A stretch of DNA of 64,000 nt from Halegenticoccus soli (lineage in GTDB: Archaea; Halobacteriota; Halobacteria; Halobacteriales; Haloferacaceae), in assembly GCF_002844195.1 (NCBI RefSeq), contig NZ_PEND01000005.1:372001-436000 (forward strand). The letters are read 5' to 3'. Made by a program: the position numbers and the translations under genes. The notes beneath the pieces are model-generated. The model saw only the letters and a program-made list of their open reading frames with translations. It was not told where the DNA came from and did not search any database. This document shows, piece after piece, positions 1-64,000 of the stretch; the stretch's first letter is position 1, and every line of letters starts with the position of its first letter.

Positions 1-716
1 TTGCGGGTGAGTACGACTATATTCCGTCAGTGGATGAATTTCGTTCGCTTGATTCCATGACGAAGCACTGGATGTTACGCAATTTTACGCCAGCCCACGC
101 AGACGAGATGAGCGAGACGGCTTATGTATGCGGGAATCCGTTCTCTGAGGAGGTACTGAAAGCCTCAGACTTTGCTCTTTTAGATGAAGTTTGGAGGTAT
201 GCATGGAGCGCCGACCTCGGAACACTACCGCCTCGTCCGATAACAGACCGAACGATCAACGTCGCGCGTGAACACAATCCGGGTCGAATAATCGCACACT
301 ACATGCAACCCCATTGCCCATTTATCAGTGCAAATAACGACTATAATCAAAAGAAAGTTGAAAAATGGGGTGCTCAAGGAACAGATGTCTGGCACCAGCT
401 TGAAGCTGGGGAAGTTGACCAAGAACAAGTATGGCGAGACTACCGTCAAAACCTTCGGTACGTACTTGATGATCTCGAACTACTTTTGGAAAACATTGAT
501 GCTAATCAAGTGGTAATCACATCGGACCACGGTAACGCACTCGGTGAATGGGGACTTTATGGCCATCCGATTCACATGCCGTTCAAATGTTTACGGAACG
601 TCCCATGGGTAGAAACTACCGCAAAAAATGCCGGAACTCACGTTCCAGAAACCTATCGCAAGAGTGAGGTGGAAGTAGATACGCAAGAACGACTTGAATC
701 ACTTGGATACCTGTAA
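1..716 (+). CDS. Sulfatase-like hydrolase (alkaline phosphatase superfamily), 3' part
   Basis: The reading frame is open from the first bases (first full codon at 3), so the start lies outside the window and only the C-terminal ~237 residues are seen. The SDHGNALGEWG motif, followed by a Y-G-H-P stretch, is the metal-binding C-terminal signature of sulfatases and related phosphohydrolases. HYMQPHCPF upstream is the typical histidine-containing core strand. The protein ends in RLESLGYL, a tail common in this family. Haloarchaeal relatives sit in surface-glycan loci, and the neighbours here (second sulfatase, flippase) agree. The substrate cannot be read from sequence. No signal peptide can be assessed. 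The family assignment is firm; sulfatase versus phosphoglycerol or phosphoethanolamine transferase activity is open. Confidence 0.85.
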   Translation, partial: AGEYDYIPSVDEFRSLDSMTKHWMLRNFTPAHADEMSETAYVCGNPFSEEVLKASDFALLDEVWRYAWSADLGTLPPRPITDRTINVAREHNPGRIIAHYMQPHCPFISANNDYNQKKVEKWGAQGTDVWHQLEAGEVDQEQVWRDYRQNLRYVLDDLELLLENIDANQVVITSDHGNALGEWGLYGHPIHMPFKCLRNVPWVETTAKNAGTHVPETYRKSEVEVDTQERLESLGYL

Positions 717-1018
717 GGGAATAGATTTCCGAAACCTCTCTTCGATTATCCCCCTTCTTTAATAATGCGACAGCTGGTCAAATAACGCATAATATCTGTC
801 TGCTCATAGTTCTGAGCCTTGGTAACACGAACAAATAACGTTTGAGCGACGCGGAGGTTGGTATGAAATGTCTTGAAGGCGCTAACTGAGAAAAGATCAC
901 TATCTGAGGTTGAGGGAGAAGGGTCCTCAAGTTACTAGTTGAAGACGATTCATTGACATCCCAGTGAGAGTGCTTTTAATAAGAGTAATTTTAAGTATAA
1001 GAAGAGCCATTTGAAGTT
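717..1018. other. Intergenic, no gene seen
   Basis: AT-rich spacer of about 300 bases between the first sulfatase and the small ORF. No open frame with convincing coding character was seen on either strand. It probably contains the terminator of the first gene and the promoter of the next unit. Confidence 0.5.
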
Positions 1019-1228
1019 GTGAACGAAGAGATAGAGATTCCTGAGAGTATTATAAACAAAATAAAGGGAAGAGTAGAAAAAACTGATTTCGAAACTGTTG
1101 AGGAATATGTGATATATGTTCTGACTGAGGCGCTTTCTGTAGCGGAGAAAGCGGGCGAAGATGACGCCCATTTAACTGAACACGATGAAATCGAAGATCG
1201 GCTAAAAACACTCGGATATTTGAATTAG
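1019..1228 (+). CDS. Small CopG/RHH-like protein with sulfatase-type C-terminal tail
   Basis: A 69-residue acidic protein with a GTG start. Residues 4-45 (IPESIINKIKGRVEKTDFET then a predicted helix VEEYVIYVLTEAL) have the strand-helix-helix layout of ribbon-helix-helix proteins. The last residues, DRLKTLGYLN, closely match the C-terminus of the sulfatase upstream (ERLESLGYL). It lies 15 bases ahead of the second sulfatase gene, so the two are probably co-transcribed. It may be a regulator of, or an assembly partner for, the sulfatases. RHH membership is inferred from pattern only. Too short for a firm call. Confidence 0.6.
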   Translation: MNEEIEIPESIINKIKGRVEKTDFETVEEYVIYVLTEALSVAEKAGEDDAHLTEHDEIEDRLKTLGYLN

Positions 1229-1232
1229 GAGA
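1228..1232 (+). promoter_or_regulatory. Shine-Dalgarno-like site for second sulfatase
   Basis: A GGAG-type purine run lies about a dozen bases before the ATG at 1244, at the stop codon of the small upstream ORF. It supports the chosen start and translation as part of a polycistronic message. Confidence 0.4.
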
Positions 1233-1243
1233 CAACAATATAA

Positions 1244-2524
1244 ATGAAAGAGAACCATAAAAACATCCTGCTAGTTTCTACAGACAGCGTCAGAGCTGAT
1301 TATTGTGGATACTTAAACAAAGAATATAATACTACACCTTTTCTGAATTCCATAAAAAATAAAAGCACGATATTCACAAATGCCGTTTCTCCAGGACCGC
1401 GTACGCCCTCGGCAATGCCTGTAATATTCACCGGAGAACACTATAGATTTACACCGTCCGGGGATGATTTTGGTTCACGATATAAAAGAATTGCGGATCA
1501 TATGCAACGATATGAGACGGTTGCCGAAATGCTTTCGAGACAAGGATATTCTACAGCAGCGTTTACAGCCAATCCATGGACTACTGATGCAACATTATTC
1601 GATCAGTCAATTGATCAGTTCCAGATGATTGGTTCTAAACATCAGCAAATAAAAGAAGATCAAACAGGCAATAAAAACGTTAGTCTCTACGAGAGATTAT
1701 CTCACCTAGGGAATCAATGGCTGAAAAAAACCGACTGGTTCTCCCAATGGCCCGCATTTTATGAAGACATTCGAGCAGCGATTAACCAATTAAAGGAGCC
1801 GTGGTTTATATGGGTTTTTCTCCTTGACACGCACAGTCCCTATATCGTTCCAAAGAAGTTTAGAAACGAAACATCAGGGCTTGCGATGTACTACAGCGCC
1901 ATACGCCACAACTATACAATTATGCGAAATGGCAATCATGATAAACCCCCCCAACACCTCGTATCATGCTTGGAGCGAAGTTATCGTGACTCAATACGGT
2001 CAATAGATGGATTCACCAGAGTAATTAATGACGATATAAATTCTGACGATACTACCCTGATTTTCCACTCGGATCACGGGGAAGCGTTCGGAGAACACGG
2101 GACCTACGGCCATCAACCGAAGCTATTCGAGGAAAATATCAGAGTACCGTTCCTGATCAAAGGCGATGTAGAATCAGGCCAGATAGACAGCCCAATTTCA
2201 CTGAGGAAGCTACCCGCAATTGTCGATTCAATAGCTGCTTCTGGAGAAACCGATCTGGATGATTTTACTGACGATTTCGTGGTTTCAAAGACTGAGTTCG
2301 GCGAAGGTACGGCAATCCGTGGGGAGCGATGGAAATACATTCATGGGACAAGCGGCGGAAAGCTCTTCGACCTTAAAAATGATCCCGGGGAAAAGATTGA
2401 TCTTTCGAACCGCAATACGGAAATAGCAAAAGCACTTCAAGGGCTGCACAAGAGACACGAAAGAACTCAACGAGAAAAAAGGTCGATAGCTGAAAAAATG
2501 CGTGAAATTAGCGCAAAGGTTTGA
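1244..2524 (+). CDS. Sulfatase-like hydrolase (alkaline phosphatase superfamily)
   Basis: A 426-residue protein. The N-terminus NILLVSTDSVRADYCGY contains the first metal-ligand aspartate of the superfamily. GPRTPSAMPVIFTG at about residues 47-60 is the nucleophile region, and HSDHGEAFGEHG at about 275-286 supplies the distal metal ligands. The formylglycine motif C/S-x-P-x-R is absent, so the nucleophile is probably a Thr or Ser, as in unmodified archaeal relatives. No signal peptide or membrane segment is evident, which suggests a cytoplasmic enzyme acting on glycan or lipid-linked precursors, though this is inference. The gene is AT-rich compared with 4-12 kb. Its stop overlaps the TTG from which the flippase frame begins. 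Confidence 0.85.
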   Translation: MKENHKNILLVSTDSVRADYCGYLNKEYNTTPFLNSIKNKSTIFTNAVSPGPRTPSAMPVIFTGEHYRFTPSGDDFGSRYKRIADHMQRYETVAEMLSRQGYSTAAFTANPWTTDATLFDQSIDQFQMIGSKHQQIKEDQTGNKNVSLYERLSHLGNQWLKKTDWFSQWPAFYEDIRAAINQLKEPWFIWVFLLDTHSPYIVPKKFRNETSGLAMYYSAIRHNYTIMRNGNHDKPPQHLVSCLERSYRDSIRSIDGFTRVINDDINSDDTTLIFHSDHGEAFGEHGTYGHQPKLFEENIRVPFLIKGDVESGQIDSPISLRKLPAIVDSIAASGETDLDDFTDDFVVSKTEFGEGTAIRGERWKYIHGTSGGKLFDLKNDPGEKIDLSNRNTEIAKALQGLHKRHERTQREKRSIAEKMREISAKV

Positions 2525-4104
2525 AAGTTAACAATACTGAAGAACAGCTACGACCGAAACAACACGTAACCATGACCTCTATAACAGACACACTTGGTGG
2601 GCTGGCCAAGAGTGCTGCCGTCATTTTCCTCGGCTCCGTTATCGGCCGACTGCTCGGTCTGTTCGGGGAAGCTATGATTATTCGTTCGCTTGCACCAGGC
2701 CAGTTCGGACATATCGCACTGACCTATACGGTAATTAGCTCATGTGGTAGTGTCGCCCTTTTTGGTATTCCAGAAGGAGTCACACGTCTCATGTCCTCAG
2801 AAAATAGGACTAAGAATAAACGTGAAATCCTAAAATCTGGATATCTAATCAGCATTCTATCCGGATTCATCATGGTTTTCCTGATCTACTTCTTGAGGTA
2901 CGAAATTTCGAGTGTTATGAATGATACCACTATTCCACAGTATCTAGTTTTATTTTTACCGTATCTTTTGGTTTTCCCATTTGCTAATGTATCGTTTGCC
3001 GCGATTCGCGCTCAGAAGCGATCATTCCACGCAGTCATTTCGAAGAATTTAGGCGCAAGAATACTTGCACTGTTCTCACTAGGAATCTTTCTGGCTATTG
3101 GCCATCCGTCACTCGGAGCCGCTGCTTACTGGGTATCCGTTCCGTTCGCCCTAGCGCTCTTGGCGACGTATTTCGTAGTCCGCGACTTCGGCGTACGCTC
3201 AGTCGTCACCGAAACAGTCCCCTTAGATACGATGTTCAAGTTGTGGTCTTTTTCGTGGCCATTAGCCTTCGGATCTATGATTTTTCTATTACTATCAAAC
3301 CTAGATATTCTGATGATCGGCTACTTTCTGGAGTCAACGAGTGTAGGATATTACAGAGCTATCCAACCGTTACGTCAGCTTCCGACGTTCGTTCTTAGCG
3401 CGTTCACGTTCTTTTACCTTCCCGTTGCGACTGAATACTTTGTTAGCGATCAAACGTCGGAACTCAGTTCATTGTACCGCGTGTCCACTAAGTGGATAGT
3501 ATTAGTGACTTTCCCGCCAATTCTAGTGTTCGCCCTGTTCTCACCTAGTATAGTTCAAGTGGTCTTTACGGCGGAGTATCTTCCTGCTGCTCCGGTACTG
3601 AGTATTCTAACAGCTGGTTTGTTCTTCCGCGCTATCGTCGGATTGGACGGAGATATGGTGAAAGCAATAAACAGACCGAGAATCGAACTTGTTTCGGCGT
3701 TCATCGGTGTAATAGCTAATTTCTTACTCAACATCGTACTTATCCCACGGTTCGGAATAATCGGAGCCGCAGTAGCGACGGTGGTCGGATACTTTATTTA
3801 CAATATGGTCGAAGTAGCTGCTATTTACTATTATACAGGGATTCATCCCTTTGCCCTAAAAAATATGAAACCGATAGCGCCTACACTTGCATTCGCGGTT
3901 GTGCTCATGCAATTGACGTCCGGCATTGACTTGGGGATTCTCGGATTAGTTATCGTAGGAATACTGATATCAATTGCTCAGCTTGTTTCCCTTGTTGTAA
4001 CTCGGAGCATCGAAGAAGCAGACCTATTCTTGATCAAAAAAGCTGAGAAGCAATTAGGACGGAATTTTACCTGGGTGAAATCGACGTTAGAAAATTTCTC
4101 GTGA
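2521..4104 (+). CDS. Polysaccharide/oligosaccharide flippase (MOP superfamily)
   Basis: A 527-codon frame from a TTG that overlaps the sulfatase stop. The ATG at 2572 (510 residues, MTSITDTLGGLAKSAAVIFL) is an equally good or better start. About 14 hydrophobic segments with the N-terminal pattern typical of Wzx/RfbX-like MOP exporters (GSVIGRLLGLFGEAMIIRSL) place it in the cytoplasmic membrane. Haloarchaeal members such as AglR act in moving lipid-linked glycans for protein N-glycosylation, and the flanking sulfatase and glycosyltransferase genes fit that role. The exact substrate is unknown. Composition is AT-rich like the two preceding genes, so 1-4100 probably arrived as one block. Confidence 0.88.
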   Translation: MKVNNTEEQLRPKQHVTMTSITDTLGGLAKSAAVIFLGSVIGRLLGLFGEAMIIRSLAPGQFGHIALTYTVISSCGSVALFGIPEGVTRLMSSENRTKNKREILKSGYLISILSGFIMVFLIYFLRYEISSVMNDTTIPQYLVLFLPYLLVFPFANVSFAAIRAQKRSFHAVISKNLGARILALFSLGIFLAIGHPSLGAAAYWVSVPFALALLATYFVVRDFGVRSVVTETVPLDTMFKLWSFSWPLAFGSMIFLLLSNLDILMIGYFLESTSVGYYRAIQPLRQLPTFVLSAFTFFYLPVATEYFVSDQTSELSSLYRVSTKWIVLVTFPPILVFALFSPSIVQVVFTAEYLPAAPVLSILTAGLFFRAIVGLDGDMVKAINRPRIELVSAFIGVIANFLLNIVLIPRFGIIGAAVATVVGYFIYNMVEVAAIYYYTGIHPFALKNMKPIAPTLAFAVVLMQLTSGIDLGILGLVIVGILISIAQLVSLVVTRSIEEADLFLIKKAEKQLGRNFTWVKSTLENFS

Positions 4105-4206
4105 TAAAGCGGAATTAGGCTAACCAGGACTAGAGATTAGTAGGTCACTGTCCCAACGGTGAGAACATGAATATGTTAGTGAGTGTCGCTAGGAAAGATC
4201 AACTCA

Positions 4207-5439
4207 TTATTCTGCTATTGCGCTAAGGAAAAACGAGCTGAAGACTATCTGCAACCCAAGCACCATCGCGGTGAGAGCGACAACGTCACCCATCAGAAAA
4301 GGCAATTGAGTAAAGTCACTTGTAACCCAGCGGATCACCATGACTCCGGCGAAGCCGGCCCCAACTCCAAACAGGCACAACCCGAACGTCGCGCCGTGTT
4401 CCAGCTGAACATTCTGCGTAAGGTATTCGGTCACAGGATCTTCCGGTGCTCGAATCGGATTCCCAGCGACGGTCGCGAACGCACCGAGACTCACGACCTG
4501 GGTTCCGACGATCGTAAAGAGGCTACCCGCGATCATTGAGTGCACCCCCAAGGTAATGCCGTTGATGGGGACGCTGAAATAGGCGAGAGCCATTACGAAC
4601 GCACCGAACACACTGAGCAAGAACCCAGGAACCGAAAACAGATAGCCGGGCGCGTTTACGAGCATGAACTTCACGTGCCGCCACCCATCACGGAAGCTGT
4701 CCAACGTCGCCTCGCCCTCGCGCGGGTGGTACGTGATCGGCAGCTCCTCGATGGTTAGATCGCGAGCCCCGGCGTCCATTATCATCTCGCTCGCGAACTC
4801 CATTCCGTCGGTCTTCAAATCCAGCTCCTCCAGCGCGCCCCGCGAGATGACGCGCATCCCGCTGTGGGCGTCGCTCACGCCGGCGCCGTAGAACACGTTC
4901 AGGAACTTCGTAAGGAGCGGGTTGCCGATGTGCTGGTGTAGCGGCGGCATCGCCCCCTTCTTGATCTCACCCTCCAGGCGGCTACCCATCGCCATATCTG
5001 CGTCGCCGTTCGCGACCAGCTCGTAGAGCTTCGGCAGCTCCTCGAAGTCGTACGTCGTGTCGGCGTCGCCGATGGCGATGTACTCCCCGCGGGTCCGCTC
5101 GAAGGCGTACCGGTACGCGTACCCGTACCCCGGCGCGTCGGGCTCGACGACGATCGCGCCCATCTCCCGGGCGATCTCGGGGGTCCGGTCGGTCGAACTG
5201 TCGCTGACGATGATCTCGCCGGGCACGCCGAGCGTGCCGAGCGCGCTCTTGATCCGCTCTATGCACTCGGCGATCCCCTCTTCCTCGTTCAGCGTCGGCA
5301 TGACGACGCTGAGCGTCGGCGTCTGCTTGCTGTCTTCCTGAAGGAGCAGTGCCTCGCCCGAATCGTCGCCGATGACTGCGGTACGATCACCGTTGATCGC
5401 CGCTCCGTCGACGCCGCCGATGGTCTGTTCAGCGGTCAT
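4207..5439 (-). CDS. GT2-family glycosyltransferase, dolichol-phosphate-sugar synthase type
   Basis: A 410-residue protein. After a ~40-residue acidic N-terminal extension comes the GT-A fold: SVVMPTLNEEEGI (residues 44-56), a nucleotide-binding SDSSTDRT at 79-86 and the metal-binding DAD at 125-127 (IGDADTTYD). The C-terminal ~150 residues carry about four membrane segments. This layout is that of polyprenyl-phosphate glucosyl/mannosyltransferases that charge dolichol phosphate with a sugar from UDP- or GDP-sugar. It is convergent with the flippase, and both probably serve the same surface-glycan pathway. GC-rich, unlike the preceding block. The family is firm; the sugar donor is unknown. 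Confidence 0.87.
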   Translation of the reverse strand: MTAEQTIGGVDGAAINGDRTAVIGDDSGEALLLQEDSKQTPTLSVVMPTLNEEEGIAECIERIKSALGTLGVPGEIIVSDSSTDRTPEIAREMGAIVVEPDAPGYGYAYRYAFERTRGEYIAIGDADTTYDFEELPKLYELVANGDADMAMGSRLEGEIKKGAMPPLHQHIGNPLLTKFLNVFYGAGVSDAHSGMRVISRGALEELDLKTDGMEFASEMIMDAGARDLTIEELPITYHPREGEATLDSFRDGWRHVKFMLVNAPGYLFSVPGFLLSVFGAFVMALAYFSVPINGITLGVHSMIAGSLFTIVGTQVVSLGAFATVAGNPIRAPEDPVTEYLTQNVQLEHGATFGLCLFGVGAGFAGVMVIRWVTSDFTQLPFLMGDVVALTAMVLGLQIVFSSFFLSAIAE

Positions 5440-5776
5440 GCGTCGTTCCCGGGAGTCCGGTGTTTCGGCCCGTTTCGAGCGACGCAGCCTCTGTCGAGGC
5501 CGCGGGGCGCGGCGACGCGTTCGAAGCGGTCGCGTCGGTCGGAAGGCAGCGTCCGACTATTCGGTTGTCGATGTCGGGGAGATAGTGACTCATCAGATAG
5601 ATCCACGGACATCCAGTAATAAAATTTTTTCTGTCCTAAGGATACAACGACCTATTTAGTCATTATACTACCAAGCAGTGTAGTAGTATTAGCATATTTC
5701 ATTTGTTACGTACACTACTTTCGAATATTGGCGGTATGCGTCGCAAGAAGTAATTTACTCCGCTAGACCGGACTTA
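5440..5776. other. Intergenic promoter region upstream of the GT2 gene
   Basis: About 340 bases. The part next to the GT2 start is GC-rich; 5600-5760 is AT-rich with T/A runs that could hold a TATA element for the minus-strand GT2 gene. No convincing ORF was seen. Confidence 0.45.
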
Positions 5777-6811
5777 CTACTCCGAAGATTCCGAAACGTT
5801 GACCCAAAGGTGAAGCTCCTGATCGGCGTTCTCCACCGTGGGATCGGCCGGTAGCGTGCCTTTGTAGAGGAGATACGTCAGCCGGAGTCGATCACCCGCG
5901 ATCGGAGGCGTGATCGTGTGCTGAGTCCGCCACGTCTCGTTGTGATCCAGGGTCGTCTGGAAGCGGTGTAACTCCCGCTCTTCGAGAACGCGCGTCGAGT
6001 TGTTCCCCGTTTCCACCCGGTGTAACTCCACGACGACGGTGTAGTCCACGGCCTCGTGCTCCTGGTTAGTGATACCGACGTACAGCGACTGCCCCTCGCC
6101 CTGCGTGAAGTTCGTCGGGTAGTCGTCGGCGACGAATTCACCGTTCTCGTCCTCGGTCAGGAGGTAGAACTCGGTAAACGACTCGCCGCCCCGCGGGGTC
6201 CAGACCGCGTACGCGACGCTGCTGACCGCGAGCAGCAGGCAGATCACGAGGACGACGTTTAGGACCGCGTCGGTGCGCGTCTGCGGGCGGAGCGTTTCCT
6301 CCCGAAAAACGGCGATCCAGTCGCGGTACGGAACGACGAACCGCCGCGATTCGGGGACGCGCTGGCGTCGATTGGCGGCGAGGCCGGCCATCGCAATCGT
6401 GAACGCGCTCAGGGCGACCAGAATCGGCACGAGGCGGATCCCCCACGGGGTGAAGTTCAACAGAAGTCCAAGGAGCGCGACGATCGCGATGCTCGTTCCG
6501 AACGAGAACGCCACGCGTTCGAGCCCGTCGATCCCGGAACGGCCGGATCTCTCCCCCGAACCCTCGGGATCTCCGGTCGCACCCTCGGGAAACAGCGCCG
6601 AAATGAAGGCGTATCCCGGAACGAAGAGGACGAGCGGAAGCCCGAGGACGACCCGCAGCGGAGTGTCGCGAATCACTGGGAGCAAAGCGGCGGCGTCGAC
6701 GAGGACGACGAGGCAGACGACGGCGGTGAGGTCGGGCGGAAACCGGCGGAGGGGCGCCGGAAGCAGCAGCCGCCAATTCCTCTCTTCGGACATATATTCG
6801 TCCATCGCCAC
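5777..6811 (-). CDS. DUF1616 membrane protein
   Basis: A 344-residue protein. Five hydrophobic segments (about 28-48, 52-74, 98-120, 124-146 and 182-204) are followed by a ~140-residue extracytoplasmic domain rich in beta strand, with YVGITNQEHEAVDYTV. This is the DUF1616 architecture, common in archaea near glycosylation and surface genes. Function is unknown. It is divergent from the DUF58 gene, with a 160-base shared upstream region, so it may belong to the adjacent membrane locus. The start could be the ATG at codon 7. Confidence 0.8.
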   Translation of the reverse strand: MAMDEYMSEERNWRLLLPAPLRRFPPDLTAVVCLVVLVDAAALLPVIRDTPLRVVLGLPLVLFVPGYAFISALFPEGATGDPEGSGERSGRSGIDGLERVAFSFGTSIAIVALLGLLLNFTPWGIRLVPILVALSAFTIAMAGLAANRRQRVPESRRFVVPYRDWIAVFREETLRPQTRTDAVLNVVLVICLLLAVSSVAYAVWTPRGGESFTEFYLLTEDENGEFVADDYPTNFTQGEGQSLYVGITNQEHEAVDYTVVVELHRVETGNNSTRVLEERELHRFQTTLDHNETWRTQHTITPPIAGDRLRLTYLLYKGTLPADPTVENADQELHLWVNVSESSE

Positions 6812-6973
6812 CGGATCATAAAAAAGGGATGGTATCGCGGATAGAACGACGGTAGGCGTTCGGGGAGTTTCTCTTCGATCGGGTGCCGGCAGATCACCGT
6901 CCGAAACCGCCGATGATAATTACGGACTATCCTCGACCAGAACTTACAACTACTCCGGGGGAAAGGGTTCGGT

Positions 6974-8419
6974 ATGCACGTGTCACGCCGTTACTGGGCC
7001 AGCGTGGCCGTCGCCGCGTCGCTGGCCGCGCTTTCCGTCATCACGGCCAGGCCGGTCCTCCTGTTCGGCGCGGCTGGCCTGGGCGCGTGGCTCATCGCCC
7101 GCCAGTACGCGTTCGTCCGCGGCGCGACGGCGGTCGACGACCGACTGACGGTGGATCTGACGCTCGCCCGAACGGAGGTCGTGGTGGACGAACCCGTCTA
7201 CGCGGCTCTCAACGCCCGTGTGACCGGCTCGACACCGCTCGCGATTTCGATAACCGCCCCGGAGCCGGTGGCAGGGCGAGCGCCGTCCGAGGAGGATCGA
7301 AGCGTGTCGATCACCCGTACCGACCAGGAGGCGACGACTTCGTTCGAGGTGTCGTTTCCGACGGCCGGGACGTTCCGATTCTCGCGCTCCGCGGTCACGC
7401 TCTCGGACCCGTTCGGCCTGTTCGAGGAGACGATCCGGCGCGGCTCGACACCGTCCCTCACCGTCGAACCGCGAGCCCCGCGCGAGATCCACGTCGGCCG
7501 CGGCGGCGACCGCATCGCGGCGGCGTACGGCGAGCACGCGACCGAACAGAGCGGGTCCGGCCTCACCGTCGCGGAGCTCCGCAAGTACGTCGCCGGCGAC
7601 GCGGCGAACCGCATCGACTGGAAGGCGACGGCCCGACTCGGCCACCCGTACGTCCGGGAGTTCGAGACGGAGACGGACAGGCGGACGGTGCTGCTCTGCG
7701 ACCACCGCGGGACGATGGCTGTCGGCCGCGAGGGCGAGACGATGCTCGACTACGCGCGGGAGGTTGCGCTCTCGTTCGTGAGCAGCGCCCGGGAGCTGTC
7801 GGATCCGCTCGGGCTGTACGCCGTCGGCGACGGCGGACTGACCGTCCGCCTCCGACCGAGCACCGAGCCGGCGAACTACTCTACGATCCGACGGAAGTTA
7901 CACGACCTCGAACCGACGCGATCGGAGGGGAGGCTATCGACCGGCGATCGAGAACCCGCGATGAGTCCGGCGGCCGCCCACACCGCGACCGTTCGGCTGA
8001 AGGGGGACGACGCCGACTTCGCGACGACGCTCCGGCCGTTTTTCCGCGCGGGGGAGCGGTACGTCCGCCGGATCGACGGCGATCCCCTCTTCGAGACCGT
8101 CCGGACGGAGATCGGTCGCCTGCGGGGAAGCGTCTGGACCGTCATCGTCACGGACGACAGCGCGCGCCGACACGTGCGCGAGGCGGTCAAATTGGCGGCG
8201 AGAAACGACGACCGCGTCCTCGTCTTTCTCACCCCACGCGTGCTGTTCGAGCCGGGTGGGCTGGCGGATCTCGAAGCAGCCTACCGGCGATACGTCTCCT
8301 TCGAGGAGTTCCGCCGCGAACTCGATCGCCACCCGCACGTCACCGCCCTCGAGGTGGGTCCGGGCGATCGCCTCGACGCGCTCCTCGGCGCGCAACGGCG
8401 GCGACGGGCGCGGGCGTAG
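6974..8419 (+). CDS. DUF58 domain protein (MoxR-associated)
   Basis: A 481-residue protein. Two membrane segments lie within residues 5-45, followed by a beta-rich domain. The DUF58 core is marked by LRKYVAGDAANRIDWKATAR (about 201-220), after which a VWA-like segment runs to the C-terminus. DUF58 proteins occur with MoxR AAA+ ATPases, and the MoxR gene is about 2.1 kb downstream on the other strand. The family is thought to act in MoxR-chaperoned assembly of envelope complexes; the substrate is unknown here. A large opposite-phase frame covering the same bases is a GC-rich shadow. An IS-end remnant separates this gene from its likely original partners at 8928 and 9422. Confidence 0.86.
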   Translation: MHVSRRYWASVAVAASLAALSVITARPVLLFGAAGLGAWLIARQYAFVRGATAVDDRLTVDLTLARTEVVVDEPVYAALNARVTGSTPLAISITAPEPVAGRAPSEEDRSVSITRTDQEATTSFEVSFPTAGTFRFSRSAVTLSDPFGLFEETIRRGSTPSLTVEPRAPREIHVGRGGDRIAAAYGEHATEQSGSGLTVAELRKYVAGDAANRIDWKATARLGHPYVREFETETDRRTVLLCDHRGTMAVGREGETMLDYAREVALSFVSSARELSDPLGLYAVGDGGLTVRLRPSTEPANYSTIRRKLHDLEPTRSEGRLSTGDREPAMSPAAAHTATVRLKGDDADFATTLRPFFRAGERYVRRIDGDPLFETVRTEIGRLRGSVWTVIVTDDSARRHVREAVKLAARNDDRVLVFLTPRVLFEPGGLADLEAAYRRYVSFEEFRRELDRHPHVTALEVGPGDRLDALLGAQRRRRARA

Positions 8420-8537
8420 GTCAGCGTAAATTCGGTCCAAAGAGTATCAAATCGGCGTGATTTTTGAATCCGACAGCGACACGCCAGAGTACGGATCTTC
8501 GTCTAACCGCGGCATTCTCACGGCGATGAGCAAGTAA

Positions 8538-8660
8538 AAGTGACATCCTCCCGCCTTAAAGGGCGAGGATTCCCCAGTTCTGTGTGACCGATTCTGGTGG
8601 TTGGGAATTCAAGGTTCGTGGACTGTCGGCCACTGGCTCTGCCACGAAGCCGTTACTCGT
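8538..8660 (+). mobile_element. IS200/IS605-type (PATE-like) end remnant
   Basis: The hairpin CCTCCCGCC/GGGCGAGG at 8547-8568, introduced by TGACATCCTC, matches the left-end hairpin of the element at 41795 (TGACATCCTCCCCGCC). No transposase frame lies between 8420 and 8927 and the right end was not found, so its extent beyond about 8660 is uncertain. Confidence 0.5.
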
Positions 8661-8893
8661 ACCCGCAAGGGTTTCGAGTTACCTGGTTGTTTAACGACAG
8701 TTGGCACGGTAGGCTCACTATTTTGGTTTCGGGCAAGGCCCGTGGCAAACACCAAATCAACTGCCAGGTTTCCGCGCACATTCCTTCAAACACTGCGAAG
8801 AAACGTGTACCTTCGGCATAGAGTGAAAGTAGACAAAGGCGGACGCTATATCTCCATTGTAAACAACGGTTTTTCACATCCCCAATACCGCAG

Positions 8894-8902
8894 TATATAA
8901 AA
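8894..8902 (+). promoter_or_regulatory. TATA box
   Basis: TATATAAAA ends 25 bases before the ATG at 8928. This spacing fits a leaderless haloarchaeal transcript for the 165-residue membrane protein and the gene after it, giving them their own promoter downstream of the IS remnant. Confidence 0.6.
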
Positions 8903-8927
8903 GGCGGCTCGACGTAGGGGGAGAGGA

Positions 8928-9425
8928 ATGTCACGTTCAACGAATGGTGAAGCGATCGCCCCCCGGCGGCCGCCGTCGCGCTGGCAGCGCGTGCTCAAGT
9001 GGGGCGGGCTCCTCGCAGGTACCGCCGCGCTGAGCGCGACCGGCGGCGCGATCGGGGCCGGCGTCGGGATCGCGTTGCTCCTCTTCGGGTTGGTCCTCTC
9101 GGAGGAGGTCCTCTTCGCCGTCGCGCATCTCGGTCTTCTCGCCGTCTTCCCGGAAGGGCCGGCGGCCGCACAGCTCACGCTCGTCGAACTCGGGCTCGTT
9201 CCCGTTCTCGTGAGCCCGTCGCTGCGAAGCCAGACACCCGTGCGGCTCGCTGCGGCGACCGTCGTCCTGTTCGCCGCCCTCGGCGCGGTTACCTGGGAGG
9301 CGATGACGTGGCTGGAAGAGCCGCTACCCGTCGCCGGACTCCTAATTCTGATCTGCGCTGCGTTCGCCTACGGGCTCCACCGCTACGAACGCGTTTCACT
9401 CGGTCTCGCGGGGGACGTCGCATGA
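8928..9425 (+). CDS. Small polytopic membrane protein of the MoxR-DUF58 locus
   Basis: A 165-residue protein with four or five hydrophobic segments (about 22-48, 52-72, 80-95, 103-120, 128-146), a charged N-terminus and a short hydrophilic tail. Similar small membrane proteins accompany haloarchaeal MoxR/DUF58/DUF4350 clusters (I recall a DUF7519 family there, unverified). The stop overlaps the next start by four bases (ATGA), so the two genes are translationally coupled. Function unknown. Confidence 0.75.
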   Translation: MSRSTNGEAIAPRRPPSRWQRVLKWGGLLAGTAALSATGGAIGAGVGIALLLFGLVLSEEVLFAVAHLGLLAVFPEGPAAAQLTLVELGLVPVLVSPSLRSQTPVRLAAATVVLFAALGAVTWEAMTWLEEPLPVAGLLILICAAFAYGLHRYERVSLGLAGDVA

Positions 9426-10381
9426 GCAGTCAGCTCTCGCGCGACGGGGCGGACGGTCGGAACGAGGCGGAGGAAGTCGACGAGACGGACGAACGGAACG
9501 CCGAGAGGGACGTCGATGGCGCTGACGGAGAGTCCGACGCGGCCGACCTCGCCGCCCAGATCGACCTCCTCCGGGCGGAGAACCGTCGCCTCAGAGAGGA
9601 GTACACGCAGGCCAAGCGGACGCAGTACCGTCGCACGGCGCTGGGACTTGCACTGGTCGGCGCACTGGCCACGGGAGCCGCCGTCATCTTCCCGAGCGCG
9701 CGGACCGTCCTCCTCGTGCTCGGCGGGACGGGGCTCTTCTCGGCGGTGTTGACGTACTACCTCACGCCGGAGCGGTTCATCGCGGCCGACGTCGGCGAGC
9801 GCGTCTACGGCGCGCTGGCGGACACGCAGGCTGCGATGACGGCCGAGCTTGGACTGCAGGATGCACGTATCTACGTGCCGACCGAGGGAGACCCCGCCGC
9901 GCAACTTTTCGTCCCCCAGTACGGCGACCATGAGCTCCCGGACACGGCGGAACTCGACTCCGTCTTCGTCGTCTCCGAGGAGGAGCGGCGACGCGGCGTG
10001 TCGTTCATCCCGACCGGGAGCGCCCTCTTCGCGGAGTTCGACCGGACGCGAACCGGCGGTCTCGGAGAGACGCCGACGGAGCTGGCCGACCAGCTGGCCG
10101 ACGCGCTCGTGGAAGGGTTCGAACTCGCAGACAGGGCGGCGGCGGACGTCGATCCGGAGGACGGACGCGCGACGTTCCGTGTCGACGGGAGCGCCTACGG
10201 TCCGGAGGCGCGGTTCGATCACCCGGTCGTGTCGTTCCTCGCCGTCGGCCTCGCCGTCGGCCTGTCGACGCCGGTGGCCGCCGAAGTCCACGGCTCCGAC
10301 GCCGCCGACTTCCTCGTCACCTATCGCTGGGACTTCGACGAGTCGGATGAAGGGGTCCCGTCGGACGAAGAGGTCGCGTAG
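9422..10381 (+). CDS. Membrane-anchored hypothetical protein with N-terminal coiled coil
   Basis: A 319-residue protein. Residues 1-40 are highly acidic. Residues 42-66 (DLAAQIDLLRAENRRLREEY) form a short coiled coil, two adjacent membrane segments lie at about 72-115, and a ~200-residue soluble domain follows. The ATG at 9422 overlaps the previous stop. The frame is open much further upstream, but that extension runs antiphase through the preceding gene and is spurious. It probably belongs to the DUF58/MoxR membrane module. No catalytic motif was recognised. Confidence 0.75.
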   Translation: MSSQLSRDGADGRNEAEEVDETDERNAERDVDGADGESDAADLAAQIDLLRAENRRLREEYTQAKRTQYRRTALGLALVGALATGAAVIFPSARTVLLVLGGTGLFSAVLTYYLTPERFIAADVGERVYGALADTQAAMTAELGLQDARIYVPTEGDPAAQLFVPQYGDHELPDTAELDSVFVVSEEERRRGVSFIPTGSALFAEFDRTRTGGLGETPTELADQLADALVEGFELADRAAADVDPEDGRATFRVDGSAYGPEARFDHPVVSFLAVGLAVGLSTPVAAEVHGSDAADFLVTYRWDFDESDEGVPSDEEVA

Positions 10382-10535
10382 TCGGGAAAACCGGCGACGA
10401 CGTCGGAGCGAAAGAGGACACAGTCGAACGTAGGCCGGGTGCCATAACGAACTTTTCGGGGAGAAACGTCGACCGTTGAGGGGAAGCTGAGCGGATTTCC
10501 GCGGGGTGAAGGCGGCTGCGTTCGGGAGACATCGC

Positions 10536-11529
<994 letters not shown>

Positions 11530-11537
<8 letters not shown>

Positions 11538-12600
11538 TACCATCACCTTCATCCTCTTCGGATAAAACGCCTGCTATCACGCGTTCGACTCGGCGGTCGT
11601 CCCAGTCCGGGTGCTGTCGCCGGAGATACGCCGCGAGTTCGTCCCTCCGCGCGGCGTCGATCCGGACTTCATCGCGCGCGTCCCCGCGACGCAATCGACC
11701 GAGGAGCCCCGGTCGCTTCGTCCAGCCGACGACGAGGCCGAGCCCCACGACGCCGACCAACACCTGCAGCACGGGCGATCCACGTATGAACAGGAGCGCG
11801 ACGGCGAGCGGCGGCTGGCTGCCGCTGTGCGAGTAGTCCAGGATGGCGCGCTTGTGATCGTCGAAGATCGCCCGGACGAACCCGCGGTTCCCGGGCCGGT
11901 CGAGCATCGCGTTGATGAACAGGCTCGGATCGCCGACGACGATCACCCGGCCCTCCCCGACCGATTCGACGGTTACGACCGGACGTTCGCCGAGCGACTC
12001 ATTGCCGTCGAGCTCCCCGTTCTGATTCTCGTCGAAGTAGGCGAAGCCGGACGTCGTCGCCCGGACCGTCGCGCCGTTTGGTCTGACGGCGGTCCCGTAG
12101 TTCAGCGTCAGCTGATCGACCCCGTCGACGATCGAGGCATTCGGGTCGTCCGAGACGTTCGTAGCCACGGGCATGTTCGGCGAGCGGTAGTTGTGCCGCT
12201 CGTCCCGGAGGGGTCGGCCGTCGAATCGGGCGTCAGCGCCGACGTCCGCGAGGAGCGCGTCGCCGTGCGGACCGTAGTCGTCCGCGACGACGAGCGTTCC
12301 GCCGTTGCGAACGAAACTTCGTAGCCTGGCGCTGTCTTCCTGCTCGTAGCGCGTCTCGGGCGAGAGGACGACCGCGACAGTTCCGTTCGCCGGCGTCTCC
12401 CGGTACGCGCTCGTGTTGAGGACGATCTCCGACTCCGTTCCGACGGCGTCGGCCTCCGCCTTGAGGGACGAAGCGCCGTCCCATGCCGAGTTGTAGACAC
12501 CGAACGCCGCCGTCGACGTGCTCGCCGCGACGATCGCCGCCACCGCGAGGAGGACGGCGAGTGCGACGAGGAGTGCGCGCGGGTAGCCGATTTCGGACAT
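11530..12600 (-). CDS. DUF4350 domain membrane protein
   Basis: About 356 residues from the ATG at 12600 (a GTG at 12612 is also in frame). An N-terminal membrane segment (about 8-30) leads into an extracytoplasmic domain with VVLSPE, LRSFVRNGGTLVVADDYG and GRVIVVGDPSLFINAML, the GATase-like DUF4350 fold. A membrane segment near 265-290 and a basic cytoplasmic tail follow. In haloarchaea and bacteria this protein is found with MoxR and DUF58. It is probably a scaffold or sensor in the complex and shows no catalytic triad. Coupled to MoxR by overlap. Confidence 0.85.
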
Positions 12601-12613
12601 GCTGAACCGCACC

Positions 12614-12889
12614 TCAGAACACCTCTACCGGGAGGGTCGAGAGGATGCGGCGGACGGCAACGTAGCCGAAGGCGGCAAGTCCGGCGAGGATGAGCCATTT
12701 GAGTCGCGCCCGCCACTCCGGCGTGACCGAAAAGGGCGCCGTGAACTCGACGACGATCAGAAAGCCGATCAGCGAGAGGACGAAGAACAGTTCGAGCGTC
12801 AACGCGTCCAGGAGGGCCAGCGCCAGCGCTGCTGCGAGCATCCACGCGGTCTGCGCGTGGACGAATCTGCGGCGGCGTGCTGTGGCCAT
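12614..12889 (-). CDS. Small two-to-three-span membrane protein, first gene of the MoxR operon
   Basis: A 91-residue protein with a basic N-terminus (MATARRRRF) and hydrophobic segments at about 14-32, 33-50 and 65-82. It ends just before the DUF4350 start. Comparable small proteins (I recall DUF7269, unverified) precede DUF4350 in haloarchaeal MoxR loci. Function unknown; it probably belongs to the same membrane complex. Confidence 0.72.
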   Translation of the reverse strand: MATARRRRFVHAQTAWMLAAALALALLDALTLELFFVLSLIGFLIVVEFTAPFSVTPEWRARLKWLILAGLAAFGYVAVRRILSTLPVEVF

Positions 12890-13079
12890 CGAGCGGGGCT
12901 AAGAATCCCTTCCTTACTAACCTATTGGCCGAGGAAAATGCATGTCCTACACACGGTGTTACTCCCAAGATCATCATTTCTTCTACGAGTTAAAATTGAG
13001 ATGAAACACCAGCCAGGATATGACTCTTTTGGGGAAAGTCTTTTTAACTATTCTATCGTATGATAAACGTAGGTTAGCT

Positions 13080-14801
13080 ATGAAAAAACTAACTCGTCGA
13101 GAGATTATTGCAGGAACCATGGCCAGCGTAACATTAAGTGCTGAATCGAGCGCCCATATGACAAAAAAAGAACCAGGTCGAAACAGCGCTCCCCAAGTAG
13201 ATGAAAGTGATATGAATACAGCTTATACAAAAACATATCGGGCAAGTAGTAAAGAAGAGCTACCCGTACCAGAAAATCCACCTGCTCTTGGAGTTACTCC
13301 TGGCGGTTTTTACGAGTGGCTTGTAGGAGACGCGGAGTGGAAATACGTCCTCAAGTCTCTATCATTAGAAGAGCTAAATAAGATCCAAATCGCGTTTCCT
13401 GAAGATGACTGTCCAGGCATTCAAGAAGCAATTAATTTGCTCCCTGATACAGGGGGTAAAGTAATCCTACTTGAAGGGACATATGAGGTGAAAGATGGGA
13501 CAGCAAATGAAGCAGCTATATTCGTTAATAAAAGTAACGTGACCATTGAAGGACAAGGTCACTCAACAAAGATATTCCTCCCAGACGGTATTACTGAGCC
13601 AGGTAAGGGGAAATCTATTTTAGATATTGGTCAGCCTGCTCATGAAAGTAATCCACAGATTGTTACTGGATGTCATCTAAAAGACTTTCTCATTGATGGA
13701 AATATGCAAAATCAAAACCCTGATGAAATAACGGATCTAAGTGATATGCATAATATAGAAGTGGTCGGTAGTAGGCACAAATTTTCCAATCTTTGGTCAG
13801 TCAATTCTACGGGAGATGGTCTCGAATTAACTAGCAAGCAAGACCCATCGGTTACAACTGATATCACAGTAGCGAACTGCCATTTCCACGATAATAATGA
13901 GCATTGCATTCATTTCCATGGCTGCCAGAACGTTACGGTTTCTAACTGCATTCTTGATGGGGAACGACAATCTACCGTCATTTCTACGTGGACAAATGTC
14001 ACCGATAATAAGGATATTACTCTCGATGGGTGCCAGATACTTAACGGTAAAGGGAGAAGTGGGATTGAAATTAAGGCAGATACTTCACAAGTAGTTGACG
14101 GAAGTCAACGGAAGACACGTGGTTTTCGTATGAGTGATTGTCTTGTCGCCTACAATAACGGTTTAGGTCTAATGATTGATGGGCGTTTCTCGGAAGATAT
14201 TGAGATTACAAACTGCACTTTCCTCGAAAATGGTAAGGGTAATGGCACACACAACGTGAAACTTGAGGGAGGTCAGGATGTACAAATCATTGACTGTTCG
14301 TTTAAACATGGATGGATGGATGGCCTGTTAATATCAACTGCGCGAAGTGAGGTCAAAGATGTGGCAATTAAGAATAATGTTATTAAGAACAATAACCAAA
14401 AAAGTGGATCATTCCCGAGCGGACTCGGTGTAGAAGTAGCTGGAAATAACATCACACGGCTTCGAGTGACCGACTTAGATATTATTTCGGATGAGAATTC
14501 ACCAAAACACTATTTTGGAGTTAGAGTTATCGAGAGGTCACCGGCCGTTTACCAGGATGTCGACTTTTCCGGAGTTTATATCAAAGGAGCAAGCAGAGAG
14601 GAGTGGTACAATATAGATATTATCGCTGATTATTTAGGAGAAAATAACCCTACGAAACCGATCGATGTAAGGCAATTGAAGCAAGAAGTCGGGAATCAAG
14701 CCTACCATGACGGAAGTGGAGGGAACACACCCGGTCCTGCATTTTACGATAATACTATAAGTGCATGGAGATCACTTGTCGACGGGACAACAATAAGGTA
14801 G
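13080..14801 (+). CDS. Tat-exported right-handed beta-helix protein (pectate-lyase-like)
   Basis: 573 residues from the ATG at 13080; an upstream GTG in frame would place 20 non-signal residues before the leader. MKKLTRREIIAGTMASVTLS is a Tat leader. From about residue 115 (CPGIQEAINLLPDTGGKVIL) the protein shows the repeating xNCxFxxN coils of a parallel beta helix. Members are polysaccharide lyases/hydrolases or structural spikes; no catalytic site was identified. The tail YHDGSGG...AWRSLVDGTTI resembles the tails of the beta-helix paralogs at 18-34 kb. AT-rich compared with the MoxR locus before it. Confidence 0.82.
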   Translation: MKKLTRREIIAGTMASVTLSAESSAHMTKKEPGRNSAPQVDESDMNTAYTKTYRASSKEELPVPENPPALGVTPGGFYEWLVGDAEWKYVLKSLSLEELNKIQIAFPEDDCPGIQEAINLLPDTGGKVILLEGTYEVKDGTANEAAIFVNKSNVTIEGQGHSTKIFLPDGITEPGKGKSILDIGQPAHESNPQIVTGCHLKDFLIDGNMQNQNPDEITDLSDMHNIEVVGSRHKFSNLWSVNSTGDGLELTSKQDPSVTTDITVANCHFHDNNEHCIHFHGCQNVTVSNCILDGERQSTVISTWTNVTDNKDITLDGCQILNGKGRSGIEIKADTSQVVDGSQRKTRGFRMSDCLVAYNNGLGLMIDGRFSEDIEITNCTFLENGKGNGTHNVKLEGGQDVQIIDCSFKHGWMDGLLISTARSEVKDVAIKNNVIKNNNQKSGSFPSGLGVEVAGNNITRLRVTDLDIISDENSPKHYFGVRVIERSPAVYQDVDFSGVYIKGASREEWYNIDIIADYLGENNPTKPIDVRQLKQEVGNQAYHDGSGGNTPGPAFYDNTISAWRSLVDGTTIR

Positions 14802-15052
14802 TCGTGATTCTATCGTTCATTGACAAAAAGTCAAAGAATGATTGAATATTATCGAATTTAGTCAAAGAGATCCCGACTCGGGGTTCAGCCTTCGAACTCC
14901 AAGCTGTCGATCACTAATTTACATCATCATCGAATATTAATGTCTGCTCATCGCAGGCGAAAGTCCCAAGACTAGGGTCTACTTCCTGTGACGACCTTTT
15001 AAATTTGGGGTCTTCGGTAGCTTAAAGTGATAAGATAGTGTTTGAAAAATCA

Positions 15053-16081
15053 ATGCCGTCAGCGTTGATAACCGGAGTGACAGGACAGGACGGAAGCTAT
15101 CTCGCCGAATATCTGGACAGCAAAGGATACGATGTCTACGGGCTAGTCCGTCGAACGTCCTCGAAGAACTACTGGCGGATAAAACACCTCATCGAAGATG
15201 ACTCAATCGATCTCATCGAGGGGGATCTCGAGGATCAGGTTTCGCTCAACCGCGCGGTGGAAAAGGCCGATCCCGACGAAGTGTACAACCTGGCGGCACA
15301 GTCTTTCGTCGGAACGTCGTTCAAACAGCCCCTCTACACGTCGAACGTCACGGGGCTGGGGGTTACTCGGTTACTCGAAGCGGTACGCCAGCACGCGCCC
15401 GACGCCCGCTTCTACCAGGCGAGCACCAGCGAGATGTTCGGCGAGGTCGACGAGGTCCCCCAAACGGAGGAGACGGACTTCCACCCTCGGTCCCCGTACG
15501 GCGTCGCGAAGCTGTACGGATACTGGTCAACCATCAATTACCGGGAGGCGTACGACATGTTCGCCGTCAACGGCATCCTGTTCAATCACGAGAGCCCCCG
15601 TCGGGGGGAGGAGTTCGTCACGCGGAAGATCACACTCGGGGCAGCGCGTATCAAGGAGGGGCTACAGGACGAACTCCGCCTCGGAAACCTCGACGCGAAG
15701 CGGGATTGGGGCGACGCGCGAGACTACGTGAAAGCGATGCACCTTATGCTGCAGCAGGACCCCGAAAACCTCCGCGATTACGTCATCGGAACCGGCCAGA
15801 CCTACACCGTCCGCCGGTGTGCAGAGGTCGCGTTCGACGAACTGGGGTTGGACTACGAGGACTACGTCGTCGTCGACGAGCGGTTCTACCGGCCCGCGGA
15901 AGTGAACGTGCTTCAGTCGGATCCCTCGCAGGCTGAGGCCGAGCTGGATTGGTCCGCGGAGGTTACCTTCGAGGAAATGATCCGAGATATGGCGCGGACG
16001 GACCACGAGCGCGTCAAGCGCGGCGACGAGCGGTGGGTTAATCCCAAGGCGGGCCTTCGTTTACAACCGGTAGTCGAGTAG
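15053..16081 (+). CDS. gmd: GDP-mannose 4,6-dehydratase
   Basis: 342 residues from the ATG at 15053 (a GTG at 15038 would add five). ITGVTGQDGSYLAEYL is the Gmd-type Rossmann fingerprint, STSEMFGE carries the catalytic Thr/Ser-Glu region, SPYGVAKLYGYW is the YxxxK motif, and NHESPRRGEEFVTRKI is diagnostic for Gmd. It converts GDP-D-mannose to GDP-4-keto-6-deoxy-D-mannose in the cytoplasm, the first step to GDP-rhamnose or GDP-fucose-type donors. The epimerase/reductase gene follows after ten bases. A T/A-rich TATA-like stretch lies near 14997-15004. Confidence 0.93.
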   Translation: MPSALITGVTGQDGSYLAEYLDSKGYDVYGLVRRTSSKNYWRIKHLIEDDSIDLIEGDLEDQVSLNRAVEKADPDEVYNLAAQSFVGTSFKQPLYTSNVTGLGVTRLLEAVRQHAPDARFYQASTSEMFGEVDEVPQTEETDFHPRSPYGVAKLYGYWSTINYREAYDMFAVNGILFNHESPRRGEEFVTRKITLGAARIKEGLQDELRLGNLDAKRDWGDARDYVKAMHLMLQQDPENLRDYVIGTGQTYTVRRCAEVAFDELGLDYEDYVVVDERFYRPAEVNVLQSDPSQAEAELDWSAEVTFEEMIRDMARTDHERVKRGDERWVNPKAGLRLQPVVE

Positions 16082-16091
16082 GATCATCACC

Positions 16092-17018
16092 ATGTCATCG
16101 AATAAACCTCTCGAATCGGTCTTCGTTACTGGAGGTACCGGCTTTCTCGGCGGCCACCTCCGGGATGCGCTGGCGAGCGAAGGGCTCGACGTCACTCTCC
16201 TCGTTCGTCCGACAACCGACGTACAGGTGCGACCGAACGAATCCGTCCGACGCGGCGACGTCACGGCGCCGGAGAACTTCGAACTGGGAAATCCTGATGC
16301 AATCGTTCACCTCGCCGGCCAGACGAGCATCGAAACGGCCATCGAATCTCCCCGGACGACGTGGGAGATAAACGCGACGGGGACGCTCAACCTTCTTGAG
16401 GCGGCACGAGATGCGGACGACGCCAGATTCGTCTACGCGAGCACGGCCAGCGTGTACGGTCCTCCCGAGAAGCTACCGATCTCCGAGGATCATCCGATGT
16501 ATCCGGCCGAGCCCTACGGCGGGAGTAAAGCGGCCGCGGACCGACTCGTGCACGCCTACCACCGCACGTACGGACTTGACACCGTGACCGCCAGGATTTT
16601 CAACACTTTCGGACCGGGACAGCCCACCCACAACGTGGTTCCCGCGATCATCGAGCAGGCGCTGACGGACGAGACGGTCGAGCTGGGTAATCTCTCGCCG
16701 AGTAGAGATTTCCTGTACGTGGAAGACACCGTAGGCGCGCTTCTGACGTTGCTAAGGAGCGGCGAGAGAGGGGAAGCCTACAACGTCGGACGGGGCGAGG
16801 ACACCGAAATCGGGGAGCTCGCAGGCCTCATACTCGAATTAATCGACAGAGACGTCGAGCTCGTCTCGACCGCCGATCGACAGCGCGACGAGGGCGTCGA
16901 GATCCCGAGACACGTTTCCGATTCTTCGAAACTTCGGAGCCTCGGATGGTCGCCGGACTACGACCTCGAAGCGGGCCTCAAAGCGACCATCGACGCGGTA
17001 AGTACAAAAAAAGCGTAG
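16092..17018 (+). CDS. NAD-dependent epimerase/dehydratase (SDR), probable GDP-4-keto-6-deoxymannose processing
   Basis: A 308-residue extended SDR. VFVTGGTGFLGGHL is the nucleotide-binding glycine motif, ASTASVYGP and PYGGSKAAAD give the S and YxxxK catalytic residues, and NTFGPGQ is the substrate-loop signature. It follows gmd directly, so the likely role is reduction or epimerisation of the Gmd product. A generic UDP-sugar 4-epimerase role is the alternative. The gene pair probably supplies a deoxyhexose for the surface glycan made by this island. Confidence 0.87.
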   Translation: MSSNKPLESVFVTGGTGFLGGHLRDALASEGLDVTLLVRPTTDVQVRPNESVRRGDVTAPENFELGNPDAIVHLAGQTSIETAIESPRTTWEINATGTLNLLEAARDADDARFVYASTASVYGPPEKLPISEDHPMYPAEPYGGSKAAADRLVHAYHRTYGLDTVTARIFNTFGPGQPTHNVVPAIIEQALTDETVELGNLSPSRDFLYVEDTVGALLTLLRSGERGEAYNVGRGEDTEIGELAGLILELIDRDVELVSTADRQRDEGVEIPRHVSDSSKLRSLGWSPDYDLEAGLKATIDAVSTKKA

Positions 17019-17129
17019 CCGCTCGATTCCTTTTGAGTAGCTTCCGGAAGAAGTGGGAGTTCGAGGCGAGATCGTGACGCCGAGTTGATGGTTCTGACTC
17101 CGCTCGAAGGGAAGCGGACGCGCCGCTAA

Positions 17130-17591
17130 TTAAAAGAAATCTCCGTCTTCCAGGTATCGGATGACGTATTCGTGAAGCGTCGGGTCGAGTTCCGTTATAA
17201 GTCGATAGTCATCGTGTTGTCCGTCAAGTACGATGTCTTCGGCGTTGCTTTCCGCGTGAGCGTGGTACACGATATTCACCGTGTGGGTCGTCTCCACGTT
17301 GGGCAAGTTACCTGTGTCCCAGAAGTGGTTGTAAACCCCCAGCATTTCGCCCAACCGAATGGCGATACTGAGTTCTTCTCTCGCAAGCCTTTTCGCCGCC
17401 TGGTCGAACGTCTCACCTTTGTACAGCCTCGTTCCCGGCCAGAACCACTCCCCCTTCGCCGGTTCGTTGCGTCGCCGAAGCAGGAGGATTCCTTGATCGA
17501 AGGAGATTACGAGCTCGACACTCACTTGCGGCATCGAATTCAAGAAGCGTTCAAATTGTTCCATTGGGACGCTCTCGTCGTGTACCTTCAT
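17130..17591 (-). CDS. Nudix hydrolase, GDP-mannose mannosyl hydrolase type
   Basis: A 153-residue protein. The Nudix segment PGTRLYKGETFDQAAKRLA then REELSI has the altered box of GDP-mannose hydrolases, in which the usual REUxEE is relaxed to RLxxxEL. The flanking LLLRRRNEPAKGEWFWPG also matches that subfamily. It would hydrolyse GDP-mannose-type sugars to GDP and sugar and so balance the GDP-mannose pool used by the adjacent gmd. It is convergent with the gmd unit and has its own TATA element. Confidence 0.82.
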   Translation of the reverse strand: MKVHDESVPMEQFERFLNSMPQVSVELVISFDQGILLLRRRNEPAKGEWFWPGTRLYKGETFDQAAKRLAREELSIAIRLGEMLGVYNHFWDTGNLPNVETTHTVNIVYHAHAESNAEDIVLDGQHDDYRLITELDPTLHEYVIRYLEDGDFF

Positions 17592-17953
17592 GTGAAACAG
17601 CTTTCGATGGAGTATATTAAAGACCTATGTATGAATGAGATAAATATCTGTTTGATCGCTGGTCTATGTTATAGCACTCGTCTGTTTACTGTCTTAGAAA
17701 GATATCTCGTAATTTACTTAAATGTTTCAATTAAATACGCTTTATTTATAAAATTTTCATTGGGTATGGAATTTTAACAATCACCCCACCATGATTCTAT
17801 TCCGGAGGCAATTATTAATAAATATTATGATTTTCGCTTTTCAGAATTGCTTTTTAAAAACAGAGATTAGACGGTATACAGAACTCAGCTTTCTAGATTT
17901 CGATTATAAAAGTCTATTCGAATCAGATAACAGACTATCCTGTCAGCATTGAA
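17592..17953. other. AT-rich intergenic region
   Basis: 362 bases, strongly AT-rich, with no coding frame of note. It holds the promoter of the Nudix gene at its left end and the 3' region of the beta-helix gene at its right end. Confidence 0.5.
17612..17620 (-). promoter_or_regulatory. TATA box for the Nudix gene
   Basis: Read on the minus strand, TTTAATATA lies 21-29 bases before the ATG at 17591, the spacing expected for a leaderless transcript. Confidence 0.55.
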
Positions 17954-19285
17954 CTAGTGGATTGCCCCACCGTCAATCTGCGAAATCCAGTTGTTCCCGT
18001 TCCAGACAGCCAGTCCAGTTGGGTAATTACCCTCCCCGTTGTGAATCCCTTTATCGCCAACATACAGGCCGCTAACACCTCGTAGATCAGTTGGCACGAT
18101 ATCACCGTTATCACGGAGTCTTAAAGCATTCGAGCCCGTCTTGATAAACGGTGTATTGTCGAGAGCGAGATGCGATGACCGGTGGAGGTCAATGTCAGCG
18201 ACGTTTGAGACGAAGATAAGCGCATCTTCGTAATTCCGGTACGTCGAGTTGTTGATACTCACCTTATGGGCACTGTCGACAAAAATTCCGTGGTATCCCT
18301 TACTGCGTCCGTTAGGTGCGGTCCGAGCGTAGATACCTTGGAAATAACAGTCCCGAACTGTAAAGCACCCAGAGCCTCCGGGAAGGAAGATCTCTTGAGG
18401 GTACTCGGAACTCATACCATTTCCTTCGAAGTAGATATTGTAGAGACCTTGACCTCTCCCATAGGTAGCTTTGATGCCAGCTGCGCCGTTGTTTTGGATG
18501 GTACCACCGTGAAAGCTTGATGAGTTCCCCCGAAGCTCGACACCGGGAAGGTTGTTTCCGTCATAAAGCCCGCAGAAAAGGGCGTGACACCCAAAGAAAT
18601 TCGTATTAGCAGGCTTCGCACTTTGATTTAACTTGAACCCGACTCCTCTACAAGACCAGGCCATACAGTCAATAAAATTAAGTCCGGGAGATAGCCTCGG
18701 CCTACCCTCCGGAGATGTATAACCATCAACTTCGATGCCATGCGATTGGTTTTTGAAGAGGATCAGCCCGCGGTACGTCGAGTATGGGACGCCACGGATG
18801 CGCATCCCAACGTTCCCTCCGATGAGTTTAAGGTCGCTCACCAATGCCCTGTTTTCAAAGTCTCGCTGACCAGTTCCGAGGACTTCGATGACGCTCGCGT
18901 TCACGCCAGTTGCGTCAATCTCTGAGCCGGCAGGATGCCCTCCGGTTAACGAGATCTTCTTCTGGGTGAGATCGAGCTGGATCGGGAAAGTTTCGCCAGC
19001 GGTCTGCGCATCATACGAACCGTGAACATAGATTATGTCACCATCCTCCGCGGCTGCAATGGCCTCTTGAATAGTATTGTAGCCGTTTGGCGTCCCAACG
19101 ACGAGTCGTCCGCCGATGTTCATCTCGTCGGGACCGTATATGATTCGCGCTCCTTCGGTATCGCTCTGTTGTGTCTCGATCTGTTTGGCAATCCCCGTGT
19201 TAGGAGCGTTCTCGTCGAAGAATCCGACCTGCGGTTGGGTTTCTGGAGCTGTGCTTTCGTCGACCATATTGTTATCTTCTCTCAT
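17954..19285 (-). CDS. Right-handed beta-helix protein, leaderless paralog (pair A, downstream member)
   Basis: 443 residues (start at 19285; an ATG at codon 7 is also possible). The N-terminus is polar with no Tat or Sec leader. From ~residue 47 come RIIYGPDEMNIGGRLVVG and GYNTIQEAIAAAEDGD, the first coil of a pectin-lyase-like beta helix, then repeated coils such as FIDCMAWSCRGVGF and TYRNYEDALIF. The tail is LAVWNGNNWISQIDGGAI. It lies 113 bases downstream of a Tat-bearing paralog and is very close in sequence to the gene at 31227. Probably part of a secreted hetero-complex. No enzymatic residues were identified. Confidence 0.8.
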   Translation of the reverse strand: MREDNNMVDESTAPETQPQVGFFDENAPNTGIAKQIETQQSDTEGARIIYGPDEMNIGGRLVVGTPNGYNTIQEAIAAAEDGDIIYVHGSYDAQTAGETFPIQLDLTQKKISLTGGHPAGSEIDATGVNASVIEVLGTGQRDFENRALVSDLKLIGGNVGMRIRGVPYSTYRGLILFKNQSHGIEVDGYTSPEGRPRLSPGLNFIDCMAWSCRGVGFKLNQSAKPANTNFFGCHALFCGLYDGNNLPGVELRGNSSSFHGGTIQNNGAAGIKATYGRGQGLYNIYFEGNGMSSEYPQEIFLPGGSGCFTVRDCYFQGIYARTAPNGRSKGYHGIFVDSAHKVSINNSTYRNYEDALIFVSNVADIDLHRSSHLALDNTPFIKTGSNALRLRDNGDIVPTDLRGVSGLYVGDKGIHNGEGNYPTGLAVWNGNNWISQIDGGAIH

Positions 19286-19398
19286 TTTTTATCCGTGTTT
19301 TTGTGTTGTTCTACTGTACAATCAGGCATACGAAGAATCGAAAAACCCTGCTAGAGCTGATTGCCATGCCGTGACAATCTCTCCGCACAGGAGTTTCG

Positions 19399-20829
19399 TC
19401 ACTGGATCACACCTCCGTCGATCTGGGAGATCCAGTTGCTTCCGTTCCAAACCGCCAGTGCGAGGGGGTAGCCGCCGCTTCCGTCGTGGATTCCTTTATC
19501 ACCATCGTAGAGGCCCTCTATGCCGCGCAAATCGGTCGGTGCGATATCGCCGTGATTGCGAAGCCGCAGAACGTCCGAAGTTGTATTGACGAACTGCGTG
19601 CCGTCAAGCCCGAGGTGCGAAGACCGATAAAGGTCTACGTCGCGGGCGTTTGTGACGTAAACGAAGGCGTCTTCGTAGTTCTGGTACGTCGAGTTTGCGA
19701 CGCTCACGTTCGGAGCGTTAGCGATGGCGATGCCTCGGAATCCTTTGGTTCGTCCGTTCGGTGCGTTCTGAGGGTAATTCCCCCGGAAGTAACAGTCGAG
19801 AAGTGCGAGATCCGGTGAGGTTTCGCCGACGAATACTTCCTGCGGATATTGCGAGCTCATCCCGTTCCCCTCCAAATACGTATTATATATGCCCTGTACT
19901 GCTCCAGAGCGAGCGTCGATACCGGACGAACCGTTGTACTGTACCGTACCGCCGTGAAAACTTGAGGAAAACCCTCGGAGCAGAACGCCGGGTAGATTGT
20001 TCCCGTCGTACAGGCCACAGTAGAGCGCGTGACAGCCAAAAAAGGTGGTACTGTGCGGGCGCGCGCCCGGATCCAACCTGAATCCGACACCGCGACAGGC
20101 CCAGGCCATACAGTCGATGAAGTTAACTCCGAAGGTACCTCTAAATTCACCGTCTGGTGAGGTATACCCCTCGACCTGAACACCGTGCGACCGATTTTCA
20201 AAGAAAATCAGTCCGCGGTATGTCGAGTATGGAACGCCCTGAACGCGGAGTCCGATGTTACCACCGATAATCTTGAGATCTTGTATAAGTGCCCGATTAC
20301 GGTAGTCGCGCTGGCCACTGCCGAGCACTTCGATGACGTTGGCGTCCACGCCCGTTGCGTCGATCACTGAACCGGCGGGGTGCCCGCCGGTCAACGAGAT
20401 CTTCTTCTGGGTGAGATCGAGTTGGATCGGGAACTGTTCGCCGGCGGTCTGTGCATCATACGATCCGTGGACGTAGATTGTATCGCCGTTTTCGGCCGCG
20501 GCGATAGCCTCCTGTATCGTGTTGTAGCCGTTCGGTGAGCCGACGACGAGTCGGCCCCCGACGTTCATCTCGTCCGGCCCATATACGAGGCGCGCCCCGC
20601 CGGTGTCGGTCTGCTGTGTCTCAACCTGGGGAGAGACGTTGTTGCTTCGATCTCTCCGCGTAACGGACGCGCCGAAGGCCCCAGCGCTAAGAGCGCCGAG
20701 GAAGCTCCGTCGAGACCACTCTTCGGATTCGGTCTGATCCCTCTCTGGAGCGTTGATGAAGCGATCGGCCACATCGTCTTCGGCCTGTTCCTCTCCGATT
20801 GATTTTCTTCCGTTTCTGTTTGTCTTCAA
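19399..20829 (-). CDS. Tat-exported right-handed beta-helix protein (pair A, upstream member)
   Basis: 476 residues from a TTG at 20829; a GTG at codon 20 is the alternative, and both retain the leader. An acidic lead-in precedes SRRSFLGALSAGAFGAS, a Tat signal. The body repeats the module GARLVYGPDEMNVGGRLVVG, then GYNTIQEAIAAAENGD, then beta-helix coils, and ends in LAVWNGSNWISQIDGGVI. Its closest relative in the window is the gene at 32634, so this gene and its leaderless neighbour form a duplicated cassette. Probable surface or secreted protein. Confidence 0.82.
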   Translation of the reverse strand: MKTNRNGRKSIGEEQAEDDVADRFINAPERDQTESEEWSRRSFLGALSAGAFGASVTRRDRSNNVSPQVETQQTDTGGARLVYGPDEMNVGGRLVVGSPNGYNTIQEAIAAAENGDTIYVHGSYDAQTAGEQFPIQLDLTQKKISLTGGHPAGSVIDATGVDANVIEVLGSGQRDYRNRALIQDLKIIGGNIGLRVQGVPYSTYRGLIFFENRSHGVQVEGYTSPDGEFRGTFGVNFIDCMAWACRGVGFRLDPGARPHSTTFFGCHALYCGLYDGNNLPGVLLRGFSSSFHGGTVQYNGSSGIDARSGAVQGIYNTYLEGNGMSSQYPQEVFVGETSPDLALLDCYFRGNYPQNAPNGRTKGFRGIAIANAPNVSVANSTYQNYEDAFVYVTNARDVDLYRSSHLGLDGTQFVNTTSDVLRLRNHGDIAPTDLRGIEGLYDGDKGIHDGSGGYPLALAVWNGSNWISQIDGGVIQ

Positions 20830-21017
20830 TGCAAGTTATTCTGTAATTCTATACACTGTTTGTTATTGTTTTAATATATTATATTATTCTATCTCTACTC
20901 CTGGAGAAATTGAACTCTAACAGCCTATAACTTGTTGTTGTTTTTGATTAGTGTATGAATTAATTAATAAAATTCTCTAAGAAATATTATTAAATTTAGG
21001 AATTTACGGGTTAGACG

Positions 21018-23057
21018 ATGATGGGTGAATTAACTCGTAGGAAGATACTGAAAAGAGCCGCTGGAGTGGGCACAATCGCCATAGGAAGCCGAAGCGTGGA
21101 GGCCGATAGCACACCCCAGCCGGATCGACTTATAATTGGAACTGCGACGGAGAGGGCGATGGAGGCGGTTCAGACCGAAGCAGCTGCGGTCCATCAAACG
21201 CTCGACTTCGGCCGAATCGGCGGAGCTGTCGTCGGGACCTTCCCCTCCGAGAGCTGTAGTATGCTCAGTAGCCGTAGCGACGTCCGCTACGTCGAGCCGG
21301 ACGGGATTCTCGAGGCGACGGGGCACGGCTCCAGCGGAACCCAGACCATTCCCTGGGGCGTCGATCGGATCGACGCCGACGAGGTGCACCACGACGGCTA
21401 CACCGGGAGGGGCGCGGACATCGCCATCATCGACACTGGCATCGACTCGGATCACCCCGACCTTCAGGCGAATCTCGGGGCTGGAAACGCGTACGTGCCG
21501 TGCGGAACAACCGTTTCGGGCGAACCGTGCACGCAGTCCAACGGCAACGACTGTCTCCAGCCCTGGGACGACGACAACGATCACGGCACGCACGTTGCCG
21601 GCACCGCTGACGCGGTGAACAACGCCGAGGGCGTCGTCGGCGTCAGCACCAGAGCGACCCTCCACGCGCTGAAAGCGCTCGATTGCAACGGACAGGGGTA
21701 CTACTCGGACGTCGCCGCCGCAATCGTCTACACCGCCGACCAAGGGTGGGAGGTCGCCAACTTGAGCTTGGGCGGCGACGTCGGCTCGCAGACGGTTCAC
21801 GACGCCTGTAAGTACGCATACCGCAACGGCGTGCTGCTGGTTGCGGCCGCCGGCAACGACGGGTGCGAAGGCTGCGTCGACTACCCGGCCGCCTACCCCG
21901 AGGTGATCGCGGTGAGTGCAACGACGCGAAATGACGCGGTCGCGTCGTTCTCCTCGACGGGCCCCCAGATCGAACTCGCCGCGCCAGGCGCCGAGATCTA
22001 CTCCACCGTCGCCGGCGGGTACGCCACCTTCTCGGGAACGTCGATGGCGGCACCGCACGTCGCGGGCGCGGGCGCGCAGCTGATGGTGGTCGGGTTCAAC
22101 AACGCGAACAACGTTACGTACGACGAGAGCGGCGAGCTCTCCCAGGACAGCTACGAGAATCCCGACGGTGCCCGCGGTCGCCTCCGCCAGACGGCGGAAG
22201 ATCTCGATCTGCCCGCTAGCGCCCAGGGGTACGGATTAGTCGACGTCGAGGCCGCGCTCGCGATCGGCGAAAGCGGCACCGTCTCGGTCGATCAGCCGGA
22301 CCGAAACACGTGGCGTACCGTCTCGCTCAGGGGAGCCTATGACGATCCTGTTGTGATCATGAAGCCGGTCTCCTACAATGGTGTTCACCCTGCTCATGTG
22401 AGGCTTCGGAACGTCCAAAGCGAGAGTTTTGAATTTCAGATCGAAGAGTGGGCGTATCAGGACGGTAAGCACGTACAAGAAACGATCCAGTATATCGTCA
22501 TGGAATCCAGCACGTACGTTTCATCGGCTGGTAACAGGATTGAAGTAGGAACGATGACGACAAATCATCAGTTTACTGAACGTAATTTCACCCAGAACTT
22601 CACTACTAAGCCAGTTATTTTCGCCCAGTCGCAGACTCACAACGGTCCATACCCAATAGCCGTTCGTCAACGGAACACTTCGAGCACTAGCACCGAGATC
22701 CGCCTGCAAGAAGAAGAAGGGTTAGATGGGATTCATGTGAGCGAGACGGTAGGATACATGGCAATTGAACCGGGCGTGTTCAATATTAACGGTACACAAT
22801 TCGAAGTCGGACGAACGCCTGACGCTGTGACTGACACCTGGTACAATATTTCATTCACAGAAAGCTACGAAACACCTCTGTTCCTGGCCGATTTACAGAC
22901 GTTTGACGGATCGGATACAGCAACCCTTCGATATCGAAACCTCTCTAGCTCTGGAGTAGAAATTTCCGTCCAGGAAGAACAAAGTAGAGATACGGAAACA
23001 CAGCATACGACGGAGGTAGTAGGATATGGAGTAATTGAAACAGGTGGTCTCATATAG
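21018..23057 (+). CDS. Halolysin-type subtilisin protease (S8) with three C-terminal repeats
   Basis: A 679-residue protein. The Tat leader is LTRRKILKRAAGVGTIAIG. A propeptide (about 35-105) is followed by the catalytic domain with Asp139 (IIDTGIDSDH), His189 (DHGTHVAGT) and Ser342 (FSGTSMAAPHVAGA). Cysteines in the VPCGTTVSGEPC loop may form disulfides. From about residue 430, three related ~80-residue beta-rich repeats follow, with cores such as QTHNGPYPIAVRQRN and a closing ETVGYMAIEPG. Extracellular protease; the repeats may bind surface glycan or mediate secretion. The catalytic half is GC-rich and the repeat half clearly AT-richer, suggesting a mosaic origin. Confidence 0.92.
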   Translation: MMGELTRRKILKRAAGVGTIAIGSRSVEADSTPQPDRLIIGTATERAMEAVQTEAAAVHQTLDFGRIGGAVVGTFPSESCSMLSSRSDVRYVEPDGILEATGHGSSGTQTIPWGVDRIDADEVHHDGYTGRGADIAIIDTGIDSDHPDLQANLGAGNAYVPCGTTVSGEPCTQSNGNDCLQPWDDDNDHGTHVAGTADAVNNAEGVVGVSTRATLHALKALDCNGQGYYSDVAAAIVYTADQGWEVANLSLGGDVGSQTVHDACKYAYRNGVLLVAAAGNDGCEGCVDYPAAYPEVIAVSATTRNDAVASFSSTGPQIELAAPGAEIYSTVAGGYATFSGTSMAAPHVAGAGAQLMVVGFNNANNVTYDESGELSQDSYENPDGARGRLRQTAEDLDLPASAQGYGLVDVEAALAIGESGTVSVDQPDRNTWRTVSLRGAYDDPVVIMKPVSYNGVHPAHVRLRNVQSESFEFQIEEWAYQDGKHVQETIQYIVMESSTYVSSAGNRIEVGTMTTNHQFTERNFTQNFTTKPVIFAQSQTHNGPYPIAVRQRNTSSTSTEIRLQEEEGLDGIHVSETVGYMAIEPGVFNINGTQFEVGRTPDAVTDTWYNISFTESYETPLFLADLQTFDGSDTATLRYRNLSSSGVEISVQEEQSRDTETQHTTEVVGYGVIETGGLI

Positions 23058-24103
23058 CGAGTACTTCGCAAATCAGATGGTGGAAATACTATCACATCAT
23101 AGGCACAAGACGGTTCTCTATCAGATTTTTCGAAGAATCGGGATCTCATCGAACAGACGGGTTTACTTGTGTCTCTTTCCTTAGCGTTACCCGCGAGCAT
23201 ACAAATGGTTTTAATACTATATCAGTAGCTCCCTGGCCGCCTCCGCTAGTATCGAATACGTAGGATCCAGTTCCGCACAGTACAAATTTTATCTGTTGTA
23301 ACGTCAGTCAATCGAATGTGCCTGCAGGATAGTCTAAAATATCATTATATTTTTCGTCCAGAGACACAGAGACAGAGAGGAAAACTGGCACGTCCAAATA
23401 GAGCCCTCATGTGAAATTTGAGGAGACAGGGCTTCTGTGGATAATATCTGTAGTTTTATAATTTGAAGAAGCCCGAATTGTCTCCCTCAAACGTCAGTTC
23501 TATGTTTAGGATGAATTTCGCAGTGGCCGCGTCGAATCACCGAATCGATGCAGGCACCTCGTCGGGGTATTACACATCTACACCTACACGGCCCCACAAT
23601 GAGAGGAACAGTGGTGTCTCGAACGAAGCAAGCGTGACCCGCCGTGTGAATCCTGTGTTCGCCTTTTCCGGATCGGTTTCTACATCGTCTATCATTATTA
23701 TTTTCTGATCACACCATGGGCAACGATACTTTCCCAGCTTAGACAGCTGAAAATGGCTGTGCATTATTCGCATATAATTGTACAAGTCAGAGAAGGGGTT
23801 TGCACAAGCCTCCAACGAGACATGCGGCTGTAACCTACATGGTTGTCTGTTGAGTGGAGTCCACACTTACTCTGATTTAAAGAGGGCTTCCATGGTTCCG
23901 GCAGAATACACAACTGCCAAGAATATTTGATAGAGGAGGTGAAACGAAAAGGAGCCGATACCAAAACCGAGTATCACAACTAATGAAACAGTCTCTATAG
24001 CCGTATTTAATAATATTGTTGGGAGACTCGTCTGCAAACCACATAAATATCTCCGGAGATGACCTCGATGGTTTTTAGTTGGAGCTGAACATTGCTTCAC
24101 GTT
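23058..24103. other. 1-kb gap, mostly degenerate sequence
   Basis: No secure gene. On the minus strand, a weak frame starting at 23866 (GTG) or at an internal ATG contains KYRCPWCDQKIIMIDD, a CxxC knuckle. A second minus frame ending at 23867 has a hydrophobic stretch (ILLNTAIETVSLVVILGFGI). Both could be remnants of small genes; codon use and length do not support firm calls. Confidence 0.4.
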
Positions 24104-25843
24104 ATGAGAAAGGTGAAAATAGCCGCAACCCTTGCCACAGTATGTTTCTCTGCGGGGATACTCGGCACTCACACGACGGGGATGCTCTATCCGTGGCACC
24201 CTCTTGGTGCGATTGGTGCAGGACTTTCTCTGATCTGGGGGATCTGGGCTGTTCGGACGCGTCGAGAGGGTCTTGCGGTGGTAGTCCTTGCAGGCCTCTT
24301 AGCAGTCGGATATCGGGTCTATTCGTTTGCATTCCCATCGAGCCTCATGGGGTTTGATCCGGATGCTCATGCGGTTCGGAGTCAGATTATCATACAGAAT
24401 GGCGGAACAGAGCAGCTCATTGGATTGTTTTACTCAGAAGCTGTATTGTTCCACGTCCTTGGGGCTGAGACCGCACTTATCACAGGTCTCCCAATCGATA
24501 CTGCCTTTGGGATCTTTCCGCTCACGATTGGCGTTGGTGTTGTCGTCTTCGCGGCGACATTGACGAACCAACTTCAGCGATCGTGGGGTGTTAGTGGGGA
24601 GGCCGTGGGTAAGGCGATTGCCGTAGCGGCGGTGGTCGCAGCGGTCGGGGGATCAACAATTCGCTACGCGACTATGCCTATCCCTACCACCCTATCTGCC
24701 CTTCTCCTCGCGAGCTTTGTTTCTGTATTCATCGTTTATCGAGAAACTGGGTTTGATATCCGGCCCTTTATTATCCTTGCAGGACTGGTCGCTGCGCTCG
24801 TTTACCTTCATAAAGTCTCTGTGCTGATTGCGTTTGGAATAGTTATCTTCCTAACCTTGCTTTGGAGTGTCGATTGGTGGATCACGTCACGTTCCCCGGC
24901 GTCGTACGTCTCTGGACCAGTAATCGGACTACTGGGCGTGATCATCTCTGTGCAGTGGCTGTTTGTTACCGAATACATTAACCCCTATACAGGCGTTGTG
25001 GTGATTCTCGCTGCGCTAACGAATGCAGATTTGTCACTGCTTTCCCAGACGCCAACATATACAGCTGCGACAAAGTACACGGTCCCGCTGTGGCGTACAG
25101 TCCTGAATTCGAGTTTCATTCCGTTCATCCTCGGAGCGGGCGGAGTAGCGTGGCTTAGTCTCTTTACCCGTCGCCGTGGCGACGTGCCGACGCGTGCAGT
25201 CCTCGCTGCGGCAGCAGTAACAGTTGGATTTGCACTCCCAGGCTTGGCTATTAGCGCCGCCCCAGGTTTTCGTCGCCAATTCGCGATGGCGAGCGTGTTC
25301 GTCGCCGTTCTTATCGGTATTGTTTGTACTCGCGCGTGGGCACCATGGTCTTCGTCGACAGCCGGTCGTGAACGAGTGGTTAGCGTATTGTTAGTTAGCG
25401 TTGTTGCTGTGATCATCGTCACGCAACTTCTCTCCCCACTTGCGACTCCGGACCATCCGGACATGCATCGCCAGTACCTGACTGAAGCGGAGGTCGACGC
25501 AAAACACTTCTCAAATCAGCATGTTGGTGACCTTGTTCATGCTGAGATGTATTACGCAGATGAGGTTGTGGATTTTCCACGCGCGGCACGAGGGGGCGCG
25601 GTTCATCAACAAACAGTGCCAAACCCTCAGTGGCGACCCGGTCTAATGAGCATTGAATTACTGAATGCGACGCTCATTGAGCAAGAGTATGAATACGTTG
25701 CCGTGCGACCGAAAGTCGAGATTTATCGGCTTGTAGGCGGGCGGTATCTCTTGGAGTGGGAACCGGAGCGCGAGTTAGACAGCAATTATCACCGAGTATA
25801 TGTAAATCGAGACGTCAATATCTATCGTCAGGCGAGCGATTGA
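24104..25843 (+). CDS. Polytopic membrane protein, GT-C glycosyltransferase-like
   Basis: 579 residues from the ATG at 24104. About 10-12 membrane segments fill residues 5-435, and a ~140-residue extracytoplasmic domain forms the C-terminus. GFDPDAHAVRSQ in the first outer loop resembles the acidic catalytic motif of GT-C enzymes that use polyprenyl-phosphate sugars (oligosaccharyltransferase/ArnT-like). The fold call rests on topology plus this motif. A role in surface glycosylation fits the region. It could instead be a non-enzymatic membrane protein. Confidence 0.6.
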   Translation: MRKVKIAATLATVCFSAGILGTHTTGMLYPWHPLGAIGAGLSLIWGIWAVRTRREGLAVVVLAGLLAVGYRVYSFAFPSSLMGFDPDAHAVRSQIIIQNGGTEQLIGLFYSEAVLFHVLGAETALITGLPIDTAFGIFPLTIGVGVVVFAATLTNQLQRSWGVSGEAVGKAIAVAAVVAAVGGSTIRYATMPIPTTLSALLLASFVSVFIVYRETGFDIRPFIILAGLVAALVYLHKVSVLIAFGIVIFLTLLWSVDWWITSRSPASYVSGPVIGLLGVIISVQWLFVTEYINPYTGVVVILAALTNADLSLLSQTPTYTAATKYTVPLWRTVLNSSFIPFILGAGGVAWLSLFTRRRGDVPTRAVLAAAAVTVGFALPGLAISAAPGFRRQFAMASVFVAVLIGIVCTRAWAPWSSSTAGRERVVSVLLVSVVAVIIVTQLLSPLATPDHPDMHRQYLTEAEVDAKHFSNQHVGDLVHAEMYYADEVVDFPRAARGGAVHQQTVPNPQWRPGLMSIELLNATLIEQEYEYVAVRPKVEIYRLVGGRYLLEWEPERELDSNYHRVYVNRDVNIYRQASD

Positions 25844-26037
25844 TAACACTAGAGTCATAATGCTACTTTATAAGTGGTTTCACATAGCTTTTTTCTCAGG
25901 GGTAAAGCCGATGGATAAATCTGCTAGCTTTTAGAATGGTGTCCCTCTCTAAGATTTTACCCTCATTGCGGCTCTTCACGTTGCCGAGTCAAGATTCATA
26001 CTCTATGGAGCCCAATTTGCGTAGGGTGCTCCTTGAT

Positions 26038-26045
26038 CCCCCATT
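26038..26045. repeat. Target-site duplication, left copy
   Basis: The octamer CCCCCATT immediately left of the IS6-type element is repeated at 26788-26795. Eight-base duplications are standard for the IS6 family. Confidence 0.75.
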
Positions 26046-26787
26046 GGGGCACTGTCTAGTTAAGCAGTTTGAGAAGGCGAGGAGTTCATGCGGTGAGTGT
26101 CCATGTCACTACAAGAACTCCTCGCTGAAACGTTGGACGGGGAAGCGTTTCAGTGTTGGGAGCGAGAGCGGACGGCGACGCCCGTCAGGGCGTTCGCCGT
26201 CCGCCTCCACGCAGCTGGGCATTCACTCCGGGAAACAGCCGCTATCTTAGCGCTCCTCAACGTGGATCGCTCGCACCAGGCGATTTGGCAGTGGAAAGAA
26301 CGGTTGGCCGACAGCAGATGCGACCCGCGTCGGCGACGCCGACGCGGGTCGCTGTCGACGAAACCGCTGTCCAGATCGACGGTGAATGGCACTGGGTGTA
26401 CGCCGCCATCGATGTCACAACAAAGTTACTGCTGGACATCGAGCTGTTCAGCCGTCGTGGCACCGATCCTGCTGCCGCATTTCTCCAGGGATTGACCGAG
26501 AAACACGACCTCTCGGAGGCCGTGTTTCTCGTCGATGGCTATGGCTATCTGACTGCCCTCTCTCGTGTCGGAGTGAGCGGTCGGCTAGACTATTCGCTCC
26601 GAAACCATGTCGAACGGTGGTTTCAGACCCTCAAAGTGCGGACTGACCGCTTCCATACGAGCTGGGTGGGCAGTCGGTCGGCTGTGAGACGCTGGCTCCA
26701 GCAGTTCAAACGCTATTACAACCACGATCGACCGCATCAAGCACTCAACGGACGAACGCCTGCGGAGGTTATCTAGACAGTGCCCCC
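26046..26787 (+). mobile_element. IS6-family insertion sequence
   Basis: Bounded by near-perfect terminal inverted repeats (GGGGCACTGTCTAG at 26046-26059, and its complement at 26773-26786) and flanked by an 8-base direct repeat. It contains one transposase gene split by a frameshift. Intact ends and duplication point to a fairly recent insertion, although the transposase is not a single frame. Confidence 0.88.
26103..26776 (+). pseudogene. IS6-family transposase, frameshifted
   Basis: The N-terminal part reads from the ATG at 26103 (MSLQELLAETLDGEAFQCWE, then RLHAAGHSLRETAAILALLN with the HTH, then WKERLADS). Coding continues in the -1 frame from about 26315 with RVAVDETAVQIDGEWHWVYA (first DDE Asp), DIELFSRRGTDPAAAF, then VDGYGYLTAL and the terminal RRWLQQFKRYYNHDRPHQAL. 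The frame change falls within a palindrome of two 15-base arms around one base (about 26319-26349). Either a one-base loss inactivated the gene or a -1 ribosomal shift joins the halves; the former is more likely. Confidence 0.85.
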
Positions 26788-27089
26788 CCCCCATTGTTTC
26801 ACGTAAGTTGAGTCAGATTAAATGTGTGCGGACGTATGCACTCAAACTGTCTCCACCTCTGAGAATAAACGTATGTTGTTCAGCTGGGTGGGTCAGATGA
26901 AAGTGGAGGTGACTGTGTTTGATATGCACTTTACTGTGTATCTCGGTGAAGCTCACTTTCGTTGTCTGATAGACAATTTGAGATCTCGGCGCTGTTGTGC
27001 GTATCCTGCCAGACCTGATTTCGGGGAAGAGCTCTAGGAACCATGCGAAACAGTTGGTTGATTGATCTAGCGCCTAGTTTGAAAATGAA
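26788..27089. other. Intergenic, right target duplication then no gene
   Basis: Positions 26788-26795 are the right copy of the IS6 target duplication. The rest, to the end of the beta-helix gene, has only a weak 71-codon frame at 26822 without recognisable features. Confidence 0.45.
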
Positions 27090-28844
27090 TTACACTGTCC
27101 AAGCATCTTGCCATACTTCCCCGTTGTGAATGCGCTTACCGCGTTTTCCAGTTTCCGTGTTCGTCCCGTCATCAAGATACTCAGTCCCATTTATAGGATT
27201 TGCCGGAACGATAGGTGAGTAATCATTACCATTCTTGGCCTCATTGTGGAGTGTTCGTACGTATTTTCGGATGTTAACATCGGTGGGGAAGACAATATCT
27301 TTGAAATCATTATTCTGGAAATAATTATTCCGAATAACCGAATCACCGCCGTACTCTGTCGCCGTGTTTTCAAACTTTAAACCGGCATTCGCCGTGTTTT
27401 CGAACCGGCAATCATCAATAACAAAATCCACAAAGTTAGCGGATGAGGCAACGGTCTCCATAGTGAATGCAACTTCTCGACTGTTATTATCGAAAACACA
27501 ATCTTTAATGGAGAGCCCACCAACCGTTCCGCCCCGGACCTGCAGTCTTCTATCACGCCCATTATACACCCGACAATCGGCTACTGTCACGTCCTTTAGC
27601 GTTGCAGCCCCTGCATTAATGAGGATCCCGACACCTGAAGCGCCCCTAACTTCACAGTCAATAAGGCGCACGCGCTCGACACTTTGATGGAATCCTCCTA
27701 TCGTGAATCCTGTTCGCCCTGGTGTAACGACTTTACATCCGTCACACCACACATCGGAGCATGGTCCATAGGTCGCGATGGTTTGGCCATGTGTCTTACC
27801 TACTTGGAACCCGCCAGCCACAGGATTGATAGCCACGCAGTCAATGAATGCACAGTCCGTCGCACCGTCTTCAATCTCAAAACAGTCAGTCGTCCAGTCA
27901 CCGGCGCGGCGTTTGTTAATGCTGATGCACTCATGAGTGTAGACGTTCTGACTGTTTACTGATATCGAGATGTCATCGTCGCCGCTAGAATCATTCAACA
28001 GACAATTATCGATACGTCCGACTGTACTGCCATCACTCACCTCAATACCGTGTCGGAACCCTCCAGTGATGGTTACATTATCAATGCAGAAACGATCACA
28101 CCCCGTCGTACCGTCACCCCGACGGGCACCGACCTTGATGCCCATCGTATCGTGCCGCTCGCTCGTCTGGGTGCGAACGCCCGCGTCAACCTTCAGGTTT
28201 CGGATCTCCCAGTCAGTGACATTCGAACACCAGACAGGCGAGGCAAGATTGGGGATACTGGAGTCAGCGTCATAGAAGAGCACCGTTTGGTCACCCGCAC
28301 CTTGAAGAATAACATTCGATTTCATTGCCAGGCAGTAGTCCTCACCGTCGGCGTCCTGGCCTTGGACGGAGAGAGTGTACGTTCCCGGTCCGAATTGGAT
28401 GACCCCTCCACCTGCGTTACTTACCTCGTCAATAGCTGACTGGATCTCATTAGTTGCCATAGACGGATCGACAATACGCTCAAATGCGTTGTAGAGCCGC
28501 TCCGTGCTTATTGATGGGGTGGGGCTAGCTACTGACCCTATCGGAGGATGAGTTACCCCTCCGTTTTCATCCTTGACACCGATTTCGCCATCATCGGTCA
28601 ACCAGTACAGTTCACCAGCCTGCATAACACTGGCATCGAACATACTCTTCGGTGCAGTGATGTAGTAGTCGCGCGTGTATTGTTGGGTAAGTTCCTCAAT
28701 GCGGCGGTCTTCGTTTGCGGTTCTTTGGTGACTGCCGGTGGTGATTCCTGAGCCCCCAGTTAGTATACCGGTCGCCATGAGAAGCTCCCGGCGGCTTAGG
28801 CGAATATTATTAGACAGAGAATCATCGTCTTTATGTTTAGCCAT
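27090..28844 (-). CDS. Tat-exported right-handed beta-helix protein
   Basis: A 584-residue protein. LSRRELLMATGILTGGSGI is a Tat leader at about 17-35. The next segment contains YWLTDDGEIGVKDENGG, a short W/DG module like those seen at protein ends elsewhere in this region. The beta helix begins near residue 145 (GGGVIQFGPGTYTL), with coils such as CDRFCIDNVTITGGFRHGIE and IDDCRFENTANAGLKFENTA. The tail EYLDDGTNTET...RIHNGEVWQDAWTV parallels the other beta-helix proteins. Secreted or cell-surface; pectate-lyase-like fold with no active site identified. Confidence 0.82.
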   Translation of the reverse strand: MAKHKDDDSLSNNIRLSRRELLMATGILTGGSGITTGSHQRTANEDRRIEELTQQYTRDYYITAPKSMFDASVMQAGELYWLTDDGEIGVKDENGGVTHPPIGSVASPTPSISTERLYNAFERIVDPSMATNEIQSAIDEVSNAGGGVIQFGPGTYTLSVQGQDADGEDYCLAMKSNVILQGAGDQTVLFYDADSSIPNLASPVWCSNVTDWEIRNLKVDAGVRTQTSERHDTMGIKVGARRGDGTTGCDRFCIDNVTITGGFRHGIEVSDGSTVGRIDNCLLNDSSGDDDISISVNSQNVYTHECISINKRRAGDWTTDCFEIEDGATDCAFIDCVAINPVAGGFQVGKTHGQTIATYGPCSDVWCDGCKVVTPGRTGFTIGGFHQSVERVRLIDCEVRGASGVGILINAGAATLKDVTVADCRVYNGRDRRLQVRGGTVGGLSIKDCVFDNNSREVAFTMETVASSANFVDFVIDDCRFENTANAGLKFENTATEYGGDSVIRNNYFQNNDFKDIVFPTDVNIRKYVRTLHNEAKNGNDYSPIVPANPINGTEYLDDGTNTETGKRGKRIHNGEVWQDAWTV

Positions 28845-29056
28845 ATACGTCGAATACGCAGCTTCTAATAAAAATTTTTCTTAATAATTATTAGAATATA
28901 ATATTGAATAGCTATTCAATTGGTTTTCTGAGATAGTATGAGGGGGCGGTGGCCAGTCAAAGTACAAGTAGTTCTCGAGATCAAGTAGTCTACAGTCAAA
29001 AGGACGACTCACCGTCTCCTTCGATTCCTCAACATTTAAGTGTGGAGAGCGGGGGT

Positions 29057-29200
29057 GTTACAAGAACTTTCAAAAGACATGTAATTTGGCTTCACGCCAC
29101 ACTACACACACTTCGCGAAACAGCAGCCACTCTCGAAGCGTTCAGTATCACTTGCTTATATGAAGCGATATCTCAACGGGTTCACTGCCTTGCTGAGCAA
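29057..29200 (+). pseudogene. Decayed IS6-type transposase N-terminal fragment
   Basis: Translation gives VIWLHATLHTLRETAATLEA followed by AISQRVHCLAEQ, which aligns with RLHAAGHSLRETAAILALLN and AIWQWKERLADS of the IS6 transposase at 26.1 kb. No DDE domain follows, so only the HTH segment of an old copy survives. Confidence 0.6.
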
Positions 29201-29361
29201 CCCCTAACCAACCATGAGCATACCGCGGCAATCTGTTGTCGACGACCGTATGTCAGCGGATTCTCATCGATAGCAATCCGTTGTTTACAAGCAAATGGGC
29301 GACTCTGAGAAGGTTCTCTAACTACATCCATCCCACAGGTTCAGAATAAAACGACTACAGA

Positions 29362-29396
29362 ACAATTCGAATCGGCGGTTCAGCGATTCGAATTGT
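29362..29396. promoter_or_regulatory. Perfect 13-base inverted repeat upstream of fibre-like gene
   Basis: ACAATTCGAATCG and its exact complement are separated by nine bases. It overlaps the GTG at 29395, which makes that codon an unlikely start, and lies 38 bases before the ATG at 29434. Operator or transcript hairpin; its role is not known. Confidence 0.5.
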
Positions 29397-29433
29397 GAAT
29401 ATTAAACCGAATCAGTCAGAGAATCAGTCTGTG

Positions 29434-30363
29434 ATGGAGAACACAGATATCGACCCAGATCTTGCGTCACAAATTGCCTCGACACGGCGGAACCTCCTTG
29501 CACTCCTCGGCAGTGCGGCGCTCATTGGAATAGGCACAGAGGAGACACAAGCCTCCTCAAGTTCAGACGATGCGACGATCGACGTTGAAACGGCTCGGTT
29601 CGAGAACATTCTCGTTAAAAACAACGAAAATTCCGATCAAATATCCGTCCGGGGAATTTCTGAGGCGGACAACATTGAGGATGTGGATGGGTTCACGATG
29701 GATCATGGTGTCCTTGTTGAGCGTGAGGACGGCAGGACCGATGGTCACATGCGGATCATGCTCGGGCCGGAGGTCGCCATCGGCAAATATGAGCCCGAAT
29801 ATGGGGGTGCAAGAGAGATGCTCAAAGCGCTTGACGGTCGTGTCACGCTCAAAAATGATGCGCCCGGCCGAGAGGTTGCACTCCAATCGCAGCGTGGTGG
29901 CGGTATCTCATTCTATACTAACGATGGGGGCGGAATCGGCTCGAATAGGCGTCGGCTTCACTTCGACGATATCGGCAAGCCTAAGACGAACGCAGAATTC
30001 CTCAACCTCGACACACTGACTTTAGAGGGGTTAGTCAAAGTCCGCGAAGAAGCGAGTGATGGTCCACAGTTGCTTATCAATCCTAACACCAACCAATCGT
30101 TAGTAACGTTAAACGCCCCAGGATCTATGCGATTCGTTACTGGCGGTCAACTTGACTTCGTACTTTCTAATGGGACAATACACATTAGTTCGAAAGTGAA
30201 TCTTCGCGGCAATCCGTTACAAGGCTTGCGAGAGATCAATGGTGTCTCCGGCGCCAGAGATCTCTTTTGGCGCGAATTAGCAATTGACACTCAAAATGAT
30301 CGTCTCGTTCATTCCGACAGTTCAGGAACTGTTCGGTACTGGGAGGCTGATGGTACACTCTGA
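29434..30363 (+). CDS. Tat-exported fibre-like protein
   Basis: 309 residues from the ATG at 29434 (in-frame GTGs at 29395 and 29431). STRRNLLALLGSAALIGIG is a Tat leader. The body is glycine- and beta-rich without cysteine. SKVNLRGNPLQGLREINGVS resembles the linker repeats of phage tail fibres, and LVHSDSSGTVRYWEADGTL at the end is another W/DG tail. No known enzyme motif. It sits among beta-helix genes and is likely displayed on or released from the surface. Fibre-like is a pattern-based description, not a family hit. Confidence 0.6.
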   Translation: MENTDIDPDLASQIASTRRNLLALLGSAALIGIGTEETQASSSSDDATIDVETARFENILVKNNENSDQISVRGISEADNIEDVDGFTMDHGVLVEREDGRTDGHMRIMLGPEVAIGKYEPEYGGAREMLKALDGRVTLKNDAPGREVALQSQRGGGISFYTNDGGGIGSNRRRLHFDDIGKPKTNAEFLNLDTLTLEGLVKVREEASDGPQLLINPNTNQSLVTLNAPGSMRFVTGGQLDFVLSNGTIHISSKVNLRGNPLQGLREINGVSGARDLFWRELAIDTQNDRLVHSDSSGTVRYWEADGTL

Positions 30364-30429
30364 ATATACATTAACTGATATTTGCTAAATTTCCCTAGTG
30401 AGGAAGATCATGGTTCCCTTATCGTTGAC

Positions 30430-30545
30430 ACATTAGAAGTACTCCCAAAGGCGGTTACAGCCCGGACCATGGCCGATCGTTGATTCATCAAGGAACACGA
30501 GCGGCGGGGGGTGAATGAGCGACGTCAGCCGCGAAACACCGCCGG
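30430..30545 (-). pseudogene. ABC-transporter ATPase gene fragment
   Basis: About 100 bases align with the Walker B to H-loop part of the intact ABC ATPase gene (around 35355-35460). Both contain, on the plus strand, GTACTCCCA-A/G-AGGCGGTT and TCATCAAGGAACAC/TCGTCAAGGAACAC. It encodes the remains of FLDEPTTGLDPKARNRLWEYF, with mismatches. No start, Walker A or rest of gene is present. Confidence 0.6.
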
Positions 30546-30546
30546 A

Positions 30547-31155
30547 ACCAGTGTTCATGACACCTTCCACCGAATGGGCCTAACAGCCAGTTGGTTGTGT
30601 CGGCAACAGCGGCCATGACACCATCGACGATGGGGAGGCCAAGTGCATCGTCCGCGATGATCGCCGCGATCGCGAGGAGCGCAAATCCAACTGATCCGAG
30701 TGCAGTCCACAGACCGAGAGCCGCCGTAGAATCGACTCCAAGTGCGCCGGAGAGCACGCTGGAGGCACCTGCTGCCACGTACTGTCCGGCAGGGAAGGCG
30801 TAACTCGCAGTTGCGGTTGCGTACTTCTGGGTGGTTGTCATGATCATGAGTGCCTTCTCGCGGGCACTCGTCACGATGTTCGCGTTCTTGGCCCACAGGA
30901 GCGCCTTTTCGGCGTTGGTGGACGCCCACGCCGCTGCCATCCGGACTTTCTGAGCGGCCAAGAGCGAGTACTCGACCGCGACCGCAGGCCCAGCACAGCG
31001 ACAACGATCGCCGCTGCGGCCAGTCCGAGGAGACCAACGCCAGTTGCTTTCGTCGTTCCGGGATTACTGCGAATCCCTTGTGGGAAGAGATCGTTTCTTC
31101 CGTGAAAGCGTTCAAAGCCGACTCTCGTAGGTCTCAGCGGTGAACACCGAAACAT
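30547..31155 (-). pseudogene. Alanine-rich, tape-measure-like gene remnant, frameshifted
   Basis: Two minus frames join at about 30985: GVGLLGLAAAAIVVAV in one and VEYSLLAAQKVRMAAAWAST, NAEKALLWAKNANIVTSARE and LWTALGSVGFALLAIAAII in the other. The long Ala-rich helices with embedded hydrophobic segments resemble viral tail tape-measure proteins. The similarity is compositional and I cannot confirm the family. Both ends are truncated, and an ABC ATPase fragment abuts the 3' side. Confidence 0.45.
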
Positions 31156-31226
31156 CGGCCAGCTTGTGCAGGAGATCGAAGTGCTGTTCGTCTAACGTGT
31201 AGAGTCAAGTATCTAGATAGCACCTA

Positions 31227-32558
31227 TTAAATTATTTCTCCATCGATCTGCGAAACCCAGTTGTTCCCGTTCCAGATAGCTATCCCTGCAGGGTAGTTAC
31301 CGGACCCGTCATGAACACCCTTATCTCCTTGGTAAAGGCCGCTAATTTGACGTAGATCAGTCGGACCAATATCACCGTTATTTCGGAGCCGCAAAGCGTT
31401 CGATCCCGTTTTGATAAACGGTGTCTGATCGAGTCCAAGATGCGATGATCGATATAACTCAAGGTCAGCGACGTTTAAGGCGTAAATAAACGCGTCTTCG
31501 TAATTCCGGTACGTCGAATTGTTGATACTCACTTTGTGTGCACTGTCGACGAAAACTCCATGATACCCCTTACTACGTCCGTTTGGTGCAGTCCGTGCAT
31601 AGACTCCTTGGAAATAACAGTCACGAACTGTGAAACATCCGGATCCTCCGGGGAGATACACCCCTTTGGGATACTCAGAACTCATGCCATTCCCTTCGAA
31701 ATAGATATTATAGATACCCTGACCCCTGCCATAAGTAGCCTTAATTCCTGCTGCGCCGTTATTTTGTATCGTGCCACCGTGAAAACTCGACGAGTTCCCA
31801 CGAAGCTCAACCCCTGGAAGGTTGTTTCCATCGTAAAGCCCGTTGAAGAGCGCATGACACCCGAAAAAAGTTGTGTTAGCAGGCCGTGCACTCTGAGCCA
31901 ATTTGAATCCTACTCCACGGCAAGACCACGCCATGCAGTTAATGAAATTGCTACCGCGCGACCAACGGGACTCGCCCTCGGGAGTCGTATACCCCTCAGC
32001 TACGACTCCATGAGATTGGTTTTTGAAGAAGATCAACCCGCGATAAGTCGAATAAGAGACGCCACGGATTCGGAGCCCAATGTTACCGCCGATGAGTTTA
32101 AGATCACTTACGAGGGCATGGCTTCGTCGGTCATTCTCTCCATCACCGATAATTTCAATGATATTTTTCGAAGTGCCGGTCGCATCAATTTCGGAACCGG
32201 CTGGATGTCCCCCAGTTAATGCAACCCGTTTTTGAGTGAGATCAAGTTGAATTGGGAACGCTTCACCCGCAGTTTGTGCATCGTACGAGCCGTGGACATA
32301 CACAAAGTCCCCGTCTTCTGCGGCATCTATCGCCTCCTGAATTGTATTGTACCCATTCGGAGTACCAACGACAAGTCGACCACCAACGTTCATTTCATCG
32401 GGCCCGTACGAGAATCGTGCACCCTCCGTCTCGGACTCTTGCGAAGTAATTTGACTATTAAATTCCATCATAGTTTCATGTGTCTTATCTGATTCTTGAC
32501 TGCGTTCAGTTTTCGAAGCTTTCCTAGCATTCTGTTCGTTGTCATACCAAGGGTTCAT
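31227..32558 (-). CDS. Right-handed beta-helix protein, leaderless paralog (pair B, downstream member)
   Basis: A 443-residue protein, the same length as its counterpart at 17954. The polar N-terminus (MNPWYDNEQNARKASKTERS) has no export signal. It then follows the shared module (RFSYGPDEMNVGGRLVVG, GYNTIQEAIDAAEDGD), beta-helix coils including FINCMAWSCRGVGFKLAQSA, and the tail IAIWNGNNWVSQIDGEII. It lies 75 bases downstream of the Tat-bearing member. More AT-rich at silent positions than pair A, so the duplication is not recent. Role as for pair A. Confidence 0.8.
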   Translation of the reverse strand: MNPWYDNEQNARKASKTERSQESDKTHETMMEFNSQITSQESETEGARFSYGPDEMNVGGRLVVGTPNGYNTIQEAIDAAEDGDFVYVHGSYDAQTAGEAFPIQLDLTQKRVALTGGHPAGSEIDATGTSKNIIEIIGDGENDRRSHALVSDLKLIGGNIGLRIRGVSYSTYRGLIFFKNQSHGVVAEGYTTPEGESRWSRGSNFINCMAWSCRGVGFKLAQSARPANTTFFGCHALFNGLYDGNNLPGVELRGNSSSFHGGTIQNNGAAGIKATYGRGQGIYNIYFEGNGMSSEYPKGVYLPGGSGCFTVRDCYFQGVYARTAPNGRSKGYHGVFVDSAHKVSINNSTYRNYEDAFIYALNVADLELYRSSHLGLDQTPFIKTGSNALRLRNNGDIGPTDLRQISGLYQGDKGVHDGSGNYPAGIAIWNGNNWVSQIDGEII

Positions 32559-32633
32559 CTCAGTATTCTGGACTCCTAAGTTGGGGAATCAAGCTGGCTA
32601 CATCAAACCTACTTCTATCACGGGTGATTTTCA

Positions 32634-34016
32634 TCATTGAATAACACTCCCGTCGATCTGTGAGATCCAGTTGCTGCCGTTCCAGACGGCTAGCGCAAAA
32701 GGATAATCGCCACTACCGTCATGAATACCTTTATCACCGTCATAAAGACCGCTAATTCCCCGGAGATCAGTGGGAGCAACATACCCGTTGTCGCGGAGCC
32801 GGAGAACGCTTGGTGCTGCATTTACGAACTGAGAATCGTCAAGCCCCAGGTGAGTAGACCAACAAAGATCTACGTCTCGGGCATTTGAGACGTAGACGAA
32901 CGCGTCTTCGTAATTCTGGTACACGGAGTTCTGAACAGTCACATTTGGAGCGTTAGCAATGGAGATACCACGATAGCCCTCACCTCTCCCATTAGGCGTA
33001 TCGCTTGGAAGAGTTCCATTAAAATAACAATCTCGAACAGCAAAGTCAGGTGATGTCTCGCCCACAAATATTTCTTCCGGAGCTGGTGAGGCCATTCCAT
33101 TACCCTCGAAATAGGTATTATAGATACCCTGTGCCGCACCAGAGCGAGCATCAATTCCGGCTGCACCATTGTTTTGGATGGTTCCACCATGGAAGCTTGA
33201 GGAGAACCCACGTAATTGAACGCCAGGGAGATTATTCTCCTCAGATACTCCACAATAGAGTGCATGACTCCCGAAGAACGTCGTACTGTGGGGCCGTGCA
33301 CTCGGATTCAGGTGGAAGCCAATACCGCGGCATCCCCAAGCTAGACAATCAATGAAGTTAACACCGAACGTTCCCCGAAATTCCCCTTCTGGGGTGGTGT
33401 AGCCTTCTATTTCGACACCATGAGATTGATTCTGGTAGAAAATGAGCCCTCGATAGGTTGAGTACGGAACGCCACGAAGTCGAAGCCCAATGTTCCCACC
33501 AGTAATTGTGAGATCATCTACGAGCGCTCTGTTACGGTAATCACGTTGTCCAGTTCCAAGGACCTCGAGAACATTTGCATCGACACCACTAGCGTCGATT
33601 TCCGATCCTCCAGTATGCCCACCAGTAAGTGAGATCTTTTTTTGAGTGAGATCAAGTTTAATTGGGAAGGTTTCGCCAGCGGTTTGGGCATCATACGAGC
33701 CATGGACAAAGATGGTATCACCGTCCTCAGCATCGCTAATTGCCTCTTGAATTGTATTATACCCGTTTGGATCACCCACAATGAGTCGGCCACCGATATT
33801 CATTTTATCAGGGCCATATACAAAGCGGGACCCACTCACGTCTGCTTGTTGTGCACCTACTTGTGGGTGTATTTCGGAAGCCGTTCCCGTGTTACTCGTA
33901 GGAACGGGGAGTGTACTAAGCCCAAGGACGCCGAGGAATTCACGTCGAGACCAATCCGTTCCTAGGTCTTCATCAACTAGTGAATTATCCGCACCCCTTA
34001 ATATTTTACCTCTCAT
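32634..34016 (-). CDS. Tat-exported right-handed beta-helix protein (pair B, upstream member)
   Basis: 460 residues from the ATG at 34016. DWSRREFLGVLGLSTLPVPT is a Tat leader. The body follows the shared plan (RFVYGPDKMNIGGRLIVG, GYNTIQEAISDAEDGD, coils such as FIDCLAWGCRGIGF) and ends LAVWNGSNWISQIDGSVI. It pairs with the 19399 gene in length, leader and coil sequence. A promoter is expected in the very AT-rich 34017-34247 spacer. Likely the exported anchor or carrier of the leaderless neighbour (inference). Confidence 0.82.
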   Translation of the reverse strand: MRGKILRGADNSLVDEDLGTDWSRREFLGVLGLSTLPVPTSNTGTASEIHPQVGAQQADVSGSRFVYGPDKMNIGGRLIVGDPNGYNTIQEAISDAEDGDTIFVHGSYDAQTAGETFPIKLDLTQKKISLTGGHTGGSEIDASGVDANVLEVLGTGQRDYRNRALVDDLTITGGNIGLRLRGVPYSTYRGLIFYQNQSHGVEIEGYTTPEGEFRGTFGVNFIDCLAWGCRGIGFHLNPSARPHSTTFFGSHALYCGVSEENNLPGVQLRGFSSSFHGGTIQNNGAAGIDARSGAAQGIYNTYFEGNGMASPAPEEIFVGETSPDFAVRDCYFNGTLPSDTPNGRGEGYRGISIANAPNVTVQNSVYQNYEDAFVYVSNARDVDLCWSTHLGLDDSQFVNAAPSVLRLRDNGYVAPTDLRGISGLYDGDKGIHDGSGDYPFALAVWNGSNWISQIDGSVIQ

Positions 34017-34247
34017 ATATATTGTGTTAATTTATTTCTTAGTCTGATTTTGAGTTTTTCGCACATTACGTTCCAAGGTTCTACTCTTCTACCAGAAACT
34101 ATTTTCGATAATATTCATTCACTAATTATTAGACTGTCACTAGTTCAAGTTAGTTTTCATTTCTCATCATATGTATAACTCCGATAGTATTTGTTTTACT
34201 ATATATTTTATAATATCTATTACGCATAATTAAAAAATTATATTACA

Positions 34248-34855
34248 CTATGACGGATTTGTTCTGGTGCCGGATAATAGAGTAATCCCAAGAATGCCGA
34301 GTGCACCAGACACACTGGTCGCGATACAGGCACCGAGCACATATCCGAGCAAGAGGATCAACACGACTTGCACGGTGATACGCAACATTTCCGACAGCGT
34401 CTTCCCCAAGAAGACCGCCGTCCGACTCATCGGCGACACGAGCACCTTCTCGAAGAGCCCACGCTCCATATCGTCGACGAGGCCAATCCCTGAGGAGGCT
34501 GCAGCGATGAGCGCGACCTGGATGACGATGGCTGGAACGAGGAACGTCAGATACGCTTCGCTCGATCCACCTGGACCGCCGACAGCCTGACCCGCAACTT
34601 GGCCAAACACCTCCGAGAAGAAGACGAGGAAGACGATTGGCTGGACAACCGAACCGACAATAATGGCGAGTTTCGGATCGCCTTGGTGTTCCAGTGTTTG
34701 AAGTTCACCCAGACGTCCGTCAAGAAGCCGTTCGCCGGTGCAAGCTCAACCGTCGGGGTGACGAACTCAGGTGCAGCAGGAGCGCGTGTCGGAATACCGC
34801 CGTCGCTCAACAATCCAGGTAACTCATTGTCACTATCCGGATACAGACGGCTCAT
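34248..34855 (-). pseudogene. ABC-2 type transporter permease, frameshifted and truncated
   Basis: The gene starts at 34855 (MSRLYPDSDNELPGLL, then TDVWVNFKHWNTKAIRN) and loses frame at about 34670. The next frame continues correctly (KLAIIVGSVVQPIVFLVFFS, EVFGQVAGQAVGG, then AYLTFLVPAIVIQVALIAAA). The sequence stops at about residue 200 after GALGILGITLL, where ABC-2 permeases normally have one or two further membrane segments. Two independent lesions make it a pseudogene of a DrrB-like permease. It overlaps the ATPase stop by four bases, so the pair was an operon. Confidence 0.8.
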
Positions 34856-35886
34856 CGCCGCACCCCCGAGGCTGTCTCACCGTCAGTCATCGCTGCCGGT
34901 CCCTTCGCGTCCGTTCCTGCAACTCCATTGACGACTGCATCCTCGAATCGCTCACTGGTGACAGAGAGGAACACGTCATCGAGCGTCGGCGAGCGGACGT
35001 TGAAGCCAGTCACCGTAATCCCCGCATCGCAGAGCGCGAGGAGTATTTCAACGCCCATTTCCCGAGCCCGAGGCAAGGCGACAGCAATCCCCTCATCGGT
35101 CACGGTGACGACGGTGCCACCATCGAGGAGCGCAGATTCGTGGACGATGGCAGCCGCTCGTTCCGCATCCCCCTCGTCAGCAGCATCGATGTCGAGTTCG
35201 AGGACATCACCGCCGACACGGCACTTCAGTTCTGCTGGCGTCCCCTCGGCGACGATCCGTCCGTCGAGGATGACCGCAACGCGGTCATAGAGCTGGTCAG
35301 CTTCCTCGAGGTACTGGGTCGTGAGGAAGATCGTGATTCCCTCGTCGTTGATCCGCCGAAAGTACTCCCAGAGGCGGTTCCGAGCCTTCGGATCAAGGCC
35401 GGTCGTTGGTTCGTCAAGGAACACAAGCGGTGGGCGGTGGACGAGCGCTGTCGCAACGTCCAGGCGCTTTTTCATGCCGCCAGAGTACGTCTTAGCTTGC
35501 TTATCGGCGACGTCTACGAGGCCGACCAGGCCGAGTAGGTCGTCGATCCGGGCAGCGCGCTCAGCCCGCGGGACACCATACGCTTCACAGGCGAACTTGA
35601 TGTTCTCACGACCGGTGAGTTCGTCGTCGATGCTCGTCTCTTGAGCCATGTAGCCGATCGAGCGCCGGACGGAGCGCGTGTCCGACAACACGTCAAAGCC
35701 ATTGACGGTGATTTCACCTGCCGAGGGCTGAAGAAGGGTCGCGAGCATCTTGGTGGTCGTCGTCTTTCCAGCCCCATTAGGCTCGAGGAAACCGAAGAAC
35801 TCACCCTCAGGAATGTCGAGCGAGATTCCACGCACTGCTTCCGTGCCGGTGGAGTATGTGAGCTCAAGATCTCGCGCGAATTGCAT
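34852..35886 (-). CDS. ABC transporter ATP-binding protein (DrrA-like)
   Basis: A 344-residue protein. Walker A reads FLEPNGAGKTTT, with Glu in place of the first Gly of the P-loop. The signature is YSGGMKKRLDVATALVHRP, Walker B FLDEPTTGLDPKARNRLW, and the H-loop region TTQYLEEADQLYDR. A C-terminal domain and low-complexity tail follow. The type is that of drug/antibiotic exporters with an ABC-2 permease. Because the adjoining permease gene is broken and the P-loop is altered, this ATPase is probably no longer functional in this operon. Confidence 0.85.
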   Translation of the reverse strand: MQFARDLELTYSTGTEAVRGISLDIPEGEFFGFLEPNGAGKTTTTKMLATLLQPSAGEITVNGFDVLSDTRSVRRSIGYMAQETSIDDELTGRENIKFACEAYGVPRAERAARIDDLLGLVGLVDVADKQAKTYSGGMKKRLDVATALVHRPPLVFLDEPTTGLDPKARNRLWEYFRRINDEGITIFLTTQYLEEADQLYDRVAVILDGRIVAEGTPAELKCRVGGDVLELDIDAADEGDAERAAAIVHESALLDGGTVVTVTDEGIAVALPRAREMGVEILLALCDAGITVTGFNVRSPTLDDVFLSVTSERFEDAVVNGVAGTDAKGPAAMTDGETASGVRR

Positions 35887-36149
35887 AGCGGCGGGTCGCC
35901 GAGATAGGATCTGATGATGGTGATGATGTTGTAATGGTCATGAATACCTCGTGTTGCTCCGCACGTCAGCACTACCGTTCACAACGACAGCGTCCAACGT
36001 CGGATGTGTAGCGTAGGAGGCAGCACCCTTAACGGAATCACCGCTAGACGGGTACTGGTCGTAAGCATCAGTATGGTTGCTGAAACGATATACCTATCAC
36101 CGCTCTTGCCCAGGGCTAACCAATCTGTATGTAGTACCTATGGGGAGGT
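35887..36149. other. Intergenic region upstream of the ABC ATPase
   Basis: Carries the promoter region of the minus-strand ATPase gene. No convincing ORF; the short plus frame beginning at 36004 shows no family features. Confidence 0.4.
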
Positions 36150-36463
36150 CGAGATCCGTATTCGCTTGTACGCTTGCTCAATCAGATCGGTTTGCACTGG
36201 CGATTGGTCGTTCTCTATGAACTCCAAGACGGCGAGCTACGATTCAACGAGTTAAATCGTACAACCGACGCAAGTCCACGTACGCTCTCACGGCAGTAAG
36301 CGATCTCAATGAGATGGGGTTTTTGAGACGGCGCCTTGAAGAGGACACTCCAGTTGCAACATATGAGCGCCACACCTCAAAAGGAGTCTTGCTCCACACC
36401 GTGTTTCGCGCTACCGAGGCCTGGGTTTGGGGGCGGTTAGATGAACCGACAGCTGGAACGTGA
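36150..36463 (+). pseudogene. HxlR-family regulator, frameshifted remnant
   Basis: Plus-strand translation gives LVRLLNQIGLHWRLVVLYEL, then QDGELRFNELNRTTDASPRT, the HxlR winged-helix core. After one frame change at about 36296 comes VSDLNEMGFLRRRLEEDTPV followed by TYERHTSKGVLLHTVF and a stop. The helix-turn-helix is thus split by a one-base lesion and no start codon is evident. It was probably the regulator of the neighbouring ABC exporter. Confidence 0.65.
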
Positions 36464-36558
36464 TTCATCCCACAGCTTAAGCCGTGAGTTTTCTCGCCTG
36501 ACTCCCTGTAAGTTTAGGCGCTCTGTGATCCAATCAGGGGGGCGTGTCCAAGCAGTAA

Positions 36559-36578
36559 TATCACGCTACAGAGTGATA
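36559..36578. promoter_or_regulatory. Inverted repeat, candidate PadR operator
   Basis: TATCAC and GTGATA flank eight bases, 38 bases before the PadR start. Placement near the expected promoter suggests autoregulation; this is inference. Confidence 0.35.
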
Positions 36579-36615
36579 CGAGTGAATAACAATTACTGCA
36601 GTGTGTTTATTGTCT

Positions 36616-36906
36616 ATGTCAATGTTTGAACTGAGTGGCTTCCAACGCGACCTCCTCGTCGTCATCGCCGGATTTGAAAAGCCGTCCGGCCAAGACGTGA
36701 AGGAAGCGCTTGCGGATGTGTACGGGACCGAAATTAACCACGGACGGCTATACCCGAACTTAGATACGCTCGTTCAGAAGGACTACGTCGACAAGGGGAC
36801 GATCGATCGTCGGACGAACTTCTACGCGATCTCTGAACAGGGACGAGAAGCACTCGGAGAGTGGAACGAGTGGAGGTGTGAAACCGCCCCTCAGATCAGT
36901 CACTGA
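36616..36906 (+). CDS. PadR-family transcriptional regulator
   Basis: 96 residues from the ATG at 36616. ELSGFQRDLLVVIAGFEKPS followed by INHGRLYPNLDTLVQKDYVD and the wing DRRTNFYAISEQGREAL is the compact haloarchaeal PadR fold without the C-terminal coiled-coil domain. Such proteins commonly repress adjacent transporters. The neighbouring exporter is broken, so it may be an orphan. An inverted repeat upstream may be its operator. Confidence 0.88.
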   Translation: MSMFELSGFQRDLLVVIAGFEKPSGQDVKEALADVYGTEINHGRLYPNLDTLVQKDYVDKGTIDRRTNFYAISEQGREALGEWNEWRCETAPQISH

Positions 36907-37032
36907 GGCGAAAAAGTAGCCCTTCCACCGCGCCTCCCGCAGGACGTGCGACGATATCGTCGGACCGTCGAAGCTGCCGGTACAAACGCTCGAGACGATT
37001 AGCCCGAGACGCGCTGGAAGGATGATCGTTTC

Positions 37033-38199
37033 TTACTCCACGAGGGAGAAGCTCCGACCTCGACCCGGAACTGGGTGCGCCTCTCGAGACCATTCAGCCT
37101 CTCTATACGGAAGGTGACAGGGTCGTGGTGTCCATCGAAGAATTCGGTCGTCGTCGGACGTCGATGATCCCCTCCCGTCACGGTTGCTTGTCATAAAGTA
37201 GAGACTGCCGGCCCTGGCGACGACGCTGCGAATTCGTCCGAATTCACCCGCAAACAGCGCCTCGTTCGTTTGCACCGTTCTGCGGTCGTCGGCAAACGTG
37301 ACCCGGCGAAGGTGGGTACCAGCTAGGGTGCCGAAGTAGAATGCACCACGGAAAAACTCGGCGCTCGCGGGAGCGATGGTCGGCGTGTACGAGGCGAGCG
37401 GATCGGTGAATCGAGGATCGTCACTCGGGCCGGTCACCTCCGGCCAGCCGTAATTGTGACCCTTTTGAATGAGATTTATCTCATCGTCGGTGTCGGGGCC
37501 GTGCTCCGTGCTGTAGAGCTCTGCCGTCTCGGGATGGAACGCGAGCCCCTGGGGATTCCGATGCCCGTAACTGAAGACGGCGGTTCCGAAGGGATTGTCA
37601 GCGGGCACGGAGCCGTCGGGATTGAGCCGAAGGATTGTGCCGTGCAGCGTCCGCGGATCCTGGGCCTTCGTTCGTTCCTGCGCATCGCCACAGGTCACAT
37701 ACAGCTTTTCGTCAGGCCCGAAAGCGAGACGGCCGCCGTCGTGCGTGACCGCGCCGGGGATGTCGTCGAAAATGACCGTTCGTCCGGTCAGACTGCCCCT
37801 CCGCAGCCGATATCGGAGAATCCGATTTTTGATCCCATCATCCTCGTATGTTTGGTACAGGTAAATCGCCCGGGACGCGGGAAACGCGGGCGGAAGCGCG
37901 AGACCGAGAAGGCCCCCCTCGCCGACCGCGTGCGTGTCTGGAAGTTCCGCGAGCGTGACCGCACTCCTGCCGGGACGGAGACGATTAACTCTCCCCGGCC
38001 GTTCAGTGAAATACAGCGTCCCGTCCGGGCTGAACTCCGCTCCCCACGGAATCTCAAGGCCCGAGGCGAGAGTTTCGACCTGCGAGTCCCGGGGGCCGCG
38101 ATCACGGTCGCGGGGAGTTGCTCCGACGCGCTTGCTTGCCAAACCGACGAGACACAGATTTCCGATGCCGCCGAGCCATTGTCGTCGTGAGACGCTCAT
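37033..38199 (-). CDS. Tat-exported PQQ-dependent sugar dehydrogenase-like beta-propeller
   Basis: A 388-residue protein. SRRQWLGGIGNLCLVGLAS is a Tat leader. The beta-propeller is of the soluble glucose dehydrogenase (GSDH) type: LEIPWGAEFSPDGTLYFTER, GEGGLLGLAL, VTHDGGRLAFGPDEKLYVT with the catalytic-His region, SYGHRNPQGLAF and YGWPEVTG. Length and motif order fit the family. It would oxidise aldoses outside the cell with PQQ if the cofactor is available; many archaeal members have unknown substrates. Single gene with GC-rich neighbours on neither side, so possibly acquired. Confidence 0.88.
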   Translation of the reverse strand: MSVSRRQWLGGIGNLCLVGLASKRVGATPRDRDRGPRDSQVETLASGLEIPWGAEFSPDGTLYFTERPGRVNRLRPGRSAVTLAELPDTHAVGEGGLLGLALPPAFPASRAIYLYQTYEDDGIKNRILRYRLRRGSLTGRTVIFDDIPGAVTHDGGRLAFGPDEKLYVTCGDAQERTKAQDPRTLHGTILRLNPDGSVPADNPFGTAVFSYGHRNPQGLAFHPETAELYSTEHGPDTDDEINLIQKGHNYGWPEVTGPSDDPRFTDPLASYTPTIAPASAEFFRGAFYFGTLAGTHLRRVTFADDRRTVQTNEALFAGEFGRIRSVVARAGSLYFMTSNRDGRGSSTSDDDRILRWTPRPCHLPYREAEWSREAHPVPGRGRSFSLVE

Positions 38200-38476
38200 G
38201 GGAGACGTATTACAGAAGCTATTATATTAAATTACCTACTATTTATAGTATAAGTTTAACGTGAGATCTGGAAGCCTTCGAATTCGCTACATCGTGTGGT
38301 GAATTGAGTTGGGCGCAACCAATTTGTTGGGTGTCGGAGTCGGAAGCCACTCTGGGAAAAGCTTGTTTGGGAGGCCTTGTTGAAACCCTTGCTGACAAAC
38401 ACGAGTGGTGAATAGCGCAAGCTAAGATGGATTTCCTCCCGAAGTCACGCTTATTTCAATACGTTGATGTTCTATC
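38200..38476. other. Intergenic, no gene seen
   Basis: AT-rich next to the dehydrogenase start, where its promoter is expected, then neutral sequence up to a transposase fragment. Confidence 0.4.
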
Positions 38477-38766
38477 GTGTTAGCCCGTCGTGCTGTTGCA
38501 CGGTTTTCGACACGCTATTCGCGGAAACGATTCACGCTCCGGCAACACGTGGTCTTGCTCCGTCTGAAGGTGAAAAAGACGGCCACGTACCGCGAGCTCG
38601 TTGACGAACTCATCGAGATGCCTCGCATCCGCGAAGCCCTTGACCTCGACTCGATCCCTGGACCCTCGACACTCTGCAAGGCGTTCGACCGCTTGGAGAT
38701 GGCCGTCTGGCAGGTGTTACTGAACGTCTCGCTCGCGGATTTGTCGGTAAGCGGTGTCACCGGTTG
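38477..38766 (+). pseudogene. IS5-family transposase, N-terminal fragment
   Basis: About 95 residues: RYSRKRFTLRQHVVLLRLKV, TYRELVDELIEMPRIREALD, PSTLCKAFDRLEMAVWQVLL, then SGVTG and a stop. This matches the first third of a common haloarchaeal IS5-type transposase up to the point where the first catalytic Asp (GIDASGF) would appear. No DDE domain or inverted repeats follow, so it is an inactive remnant. Confidence 0.75.
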
Positions 38767-38927
38767 AGATCACCATTACGACTCACCGCATCGACGACTC
38801 TGGTGAAGATCAGGGGCCAGTCAGCCGACTGTGGTGTGGCAACAACGGAACCGGCGGGTGGTACTGCGAGACGATTGACCTCCGAGACTCAGTTTCTGAC
38901 GCGGCTTCTGACAGTGGCGACGCGTAG
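38767..38927 (+). pseudogene. Short fragment of an unknown gene
   Basis: An open stretch reads HRIDDSGEDQGPVSRLWCGN and GGWYCETIDLRDSVSDAASD before a stop. It looks like real coding sequence (acidic, no rare codons) but has no start and no known relative. Probably the 3' end of a gene truncated by the IS5 fragment. Confidence 0.4.
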
Positions 38928-38978
38928 AGACGCAGCGAGCAGCAGATAGCATACCCATCATTTTGCATATAAATCACT

Positions 38979-39864
38979 ATGGTAACTCCGAGTAACAAGT
39001 GTAGCGACATCGGCGATTTTCAAGCAGGCGAAGACGGCTGGTGGTTCGGCAAGGCCGGCGACCACGACGGGCTCCAGGCAAAACTCGAAGAGCTCGGCGT
39101 CGACGTCATTCACCGTGATACGGCAGCCAATCAAGCAAATTACACCCCAGAGGATGGAGCAGCATTCTACACAGAAGACGAGGAAATGCTGTATCTCGGC
39201 GACGGGACGAATTGGAATGCCCAGGACACGTGGGGGGCGAGAATCCGACGTTCACGTCGGTTGATGCGGAGCAGTTATCAAGCATGTCAGCGTTCAACAT
39301 AGAGGAAGTCTCTCCTGATGACAGCGACCTGCAAAGTCGAGTTGATTCGCTTTTCTCGGAGGGGGGGGGTGGGACTGTCCTCTTAGAACGGGGGATACAC
39401 GATAAGCATTCATACCCGATCGATTGGCCTTCAAACGTGTCGATGATGGGTTTCACTCAGCCACGCAGACCGAGTGCTGGTGGGGGTCTTGCTATCGAAC
39501 CTTCAGCGGTTTTCGAGTGCATGGGACAATCCGATTCGGAGCTGATCAGAATCGTGAGTTGGGACTGTACAACATTGGTGTCCGCCAGGCCGATAGCAGT
39601 CTCGGAAGCGGACGTAGCATCGAGATTCATGGATCGACCTTCCTCATCGAACTCCGTAATATCGCAATCGAGGGGTGTGACGGGTATGGGATGTACTGCG
39701 AGGGAGATGGACAATCCCTCTTTGATCATGTTGCCGTCCACAACTCAGGAACAGCAGTTGATGGGCAAATCATTATTATTCCTCAACAGGAGTTGGTGGC
39801 GGGTCGGGAACCCATTACAAACTCGTCTCGGCATTCCACAAAGACTCAGCAACATCCCCAATAA
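38979..39864 (+). pseudogene. Beta-helix protein gene, multiply frameshifted
   Basis: The first frame from the ATG at 38979 has EDGWWFGKAGDHDGLQAKLE and the W/DG module AFYTEDEEMLYLGDGTNWNA. At about 39230 (a G run) the frame changes to one with EQLSSMSAFNIEEVSPDDSD, LFSEGGGGTVLLERGIH and YPIDWPSNVSMMG. At about 39440 it changes again to RTFSGFRVHGTIRFGADQNR, IEIHGSTFLIELRNIAIEGC and SLFDHVAVHNSG, typical beta-helix coils. The C-terminal half is missing. Lesions at G homopolymers (39231, 39361) suggest slippage, though sequencing error is possible there. Confidence 0.7.
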
Positions 39865-39865
39865 T

Positions 39866-40369
39866 GAGGGGCGAGAGTTCAACGGTGAGATGCCGACACC
39901 CGGAGAGGATTGGATCATCCTCGTCGTCCCGACGGTCGGCGAGGACGAGACGCTGTCCGCGCGCGATCTGTCCGTGTTCGTCGACGGCGTCACTGTCCCG
40001 CTCACAAGTCTCAGTCAGCGAGATGGCCCGCGTAGCGGGGTCGCGGGTTACGAACCGTACAAGACGCTGAACGAGGAGCTGGGCCTCCCTGCCGAGCCCG
40101 TCTCCCCAAGCATGTTCGTGCCGCGACTCGCCTCGGACCTCGAGTGTCCGGATGCGATCCGACAGCGGGCCCGAACGCTCGCGGAACAGGCTGAAGAACT
40201 GGGGGTCACGACGGGGGTTCATCCGGCCGGGTTCGCAGCGGCCTGTTTGTACAAAGCAGGGCTGGAACAAGAGCGGTGGGCGACACAAACCGAAGTCGCG
40301 GAGGCCAGGAACGTCACGCCACCGACTGTCCAGACGCATCGCGATACACTTGCTGAACAGGTTATCTAG
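39866..40369 (+). pseudogene. Chimeric remnant: short beta module fused to TFB C-terminal cyclin fold
   Basis: The frame is open from 39212 but only this part is meaningful. TPGEDWIILVVPTVGEDETL and VFVDGVTVPLTSLSQ match the C-terminal module of the protein at 46993 (RPGADWHVVIVPEDGG, HDGLTVPLSAVGQ). YEPYKTLNEELGLPAEPVSP, FVPRLASDLECPDAIRQRAR, TGVHPAGFAAACLYKAG and the recognition-helix region VAEARNVTPPTVQTHRDTL are the second cyclin repeat of transcription factor B. The zinc ribbon and first repeat are absent, so it cannot act as a normal TFB. The stop overlaps that of the convergent gene at 40366. Confidence 0.7.
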
Positions 40370-40854
40370 ACTGGCCATGTAGGGAGCGAGGGAGTTCCCC
40401 CATCCCACCGAATCGAATCGACTGCCGACGGGAGCTGTTGAAGGCGATCATCGAGTACAGAGAGTGGGTGCATATCGAGAAAGGTCGCGCCATGCCGATC
40501 GACAGGCGTGTCTTCGTAATTGAGCTGAATGTGACATGGACCGAGATCCTGATGGTCGGCATCCTGATGGAATCCGAGCATGAGGTTTCGCTCCGGTTCG
40601 ACCCAGTTGATACGATAGTATTCGTGGCTGACACCGCCTGGGTACCAGAAACGAACCTCCAGTCGTGCGTTCTCAACGTCGTAAGGGTCACCCAGGAACG
40701 TTGTCGCCTCGGCATCCGCGATTACGTACCGAGGCCGTCGTCGCGACGGACGATAGCGGACATCCTCGCAGCCAGCCTGATTCGTCAATCGGTCATGAAC
40801 ATCTCGGAGGAGGGTGCGCTGTGTGTAGCGGTCGCGACCAGCAAGAAAAATCAT
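40366..40854 (-). CDS. Hypothetical haloarchaeal protein paired with winged-helix gene
   Basis: A 162-residue soluble protein beginning MIFLAGRDRYTQRTLLRDVH with RYVIADAEATTFLGDPYD and a central beta-rich part (LEVRFWYPGGVSHEYYRINW). No membrane segment or known catalytic motif. It lies 15 bases after a winged-helix gene in the same direction. I recall this two-gene pair as recurrent in haloarchaea (unverified). Function unknown; a toxin-antitoxin-like or regulator-effector pair is one possibility. Confidence 0.65.
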   Translation of the reverse strand: MIFLAGRDRYTQRTLLRDVHDRLTNQAGCEDVRYRPSRRRPRYVIADAEATTFLGDPYDVENARLEVRFWYPGGVSHEYYRINWVEPERNLMLGFHQDADHQDLGPCHIQLNYEDTPVDRHGATFLDMHPLSVLDDRLQQLPSAVDSIRWDGGTPSLPTWPV

Positions 40855-40869
40855 GATGTGAGTTGAGGG

Positions 40870-41421
40870 TCAGCTCGTGGCGCGGTCTGCCACATCAGTC
40901 ATGTGCTCGCGTGCGGATTCGACATCCGAGTACAGTTCCAACGCGTGCTTGATAAGTCGGCGGTCCTCCTCGTTCTCCTGCCAGAACGCGATCACATCGC
41001 GGCGTTCGCGAAGATCAGCACTCGAGAGGTCACCGTCGGCAAGCGACTGTTCGAGCCCCTCCCACGTCTCGACAGCGTATGTCTCCTGCCACTCCTCGAT
41101 CTCCTCGGTAATCGCCGCCAACTCACTTCGGAGTTCCTCGCGAGAGTTCTCCTCGATGAGCGTGCGGATTTCGTCGAAGAGCAACCGCGTGTAATCCGGC
41201 TGGTAGAGCGTCGTCTCGCTGGCCTCGACGCGTCGCAGCTGTCCCTGTTCGACGAGATCTTGCAGTTCCTCGTTGGTCGTACTCCAGGCGGCGTCCGCCT
41301 GGTCGCTGATCCAATTGACCGACCGGGGTTCACGAAGCGTTTCAGCCGCCGAACGAATACGTTCGCGGGCACTCATCGACTCGGTCCACGACTGGACACC
41401 ATCTCGCGAGGGCTCGGACAT
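40870..41421 (-). CDS. Winged-helix DNA-binding protein with C-terminal helical domain
   Basis: 183 residues from the ATG at 41421; the frame runs further upstream but without coding character. Residues 15-70 (RERIRSAAETLREPRSVNWI, AWSTTNEELQDLVEQGQLRR) form a winged helix. TLYQPDYTRLLFDEIRTLIE begins a long acidic helical domain with ELYSDVESAREHM at the end. This layout recalls the DUF7342 family of haloarchaeal regulators (from memory). First gene of a two-gene unit, probably regulating it. Confidence 0.7.
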   Translation of the reverse strand: MSEPSRDGVQSWTESMSARERIRSAAETLREPRSVNWISDQADAAWSTTNEELQDLVEQGQLRRVEASETTLYQPDYTRLLFDEIRTLIEENSREELRSELAAITEEIEEWQETYAVETWEGLEQSLADGDLSSADLRERRDVIAFWQENEEDRRLIKHALELYSDVESAREHMTDVADRATS

Positions 41422-41557
41422 ACTGATCACCTCTATCGAGAGTGTTCGTGCCCAACTCTCATATATGTTTGTGCCTTCTCGAATAATCAAGAGGTAATCG
41501 CGAGCACGGTCACCCTGACGTTGAAATACCATCCCGACAGAACCTGCGAGCCAACCG

Positions 41558-41796
41558 ATGCAGAACCGATATTCTGACTTCGAGGAACTACGGCCGATCG
41601 GTGAGGCGTCCCACATTCCAGACGCAATGCTCAGCGAGAGGTGTGACGGCGAGCCTCGGCGGCAACACGTTGCGACGACCACTGGAGGCTGCCCCGACGA
41701 ACCGTCGGACACCGGCGCAGAGTGCCAGTCCTGTGGTGCGTCGATCCCGGCTGGCCAGACGAAGTGCCGGTTCTGTCTCACCAACCACCTCGGTGA
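41558..41796 (+). pseudogene. Zinc-ribbon protein gene truncated by PATE-like insertion
   Basis: From the ATG at 41558 the frame encodes an acidic segment, then AECQSCGASIPAGQTKCRFC, a CxxC...CxxC zinc ribbon, then LTNHLG. At 41795 it runs into a transposon end and the rest is element sequence. The native C-terminus was not found on the other side of the element. Confidence 0.6.
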
Positions 41797-42217
41797 CATC
41801 CTCCCCGCCGTAACCGGCGGGGCTCCCCACAGACCGATTCTGCTGAGTTGGGTGGTTGCAGGTTTGCACTCCATCACCGCAGTCGGAGTTGGAATCTCCG
41901 AGCGCAGTCCCGTGAGGGTATTGATGGACTGCTGGCAGTGCCACACCGCCGGTACTCCTATCCTCGACGTGTTCGGAAGGGTCGTTTCGGTTCCGACAAT
42001 GCCGAAACACGTTGTCGCCAGATTCGGAGTTACGTGCTTTGAGTCGCACTCGGACGCGCCAGAAGGGGTCTACCTTCCGCTCTTGTGTTTGGGTTGTTGG
42101 GTGTGTTCGTCCGACACACGGTGGACGGCGTGCATCTATGTAACTCTTTGCCACCCTAAGACGGCGCTGTATCCCCGCCCTGAAGGACGGGGTTTTAGCG
42201 CCTGCATCCGAGAATAA
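41795..42217 (+). mobile_element. PATE-like non-autonomous IS200/IS605 element
   Basis: Left end TGACATC followed by the hairpin CCCCGCCGTAACCGGCGGGG (41802-41822). Right end is the nested hairpin 42163-42202, with outer arms GGCGCT/AGCGCC enclosing CCCCGCCC/GGACGGGG. About 420 bases with no transposase frame. The arrangement is that of haloarchaeal palindrome-associated transposable elements mobilised in trans by IS200/IS605-type enzymes. Exact ends are approximate. Confidence 0.7.
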
Positions 42218-42329
42218 CGAAGCCTCGCCATTTCACACGAGGAGTGCGAATGCCCGTGAATCAAAAGGAACGAGTGCTAAATACAGAAGTTGAATCCGTC
42301 AGGGTCCCTTCTCGGAGGTGTGACCAGCC

Positions 42330-43094
42330 CTACACCTCGACACCGTCCGCGGCGGCCGCCGGGGCGACCTCGATGAGCTGGGCGATCTCCTCCGGAAGGC
42401 TCTGCTCGCCCGCCGGCGTCTCGACGGTTACCATCCCGAACGGCGCGACGTCGACTACCGTGAGTTCGACCTCCGGGCGAACGCCGGCATCGGCGAGGTA
42501 CCGCAGTTCCGCGTCGCCTTGGTGGCGGATCCGCCGGACAGTCACGCGCCCGCCCTCGTCGGCGTCGGCGAGGCGGATGGTTTCGCTCTCCTTGGGAAAG
42601 GACAGGTCGGCGTCGGGGATCGGGTCGCCGTGTGGATCGACTGGGGGATTGCCCAGTGCCTCGGCGATGCGGTCGGTCAGTTCCTCGGAGACGTGGTGCT
42701 CAAGTCTGTCGGCCTCGTCGTGGATGTCGGCCCAGTCGTAGTCGAGCTGTTCGGTCAGGAATGCCTCGAGAAGGCGGTGGTGCCGGATGATCTCTAGAGC
42801 GACGAGTTCGCCCTCCTCCGTGAGCGTCACACCCTTGTACTCCTCGCGGTCGACCAGGCCTCGTTCTTCGAGCTTTTTCAGCATGGAGGAGACGGTCGGC
42901 GCGGTGACCTCGAGGTGGTCGGCGAGAGCTGATGTCGACACCCGCCCGTCGCTGTCGCTCTCGATGGCGTAGATCGTCTTGATGTAGTCCTCCATGACCG
43001 CACTCAGCATTCCTGTCGATACATTCGGCTGACTTCCCTTGTCGCTTCGGGTGTGACCGTCGTCTGGCGAGTCGTCATCACTGGCTGCGACCAT
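42330..43094 (-). CDS. DtxR-family metal-dependent regulator (SirR/MntR type)
   Basis: A 254-residue protein. After an acidic N-terminus, MEDYIKTIYAIESDSDGRVS and LADHLEVTAPTVSSMLKKLE form the DtxR winged helix. IIRHHRLLEAFLTEQLDYDW and DRLEHHVSEELTDRI give the metal-binding and dimerisation domain with its His/Glu ligands, and the C-terminus is a FeoA/SH3-like domain (PFGMVTVETPAGEQSLP). It is last in the metal-transport operon, overlapping the permease gene, and probably represses that operon when Mn, Fe or Zn is replete. Confidence 0.9.
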   Translation of the reverse strand: MVAASDDDSPDDGHTRSDKGSQPNVSTGMLSAVMEDYIKTIYAIESDSDGRVSTSALADHLEVTAPTVSSMLKKLEERGLVDREEYKGVTLTEEGELVALEIIRHHRLLEAFLTEQLDYDWADIHDEADRLEHHVSEELTDRIAEALGNPPVDPHGDPIPDADLSFPKESETIRLADADEGGRVTVRRIRHQGDAELRYLADAGVRPEVELTVVDVAPFGMVTVETPAGEQSLPEEIAQLIEVAPAAAADGVEV

Positions 43095-44170
43095 CAGTCA
43101 TCACCCGTCCCGGTGCCGACATCGGCGCTGTCGGCCTCAATGCTACCCATGTCGGGCGTGGCCTGTTCACCACGGGCGGACTGGACCTTGCCCAGCGCGA
43201 CGGCGCAGATGTAGATTCCCACGGCGACGAGGACGATGACCCCACCGGCCGTGGCGCCGCCGTAGTAAGCGACGGCGATGCCCAGCAACACTGCGAGTTC
43301 CGCGAGGACGACCGAGACAACAAGCGATTCGGAGAAACTTCGGGACACCTGGGTCGCGCCCGCTACTGGAACCACGAGCATCGCCGCGACGAGGATGACA
43401 CCCATGATCTGCATCGCGCCGACGACGACCATCGCCGTCAGCATCACCATCACCCGGTTGTACCAGTTGACGGAGATGCCGGAAACAGCGGCCGCGGTCT
43501 CGTCGAAGGTTACGTACAGGAGCTGGTTGCGCGTCACGGCCACCGTCCCGACGATGACGGCGAACAGCGCCAAGAGGATAGCTGCGCTTTGGGGCGACAC
43601 CGTGGAGAGGTTGCCGAAGAGGAACTGGTTGACGCCGACGGCGAGCCCACCCGCGTTGAGGCTGATGAGCGTCGTCCCCAGCGCAAACCCAGTCGACAGG
43701 ACAATCGCCATTGAGACGTCGTTATAGGCGTCCGTGACCTCGGAGATGAGTTCGATGAACAGCGCGGCGATCATCGCCACGACGACGGCGGTGAGGTACG
43801 GTGATACCCCGAGGTCGATGACGGCGTTCAGGAACAGGCCGACGGCCACCCCGGCGAACGCGGTATGGGCCAGCGCGTCTCCGATGAGCGCGAGCTGTCG
43901 GTGGACGAGGAACGTCCCGATGAGCGGCGCCATCACGCCGACGCAGAGCCCGACGAGGATCGCCCGGTGCATGAACCGGTAGCGCGGGTTCAGCATCTCC
44001 AGGCCTGTGAAGTAGTACACCCAGTCCATCAGCCAGTACCACTGCTCCAAGAACCACAGGAGGACGCCGAAGACGAGGTCGCCTAGCCCGCTCTGCAGCG
44101 GGAGGACGAGCGACAGGTCCACGGTGGCGAGGACACTCGCCATGAGCGTGGCCGCCACGCCCGCGCTCAT
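43094..44170 (-). CDS. Metal ABC transporter permease (ZnuB/TroC family)
   Basis: A 358-residue protein with eight or nine membrane segments. MHRAILVGLCVGVMAPLIGT and GDALAHTAFAGVAVGLFL are the cluster-9 ABC-3 permease signatures, and the C-terminal LVVPVAGATQVSRSF adds support. It imports Mn, Zn or Fe with the ATPase and binding protein upstream. Start and stop overlap both neighbours by four or fewer bases. An N-terminal extension of about 55 residues with an extra hydrophobic segment precedes the usual start of homology. Confidence 0.92.
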   Translation of the reverse strand: MSAGVAATLMASVLATVDLSLVLPLQSGLGDLVFGVLLWFLEQWYWLMDWVYYFTGLEMLNPRYRFMHRAILVGLCVGVMAPLIGTFLVHRQLALIGDALAHTAFAGVAVGLFLNAVIDLGVSPYLTAVVVAMIAALFIELISEVTDAYNDVSMAIVLSTGFALGTTLISLNAGGLAVGVNQFLFGNLSTVSPQSAAILLALFAVIVGTVAVTRNQLLYVTFDETAAAVSGISVNWYNRVMVMLTAMVVVGAMQIMGVILVAAMLVVPVAGATQVSRSFSESLVVSVVLAELAVLLGIAVAYYGGATAGGVIVLVAVGIYICAVALGKVQSARGEQATPDMGSIEADSADVGTGTGDD

Positions 44171-44991
44171 CCGTCCACCCCCGTGAGAAACCGTGCCTCG
44201 GTTCCAAACGCCCGGGCCAGCGCGTCGCTTTCGACGAACTCGTCGGTCGGACCGTCGAAGTAGACCTCGCGGTTCAGGCAGACGACGCGGTCGGCGTGCT
44301 CGACGACCGCCCCGAGGTCGTGCTCGATGAGGAGGACGGTGATGCCCTCGGCGTTGAGCGCCGCCAGCAGATCGTAGAAGGCGTCGACCGACTCGGCGTC
44401 GACGCCGACGGTCGGTTCATCCAGCACAAGCAGGTCGGCCTCGCTCGCCAGCGCCCGCGCGATGAACGCGCGTTGGCGTTGGCCACCCGAGAGCTGCGTG
44501 ACGCGCCGGTCGGCGAACGCACTCATCCCGACGGTCGCGAGCGCGTCGTCGACAATGGCCCAGTCCTCGCTCGACAGGCGGCCAAACCCGACGTGCGGGA
44601 ACCGACCCATCTTCACCACCTCGCGGACGGTGATAGGCATCTCCTTTGCGGCGCTGGCCTGCTGGGCGACGTAGCCGACCCGCTCGCCGTCGTCGAAGCG
44701 GTCAGCGCGCTCGCCGAATAGGTGGGCCGTGCCCGTGTCAGGCTCAAGCAGACCCAACATCAGCTGCATCAATGTCGACTTCCCGGAGCCGTTCGGCCCC
44801 ACGATGGCGACGTACTCACCCGGGTCGATTGTCAGCGAGACGTCCTCGACCACGGGTGTCGCTGTGTAGCCGAAGGTGAGGTCTGAGATGTCAATGACCG
44901 TCTCGTTCGCTGTGGCGTCCGAATCCATCGCGGTGGTTGTCTGCTCGTCTGTGCCGGCCGCGCTCCCGGAATCGGCGTCTTGCGTGCTCAT
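44167..44991 (-). CDS. Metal ABC transporter ATP-binding protein (ZnuC/TroB family)
   Basis: A 274-residue protein. Walker A is VGPNGSGKSTLMQLMLGLL, the signature QLSGGQRQRAFIARALASEA, Walker B LLVLDEPTVGVDAES, and the H-loop LLIEHDLGAVVEHAD. It energises uptake through the downstream permease. Overlaps both neighbours (ATGA-type junctions). The N-terminal ~30 residues are an acidic, low-complexity extension common in haloarchaea. Confidence 0.93.
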   Translation of the reverse strand: MSTQDADSGSAAGTDEQTTTAMDSDATANETVIDISDLTFGYTATPVVEDVSLTIDPGEYVAIVGPNGSGKSTLMQLMLGLLEPDTGTAHLFGERADRFDDGERVGYVAQQASAAKEMPITVREVVKMGRFPHVGFGRLSSEDWAIVDDALATVGMSAFADRRVTQLSGGQRQRAFIARALASEADLLVLDEPTVGVDAESVDAFYDLLAALNAEGITVLLIEHDLGAVVEHADRVVCLNREVYFDGPTDEFVESDALARAFGTEARFLTGVDG

Positions 44992-46070
44992 ATCGGTTCA
45001 AAGTTCCGCCACTGCTCTAGCCAGTCCTCCGACGGGGCTGCGTCTTCGGGTGTCTTGTTGCCGAGGACGATCTCGAACGTGGGCATGTTGATGTTGTAAG
45101 CGATCTCCTCGTAGCCCCAGTTCTCCTCGACCCACTCCTTACGGACGCCCGCATACGGCGTCACGGGGAAGTACGCCTCCACAGCTGTCTCGCGGACGAG
45201 CTGCTGAGCCGGGCGTTGGGACTCAAAGACACCGTTGGCAATGTACTGGATGTCGTTCTCGCGGATAACCCTCTCCGCCTCGTGGATGTCCGCGGGCTTG
45301 ACGTCGCCGCTTGCCGCGAGGTTCGTTACTAGCGGCCGCATCCGCACGCCGTATCGTACACCGATGTACTGGAAGGCGTTGTGTGCGGCCAGTTGAACGA
45401 TGTCGCGCTCGGCTCGGTCGAAGATAGTCTGGTAATCCGAGTCAATACGGTCGAGCACCTCAGACCTGTACGTCTTGGCGTTCTCACGGAAGGTGTCTGC
45501 GTGTTCTGGGACGATTTGGGCGAACCCGTCAGCGATGTTGTCGACGGACTGCTTTGCGCGCCGGGGATCGAGCCAGAAGTGCGGGTCCTTTCCGCGCTGA
45601 GCGCCGACGCCCTCCTCCTCGCGATCGAGGGACGCGGCGAGGTCCACCAGGTCGATGCCCTTTCGGACGTTGATTAGTGCCGTCTCTACGTCGTCGCCTT
45701 TGATTGTTTGGATGGCGCGGTCGGCCCAGGGCTGGAAGTCCTCCCCGACGTGGATGAACGCGTCCGCCTCAATGATGCGCTGGGTGATACTGGCGTTGGG
45801 CTCCCAACCGTGGCCGTGCAGCCCCGTCGGGACGAGGTTCTCCACCGTCAACGGGGTCCCGTCGGCGATCTGCCGGCCGAAGTCGAAGAAGCTGAAGAAC
45901 GAGGCCACGGCGACCGGCCCGTCGCTTCCGTCGTCACTGTCACTCCCAACCTCTACCGGTGCGCTCGGCAGCGCCGTGCACCCGGCCAACCCCGCCAGCA
46001 CCGCCGCACCGCCTGCACGTAGCGCGTCCCGTCGTGTCACCGCTCGTTCGTAATGTATTTTTGTTGTCAT
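44988..46070 (-). CDS. Metal ABC transporter substrate-binding lipoprotein (ZnuA/TroA family)
   Basis: A 360-residue protein. VTRRDALRAGGAAVLAGLAG then Cys is a Tat leader with lipobox, so it is anchored in the membrane outside. Cluster A-1 features include GLHGHGWEPNASITQRIIEA, DAFIHVGEDFQPWADRAIQT, KDPHFWLDPRRAKQSVDNIA, LAAHNAFQYIGVRYG and a C-terminal acidic ligand region. The metal-ligand histidines (HGWE, HFWLD, HNAF) are present; no His-rich loop is seen, which leans towards Mn or Fe rather than Zn. First gene of the operon. Confidence 0.92.
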   Translation of the reverse strand: MTTKIHYERAVTRRDALRAGGAAVLAGLAGCTALPSAPVEVGSDSDDGSDGPVAVASFFSFFDFGRQIADGTPLTVENLVPTGLHGHGWEPNASITQRIIEADAFIHVGEDFQPWADRAIQTIKGDDVETALINVRKGIDLVDLAASLDREEEGVGAQRGKDPHFWLDPRRAKQSVDNIADGFAQIVPEHADTFRENAKTYRSEVLDRIDSDYQTIFDRAERDIVQLAAHNAFQYIGVRYGVRMRPLVTNLAASGDVKPADIHEAERVIRENDIQYIANGVFESQRPAQQLVRETAVEAYFPVTPYAGVRKEWVEENWGYEEIAYNINMPTFEIVLGNKTPEDAAPSEDWLEQWRNFEPI

Positions 46071-46090
46071 GATTGATGATCAAAACCCTC

Positions 46091-46108
46091 AATTAGCCTT
46101 GTCTAATT
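46091..46108. promoter_or_regulatory. Candidate DtxR-family operator upstream of metal uptake operon
   Basis: AATTAG-CCTTGT-CTAATT, an 18-base palindrome with perfect 6-base arms, lies 21-38 bases before the operon start. At leaderless-promoter spacing this covers the TATA-to-start region, as expected for a metal-responsive repressor site. Confidence 0.55.
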
Positions 46109-46109
46109 C

Positions 46110-46544
46110 TCAATTTGCTACACCCACATGTATAGGTTGTGATTCCCGAAACAGTGGTGGGCGGGGTGAACGACCGCCAGGGGGATGGGTGCTGTCTTGT
46201 CCGCGCGGCTAAACGCTGCTCCACAACCAGCGACGACGATAGGCCCGTGGGGGACTATCGCTTCCGGACTTCTCGGCGGTGGTCTGGCTACCTAGTTCGG
46301 TGGCTATGCCGGGTAGACAGCAGAGGTGAGTGGCTCTCCTATCCTCTGGAGGGCGTGTAAAATCGTGTTCGTGCTCTTTTTGGTTTTCTCTAGATTTGTG
46401 AGGTAAGGCCCTTCGCCAGCAAGAGTTCTGCGTGTGGGTGTGAGACCGAAATCGAGGCTAGGATATTCGGGAGAATATGCTACAGCTGTATCCAGGCGTA
46501 ACATTATTGCTGCTACCGCTCACTATCGCTGCTAGAGATTGATC
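46110..46544. other. Intergenic region with possible gene remnant
   Basis: No secure gene. On the minus strand a 66-codon frame (46304-46504) contains RRTLAGEGPYLTNLEKTKKS and NTILHALQRIGEPLTSAVYP, which looks like the C-terminal part of a small DNA-binding protein and may be the 3' end of a lost gene. Confidence 0.35.
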
Positions 46545-47012
46545 ATGAATTCTTACACATCGCAGGACGAGCCGTCATTCGACGAGGTTGCAAAGCGTCT
46601 TGGTCAACACCGGCGGAGGGTCCTTGAGGTATTTACCAACACAGAAGCGAGAGATGCTCAGCTCGATACGTCGTTGCTACGCAAGCAGGGCGAGGTTCCG
46701 ACTGGGAGCATCAGACACCATTTAGAAACGCTCGAAGACTGGGGATTGCTCCGTGACACGGGAGAACGGTCGTTCAATCCTACCGGAGGATCACGAGCCC
46801 GAGTCTGGGCACTCACTGACCGTGGACGGGAGTTCATCGATACACATCTTGACCGACAGGATCAGACGGATATCCCAGGGGAAATCGATGACCTAACGAG
46901 ACGCGTCGAAGAGCTTGAAGCGGAAAACAAGCAGCTGAAATCGGTCCTCGCGAAACTCGCGGTTCACGTCGGAATACTCGACGAAGACGAAATCAGCGAT
47001 TTTTTCCTCTGA
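46545..47012 (+). CDS. Winged-helix regulator with C-terminal coiled coil
   Basis: 155 residues from the ATG at 46545 (a TTG two codons upstream is also in frame). FDEVAKRLGQHRRRVLEVFT, VPTGSIRHHLETLEDWGLLR and ARVWALTDRGREFIDTHL form an ArsR/MarR-like winged helix. DDLTRRVEELEAENKQLKSV is a clear leucine-zipper-like coiled coil for dimerisation. No ligand domain. It overlaps the 3' end of the convergent gene by about 20 bases. Target unknown. Confidence 0.8.
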   Translation: MNSYTSQDEPSFDEVAKRLGQHRRRVLEVFTNTEARDAQLDTSLLRKQGEVPTGSIRHHLETLEDWGLLRDTGERSFNPTGGSRARVWALTDRGREFIDTHLDRQDQTDIPGEIDDLTRRVEELEAENKQLKSVLAKLAVHVGILDEDEISDFFL

Positions 47013-47943
47013 GAAGATGCTTGAGATCGTTCCTCAGTCCATCCCCTGCAGCTGCATCAGGCTCGCTGTGTCCAGGTGATTCAGCGGACATGTGCGACTT
47101 CGCTTGTCCGACAGCCGACAGGGGAACAGTTAGCCCGTCGTGATAGAGTTCGAGTGGCCCACCATCCTCTGGGACGATAACGACGTGCCAGTCAGCTCCA
47201 GGACGAGGAGCAAAGTCAAATTCCAGTTCGGGGATGACCGGTTTCCGTATCGTCCGCAGGTCATCATCGGCAGCGTCACCCACAGCAGCATACTTCGTCG
47301 TGTTCAGGAAGATATCGAGCGGATCGTCAAAGCGAGCATGCTCCGTTCCGTCATCATCGCGGAGAACGTACGCTCCAGTATCGTCTTCCCGAACCCAGAC
47401 ACTTTCTCGACTTCCCTCACGGTAGGCGGTCTGACCGTCGACGCGGAGGGTTCGTGACGAGTGATACAAGCGAGTCTCACCGTCGACAGGATAGTCAGAA
47501 CGGGCGAAAGAAGGGTCAGTCGCCAGAGTATCCCAGATGTCGGCGGCCACCTCACGACGGCACAGGAACACGCACTTTTTCTCTTGGTTGATAGCGTCAG
47601 CCAGGTTCAGTATCGTCTGGCCTTTTTTCGACGTTCCGGTCGACTTCTCGGCTTCAATATATGCTTCTCGTCCGCCGGTCAATTGATAGGCGAGCGGATG
47701 CTGCTCGGCAAAGTTGGCGAGCGCGTCACGTGTGTCGACGGCATCAGCATCGTCAGGAATGTCAAGCAACGGAGTGGGATCGATAACGGCATCAGGCTGT
47801 GAGCCAGCGGTGGCATCCTGGGCAACAATCTGGACGTCGAGCCCTATCTGAGTGAGCTCGGGATATGCATCTCGCAGGAGTTGGGCATGCAACGCATCGC
47901 CCGATGCGCGCCCTTGACCAACGTCGAAAATGTCGACCTTCAT
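46993..47943 (-). CDS. Hypothetical protein, probably N-terminally truncated
   Basis: 316 residues if the ATG at 47943 is used. It begins abruptly with KVDIFDVGQGRASGDALHAQ exactly where a TnpB remnant starts on the other strand, so the original N-terminus was probably removed. Features: GGREAYIEAEKSTGTSKKGQ, KKCVFLCRREVAADIWDTLA, and a C-terminal module (RPGADWHVVIVPEDGG, HDGLTVPLSAVGQ) that recurs in the pseudogene at 39.9 kb. No family recognised. It resembles proteins of haloarchaeal integrative elements only by context. Confidence 0.55.
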   Translation of the reverse strand: MKVDIFDVGQGRASGDALHAQLLRDAYPELTQIGLDVQIVAQDATAGSQPDAVIDPTPLLDIPDDADAVDTRDALANFAEQHPLAYQLTGGREAYIEAEKSTGTSKKGQTILNLADAINQEKKCVFLCRREVAADIWDTLATDPSFARSDYPVDGETRLYHSSRTLRVDGQTAYREGSRESVWVREDDTGAYVLRDDDGTEHARFDDPLDIFLNTTKYAAVGDAADDDLRTIRKPVIPELEFDFAPRPGADWHVVIVPEDGGPLELYHDGLTVPLSAVGQAKSHMSAESPGHSEPDAAAGDGLRNDLKHLLRGKNR

Positions 47944-48265
47944 CACCCTCCTCGAATACAAAGCCGACCTGTACGGCTGTCACGTCGTTCAAGTCGAAGC
48001 CGCTGGAACAACCAAAGAGTGTGCTTCGTGTGGTGTGGAAACGCCGAAGCCCATCTGGGTTCGAGAACACTCGTGCCCGTCGTGTGGGTTTGAGTGTGAC
48101 CGTGACGCGAACGCTTCGTTGAACGTCCTCAAACGAGGATTCGAAGAACTAGGGCTGGGATGGCCCGAATCAACGCCCGTGGAGACTGTGACCGCTACGG
48201 ACACCGCTGATTTCCAGCGTGTGTCTGCAAGTCACGTCGTAGAAACGGGAAGCCTCGGGGCTTGA
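47936..48265 (+). pseudogene. TnpB C-terminal remnant (IS1341-type)
   Basis: LLEYKADLYGCHVVQVEAAG followed by the zinc finger CASCG...CPSCG and DRDANASLNVLKRGFEELGL is the conserved C-terminus of haloarchaeal TnpB. The RuvC aspartates and N-terminal half are missing. A right-end-type hairpin follows directly at 48252-48274. Confidence 0.8.
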
Positions 48266-48274
48266 CCCCGAGGC
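48252..48274 (+). mobile_element. IS200/IS605-type right-end hairpin
   Basis: Arms GCCTCGGGG/CCCCGAGGC around CTTGA directly follow the TnpB remnant. This is the position of the element's right end and of the 3' part of a TnpB guide (omega) RNA scaffold. Confidence 0.65.
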
Positions 48275-48671
48275 GATTCACTCGTTTAATGAGGCGGTTC
48301 GGGCGACTATCACCAGCTATCTGCCTACCGGCAAGACACTCTCAAAACCCCATTATCACCCCGCCAACCACGATGGCGTCGAGTACACGCGGAAATTGAT
48401 GTTCATCCGAGGGCTACGAATTGCGGCACAGCACGGCACCTTCAACGATGTCCTCCCGGTCAGGCCGTGGGATAGAAGCGAGCCGAAGTATCGACTTGGG
48501 CTCGATGAGTCCGCGTTCTGTGAAGCGGAGACGATTACCAACGCTGGACAATATTTGCGGTTCACGAGTGAACAACGACGGAAGCGACCCCTCGAATACG
48601 TAGGCGACTTCCACGAGACGTGCTTGAACCGATTCTATAGCGATTGCCTCGGGTGGCTAAACCAGCGATGA
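48275..48671 (+). pseudogene. C-terminal fragment of an unknown gene, cut by IS element
   Basis: Open from the transposon end (HSFNEAVRATITSYLPTGKT, then GVEYTRKLMFIRGLRIAAQH, RPWDRSEPKYRLGLDESAFC, FTSEQRRKRPLEYVGDFHET) to a normal stop. It reads as real haloarchaeal coding sequence of about 130 residues without a native start. Family not recognised. The N-terminal part was lost with the insertion. Confidence 0.55.
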
Positions 48672-48732
48672 ATATCTGCGACTACGTATACATTGAGCCA
48701 CTGTCTTCCATCAATGCGATCTGAGGGAGCTC

Positions 48733-48945
48733 TTAGTTCTTGGAAGAGGAATCAACTTCAGTAATAAGTACCTCGTAGACGTTCCGCGTCCTCTCATTCT
48801 GATAGAGGTACGCTCCTTGGAGATCGATGCCTTCGTTCACCGCCTCCTCGCAGAGCTGGGAAAGTCGCTGTTCGAAGTCAAACTCTGCATCTTGTTCAGT
48901 TTCCTGTGGAGATGGTGTTTCCGAGTGGGAGTTATCTTCATTCAT
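48733..48945 (-). CDS. Small acidic hypothetical protein
   Basis: 70 residues from the ATG at 48945. The acidic N-terminus is followed by EFDFEQRLSQLCEEAVNEGI, then DLQGAYLYQNERTRNVYEVL. The upstream in-frame extension lies in transposon-end sequence and is rejected. Probably a small helical protein; function unknown. A PATE-like end sits within about 20 bases of the start and may have displaced its promoter. Confidence 0.6.
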   Translation of the reverse strand: MNEDNSHSETPSPQETEQDAEFDFEQRLSQLCEEAVNEGIDLQGAYLYQNERTRNVYEVLITEVDSSSKN

Positions 48946-48949
48946 AGGA

Positions 48950-49425
48950 ACCTCAAGGTGAAAGCCCACGACTTCAGTCGTTGGAAGAACCCGACATGGC
49001 CTTTCGGAAGCGACACAGCGTCTCTCTGGCCGGTTTCGCTATCCTTTTCGTTCATGCTATCATGTTTATTGGTAGTGCAAGGAGTCCAAAATGGACGCTT
49101 TGTACGGGTCTCCGTAGGTAGGCCCCGAACAGCGGGACGATGACGTGGCCGCTCCGAGTGGGCGTGACCCACCGCGAAGCCGCCGAGAACACGCTGAATT
49201 AACGCGGTGTGAGCTAGCCCATCGCGTTCCACCGAGGAACGAGACAGTGCCTCTCCATGGGCCAGTGCCTTGCCGGACAAACCCCCCGGCGAGAGTACGA
49301 CGAACGGAAGAGAACAATTCCGTCCGTCCGAACGCTGTGCGTGCAACCCGCCTATGACGGCGGACGGAGTGTGGGCCGAAACCCCTTGCGGGGGAAAGCC
49401 CATGACTTCAGTCATGGGTAACTTA
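48950..49425 (+). mobile_element. Decayed PATE/IS605-type element(s)
   Basis: Two similar hairpins in the same orientation, CCCACGACTTCAGTCGTTGG (48965-48984) and CCCATGACTTCAGTCATGGG (49399-49418), each preceded by GAAAG, bound about 420 bases of GC-rich non-coding sequence. They look like two right-end hairpins, so this may be one degenerate element or two nested remnants. Frames inside are shadows. Confidence 0.55.
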
Positions 49426-49837
49426 CTGTTCGTCCATTCCGTCTTCGTCCGGTGAATTATGGGGCAAATTTTCACTTCTCACTCTTGGTGAAAACGCATT
49501 TGTTCCTTTGAAAGATTGGTAACTGAGACAGATAAAAGCGGCAAAGACGAGCGATGCCCATTGAACAGTTGTGAAGGTGGAAAGTGCGGCCAGTTGCAGT
49601 GCTGAGCCACCAATACCGATAAGTCCCCCACCGCTGAGAAGACACACCAGCCAGAAGGGGGGACTAGAAGAGCGCGGTGTGTGAGCGGGTAGATTGTGAG
49701 TTGCTTCTCTCTTCAGCACTTCCTTGGAGAGGTCGGAAAGCGACATCTCTCCGTCGTGTTCGGCAAGTGCGAGAATAATTGCCTGTGAGCGAGCATCAGT
49801 GATGATACCAACTGAGTCAGCTCCGGGTGAGGGAGTT
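49423..49837 (-). pseudogene. HTH plus two-TM protein (DUF7344-like), N-terminus replaced by PATE
   Basis: GIITDARSQAIILALAEHDG then EMSLSDLSKEVLKREATHN is a winged-helix N-terminal segment. It is followed by two membrane segments (WLVCLLSGGGLIGIGGSALQ and QWASLVFAAFICLSYQSF) and an acidic tail. The beginning is cut by the element at 49838. The frame stays open through the whole element to an ATG at 50241, giving a possible 272-residue fusion. Native start lost. Similarity to DUF7344 is from memory. Confidence 0.55.
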
Positions 49838-50229
49838 AGTGAACTACCCCGACCTACTCCCTTGCGCCGAAGGCGCTCGGTCCTTGAGGTCGGAGTTTCC
49901 TGGTTCTGCGACAGGACGTGCACCCGTCGCACGGACGAGCGTAGCGGTCCGAGTCTCCGCAGGCGTTTCCCTCGTGGGCCGGTTCGGAGTGAACCACTCC
50001 TCCCGATTCGACACGCCGACCACACCAACCGATGCACGCTTCTTGTCGCGTTTGAACACCAGTGGAACAGTGGTGAGTGTCTTACTACCCGCTTCAACCG
50101 CGCAGGGAGTAACGATACCGCAGACAGTGAACGTGAACTGTGCGGGCACTGTCTCCCTTCCCTGCTCGCGCCTTCCCTTCGGTTGGCGCTCGCTGAGGAA
50201 GGGGGCGTAGCGCCCTCGATTAAAGCTAA
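49838..50229 (+). mobile_element. PATE-like element, copy 1
   Basis: Starts AGTGAACTAC with the stem CCGACCT...AGGTCGG, and ends in the long hairpin at about 50145-50215 (GGCACTGTCTCCCTTCCCTG ... GAGGAAGGGGGCGTAGCGCC) and CGATTAAAGCTAA. About 390 bases, homologous along its whole length to copy 2 at 55434. No transposase gene. Internally it keeps one frame open on each strand. Confidence 0.72.
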
Positions 50230-50315
50230 CCGCGAGTGCATTTCATCGAATAAAAGGGGACGGGAGGTGAGTATCGTCTGGTTCTATTGTGAACTCGTTA
50301 TTCGGGGGAGGAACC

Positions 50316-50975
50316 TTAGGTTGGTTGGGGTTCTCCGGCGATTGTGTGTTTGATCAGCTGGGCGTAACCACGTTGGAGACGTTTCGAAATCGCGCGCTGG
50401 GAGACCCCAAAGTGCTCAGCGAGATCACGCTGGGTGATCGTTTTCGGATCGGTGTAGTACCCTCTCTTGTAGGCTTCGAGGAGCGTTTCAAATTGTGTCT
50501 CGGTCAGTCGATATTGGTCTGCGAGTTGGGCCTCCGGCTTCGTATGAAGATACTTCAGCTCAATCGAGACCTTATGATCAGCACAGTACGTTTGGAACTC
50601 ACGGAGCTGAGTGTGTGTCGTAAACCGCAGATCAACAGTCCAGCCCGTTTCTGTTCCGATCGCGCCGAGAATCACCGCTCCAGTGGCGGATACTCCATGA
50701 ATGAATCCGTCGGTTGGGTTGGCCCATGAAACACGATACAGTGCGCCGTCTTCGACTGTATCGAGTAGCGCCAATGAGGAGAGTTCATCCACACTGTCGA
50801 GACTTGCTTCAAATTGGGCGGGGCTCTCGTTATTCCACACCCAAAAGAAGGGGATGAATCCATTTTCGCTGGGGACGACTTGTTCGAGTTCGATGCGAAT
50901 GTCAGGAAGCTCCTCTAGAGCACGCCCAAGCGGGAATCCATGGACAGGAAGCGTAAATTCCGTACTAATCGTCAT
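50316..50975 (-). CDS. HTH_10 (Bat-type) transcriptional regulator
   Basis: 219 residues from the ATG at 50975. An N-terminal ~150-residue Bat-type sensor domain (TLPVHGFPLGRALEELPDIR, FIPFFWVWNNESPAQFEASL) is followed by the HTH_10 domain RLTETQFETLLEAYKRGYYT and ITQRDLAEHFGVSQRAISKR near the C-terminus. Such proteins regulate transcription in response to unknown signals. It is closely similar in plan to the gene at 51527, so the two may be duplicates now separated by a PATE element. Confidence 0.9.
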   Translation of the reverse strand: MTISTEFTLPVHGFPLGRALEELPDIRIELEQVVPSENGFIPFFWVWNNESPAQFEASLDSVDELSSLALLDTVEDGALYRVSWANPTDGFIHGVSATGAVILGAIGTETGWTVDLRFTTHTQLREFQTYCADHKVSIELKYLHTKPEAQLADQYRLTETQFETLLEAYKRGYYTDPKTITQRDLAEHFGVSQRAISKRLQRGYAQLIKHTIAGEPQPT

Positions 50976-51122
50976 CAGGTATACACAGGCGCTAGTCACT
51001 CCTGAGGTTGTCGCCGTGCGAATCAGCGATTGAGGTGGAGGGTACGTCTGTACGTACTTGAGGGACGTTCGGAGAGTATCTCAGGAGCAATGTGGTTGGC
51101 TCCAGTGAGGCGGTGTTCGCGC

Positions 51123-51529
51123 CTTTGACATCCACCCACGACTCAAGTCGTGGGATGAATCGCCGTCGTCGTCTCCTTTCAGTGCGCAGCGAAGGCTTAG
51201 GTACTCTCCGCGCGGTTCTCTGGTCATCCGACGCGGCACGTCCGCGCCCAAACCGGGACAATCGGACAAACTCGGACCTCCCGACCAAGGCTCGAAGTAC
51301 CCCTTCGGGATACCTCACGTCGGGTACCGACGCTAAATACCCAGGTACCTCCGAATCCGGTCACACTCGGTCGTATCCTGCCGGAAACGGTGGGGGCGTC
51401 CGGTTTGAGGAGAGGAGTAACGGCCGGTTGGCCCGGCCAGCACCTCGTCGGTGTGCGAACCGTACCCATCCCAACTCAACGGGCCGTCGCTCGTGGGAAT
51501 CCCGCGACTGTAGTCGTGGGAGGAGGTCA
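51123..51529 (+). mobile_element. PATE-like element between two HTH_10 genes
   Basis: Left hairpin CCCACGACTCAAGTCGTGGG at 51135-51154 after TTTGACATC; right hairpin CCCGCGACTGTAGTCGTGGG at 51501-51520 followed by AGGAGGTCA. About 400 bases with no transposase. Its right end coincides with the stop codon of the HTH_10 gene at 51527, which the element may supply. Confidence 0.7.
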
Positions 51530-52189
51530 ATCTTCGTGATCAATAGAGAGAGCAAGTGTATCATCGAGGATAGCTCTGACCGCGCGCCGCAGTCGTTCAG
51601 AGACGGCCTGGCCTGAAATCCCGAGGTCGGCTGCAAGCTCTTGTTGACTTACCGCACGTGGGACGTCGAAATACCCACGGGTATAGGCGGTGACCAGCGC
51701 GTCGTATTGGCCATCAGTGAGGTTCGCGGTGACGTCTTCACCGCCGTGCTCTGTATAGATCGCGCTAAAATCTGCCTGGATCCCGTGCTCGTGGAGTTTT
51801 GTCGCGACGGTTGAGATGGCGTCTCTATCGACTGCGCGGAGCCAAAACTGCCAACCGGCTGCAGTGACCGTCCCTCGTTTCAGAACGGTATCGTGATCAT
51901 AGAAGAGAATCCGAAAGAGCGATCGTAGCTCCTCGTGTTCTGATTCAACCCGGTAGAGTCGAGACGAGCCCTCCGTCGTCAATGTAGCAATCTCCTGGAT
52001 GAGTGGCTTCTCGCGCGCCTGTGCTTCAAAGCGCTCGAAGTCGTCCCCTGAGGCCCAGACAAGGAGTTGAATCGTCTTCTCGCCAACGAACGGGAATTGT
52101 CCTGGCTCGATCCGCAACTCCATGTCTGGAACCGCGGCAAGCGACTCTTGGAGAAACGGAACCTGAAGGGTGAACTTTGCGGTGATCAC
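51527..52189 (-). CDS. HTH_10 (Bat-type) transcriptional regulator
   Basis: A 220-residue protein. The Bat-type N-terminal domain (FTLQVPFLQESLAAVPDMEL, LFRILFYDHDTVLKRGTVTA) is followed by HTH_10: NLTDGQYDALVTAYTRGYFD and VSQQELAADLGISGQAVSER. Normal length for the family. Its TGA stop lies within the last bases of the neighbouring PATE element, so the original C-terminus may have been slightly different. Confidence 0.9.
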   Translation of the reverse strand: MITAKFTLQVPFLQESLAAVPDMELRIEPGQFPFVGEKTIQLLVWASGDDFERFEAQAREKPLIQEIATLTTEGSSRLYRVESEHEELRSLFRILFYDHDTVLKRGTVTAAGWQFWLRAVDRDAISTVATKLHEHGIQADFSAIYTEHGGEDVTANLTDGQYDALVTAYTRGYFDVPRAVSQQELAADLGISGQAVSERLRRAVRAILDDTLALSIDHED

Positions 52190-52239
52190 GGGCCGTCAGC
52201 TCGGAGTAGCTGTGGACAGTTGCACGCGGTTCTTTGTGG

Positions 52240-53196
52240 CATCTCTCTGTCCATGGGTCTCATGGTAAGGAGACCCATGCCGGCCATGGGAAAGCGTTCC
52301 CGGTGAAAGTCTTTTCGGAGACACACCTCAACACGACGATGTGGAGGCACTCAAGACTCAATGGGGAGGCGAGACTGTACTTAGGTCGCAGAGACACAGG
52401 CATTCTCTCAGGAAGGAAACGGAGTTCCGTGAGTGAGGATCCTGTGCGAGACACCTGCGTGTGCGGAGAGATTGCCTCCTACAGGTGCTAAATACCCTCG
52501 TAACGCTCCCTGGGGAGAGCGTTGTCCGGTCTCAGACCAGCAATTAAGGGCACTCAACCAGCCCTCAGAAGTGGTGACGACGATGGATCTGCTTGACCTT
52601 GACCCAACTGAAGCGGTGAGGCACTGTCAGAGTGTGGCGCCAACACGGTCCACCAGATTGAGCTCACGCTTGAACAGACCTCCGAGAGGGACGACGTCAG
52701 TCCTGAGAACACTCTGGTGTGTTGTTCACTCACTTAAGTAGCTCAGAGGAAAACACGGTCACTACTGGCGCTTCCTCCGAGAGCTACTAGTGGATCTTGT
52801 CGGTGTCCGTCCCGACGTGGACGGAAACACCAGTATCGCTTGCTTGCTACAGAGATGAGAGCACCTCACAACGATGCTCGAAGTGCGGGTTCACGGCGAA
52901 GGCGAACCGCTCTGGCACCGAGTTCTGTTGCCAGAAGTGCGGCTACGCGGTGAACGCAGACTACAACGGAGCGAAGAACATCGGGCTACGATACGCCCGT
53001 CAGCAGTACCACAGACTCCGTTCGGGGCAGAAGTCCCTGGGCGGAGACGCACCAGTAGACGTGCGTGTGAATCGTGGGACGATGACCGACGACGGACCGC
53101 AGGCCTTAGCCTCGGACTGATCGCCGGGAGTCCACATGAAAGCCCCTCCCTCCGGGAGCGAGACCCGTATGGGTCGAGCGAGCAGGGAGGGGTAGT
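52240..53196 (+). mobile_element. Decayed IS1341-type element with TnpB remnant
   Basis: A TnpB C-terminal fragment (52799-53120) is followed by a double-stem right-end hairpin at 53144-53193 (CCCCTCCCT...AGGGAGGGG enclosing GACCCGTATGGGTC). Upstream to about 52240 there is only non-coding or heavily decayed sequence with palindromes such as GGGTCTC/GAGACCC near 52255. The right end cuts the hepT gene. Confidence 0.65.
52799..53120 (+). pseudogene. TnpB C-terminal remnant
   Basis: STSQRCSKCGFTAKANRSGT and CCQKCGYAVNADYNGAKNIG form the TnpB zinc finger plus the final RuvC motif with the conserved Asp (NADYNGAKNI), then a basic tail to the stop. The rest of the nuclease is missing or unrecognisable. 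Confidence 0.8.
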
Positions 53197-53297
53197 TTAC
53201 CGTACTCCGCTTTGGACATTCCCCGCATCTGCTTTAGATCGTTCGTGTACTCATTGATGTATTGAAGCTTGTCAACGACAATCTCCTCATCGACCAT
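53197..53297 (-). pseudogene. HepT-type HEPN toxin gene, truncated to ~33 codons
   Basis: MVDEEIVVDKLQYINEYTND then LKQMRGMSKAEYGK is the N-terminus of DUF86/HepT ribonucleases. The frame then enters the right-end hairpin of the IS1341-type remnant and the HEPN catalytic RxxxxH motif is absent. The gene begins one base after the MNT stop, the usual antitoxin-toxin order. Confidence 0.75.
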
Positions 53298-53732
53298 CTA
53301 GACGTCACCACGAGCTAGCCGATCGATAAATTCTCGCCGTTCTTCTTCTCGTTCGCTCGCGCTTGCGTCATACTCGACCTCAACGTCCTGTTTGTAGGTG
53401 TCTACGTCCTTCTGGTCACCAACGAGACGAACACCATCTCGGAGCACAGTACGCGCAACATGAGTTGGCAGCGACTCGATGTCGCTCACGTCGACGAATC
53501 CATCTGCGTATGCCTGTAGGTCCGCGTCAATACGGTTGCGCCGGCGGAACCGTTCAGCTTCGGACAGCTCGTCTGGGAACCGAAGTGCGATATCGACGTC
53601 CGATGACTCGTCTGCTGTTCCATTTGCATGTGACCCAAACAGTACTGCGAAGATGACCTCGGTTTGAGCGAGGTACTCTCTGATCTCTTCGAGGTCGATT
53701 GTTTCGACAGAGGAGTCATCCGGTTTGGGCAT
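53298..53732 (-). CDS. mntA: MNT-domain nucleotidyltransferase, antitoxin of HepT/MntA pair
   Basis: A 144-residue protein. VIFAVLFGSHANGTADESSD followed by VDIAL contains the GSx10DxD nucleotidyltransferase motif of minimal nucleotidyltransferases. In type VII toxin-antitoxin systems MntA AMPylates the HepT toxin. Here the toxin gene downstream is truncated, so this is an orphan antitoxin. A charged C-terminal extension (EYDASASEREEERREFIDRL) is present. Confidence 0.85.
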   Translation of the reverse strand: MPKPDDSSVETIDLEEIREYLAQTEVIFAVLFGSHANGTADESSDVDIALRFPDELSEAERFRRRNRIDADLQAYADGFVDVSDIESLPTHVARTVLRDGVRLVGDQKDVDTYKQDVEVEYDASASEREEERREFIDRLARGDV

Positions 53733-53754
53733 GGTAGTACTTCACGTTCCTACT

Positions 53755-53934
53755 TAATATATCTCCGTAGGTTCCCTGCCAATCGTTACGGCCCGCCCCG
53801 CTCGCCGTTGCCGCCCTCCGCGTCGCTCACGGCTCCCCTTCGGCCACCGTTCGCTTCGATGCACTCCCTTCGGTCGCGCCTCGTTTCGCTCGCAATATTG
53901 ATACTCCTCTTCTCCAAACTCTCTAAACAGACCG
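53755..53934. other. GC-rich intergenic with repeat shared with 58.15 kb
   Basis: Contains ACGGCCCGCCCCGCTCGCCG, which recurs exactly at about 58150, followed in both places by similar C/G/T-rich tracts. No gene seen. Confidence 0.4.
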
Positions 53935-54411
53935 CTAGGGAGCTTCAGCCGCTTCCACATTCGGTTCGTCGAATTCGAGTGCCTCTCTAACGGCTTCGGG
54001 AAGCGTCGGTCGTGGTGCGTTCTCGTGGCGCTGCACCCGCTCGGATTTTTTCGTCTCCTCGTAGACCGCGCGCGCAATCGGAACGCCCCGCAGGAAGTTA
54101 TGCTCGTAGAGAATCTCAACCCCGCGCTCGGTCGGTCCCCAGAACTTTGACGGGAGGTCTCGCGTCGACACGTTGGGTTCGTGCACGTAGACGTCAAGGA
54201 TTCTTGCCTCTTGGAGTGTCTCGAGCTGGTCGAGGATGGCTGCCTCGTTCTTCGGAATCATGTAGTCGAGCTCGGCCAACGACGCGAGGTGTGCTGGGTG
54301 ACCGAGGATCAACTGCAAGATGAGATGGCGCGTCTCCTGGGAGAGCAGCTCACGCATTCGCTGCTGCTCGGCGAAGGGATCCTCGAACCCTTCCGGTGCC
54401 GTGTCGCTCAT
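53935..54411 (-). CDS. Winged-helix regulator of mobile-element type
   Basis: 158 residues from the ATG at 54411. RMRELLSQETRHLILQLILG, PAHLASLAELDYMIPKNEAA and ILDQLETLQEARILDVYV form an ArsR/MarR-like winged helix. FWGPTERGVEILYEHNFLRG then ARAVYEETKKSERVQRHE is typical of a family I know from haloarchaeal plasmids and integrative elements. Divergent from the gene at 54527, which it may regulate. Confidence 0.75.
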   Translation of the reverse strand: MSDTAPEGFEDPFAEQQRMRELLSQETRHLILQLILGHPAHLASLAELDYMIPKNEAAILDQLETLQEARILDVYVHEPNVSTRDLPSKFWGPTERGVEILYEHNFLRGVPIARAVYEETKKSERVQRHENAPRPTLPEAVREALEFDEPNVEAAEAP

Positions 54412-54526
54412 ACTGTAGAGTAGTGGGCTCGACTGCATAACGGTTTGGGTTGAACAAGTCAATAGAATCGCCGAAACACTGAGTCAGTTAGAAACGCCTT
54501 TTACCCAGCCAGTGCAGTTCCTGCGT

Positions 54527-55309
54527 ATGAGTTCTCCATCCGTTCCCCCAAATTCGAGCGAGATCATGAAGGCTGTGCAGCAGGCTCTACGCGGGCTCGA
54601 CGTCGGGTCGACGGAGGCCGTGCGAATCCTCTCGTGGGCAAACAGTGAGACGCCGGCAATCTACGACCGTGATCAAACCGCATATCTCGTCCTCGGGAGC
54701 TATCGTGATCCGTATCTCCGCCGAGTACGGGCGGTCAGTGATCGGTTGAACCGCCGATACGGAACATATGCCTTCCTCATCGGAGACCTCTCGGACATTG
54801 AGCTTCCCCGACTTCCGGAGTTCCGCGTGAAGTTCCATATCACGGCGACACTCTGTGATTACGTGGCTGCCGTATTCGAGCAAGACGCGGGTGGGGAGAT
54901 CAACGAACTCGGCAAACTGGGCGAAACCGAGTACTTCGAAAAGGCGTACGCCCTCCCGCGTGCCTACCAGGGGGAAACGGAAGATCACCTCACTGACGAA
55001 CGTGATGTAGTCGCTGCGGCTGCGCAGATCAGAGCTGCCACCGACATCGATGACAAGACGAAGACTGCAGAACTCGAGGCGCTCGTCGAACGAGCAAACC
55101 AAGCTGGGATCGACATCTCGGTCGGTGCGGTGAGGACCACACTTGAGGAACACGATATCGAGGTTCCGTCGTACAGCTGGGTGCATCTGAATGACTTCCG
55201 TCTCTTCGAACTCCATGGGCGATGTTATCCCTGGACGACTGAGGAAGAGTTACTCGACGCTACAGATGATCTTCCAGGGTCACCGAGACCAGGGTGGGAA
55301 CAACGGTAA
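54527..55309 (+). CDS. Conserved hypothetical protein of haloarchaeal accessory elements
   Basis: 260 residues from the ATG at 54527. The N-terminal half contains a mixed alpha/beta domain (AYLVLGSYRDPYLRRVRAVS, YAFLIGDLSDIELPRLPEFR, CDYVAAVFEQDAGGEINELG). The C-terminal half is helical with DIDDKTKTAELEALVERANQ. No membrane segment or known catalytic motif. Divergent partner of a winged-helix gene 115 bases away. Function unknown; a nuclease-like or nucleotide-binding role cannot be judged from sequence alone. Confidence 0.65.
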   Translation: MSSPSVPPNSSEIMKAVQQALRGLDVGSTEAVRILSWANSETPAIYDRDQTAYLVLGSYRDPYLRRVRAVSDRLNRRYGTYAFLIGDLSDIELPRLPEFRVKFHITATLCDYVAAVFEQDAGGEINELGKLGETEYFEKAYALPRAYQGETEDHLTDERDVVAAAAQIRAATDIDDKTKTAELEALVERANQAGIDISVGAVRTTLEEHDIEVPSYSWVHLNDFRLFELHGRCYPWTTEEELLDATDDLPGSPRPGWEQR

Positions 55310-55317
55310 ATCATATT

Positions 55318-55346
55318 GGCGGAATCCCAGACTTTGGGAATCCGCC
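55318..55346 (+). terminator. Hairpin after hypothetical gene
   Basis: GGCGGAATCCCA and TGGGAATCCGCC pair with one mismatch around GACTT, eight bases after the stop at 55309. A transcript 3'-end hairpin is the simplest reading. Confidence 0.45.
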
Positions 55347-55430
55347 ACATACTCTTCGGCTGCCGACCCCTCTCATTGCTAGAGAGACCCATTCAGAGTG
55401 AGTGGACGTAGGTACTGAACTCCAGCATTC

Positions 55431-56762
55431 ATGAGTGAACTACTCCGACCTACCGCACTCGGGCCTACCCGGCCCTCGCTTGTTGAGGTCGGAGCTTCCT
55501 GTTTCTGTGTCGAAACTTGCACCCGACGTGGGCACAGCGGTTCCAGACTCCACAGGCGACTTCCCTTTACGGGTGGTTCGGAGTGTCCCACTCCTACCAA
55601 ATGGACACTCGGCCACACCCGACGGTTCGCGCTTCTTGTCACGCTTGAACACCGTCGGAGACGTGGTGAGCATCGTACTACCTGCTTCGACCGCGCGGGG
55701 AGTAAAGATGCCGTAGACAGTGAAAGTAACCCGTACGGGCGCTGTCTCCCCTCCCTGCTCGCGGCTTCGCCGCTCGCTGAGGAAGGGGGCTTAGCACCCT
55801 CGATTACAGCTAAAACGCAACTCGATATCGAAGACGGCCGCACAGATGACGGGCAGTCGGCCACCGAATCTCAGTCGCTCTCATCGTGTCCGGAGTGCGA
55901 CGGGCAGATTGTGCATGACGATGAGCACGGAAAAACGACCTGCGAAGAGTGCGGCTTGGTCGTCTACGAGGATTCCATCGACTGGGGGCCGGAGTGGCGG
56001 GCGTTCAATACTGGCGAAAAAGACGAGAAAAGCCGCGTCGGCGCGCCAACCACACAACTCATGCACGATAAGGGGCTCAGTACGACGATTAGCTGGCAAG
56101 ATAAGGATGCGTACGGCCAATCGGTAGCTGGCCGGAAGCGAGCTCGCCTCCAGCGCCTTCGCACGTGGGACGAACGGTTCCGGACGAAAGACGCCCACGA
56201 GCGAAATCTCAAACAGGCACTCGGCGAGATCAGTCGGATGGCATCCGCTCTCGATGTCCCGGACCCAGTCCGAGAGACGGCAGGAGTGATCTATCGACGT
56301 GCAGTCGAGGAAGATCTTCTACCGGAACGGTCCATTGAAGGCATGGCAACAGCCGCACTGTACGCCGCAGCCAGACAACACGGGACACCCCGACAGTTGG
56401 CTGAATTCGCTGAGGTTAGTCGTGTCGCAGAAATCCGGATTCAGCGGGCCTATTGGTATGTCTCCAGAGAACTTGGACTGGAGATCAAACCAGCGGATCC
56501 GCTGGAATACGTTCCCCAGTTCGCGTCAGCACTCGATGTGAGCGACGAGGCCGTGCGCCAGGCGCGCGATCTCCTCACCACGGCAAAGGCAGAGGGCGCC
56601 CATAGTGGGAAAAGTCCCGCCGGTCTCGCCGCGGCGGCACTCTACGCGGCGACGCACCTCACGAACGAACAGCTGACACAGGAGACGGTGAGCAACGCGG
56701 CCCACGTAAGCCGGGTCACGATTCGGAATCGCTACCAGGAACTGCTGGAGGTCTACGCATAG
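55431..56762 (+). CDS. tfb: Transcription initiation factor TFB, fused in frame to PATE sequence
   Basis: TFB coding sequence is recognisable from about 55815: an acidic lead, zinc ribbon CPECDG...CEECG, B-finger region WGPEWRAFNTGEKDEKSRVG, and two cyclin repeats (NLKQALGEISRMASALDVPD; YVPQFASALDVSDEAVRQAR) ending in the HTH VSNAAHVSRVTIRNRYQELL. No ATG, GTG or TTG sits at the expected TFB start. The frame is open through the upstream PATE element to an ATG at 55431, giving 443 residues of which ~128 are transposon-encoded. Either a fusion protein is made or the gene lost its start. The TFB body itself looks intact and recruits RNA polymerase at TATA promoters. Confidence 0.8.
   Translation: MSELLRPTALGPTRPSLVEVGASCFCVETCTRRGHSGSRLHRRLPFTGGSECPTPTKWTLGHTRRFALLVTLEHRRRRGEHRTTCFDRAGSKDAVDSESNPYGRCLPSLLAASPLAEEGGLAPSITAKTQLDIEDGRTDDGQSATESQSLSSCPECDGQIVHDDEHGKTTCEECGLVVYEDSIDWGPEWRAFNTGEKDEKSRVGAPTTQLMHDKGLSTTISWQDKDAYGQSVAGRKRARLQRLRTWDERFRTKDAHERNLKQALGEISRMASALDVPDPVRETAGVIYRRAVEEDLLPERSIEGMATAALYAAARQHGTPRQLAEFAEVSRVAEIRIQRAYWYVSRELGLEIKPADPLEYVPQFASALDVSDEAVRQARDLLTTAKAEGAHSGKSPAGLAAAALYAATHLTNEQLTQETVSNAAHVSRVTIRNRYQELLEVYA
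55434..55814 (+). mobile_element. PATE-like element, copy 2
   Basis: Begins AGTGAACTACTCCGACCT and ends in the hairpin at about 55735-55800 (CTCCCCTCCCTGCTCGCGGC ... GAGGAAGGGGGCTTAGCACC) and CGATTACAGCTAAA. Homologous to copy 1 at 49838 with the same order of motifs, and inserted just before TFB in the same orientation. Confidence 0.75.
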
Positions 56763-56772
56763 AGCGGAGGCT

Positions 56773-56850
56773 ATGCGTGATGACCGAGTACGCAGAATCG
56801 CGTCACGAGAAGGGAGCGACCGCTGGCTGAGCAACGGATGTGATGAGTGA
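56773..56850 (+). CDS. Possible 25-residue ORF between TFB and wHTH gene
   Basis: ATG at 56773, 11 bases after the TFB stop, encodes MRDDRVRRIASREGSDRWLS plus five residues and stops inside the start of the next gene. The coupling is suggestive, but such a short frame can arise by chance. Confidence 0.3.
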   Translation: MRDDRVRRIASREGSDRWLSNGCDE

Positions 56851-57070
56851 AATTGGTCGCGAACTCGACCGGGAAGTCCTTGCCATACTCGGCGCGGAGT
56901 CGCCGCTCCATGTCATGGATATCGCCCGCACTGCAGATTGCCATCCGATCACGGTCGACCAAACGTGTGCCCAACTCTATGAGCATGGCCAGATCCATCC
57001 AGTCGGTCGAGGCCTCTACGAGATTACTGACGACGGAAAACGGCGGATTGGAGACAGCTCCGAGTTGTAA
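56843..57070 (+). CDS. Small winged-helix protein
   Basis: 75 residues from the ATG at 56843. GRELDREVLAILGAESPLHV, DIARTADCHPITVDQTCAQL and QIHPVGRGLYEITDDGKRRI make a complete single winged helix with nothing else. It follows TFB closely and may be co-transcribed. DNA-binding target unknown. Confidence 0.7.
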   Translation: MSEIGRELDREVLAILGAESPLHVMDIARTADCHPITVDQTCAQLYEHGQIHPVGRGLYEITDDGKRRIGDSSEL

Positions 57071-57166
57071 TCCCTGTGGGACGACAGCGTTCGCAGACTG
57101 ATTCCACTCCTCGCCTGGTGAATCGTAATCGGATAGCATATCCCGAGTACCTGCCAAAATCAGACA

Positions 57167-57544
57167 ATGGTGCGTGATTCAGCGTTATCTGAGGACTCTC
57201 CATCGCTGCAGGCTGTCCTTGATGCGCTGGACGACGCCGACTGTCGGGCTATCCTCCGTGAAACAGCTGAACCCATGACTGCAACTGAACTCATCGAGAC
57301 CTGTGACATCCCCAAATCAACGGTGTACCGAAAACTCGAACTCCTCAGCGACGCCTCGCTCGTCCGCGAGCAGGACACGATCAACCCCGGCGGGGGTCGA
57401 ACCACGAAATACGAACGCGACTTCGACGATGTGCTGATCTCCATGGACGAGGATAACGACTTCTCAGTGACCGTCGAGCGGCCGCCACGGAATGCCGACG
57501 AACGGCTTGCGGACATCTGGTCGAAGATGGGGGACGAACTATGA
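57167..57544 (+). CDS. Winged-helix regulator, partner of small membrane protein
   Basis: A 125-residue protein. LQAVLDALDDADCRAILRET, AEPMTATELIETCDIPKSTV and YRKLELLSDASLVREQDTIN are an ArsR/TrmB-like winged helix, and GGRTTKYERDFDDVLISMDE is the wing. The stop overlaps the start of the downstream membrane gene (ATGA), so the pair is an operon. Such HTH-membrane pairs are frequent in haloarchaea; the signal is unknown. Confidence 0.82.
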   Translation: MVRDSALSEDSPSLQAVLDALDDADCRAILRETAEPMTATELIETCDIPKSTVYRKLELLSDASLVREQDTINPGGGRTTKYERDFDDVLISMDEDNDFSVTVERPPRNADERLADIWSKMGDEL

Positions 57545-57819
57545 TCTGGATAGAAACAGCCATCGTCGTCGTCAAGACGGTGATTCTACTCCTCGGAAGC
57601 GGAATCACCTATATCGCGTTTAGAGCCTATTGGAACACCGGAACACCATCGCTTCGCGTTCTCGGCATCGGGTTCGGTGTCATCACGTTCGGCGTGCTGC
57701 TCGCAGGCATCGCCCATCAAATTCTCTCCGTCACCTTGGAGATGGGCATCCTGATCAATAGCATCCTCGTGGCAATTGGCCTAGCGATCGTATTGTACTC
57801 GCTCTACCTCGAACGTTGA
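57541..57819 (+). CDS. Three-span membrane protein (DUF7521-like)
   Basis: 92 residues with three hydrophobic segments (about 5-25, 42-62, 68-88) and ISYLYLER-like charged end. It is coupled to the winged-helix gene. I recall the DUF7521 family as this partner in haloarchaea (unverified). Possibly a membrane sensor or anchor for the regulator. Confidence 0.7.
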   Translation: MIWIETAIVVVKTVILLLGSGITYIAFRAYWNTGTPSLRVLGIGFGVITFGVLLAGIAHQILSVTLEMGILINSILVAIGLAIVLYSLYLER

Positions 57820-58472
57820 TGAGGATCACAACCAGAACCCCACTCCCTCTGGGGAGGTTAAACTCCATTCCCTCTCGTGAACAGACTGGATGCGAATACA
57901 TTCGGAATCCAAGTGCAAGAATCGGTAGTCAGGAGTACCACCACTTCGTTCGCTGGGCTCACGAAGACCACGCTGCGCGCCTCGTTACACTCGGTGCTAA
58001 CGGGGTCGGAGGACGTTCACGGCGCAAAGTGCTGTGTGCTTGGGAGAGCAACGCTCTCCCAGTGACCGAGACGGCCTCGCCCAGTTTGAGTCCACCAGGA
58101 TGTCGACTGATTCGCTGAGCGTCGAACTCGGATGGACGGGCGCTTCTCAACGGCCCGCCCCGCTCGCCGCGTGCCGCCTTCCGGTGAGCAAAGCTCACCG
58201 ACGTCCCGCTCACTTCGTTCGCGGGACCTCCGCGTCGCTCGCGACCGACCATTCCGGGCATGCGGCGCCCTCGCGTTGCTCGGTCGCCGTTCCGGGCTAA
58301 AGTGCATGTGCCCTCGCGCCAGCACCAAGCGCGGTGCTAGATGCGTCTCCTCACTCGGGCGCGAGCGAGCGCGCGCAGATGGGTCTGTCGGTCGGTGTCG
58401 TCGGAAAACCGCAATGGTGGAGCATCGCGGTGTCGGGCGCGTGAGCGCCTTCAACGGTACTGGTGAGTACCA
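57820..58472. other. 650-base non-coding stretch
   Basis: No convincing gene on either strand. It contains a CCCTCTGGGGAGG hairpin near 57845, GGGAGAGC/GCTCTCCC near 58042-58060, and the GC-rich repeat shared with 53.79 kb at 58150-58250. Probably relics of PATE-like elements plus the promoter of the OB-fold gene. Confidence 0.4.
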
Positions 58473-59369
58473 ATGTCAAGTAAGAACGTTACCACTGATG
58501 TAGTTTCGGTCGATGAACAGGCATTCGAGAAACACGAGGACGCGGCGGTCGACGAGGACGGTTTCGAGGTCGTCGACGAGACGCCGAAGTTCAAGGCAAC
58601 GGTGCAGATGGAAGTGCAGGCAAAGGTCGATACGAACCACCCAGACGGGATGGTCGACACCAATGACGAGCGGATCTACGGTGCGACCCTCGAACAGGAA
58701 GAGCGCATTCGGGCGCGAGAGGCTGAGCTAGAGCGCATCAGTGCCCAGGCCGAACTAGGAACGCAAGACGGTCGGGAGAAGCGGACGCGAGACATCGCGT
58801 CGAAGCGGAGCGCTGAGCGGCGTGTAGCGTTCCAGAAGCGGGCGGCGAGCGTGGACCCGTGGGCGGACCCGGAGCGAGACGATCCTCGTGCAGAACTCAC
58901 CCAAGAGCAGTTGGTGGCGGTGAACACACAGTCGATGCGGCTGGCCGAAAAGCTGGATGGCTGGTCGCGAGCGGCGATTGGCCGGCGGCTGGGTGAAGCC
59001 GTGGTCGATGGGAAAGACCTGATGAGTGCGGTCGTCGGAGTATTTGAGGAGTTGCAGACGGCGCCGGGGCAGGTGGTCCCTATCGGAAAGCTCGAAGACG
59101 TCAATCGCAAAGAGGTGAGCATCGAAGGGACTGTGGTGCAACTCTGGGAGCCGTCAAGTCCGAGCATTGCTCAGGTCGGTCTCATCGAAGATGAGCGCGG
59201 GCGCACGAAGTTCACAAGCTGGAAAGCATCGGAGGCCCCGTGGATCGAAGAGAGCGAACGAGTTCGGATTCACGGAGCGGCGAAGAACTGGTACAACGGG
59301 CGCGTCTCGGTGGCTCTCACCGGCTGGAGCACAGTCCATTTCCCAGAGCGCGGTCGGGGGTGTGAATAG
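58473..59369 (+). CDS. OB-fold DNA-binding (RPA/SSB-like) protein
   Basis: A 298-residue protein. The N-terminal half is acidic and helical (EQEERIRAREAELERISAQA). A central helical part has SMRLAEKLDGWSRAAIGRRL. The C-terminal OB-fold reads VNRKEVSIEGTVVQLWEPSS, IAQVGLIEDERGRTKFTSWK and RVRIHGAAKNWYNGRVSVAL. This is the single-stranded-DNA-binding type OB fold found on haloarchaeal plasmids and integrative elements. Likely role in replication or repair of the element. Confidence 0.78.
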   Translation: MSSKNVTTDVVSVDEQAFEKHEDAAVDEDGFEVVDETPKFKATVQMEVQAKVDTNHPDGMVDTNDERIYGATLEQEERIRAREAELERISAQAELGTQDGREKRTRDIASKRSAERRVAFQKRAASVDPWADPERDDPRAELTQEQLVAVNTQSMRLAEKLDGWSRAAIGRRLGEAVVDGKDLMSAVVGVFEELQTAPGQVVPIGKLEDVNRKEVSIEGTVVQLWEPSSPSIAQVGLIEDERGRTKFTSWKASEAPWIEESERVRIHGAAKNWYNGRVSVALTGWSTVHFPERGRGCE

Positions 59370-59498
59370 CCGGGGGACACCCTTTTTGCTGGTGTGTACG
59401 CGAGCACCGCCACTACGATCACTTCCACGATCCGGGTGCTGACGCACCGGCCGTTCGCACACTAACCGAGATTGCGAGGGCAGAGACGAGGGTTCACC

Positions 59499-60119
59499 TT
59501 ACTCGAGGCGTTTGAGATCGCCTTTGCGTTCGGCGTGCATGATCCCAACGGTGAACAACCGGATCTTGTCGAGTAACTCGTCTTCAGTTTTATACGTCTC
59601 GACGTAGAGGTCCCACCGAACCTTCGAGGATCGGATCATCGCGCTTGTTACGTTGGCTTCGTGAATGAAGAAGAGACGATCGCCGTGTGTCTCGGCGAGT
59701 GCTTCGAGGATACTTCCCGCCTCTTCGCCCACACCGAAATTATGGCCCAGGTACGGGACGATAAACACCGTCGCGTTACTGCATCGTGCAAACTCGATGC
59801 TCTGCGTGACTGCATCGATATCATCCGTGTCCACGTCGACGTCAAGGGCGAGGAAGGCGTTCACACCAGGGTCCATTCGGAGGCCACCCTGGATACGCCG
59901 AAGGAGCGCCTGTGCGTCGGTGATGGCGTCTTTCTCCTGGAAGAGGCGTCGCAACGGCCCCGGGAGGTCGTCGATCTCGATTCCGGCGCGTTCGTCCTCG
60001 TTGAGGACGTAGTTGAGGTTGAACGACTTATACGGTCCCATCACATACACGAGAAAACGTGGGTAGGTCACTCGTCCTAATCGCTGGACGATGAGGTCCC
60101 GAGTGATCCGGTCGGTCAT
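59499..60119 (-). CDS. DUF7509-like hypothetical protein
   Basis: 206 residues from the ATG at 60119. ITRDLIVQRLGRVTYPRFLV, YVMGPYKSFNLNYVLNEDER and FLALDVDVDTDDIDAVTQSI, then FIVPYLGHNFGVGEEAGSIL. The alpha/beta pattern with a GPYK start resembles a nucleoside 2-deoxyribosyltransferase/TIR-like fold; that is speculation. I recall the family as DUF7509. It is divergent from an ArsR-type gene that probably regulates it. Confidence 0.7.
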   Translation of the reverse strand: MTDRITRDLIVQRLGRVTYPRFLVYVMGPYKSFNLNYVLNEDERAGIEIDDLPGPLRRLFQEKDAITDAQALLRRIQGGLRMDPGVNAFLALDVDVDTDDIDAVTQSIEFARCSNATVFIVPYLGHNFGVGEEAGSILEALAETHGDRLFFIHEANVTSAMIRSSKVRWDLYVETYKTEDELLDKIRLFTVGIMHAERKGDLKRLE

Positions 60120-60140
60120 ACGCGAAGCAACGGATGCACC

Positions 60141-60150
60141 ATATATAAAT
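60141..60150 (-). promoter_or_regulatory. TATA box for DUF7509-like gene
   Basis: Read on the minus strand, ATTTATATAT lies 22-31 bases before the ATG at 60119, supporting that start and a leaderless transcript. Confidence 0.6.
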
Positions 60151-60217
60151 AAGGGCGTTTTTTGTAAATGCTGGCTTGGGAACACCTAAGTTAAGCGCCC
60201 TCGTAGTAAGAGATAGT

Positions 60218-60631
60218 ATGGCGACGAATTCGAAGCACGCAGGCGGTGAGGATCTCCCGGAGGACCCTGCGGATTTACTGCCCGAGAACAGCGCTCTCTC
60301 ACTCGAAGACTACCTCGCGATGCACGCCGCGATTGGAAACCGAACGCGATACGAGATCGTCTACCGCCTCGTCCACTCCGGAGATATGAGCCCGACCGAA
60401 CTCGTCAAGGCGATCGACATCGACGACAGCACGCTCCACTACCACCTCAACAAACTCGTCGACGTCGGCCTTATCGCGAAACGCCAACGCACTGAACGCG
60501 GCCAGGACGGCCTCTATACATATTACCGGGCCACTATATTCGGTAAAACCGTTCTCTCGGAGGGTGTCGACGAACTCATCCGCGGAGAACACGAGTTCGA
60601 AGAGATGTATAGCAGTTCGACAGACCAGTAG
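60218..60631 (+). CDS. ArsR-type winged-helix regulator
   Basis: 137 residues from the ATG at 60218. LEDYLAMHAAIGNRTRYEIV, YRLVHSGDMSPTELVKAIDI and DDSTLHYHLNKLVDVGLIAK are a canonical ArsR winged helix, with wing YTYYRATIFGKTVL. Shares its upstream region with the divergent DUF7509-like gene, so autoregulation of both is likely. No metal-site cysteines. Confidence 0.85.
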   Translation: MATNSKHAGGEDLPEDPADLLPENSALSLEDYLAMHAAIGNRTRYEIVYRLVHSGDMSPTELVKAIDIDDSTLHYHLNKLVDVGLIAKRQRTERGQDGLYTYYRATIFGKTVLSEGVDELIRGEHEFEEMYSSSTDQ

Positions 60632-60714
60632 CCACGGCTAGTTCTCGGACACTCTCGCCCATATTCACGAATTCTTTATATTTTCTACACTATTAATATA
60701 GTATTCAATAGCTA

Positions 60715-61020
60715 TTAATTCCTATATGAAGGTCGCAAGTGGATCGATTCGAGACCGGGGACGCTGGCTAGTCGCGCCCTCACCTCGGTATCGGCGATCC
60801 TCGTGGTCCAGTGAAGGGTGACACCGGCCGTGATGACCGTTGCCGAAAGCTGCGGCTCGATACCCTGTAACTCGTCAATCGTTACATCAGCGACACCCTT
60901 GGCTCGCGAGAGACGCTTCCCGGCGTCAGTAACCAGATCACTGTCCGTCCGACATGGAATACGGATCGTGACGACAGCGGTCGTGATCGATTCGGGGTCG
61001 TTGTCACTGATGGTTGCCAT
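60715..61020 (-). CDS. Hypothetical 101-residue protein
   Basis: Start at the ATG 61020 (the upstream extension runs into non-conserved sequence). TTAVVTIRIPCRTDSDLVTD and SRAKGVADVTIDELQGIEPQ then LSATVITAGVTLHWTTRIAD suggest an alternating alpha/beta ferredoxin-like domain. No motif or partner recognised. A PATE right-end remnant lies 100 bases upstream. Confidence 0.5.
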   Translation of the reverse strand: MATISDNDPESITTAVVTIRIPCRTDSDLVTDAGKRLSRAKGVADVTIDELQGIEPQLSATVITAGVTLHWTTRIADTEVRARLASVPGLESIHLRPSYRN

Positions 61021-61124
61021 GGTGTCACCTCTCTCGAGGAGCGCCGCACGGGCTGTCAGATCCACGAGCGACGCTCTGAGTGCGCGAGGGACGACTCGAA
61101 CGCCCGTTTCGGTCGTGGCACGAC

Positions 61125-61247
61125 CGGGCGGGGAGTAAAGATGCCGTAGACAGTGAAAGTAAACCGTACGGGCGCTGTATCCCCTCCCTGCTCGCGGCTT
61201 CGCCGCTCGCTGAGGAAGGGGGCTTAGCGCCCTCGATTACAGCTAAA
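61125..61247 (+). mobile_element. PATE right-end fragment, copy 3
   Basis: Matches the last ~120 bases of copy 2: GGAGTAAAGATGCCGTAGAC, then the GGGCGCTGTATCCCC...GGGGGCTTAGCGCCC hairpin, and CGATTACAGCTAAA. The left two-thirds of the element are absent. Confidence 0.72.
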
Positions 61248-61504
61248 AGATAGTGCGAGCGCATACCCGCGTCTTGAGGCGCAGGAGGATGTCAAACATA
61301 GTTCTGGCGCTGTTGAAACCCTCAGAACGTGACAGGAATAGCGAGCTAAAGACAATGCGCGTATCTTGCAGGCCGTAATCCTCCAAATCTGTCGGAAACT
61401 ACACCCGTCTAGGTAACGTAGGGTGGTGATTACCTACTGATTCTTGATATGAACGGACGGACCGGCAGTCAGCACCAGGCGCTGCGGCCCGGGCTGCGAC
61501 TGCC

Positions 61505-61963
61505 TTACTCGGCCTCTGGGAACTCCACCAGCCGAGCCAGGTTCTCCAGGCTCATGCCCCAACCCGTGGCGGCATCCTCTTCGGGGATCGGTTTGGGGAT
61601 GCCCTCCTGGCGAACGGTCACCTTGGTACCACCCTCAACCTCATCGAGGGTGATGGTCACGGTCATCTCGCTCTGCATCTCGGGCGCATCGGTCTCGAAT
61701 TTGTCTGTCTGGACGATGCGCTCGTGGGGCACCAGCTCCACGTACTCGCCACCGAAGCTGTGGCTTTCCTTGGTCTCCAGTGCCGTGAACGTCCCGCGGT
61801 ACGTTCCGCCGACCTTGGGATCGACATGGTCGTACCTAGCGGTGTAGCCTGCCGGCGGCGAGAACTTCGCCAACGCGTCAGCGTCCAAGAACGCCTTGTA
61901 GATACGCTCGGCGGGTGCTTTGATCACACGGCTTACCTCGATGGTTCCGGTTTCTTCTGACAT
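61505..61963 (-). CDS. SRPBCC/AHSA1-family protein
   Basis: 152 residues from the ATG at 61963; a GAGGTG Shine-Dalgarno-like site at 61970-61975 favours it over the GTG at 61972. TIEVSRVIKAPAERIYKAFL opens the START/Bet v1-like fold, ALAKFSPPAGYTARYDHVDP and GGTYRGTFTALE follow, and ATGWGMSLENLARLVE is the C-terminal helix. Binds a hydrophobic ligand or acts as co-chaperone-like domain; the ligand is unknown. Last gene of the ArsR operon. Confidence 0.87.
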   Translation of the reverse strand: MSEETGTIEVSRVIKAPAERIYKAFLDADALAKFSPPAGYTARYDHVDPKVGGTYRGTFTALETKESHSFGGEYVELVPHERIVQTDKFETDAPEMQSEMTVTITLDEVEGGTKVTVRQEGIPKPIPEEDAATGWGMSLENLARLVEFPEAE

Positions 61964-61969
61964 TCCAGT

Positions 61970-61975
61970 CACCTC
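61970..61975 (-). promoter_or_regulatory. Shine-Dalgarno-like site deciding the SRPBCC start
   Basis: GAGGTG on the minus strand, overlapping the VOC stop codon, lies six bases before the ATG at 61963. Confidence 0.45.
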
Positions 61976-62402
61976 ACTGCCCCGAATACGTGTAGCTGAT
62001 CATCCACTGGACGCCGAAGCGATCGCTGAAGCTTCCCCAGTAGTCACCCCAGGGCATGTCGGCCATCTCCATCTCGGCCTCACCACCCTCGGATAGGGCG
62101 GCGAAGAGCCTGTCCGCCTCTTCTTTTGAGTCGACGTGGAGGGAGATGTATGTGTTGTTGCCGACCACCAGTTCGTGCTCCTGGGACTCGAGGATGTCCG
62201 ACCCCATAAGGGTCTGGTCCCCATCCAAGGGTAGCCCCACGTGCATAACCTTCTCCTGCTCATGCTCCGGGATGGATTCACCCTCCGTGGGCATGTCTTC
62301 GAAGCGCACGATGTCCGTCAACTCTACACCGAGGGCATCCGCGTAGAAGCGGAAGGCCTCCTCAGTGTTACCTGCGAAGTTTAGGTACGTGTTTGCCTTC
62401 AT
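61974..62402 (-). CDS. VOC-family (PhnB-like) protein
   Basis: A 142-residue protein. MKANTYLNFAGNTEEAFRFY followed by ALGVELTDIVRFEDMP and GLPLDGDQTLMGSDI, then MPWGDYWGSFSDRFGVQWMI, is the PhnB-like glyoxalase/bleomycin-resistance fold. Its function is probably binding or conversion of a small molecule; not phosphonate demethylation as such. Coupled to the mini-ORF upstream by overlapping stop and start. Confidence 0.88.
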   Translation of the reverse strand: MKANTYLNFAGNTEEAFRFYADALGVELTDIVRFEDMPTEGESIPEHEQEKVMHVGLPLDGDQTLMGSDILESQEHELVVGNNTYISLHVDSKEEADRLFAALSEGGEAEMEMADMPWGDYWGSFSDRFGVQWMISYTYSGQ

Positions 62403-62494
62403 CGGTTCACCTTGTAGATACGTTCGGCCCGCATATCGATCACGCGGCTGACCTTGGTACTTCCAGCCACCGTTTCATTAGTTTGGTCGCTCAT
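62399..62494 (-). pseudogene. Truncated SRPBCC paralog (31 codons)
   Basis: MSDQTNETVAGSTKVSRVID then MRAERIYKVNR and a stop. It aligns with the start of the SRPBCC protein at the operon end (SRVIKAPAERIYKAFL). Only the first strand and helix survive. Both ends overlap the neighbouring genes (start inside the ArsR stop, stop inside the VOC start), so it still links their translation. Confidence 0.6.
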
Positions 62495-62826
62495 GTCTCA
62501 TCGTCTCCTTCGACTTGTTGCGCGATGGCCTCCAGCGTGTCCTCCCAGAAGATGCGGTACTGGACGATCCAGGAGAAGGCTTCGGACAAGGGCTTGCCCT
62601 GGAGCGCGCACCTTCGCACCCGGCCTTCGTGGGTTTGCTGGAGCAGCCCGGCGTCCTCCAGCACGCGCAGGTGCTGGCTAATCGCCGACAGGCTGACGTC
62701 GTGGGGTTCGGCCAACTCACTCACACTCTTCTCCCCTTCGGAGAGTTGCTCGATGATCGAGCGCCGGATGGGGTGGGAGAGCGCGGCGAAGACCGCGTCC
62801 AGGTTGACGTCAGGATGCTTAAGCAT
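62491..62826 (-). CDS. ArsR-family repressor
   Basis: A 111-residue protein. LDAVFAALSHPIRRSIIEQL, KSVSELAEPHDVSLSAISQH and LRVLEDAGLLQQTHEGRVRR are the ArsR winged helix, and the C-terminal IVQYRIFWEDTLEAIAQQVE is the dimer helix. There are no metal-binding cysteines, as in the subfamily linked to SRPBCC/AHSA1 genes. It heads the operon and probably represses it through the repeats overlapping and upstream of its start codon. Confidence 0.9.
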   Translation of the reverse strand: MLKHPDVNLDAVFAALSHPIRRSIIEQLSEGEKSVSELAEPHDVSLSAISQHLRVLEDAGLLQQTHEGRVRRCALQGKPLSEAFSWIVQYRIFWEDTLEAIAQQVEGDDET

Positions 62827-62869
62827 CTACTAAACTAATGTGGCCATGTTACTTAAGCATTTGCTTAAG
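62815..62869. promoter_or_regulatory. Candidate ArsR operator, two palindromes
   Basis: CTTAAGC-ATTT-GCTTAAG at 62852-62869 is a perfect inverted repeat. ATGCTTAAGCAT at 62815-62826 repeats the same half-site and contains the start codon. The upstream copy sits where the TATA box/BRE is expected, so binding would block transcription. Confidence 0.6.
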
Positions 62870-62929
62870 CAAGGAAAGTCGGATACAGGGCCCTGAACGG
62901 TGGCCGACTCTTCAGACGACATTTGAGGT

Positions 62930-62958
62930 GGAACCCCACGACTTGAGCCGTGGGAGGA
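62930..62958 (+). mobile_element. IS200/IS605-type end hairpin
   Basis: CCCACGACTTGAGCCGTGGG at 62935-62954, followed by AGGAAG, matches the right-end hairpins at 51501 and 49399. No element body is recognisable next to it. Confidence 0.5.
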
Positions 62959-63013
62959 AGCCGGCATAGTACTCAACAGACGATACACGGTTTCATGGCC
63001 GGGTTGTGATACG

Positions 63014-63126
63014 TTTAGCTGAATTAAGGCGCTAAGTCCCCTTCCTCAGCGAGCGCCAACTGAACGAGAGGCGCGAGCAGGGAGGGGATACAGCGCCGCA
63101 CGTTTGTTCATACACTCTACGACGGC
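63014..63126 (-). mobile_element. PATE right-end fragment, copy 4, reversed
   Basis: Read on the minus strand it gives GGCGCTGTATCCCCTCCCTG, GCTCGCTGAGGAAGGGGACT, TAGCGCC and the terminal TTAGCTAAA-like end, matching copies 1-3. It lies just before the RHH-TnpB genes in opposite orientation. Confidence 0.65.
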
Positions 63127-63183
63127 AGGCCCACAGGCCCACGTTCCGTCACACTTAACCACATATCTTGTGTAACTTGTGGT

Positions 63184-63306
63184 GTGGTAAAGCGCAAGAA
63201 CATCTCGATACGCGACGACCAAGAGGAGTGGATTCAGGAGAATCACCTGAATCTCTCGCGGTTCGTTCAGGATAAGCTGGACGAACTCATCGAGGAGCGC
63301 GAATAG
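63184..63306 (+). CDS. 40-residue RHH-like protein preceding TnpB
   Basis: GTG start; reads KRKNISIRDDQEEWIQENHL then NLSRFVQDKLDELIEERE. The strand-helix-helix pattern is that of CopG/ribbon-helix-helix proteins. Similar short ORFs sit directly upstream of haloarchaeal TnpB genes (recalled, not checked). The stop is three bases from the TnpB ATG. A regulator of tnpB expression is the obvious guess. Confidence 0.7.
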   Translation: MVKRKNISIRDDQEEWIQENHLNLSRFVQDKLDELIEERE

Positions 63307-63309
63307 TGG

Positions 63310-64000
63310 ATGTACTACGCCTACAAATATCGTCTCAAACCGTCCGACGCCCATCGCGAGGAGTTGGACCGCCACCGCGATATTTGTAGACAACTGTACA
63401 ATCACGCGCTCTACCGCTTCAACCAAATCCCCGAGGACGCGGGCACTCTCAACCAGCGCGTCCGGTCCGTTCGCGACGAACTTCCCGCCCTGAAAGAGTG
63501 GTGGGATGGCCTCTCGGACGTGTACTCAACAGTCCTGCAAACAGCGGTCATGCGAATCGAGCAGAACGTCAAGTCGCTCGGGGAACTCAAGGAGAACGGC
63601 TACGGCGTCGGCCAGCTCAAGTGGAAACCGCCACGGGAGTTCCGCAGTTTCACGTACAGTCAGTCTGGCTTCAAGCTCGACAAGAAGGGCGGTCAGACTG
63701 TCCTGTCACTCTCGAAACTCGCGGACATACCGATACGGCTCCACCGCGCCATCCCCGACGACGCCAAGCTCAAGCAGGTCACGGTCAAGAAGGAACCGAC
63801 GGACGAGTGGTTCGCCACGTTCGGCGTCCAAATGGACCGTGAGACACCCGAACCACCCGAGAACCCCGAGAAGTGTGTCGGTATCGACGTGGGGATTCTC
63901 ACGTACGCCCATGACACCGACGGCACGGCGGTCGGGTCGCTCGACCTCTCGAACGAACGTGAACGCTTGGAGCGCGAGCAACGGAAGCTCTCGCAGAAGC
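63310..64000 (+). CDS. tnpB: TnpB (IS200/IS605-IS1341 family RNA-guided nuclease), 5' part
   Basis: Starts MYYAYKYRLKPSDAHREELD, then RQLYNHALYRFNQIPEDAGT, GQLKWKPPREFRSFTYSQSG and KCVGIDVGILTYAHDTDGTA, which holds the first RuvC Asp (GIDVG). 230 residues are visible before the window ends, with no frameshift. TnpB is an omega-RNA-guided DNA nuclease acting at the element's excision and target sites. It may be intact, and no TnpA transposase is seen upstream. Confidence 0.9.
   Translation, partial: MYYAYKYRLKPSDAHREELDRHRDICRQLYNHALYRFNQIPEDAGTLNQRVRSVRDELPALKEWWDGLSDVYSTVLQTAVMRIEQNVKSLGELKENGYGVGQLKWKPPREFRSFTYSQSGFKLDKKGGQTVLSLSKLADIPIRLHRAIPDDAKLKQVTVKKEPTDEWFATFGVQMDRETPEPPENPEKCVGIDVGILTYAHDTDGTAVGSLDLSNERERLEREQRKLSQK

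Follow-up and report, generated by a model that had tools for sequence, protein, structure and literature searches.

Apparent lineage-specific loss of the Tat leader from a conserved beta-helix paralog in Halegenticoccus soli

The window, a stretch of 64,000 nucleotides of the Halegenticoccus soli genome, contains two two-gene units about 10 kb apart, with all four open reading frames (ORFs) on the minus strand, as the initial annotation had described for two same-strand pairs. The pairs are labelled 1A-1B and 2A-2B, where A is the upstream and B the downstream gene (positions are those of the window).

19399..20829, minus strand: 1A, Tat-leader right-handed beta-helix protein, 476 aa with a TTG start; PF13229 Beta_helix, E 1.7e-6
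20659..20718, minus strand: Tat leader of 1A, WSRRSFLGALSAGAFGASVT, from hydropathy and RR scans
19286..19398, minus strand: gap between 1A and 1B, 113 bp; leader absent in all frames
17954..19285, minus strand: 1B, leaderless paralog, 443 aa; PF13229, E 1.2e-9
32634..34016, minus strand: 2A, Tat-leader beta-helix protein, 460 aa; PF13229, E 4.8e-10
33894..33953, minus strand: Tat leader of 2A, WSRREFLGVLGLSTLPVPTS, from hydropathy and RR scans
32559..32633, minus strand: gap between 2A and 2B, 75 bp; leader absent in all frames
31227..32558, minus strand: 2B, leaderless paralog, 443 aa; PF13229, E 9.7e-9

Each pair consists of tandem paralogs with 62–70% identity, which is far above chance, and A and B can be aligned from the end of the leader through the entire body to a common WNGxNWxSQIDG tail, bearing out the description of a beta-helix body and tail shared by both members. 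The TTG start of 1A and an in-frame GTG at codon 20 both lie ahead of its leader. The N-termini of 1B and 2B contain no RR and no nearby hydrophobic stretch in the RR and hydropathy scans, and the division into a leadered first gene and a leaderless second gene therefore holds. A missed upstream start adding a leader to B, which the initial annotation had named as a refuting case, or a frameshift to the same effect is ruled out, since stops close the B frame within the 210 bases ahead of each B start, and none of the frames there encodes a leader. Both B proteins are 443 residues long when the first ATG is used, although this equality should not be pressed as it depends on the choice of start (alternative ATGs are present at codons 30 and 31 of 2B and codon 7 of 1B). 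Inspection by eye of the 113 bp gap found no TATA-like box, and 1A and 1B are probably co-transcribed.

The window also encodes Tat-leader beta-helix proteins of other subfamilies at 13020-14801 (+) and 27090-28844 (-), the first of which has a PHROG match to a tail spike (E 1.2e-13). Between the two units are an IS6/IS240-type transposase at 26153-26776 (+), a possible agent of their copying, and two reading frames, 29395-30363 (+) and 30488-30961 (-), with no PHROG, NCBIfam or Pfam match; the latter is hydrophobic and alanine-rich, and may be a gene remnant. A viral or proviral origin of the units was rejected, as no phage record or viral contig was matched and none of the four proteins has a PHROG match.

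All four proteins score above the PF13229 cut-off (28.2–39.7 bits against 25.9) and show weak similarity to DUF1565 and Pect-lyase_RHGA_epim; no PHROG or specific NCBIfam family covers 1A, 1B, 2A or 2B. The AlphaFold2 model of 1B, built from 29 aligned sequences (pLDDT 85.7, pTM 0.82), contains a confident strand solenoid from residue ~59, preceded by a low-confidence, disordered segment (residues 1–58). For a fused 2A-2B chain, the homologs aligned mainly to one half. A profile match to AlgE6 extends across the helix repeats (E 1.1e-6), and Foldseek matches include polysaccharide lyases, epimerases and phage tailspikes (e.g. 5lw3, 6kfn, 7w1c, 2vbm), whose low query-normalised TM-scores (about 0.2–0.5, with 7–16% identity) leave the enzyme class unsettled. 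A Y-x-E-x-N motif is near-invariant in 29 homologs and a D-x-R motif is altered in B, neither of which was matched to a known active site.

Homologs were sought in 171 genomes from the same taxonomic family, 392 from the order, three further families and a GTDB scan, across which the beta-helix family is rare. Within H. soli itself there are nine matches, namely the four window genes, full-length copies on contigs C2, C11 and C13, and a weaker match on C10, with the C11 copy split across contig ends and counted twice. The C2 copy (C2:632625-633980, L005) is a leadered paralog with no ATG, GTG, TTG or CTG before the leader, and its start codon has possibly been lost. Contig C11 closes on itself through a 114-base overlap to give a likely plasmid of ~95.5 kb, which carries its own double TatC (C11:82492-84273) with the leadered family member ~11 kb away. 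Relatives were found in Halogranum amylolyticum and H. rubrum (G042, G044), Halorarius litoreus (G484), Haloglomus halophilum (G477), Halorubrum sp. Hd13 (G135) and Halorientalis sp. IM1011 (G258). Among those read, every full-length close homolog outside H. soli has an RR leader, and 23 of the 26 full-length homologs in the tree are leadered; a leadered/leaderless pair was not found outside H. soli in any of the genomes searched, from the family and order to the three further families and GTDB. Short distant relatives of ~305–390 aa (L028-L033, L018, L019, L013, L008) are leaderless and unpaired in several genomes, and the fold can thus probably live inside the cell. Among these short relatives, the C10 copy and one on contig C14 of genome G008 share neighbours, and those in genus g89 adjoin a Tat-leader gene.

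Members of this family are right-handed beta-helix proteins exported by Tat, and their genes often lie beside surface-polysaccharide genes. Leadered relatives frequently adjoin genes for a family 2 glycosyltransferase, a type I phosphodiesterase, an HxlR regulator and other polysaccharide functions, and the window contains flippase, sulfatase, glycosyltransferase and GDP-mannose dehydratase genes. TatC genes are present in the H. soli genome. Judging from the gene neighbourhoods of its relatives, A would be exported folded via Tat and act upon, or work together with, the polysaccharide at the cell surface, and gene context likewise points to a role at the surface glycan.

Same-strand tandem paralogs are also present in Halorarius litoreus BND22 and Haloglomus halophilum ZY41, with gaps of ~89 and 217 bp respectively. 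Tat leaders are found on both genes of these pairs, GIDRRTVLKTTATAVAGAAVG and VGRRDILKAAGLAAGATLLSG in the upstream members and VERREFLQAAGVASIPGIAGC and VGRRTLLQAAGTSSASVLAGC in the downstream members; the downstream leaders carry an AGC lipobox, in contrast to the leaderless B of the window. The expectation that leader presence would be fixed by position within a pair is thus not borne out, and genes of this beta-helix family can be paired in tandem without either one being leaderless. Phylogenetically, the upstream genes of Halorarius and Haloglomus group in one clade and their downstream genes in another, while the window quartet stands as a separate clade; these pairs therefore lack one-to-one orthology with those of the window.

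Within the quartet, 1B and 2B are sisters with support of 100/100. The simplest history is therefore a single leader loss that preceded copying of the unit, and the two window pairs are not independent cases of loss. The dN/dS of the 1B-2B bodies is 0.067, an approximate value since synonymous sites are near saturation, and such strong purifying selection indicates that these are not decaying copies. The argument that conservation in two copies speaks against accidental loss consequently stands in that the loss is old and fixed, and falls in that the two pairs share a single ancestral event.

A third leaderless, full-length paralog is found on contig C13 (C13:16209-17414, L006), unpaired and with an intact body; it has no leadered family neighbour, and a polysaccharide deacetylase gene lies downstream. 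Comparison of its leader region with that of the C11 paralog (NSRHTSQQTPGAESLA--ND in C13, WSRRSFLQTTGAGSLALGSG in C11) shows that it no longer has the second arginine, has lost hydrophobic residues and is shorter by two codons (a 6-base deletion), changes that arose mainly through substitutions and with no frameshift. The first 50 codons of the C13 copy carry ~22 nonsynonymous and 7 synonymous changes, about three times as many, which is as expected once constraint is lifted, so that selection for leader loss need not be invoked; the bodies of the C13 and C11 copies have a dN/dS of 0.18. The C13 loss is independent of that in 1B and 2B.

Leader-discordant tandem paralogs are not a general habit of this genome, at least within the 1.6 Mb scanned with our own ORF and leader caller, roughly a third of the total, where the two window pairs are the only credible cases. 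Three other flagged pairs were rejected, two because they contain a chance RR inside non-exported proteins and one because both members are leadered, with one leader masked by an over-long ORF.

B also differs from A in features other than the leader. The D-A-R found in all close leadered relatives is replaced as follows.

18464..18472, minus strand: K-A-T in 1B, residues 272-274
31734..31742, minus strand: K-A-T in 2B

B contains more lysine, and its body pI of 6.1–6.4 is the highest predicted in the family. The fixed D-x-R to K-x-T changes and the added lysines show that B has become specialised and is more than A minus its leader, while nearly all residues conserved in the exported relatives, tail included, are kept. 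The downstream member is less acidic than its partner in every pair, with body pI values of 6.1 and 6.4 for window B against 5.2 and 4.6 for A, 5.9 against 5.05 in Halorarius and 5.7 against 5.2 in Haloglomus. N-glycosylation sequons and charge, compared across the proteins, gave no decision on the location of B.

The claim that these comparisons support most strongly is that a functional paralog has undergone lineage-specific loss of its Tat leader. In the history that we consider very probable, an ancestral leadered gene would have been duplicated in tandem during a lineage-specific expansion, a single loss would have removed the Tat leader from the downstream copy, and the two genes would later have been copied as a unit. 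The leaderless B has since been maintained as a protein by strong purifying selection while fixing its own changes. In the full reading that we prefer, A leaves the cell folded through Tat and would act at the surface polysaccharide, whilst B would be a relocalised paralog retained in the cytoplasm, where, as a guess, it perhaps binds or processes the same kind of glycan inside the membrane before export. To this explanation as a whole, cytoplasmic B included, we assign a probability of roughly 0.45. The cytoplasm is slightly favoured because an unpaired leaderless copy persists, related pairs are leadered on both members, and distant leaderless relatives are unpaired; the intact C13 copy in particular shows that a neighbouring partner is unnecessary for a leaderless copy to persist.

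The alternative proposed in the initial annotation is that A and B co-fold into a mixed oligomer in the cytoplasm, which would then use the leader of A to leave by the Tat route. For the features by which Tat hitchhikers are recognised, both window pairs have a leadered partner, a signal-less partner and joint encoding. The bodies are constrained although the leader is gone, and the survival of A-B adjacency in both copies of the unit is what a functional partnership predicts, which argues against a cytoplasmic B. So does the retention in B of conserved sites, whose biochemistry may suit the location of A, and a pI of 6.1–6.4 is atypical of proteins in a high-KCl cytoplasm; the lower acidity of the downstream member in both kinds of tandem pair can be counted on the same side. 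Many of the PDB beta-helix matches are phage tailspikes, which are trimers. In addition, for each leaderless copy the same genome encodes a leadered paralog of 68–83% identity, while the paralogs of leadered genes elsewhere reach at most 67%, consistent with a more general form in which a leaderless copy is carried by a closely similar leadered paralog, either in cis (1A-1B and 2A-2B) or in trans (C13-C11). Against this, equally close leadered paralogs (C11-C2 and 1A-2A) have kept their leaders, and the established precedents, hydrogenases and PaoABC, are cofactor enzymes of unlike subunits (PMC4273604, PMC10924467). The both-leadered pairs of Halorarius and Haloglomus, together with the unpaired C13 copy, argue against a fixed two-part system, whereas the age and fixation of the loss and the constraint on the leaderless bodies are compatible with hitchhiking in this one genome, which we regard as somewhat less probable than a cytoplasmic B. 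The broader proposition, that paralogous beta-helix subunits co-assemble in the haloarchaeal cytoplasm so that leaderless ones would be exported on a sister's leader, without cofactors, the leader being dispensable given a close leadered paralog, is rather unlikely.

It is improbable that B is a redundant leftover whose leader was lost by neutral decay and which is bound to disappear. The nonsynonymous excess in the C13 leader region and the C2 copy without a usual start codon would fit such decay, but the strong constraint on the 1B and 2B bodies, with the reservation about synonymous saturation given above, would not. Residues 123-145 of 1A (20395..20463, minus strand) have a synonymous identity to 1B of 0.86 against 0.41 (permutation p 0.006) and are a possible gene-conversion tract, with no significant tract in pair 2. 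The idea that B is a sequence store feeding variation into A by gene conversion, for which a leader would be unneeded, is still less probable, since this single short tract and the repeated copies within one genome are set against B-specific conserved residues and a low dN/dS in B as a separate protein clade.

The relocalised-paralog reading and its hitchhiking rival pose a question of wider reach, namely whether Tat carries mixed paralog oligomers in archaea or an exported family has been recruited inside the cell. Leader loss alone reveals no new system; two leader losses in one genome, with the bodies under selection, would nevertheless provide a clean natural test, and either outcome changes the annotation of leaderless homologs of secreted proteins.

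Tat hitchhiking is established for E. coli HybO-HybC and for PaoABC (PMC4273604, PMC10924467), and the window pairs resemble these complexes in that a leadered protein is encoded beside a leaderless one. They differ in that the known complexes are proven and join unlike cofactor-enzyme subunits, whereas the window pairs are paralogs, and, unlike the HybO-HybC and PaoABC arrangement, related pairs of the family elsewhere keep both leaders. The four proteins are like other PF13229 right-handed beta-helix proteins in passing the cut-off and in the predicted solenoid of 1B, and unlike them in lying outside the PHROG and specific NCBIfam families. With mannuronan C5-epimerases, alginate lyases and tailspike depolymerases they share the AlgE6 profile and Foldseek matches, from which they are set apart by the low TM-scores and identities.
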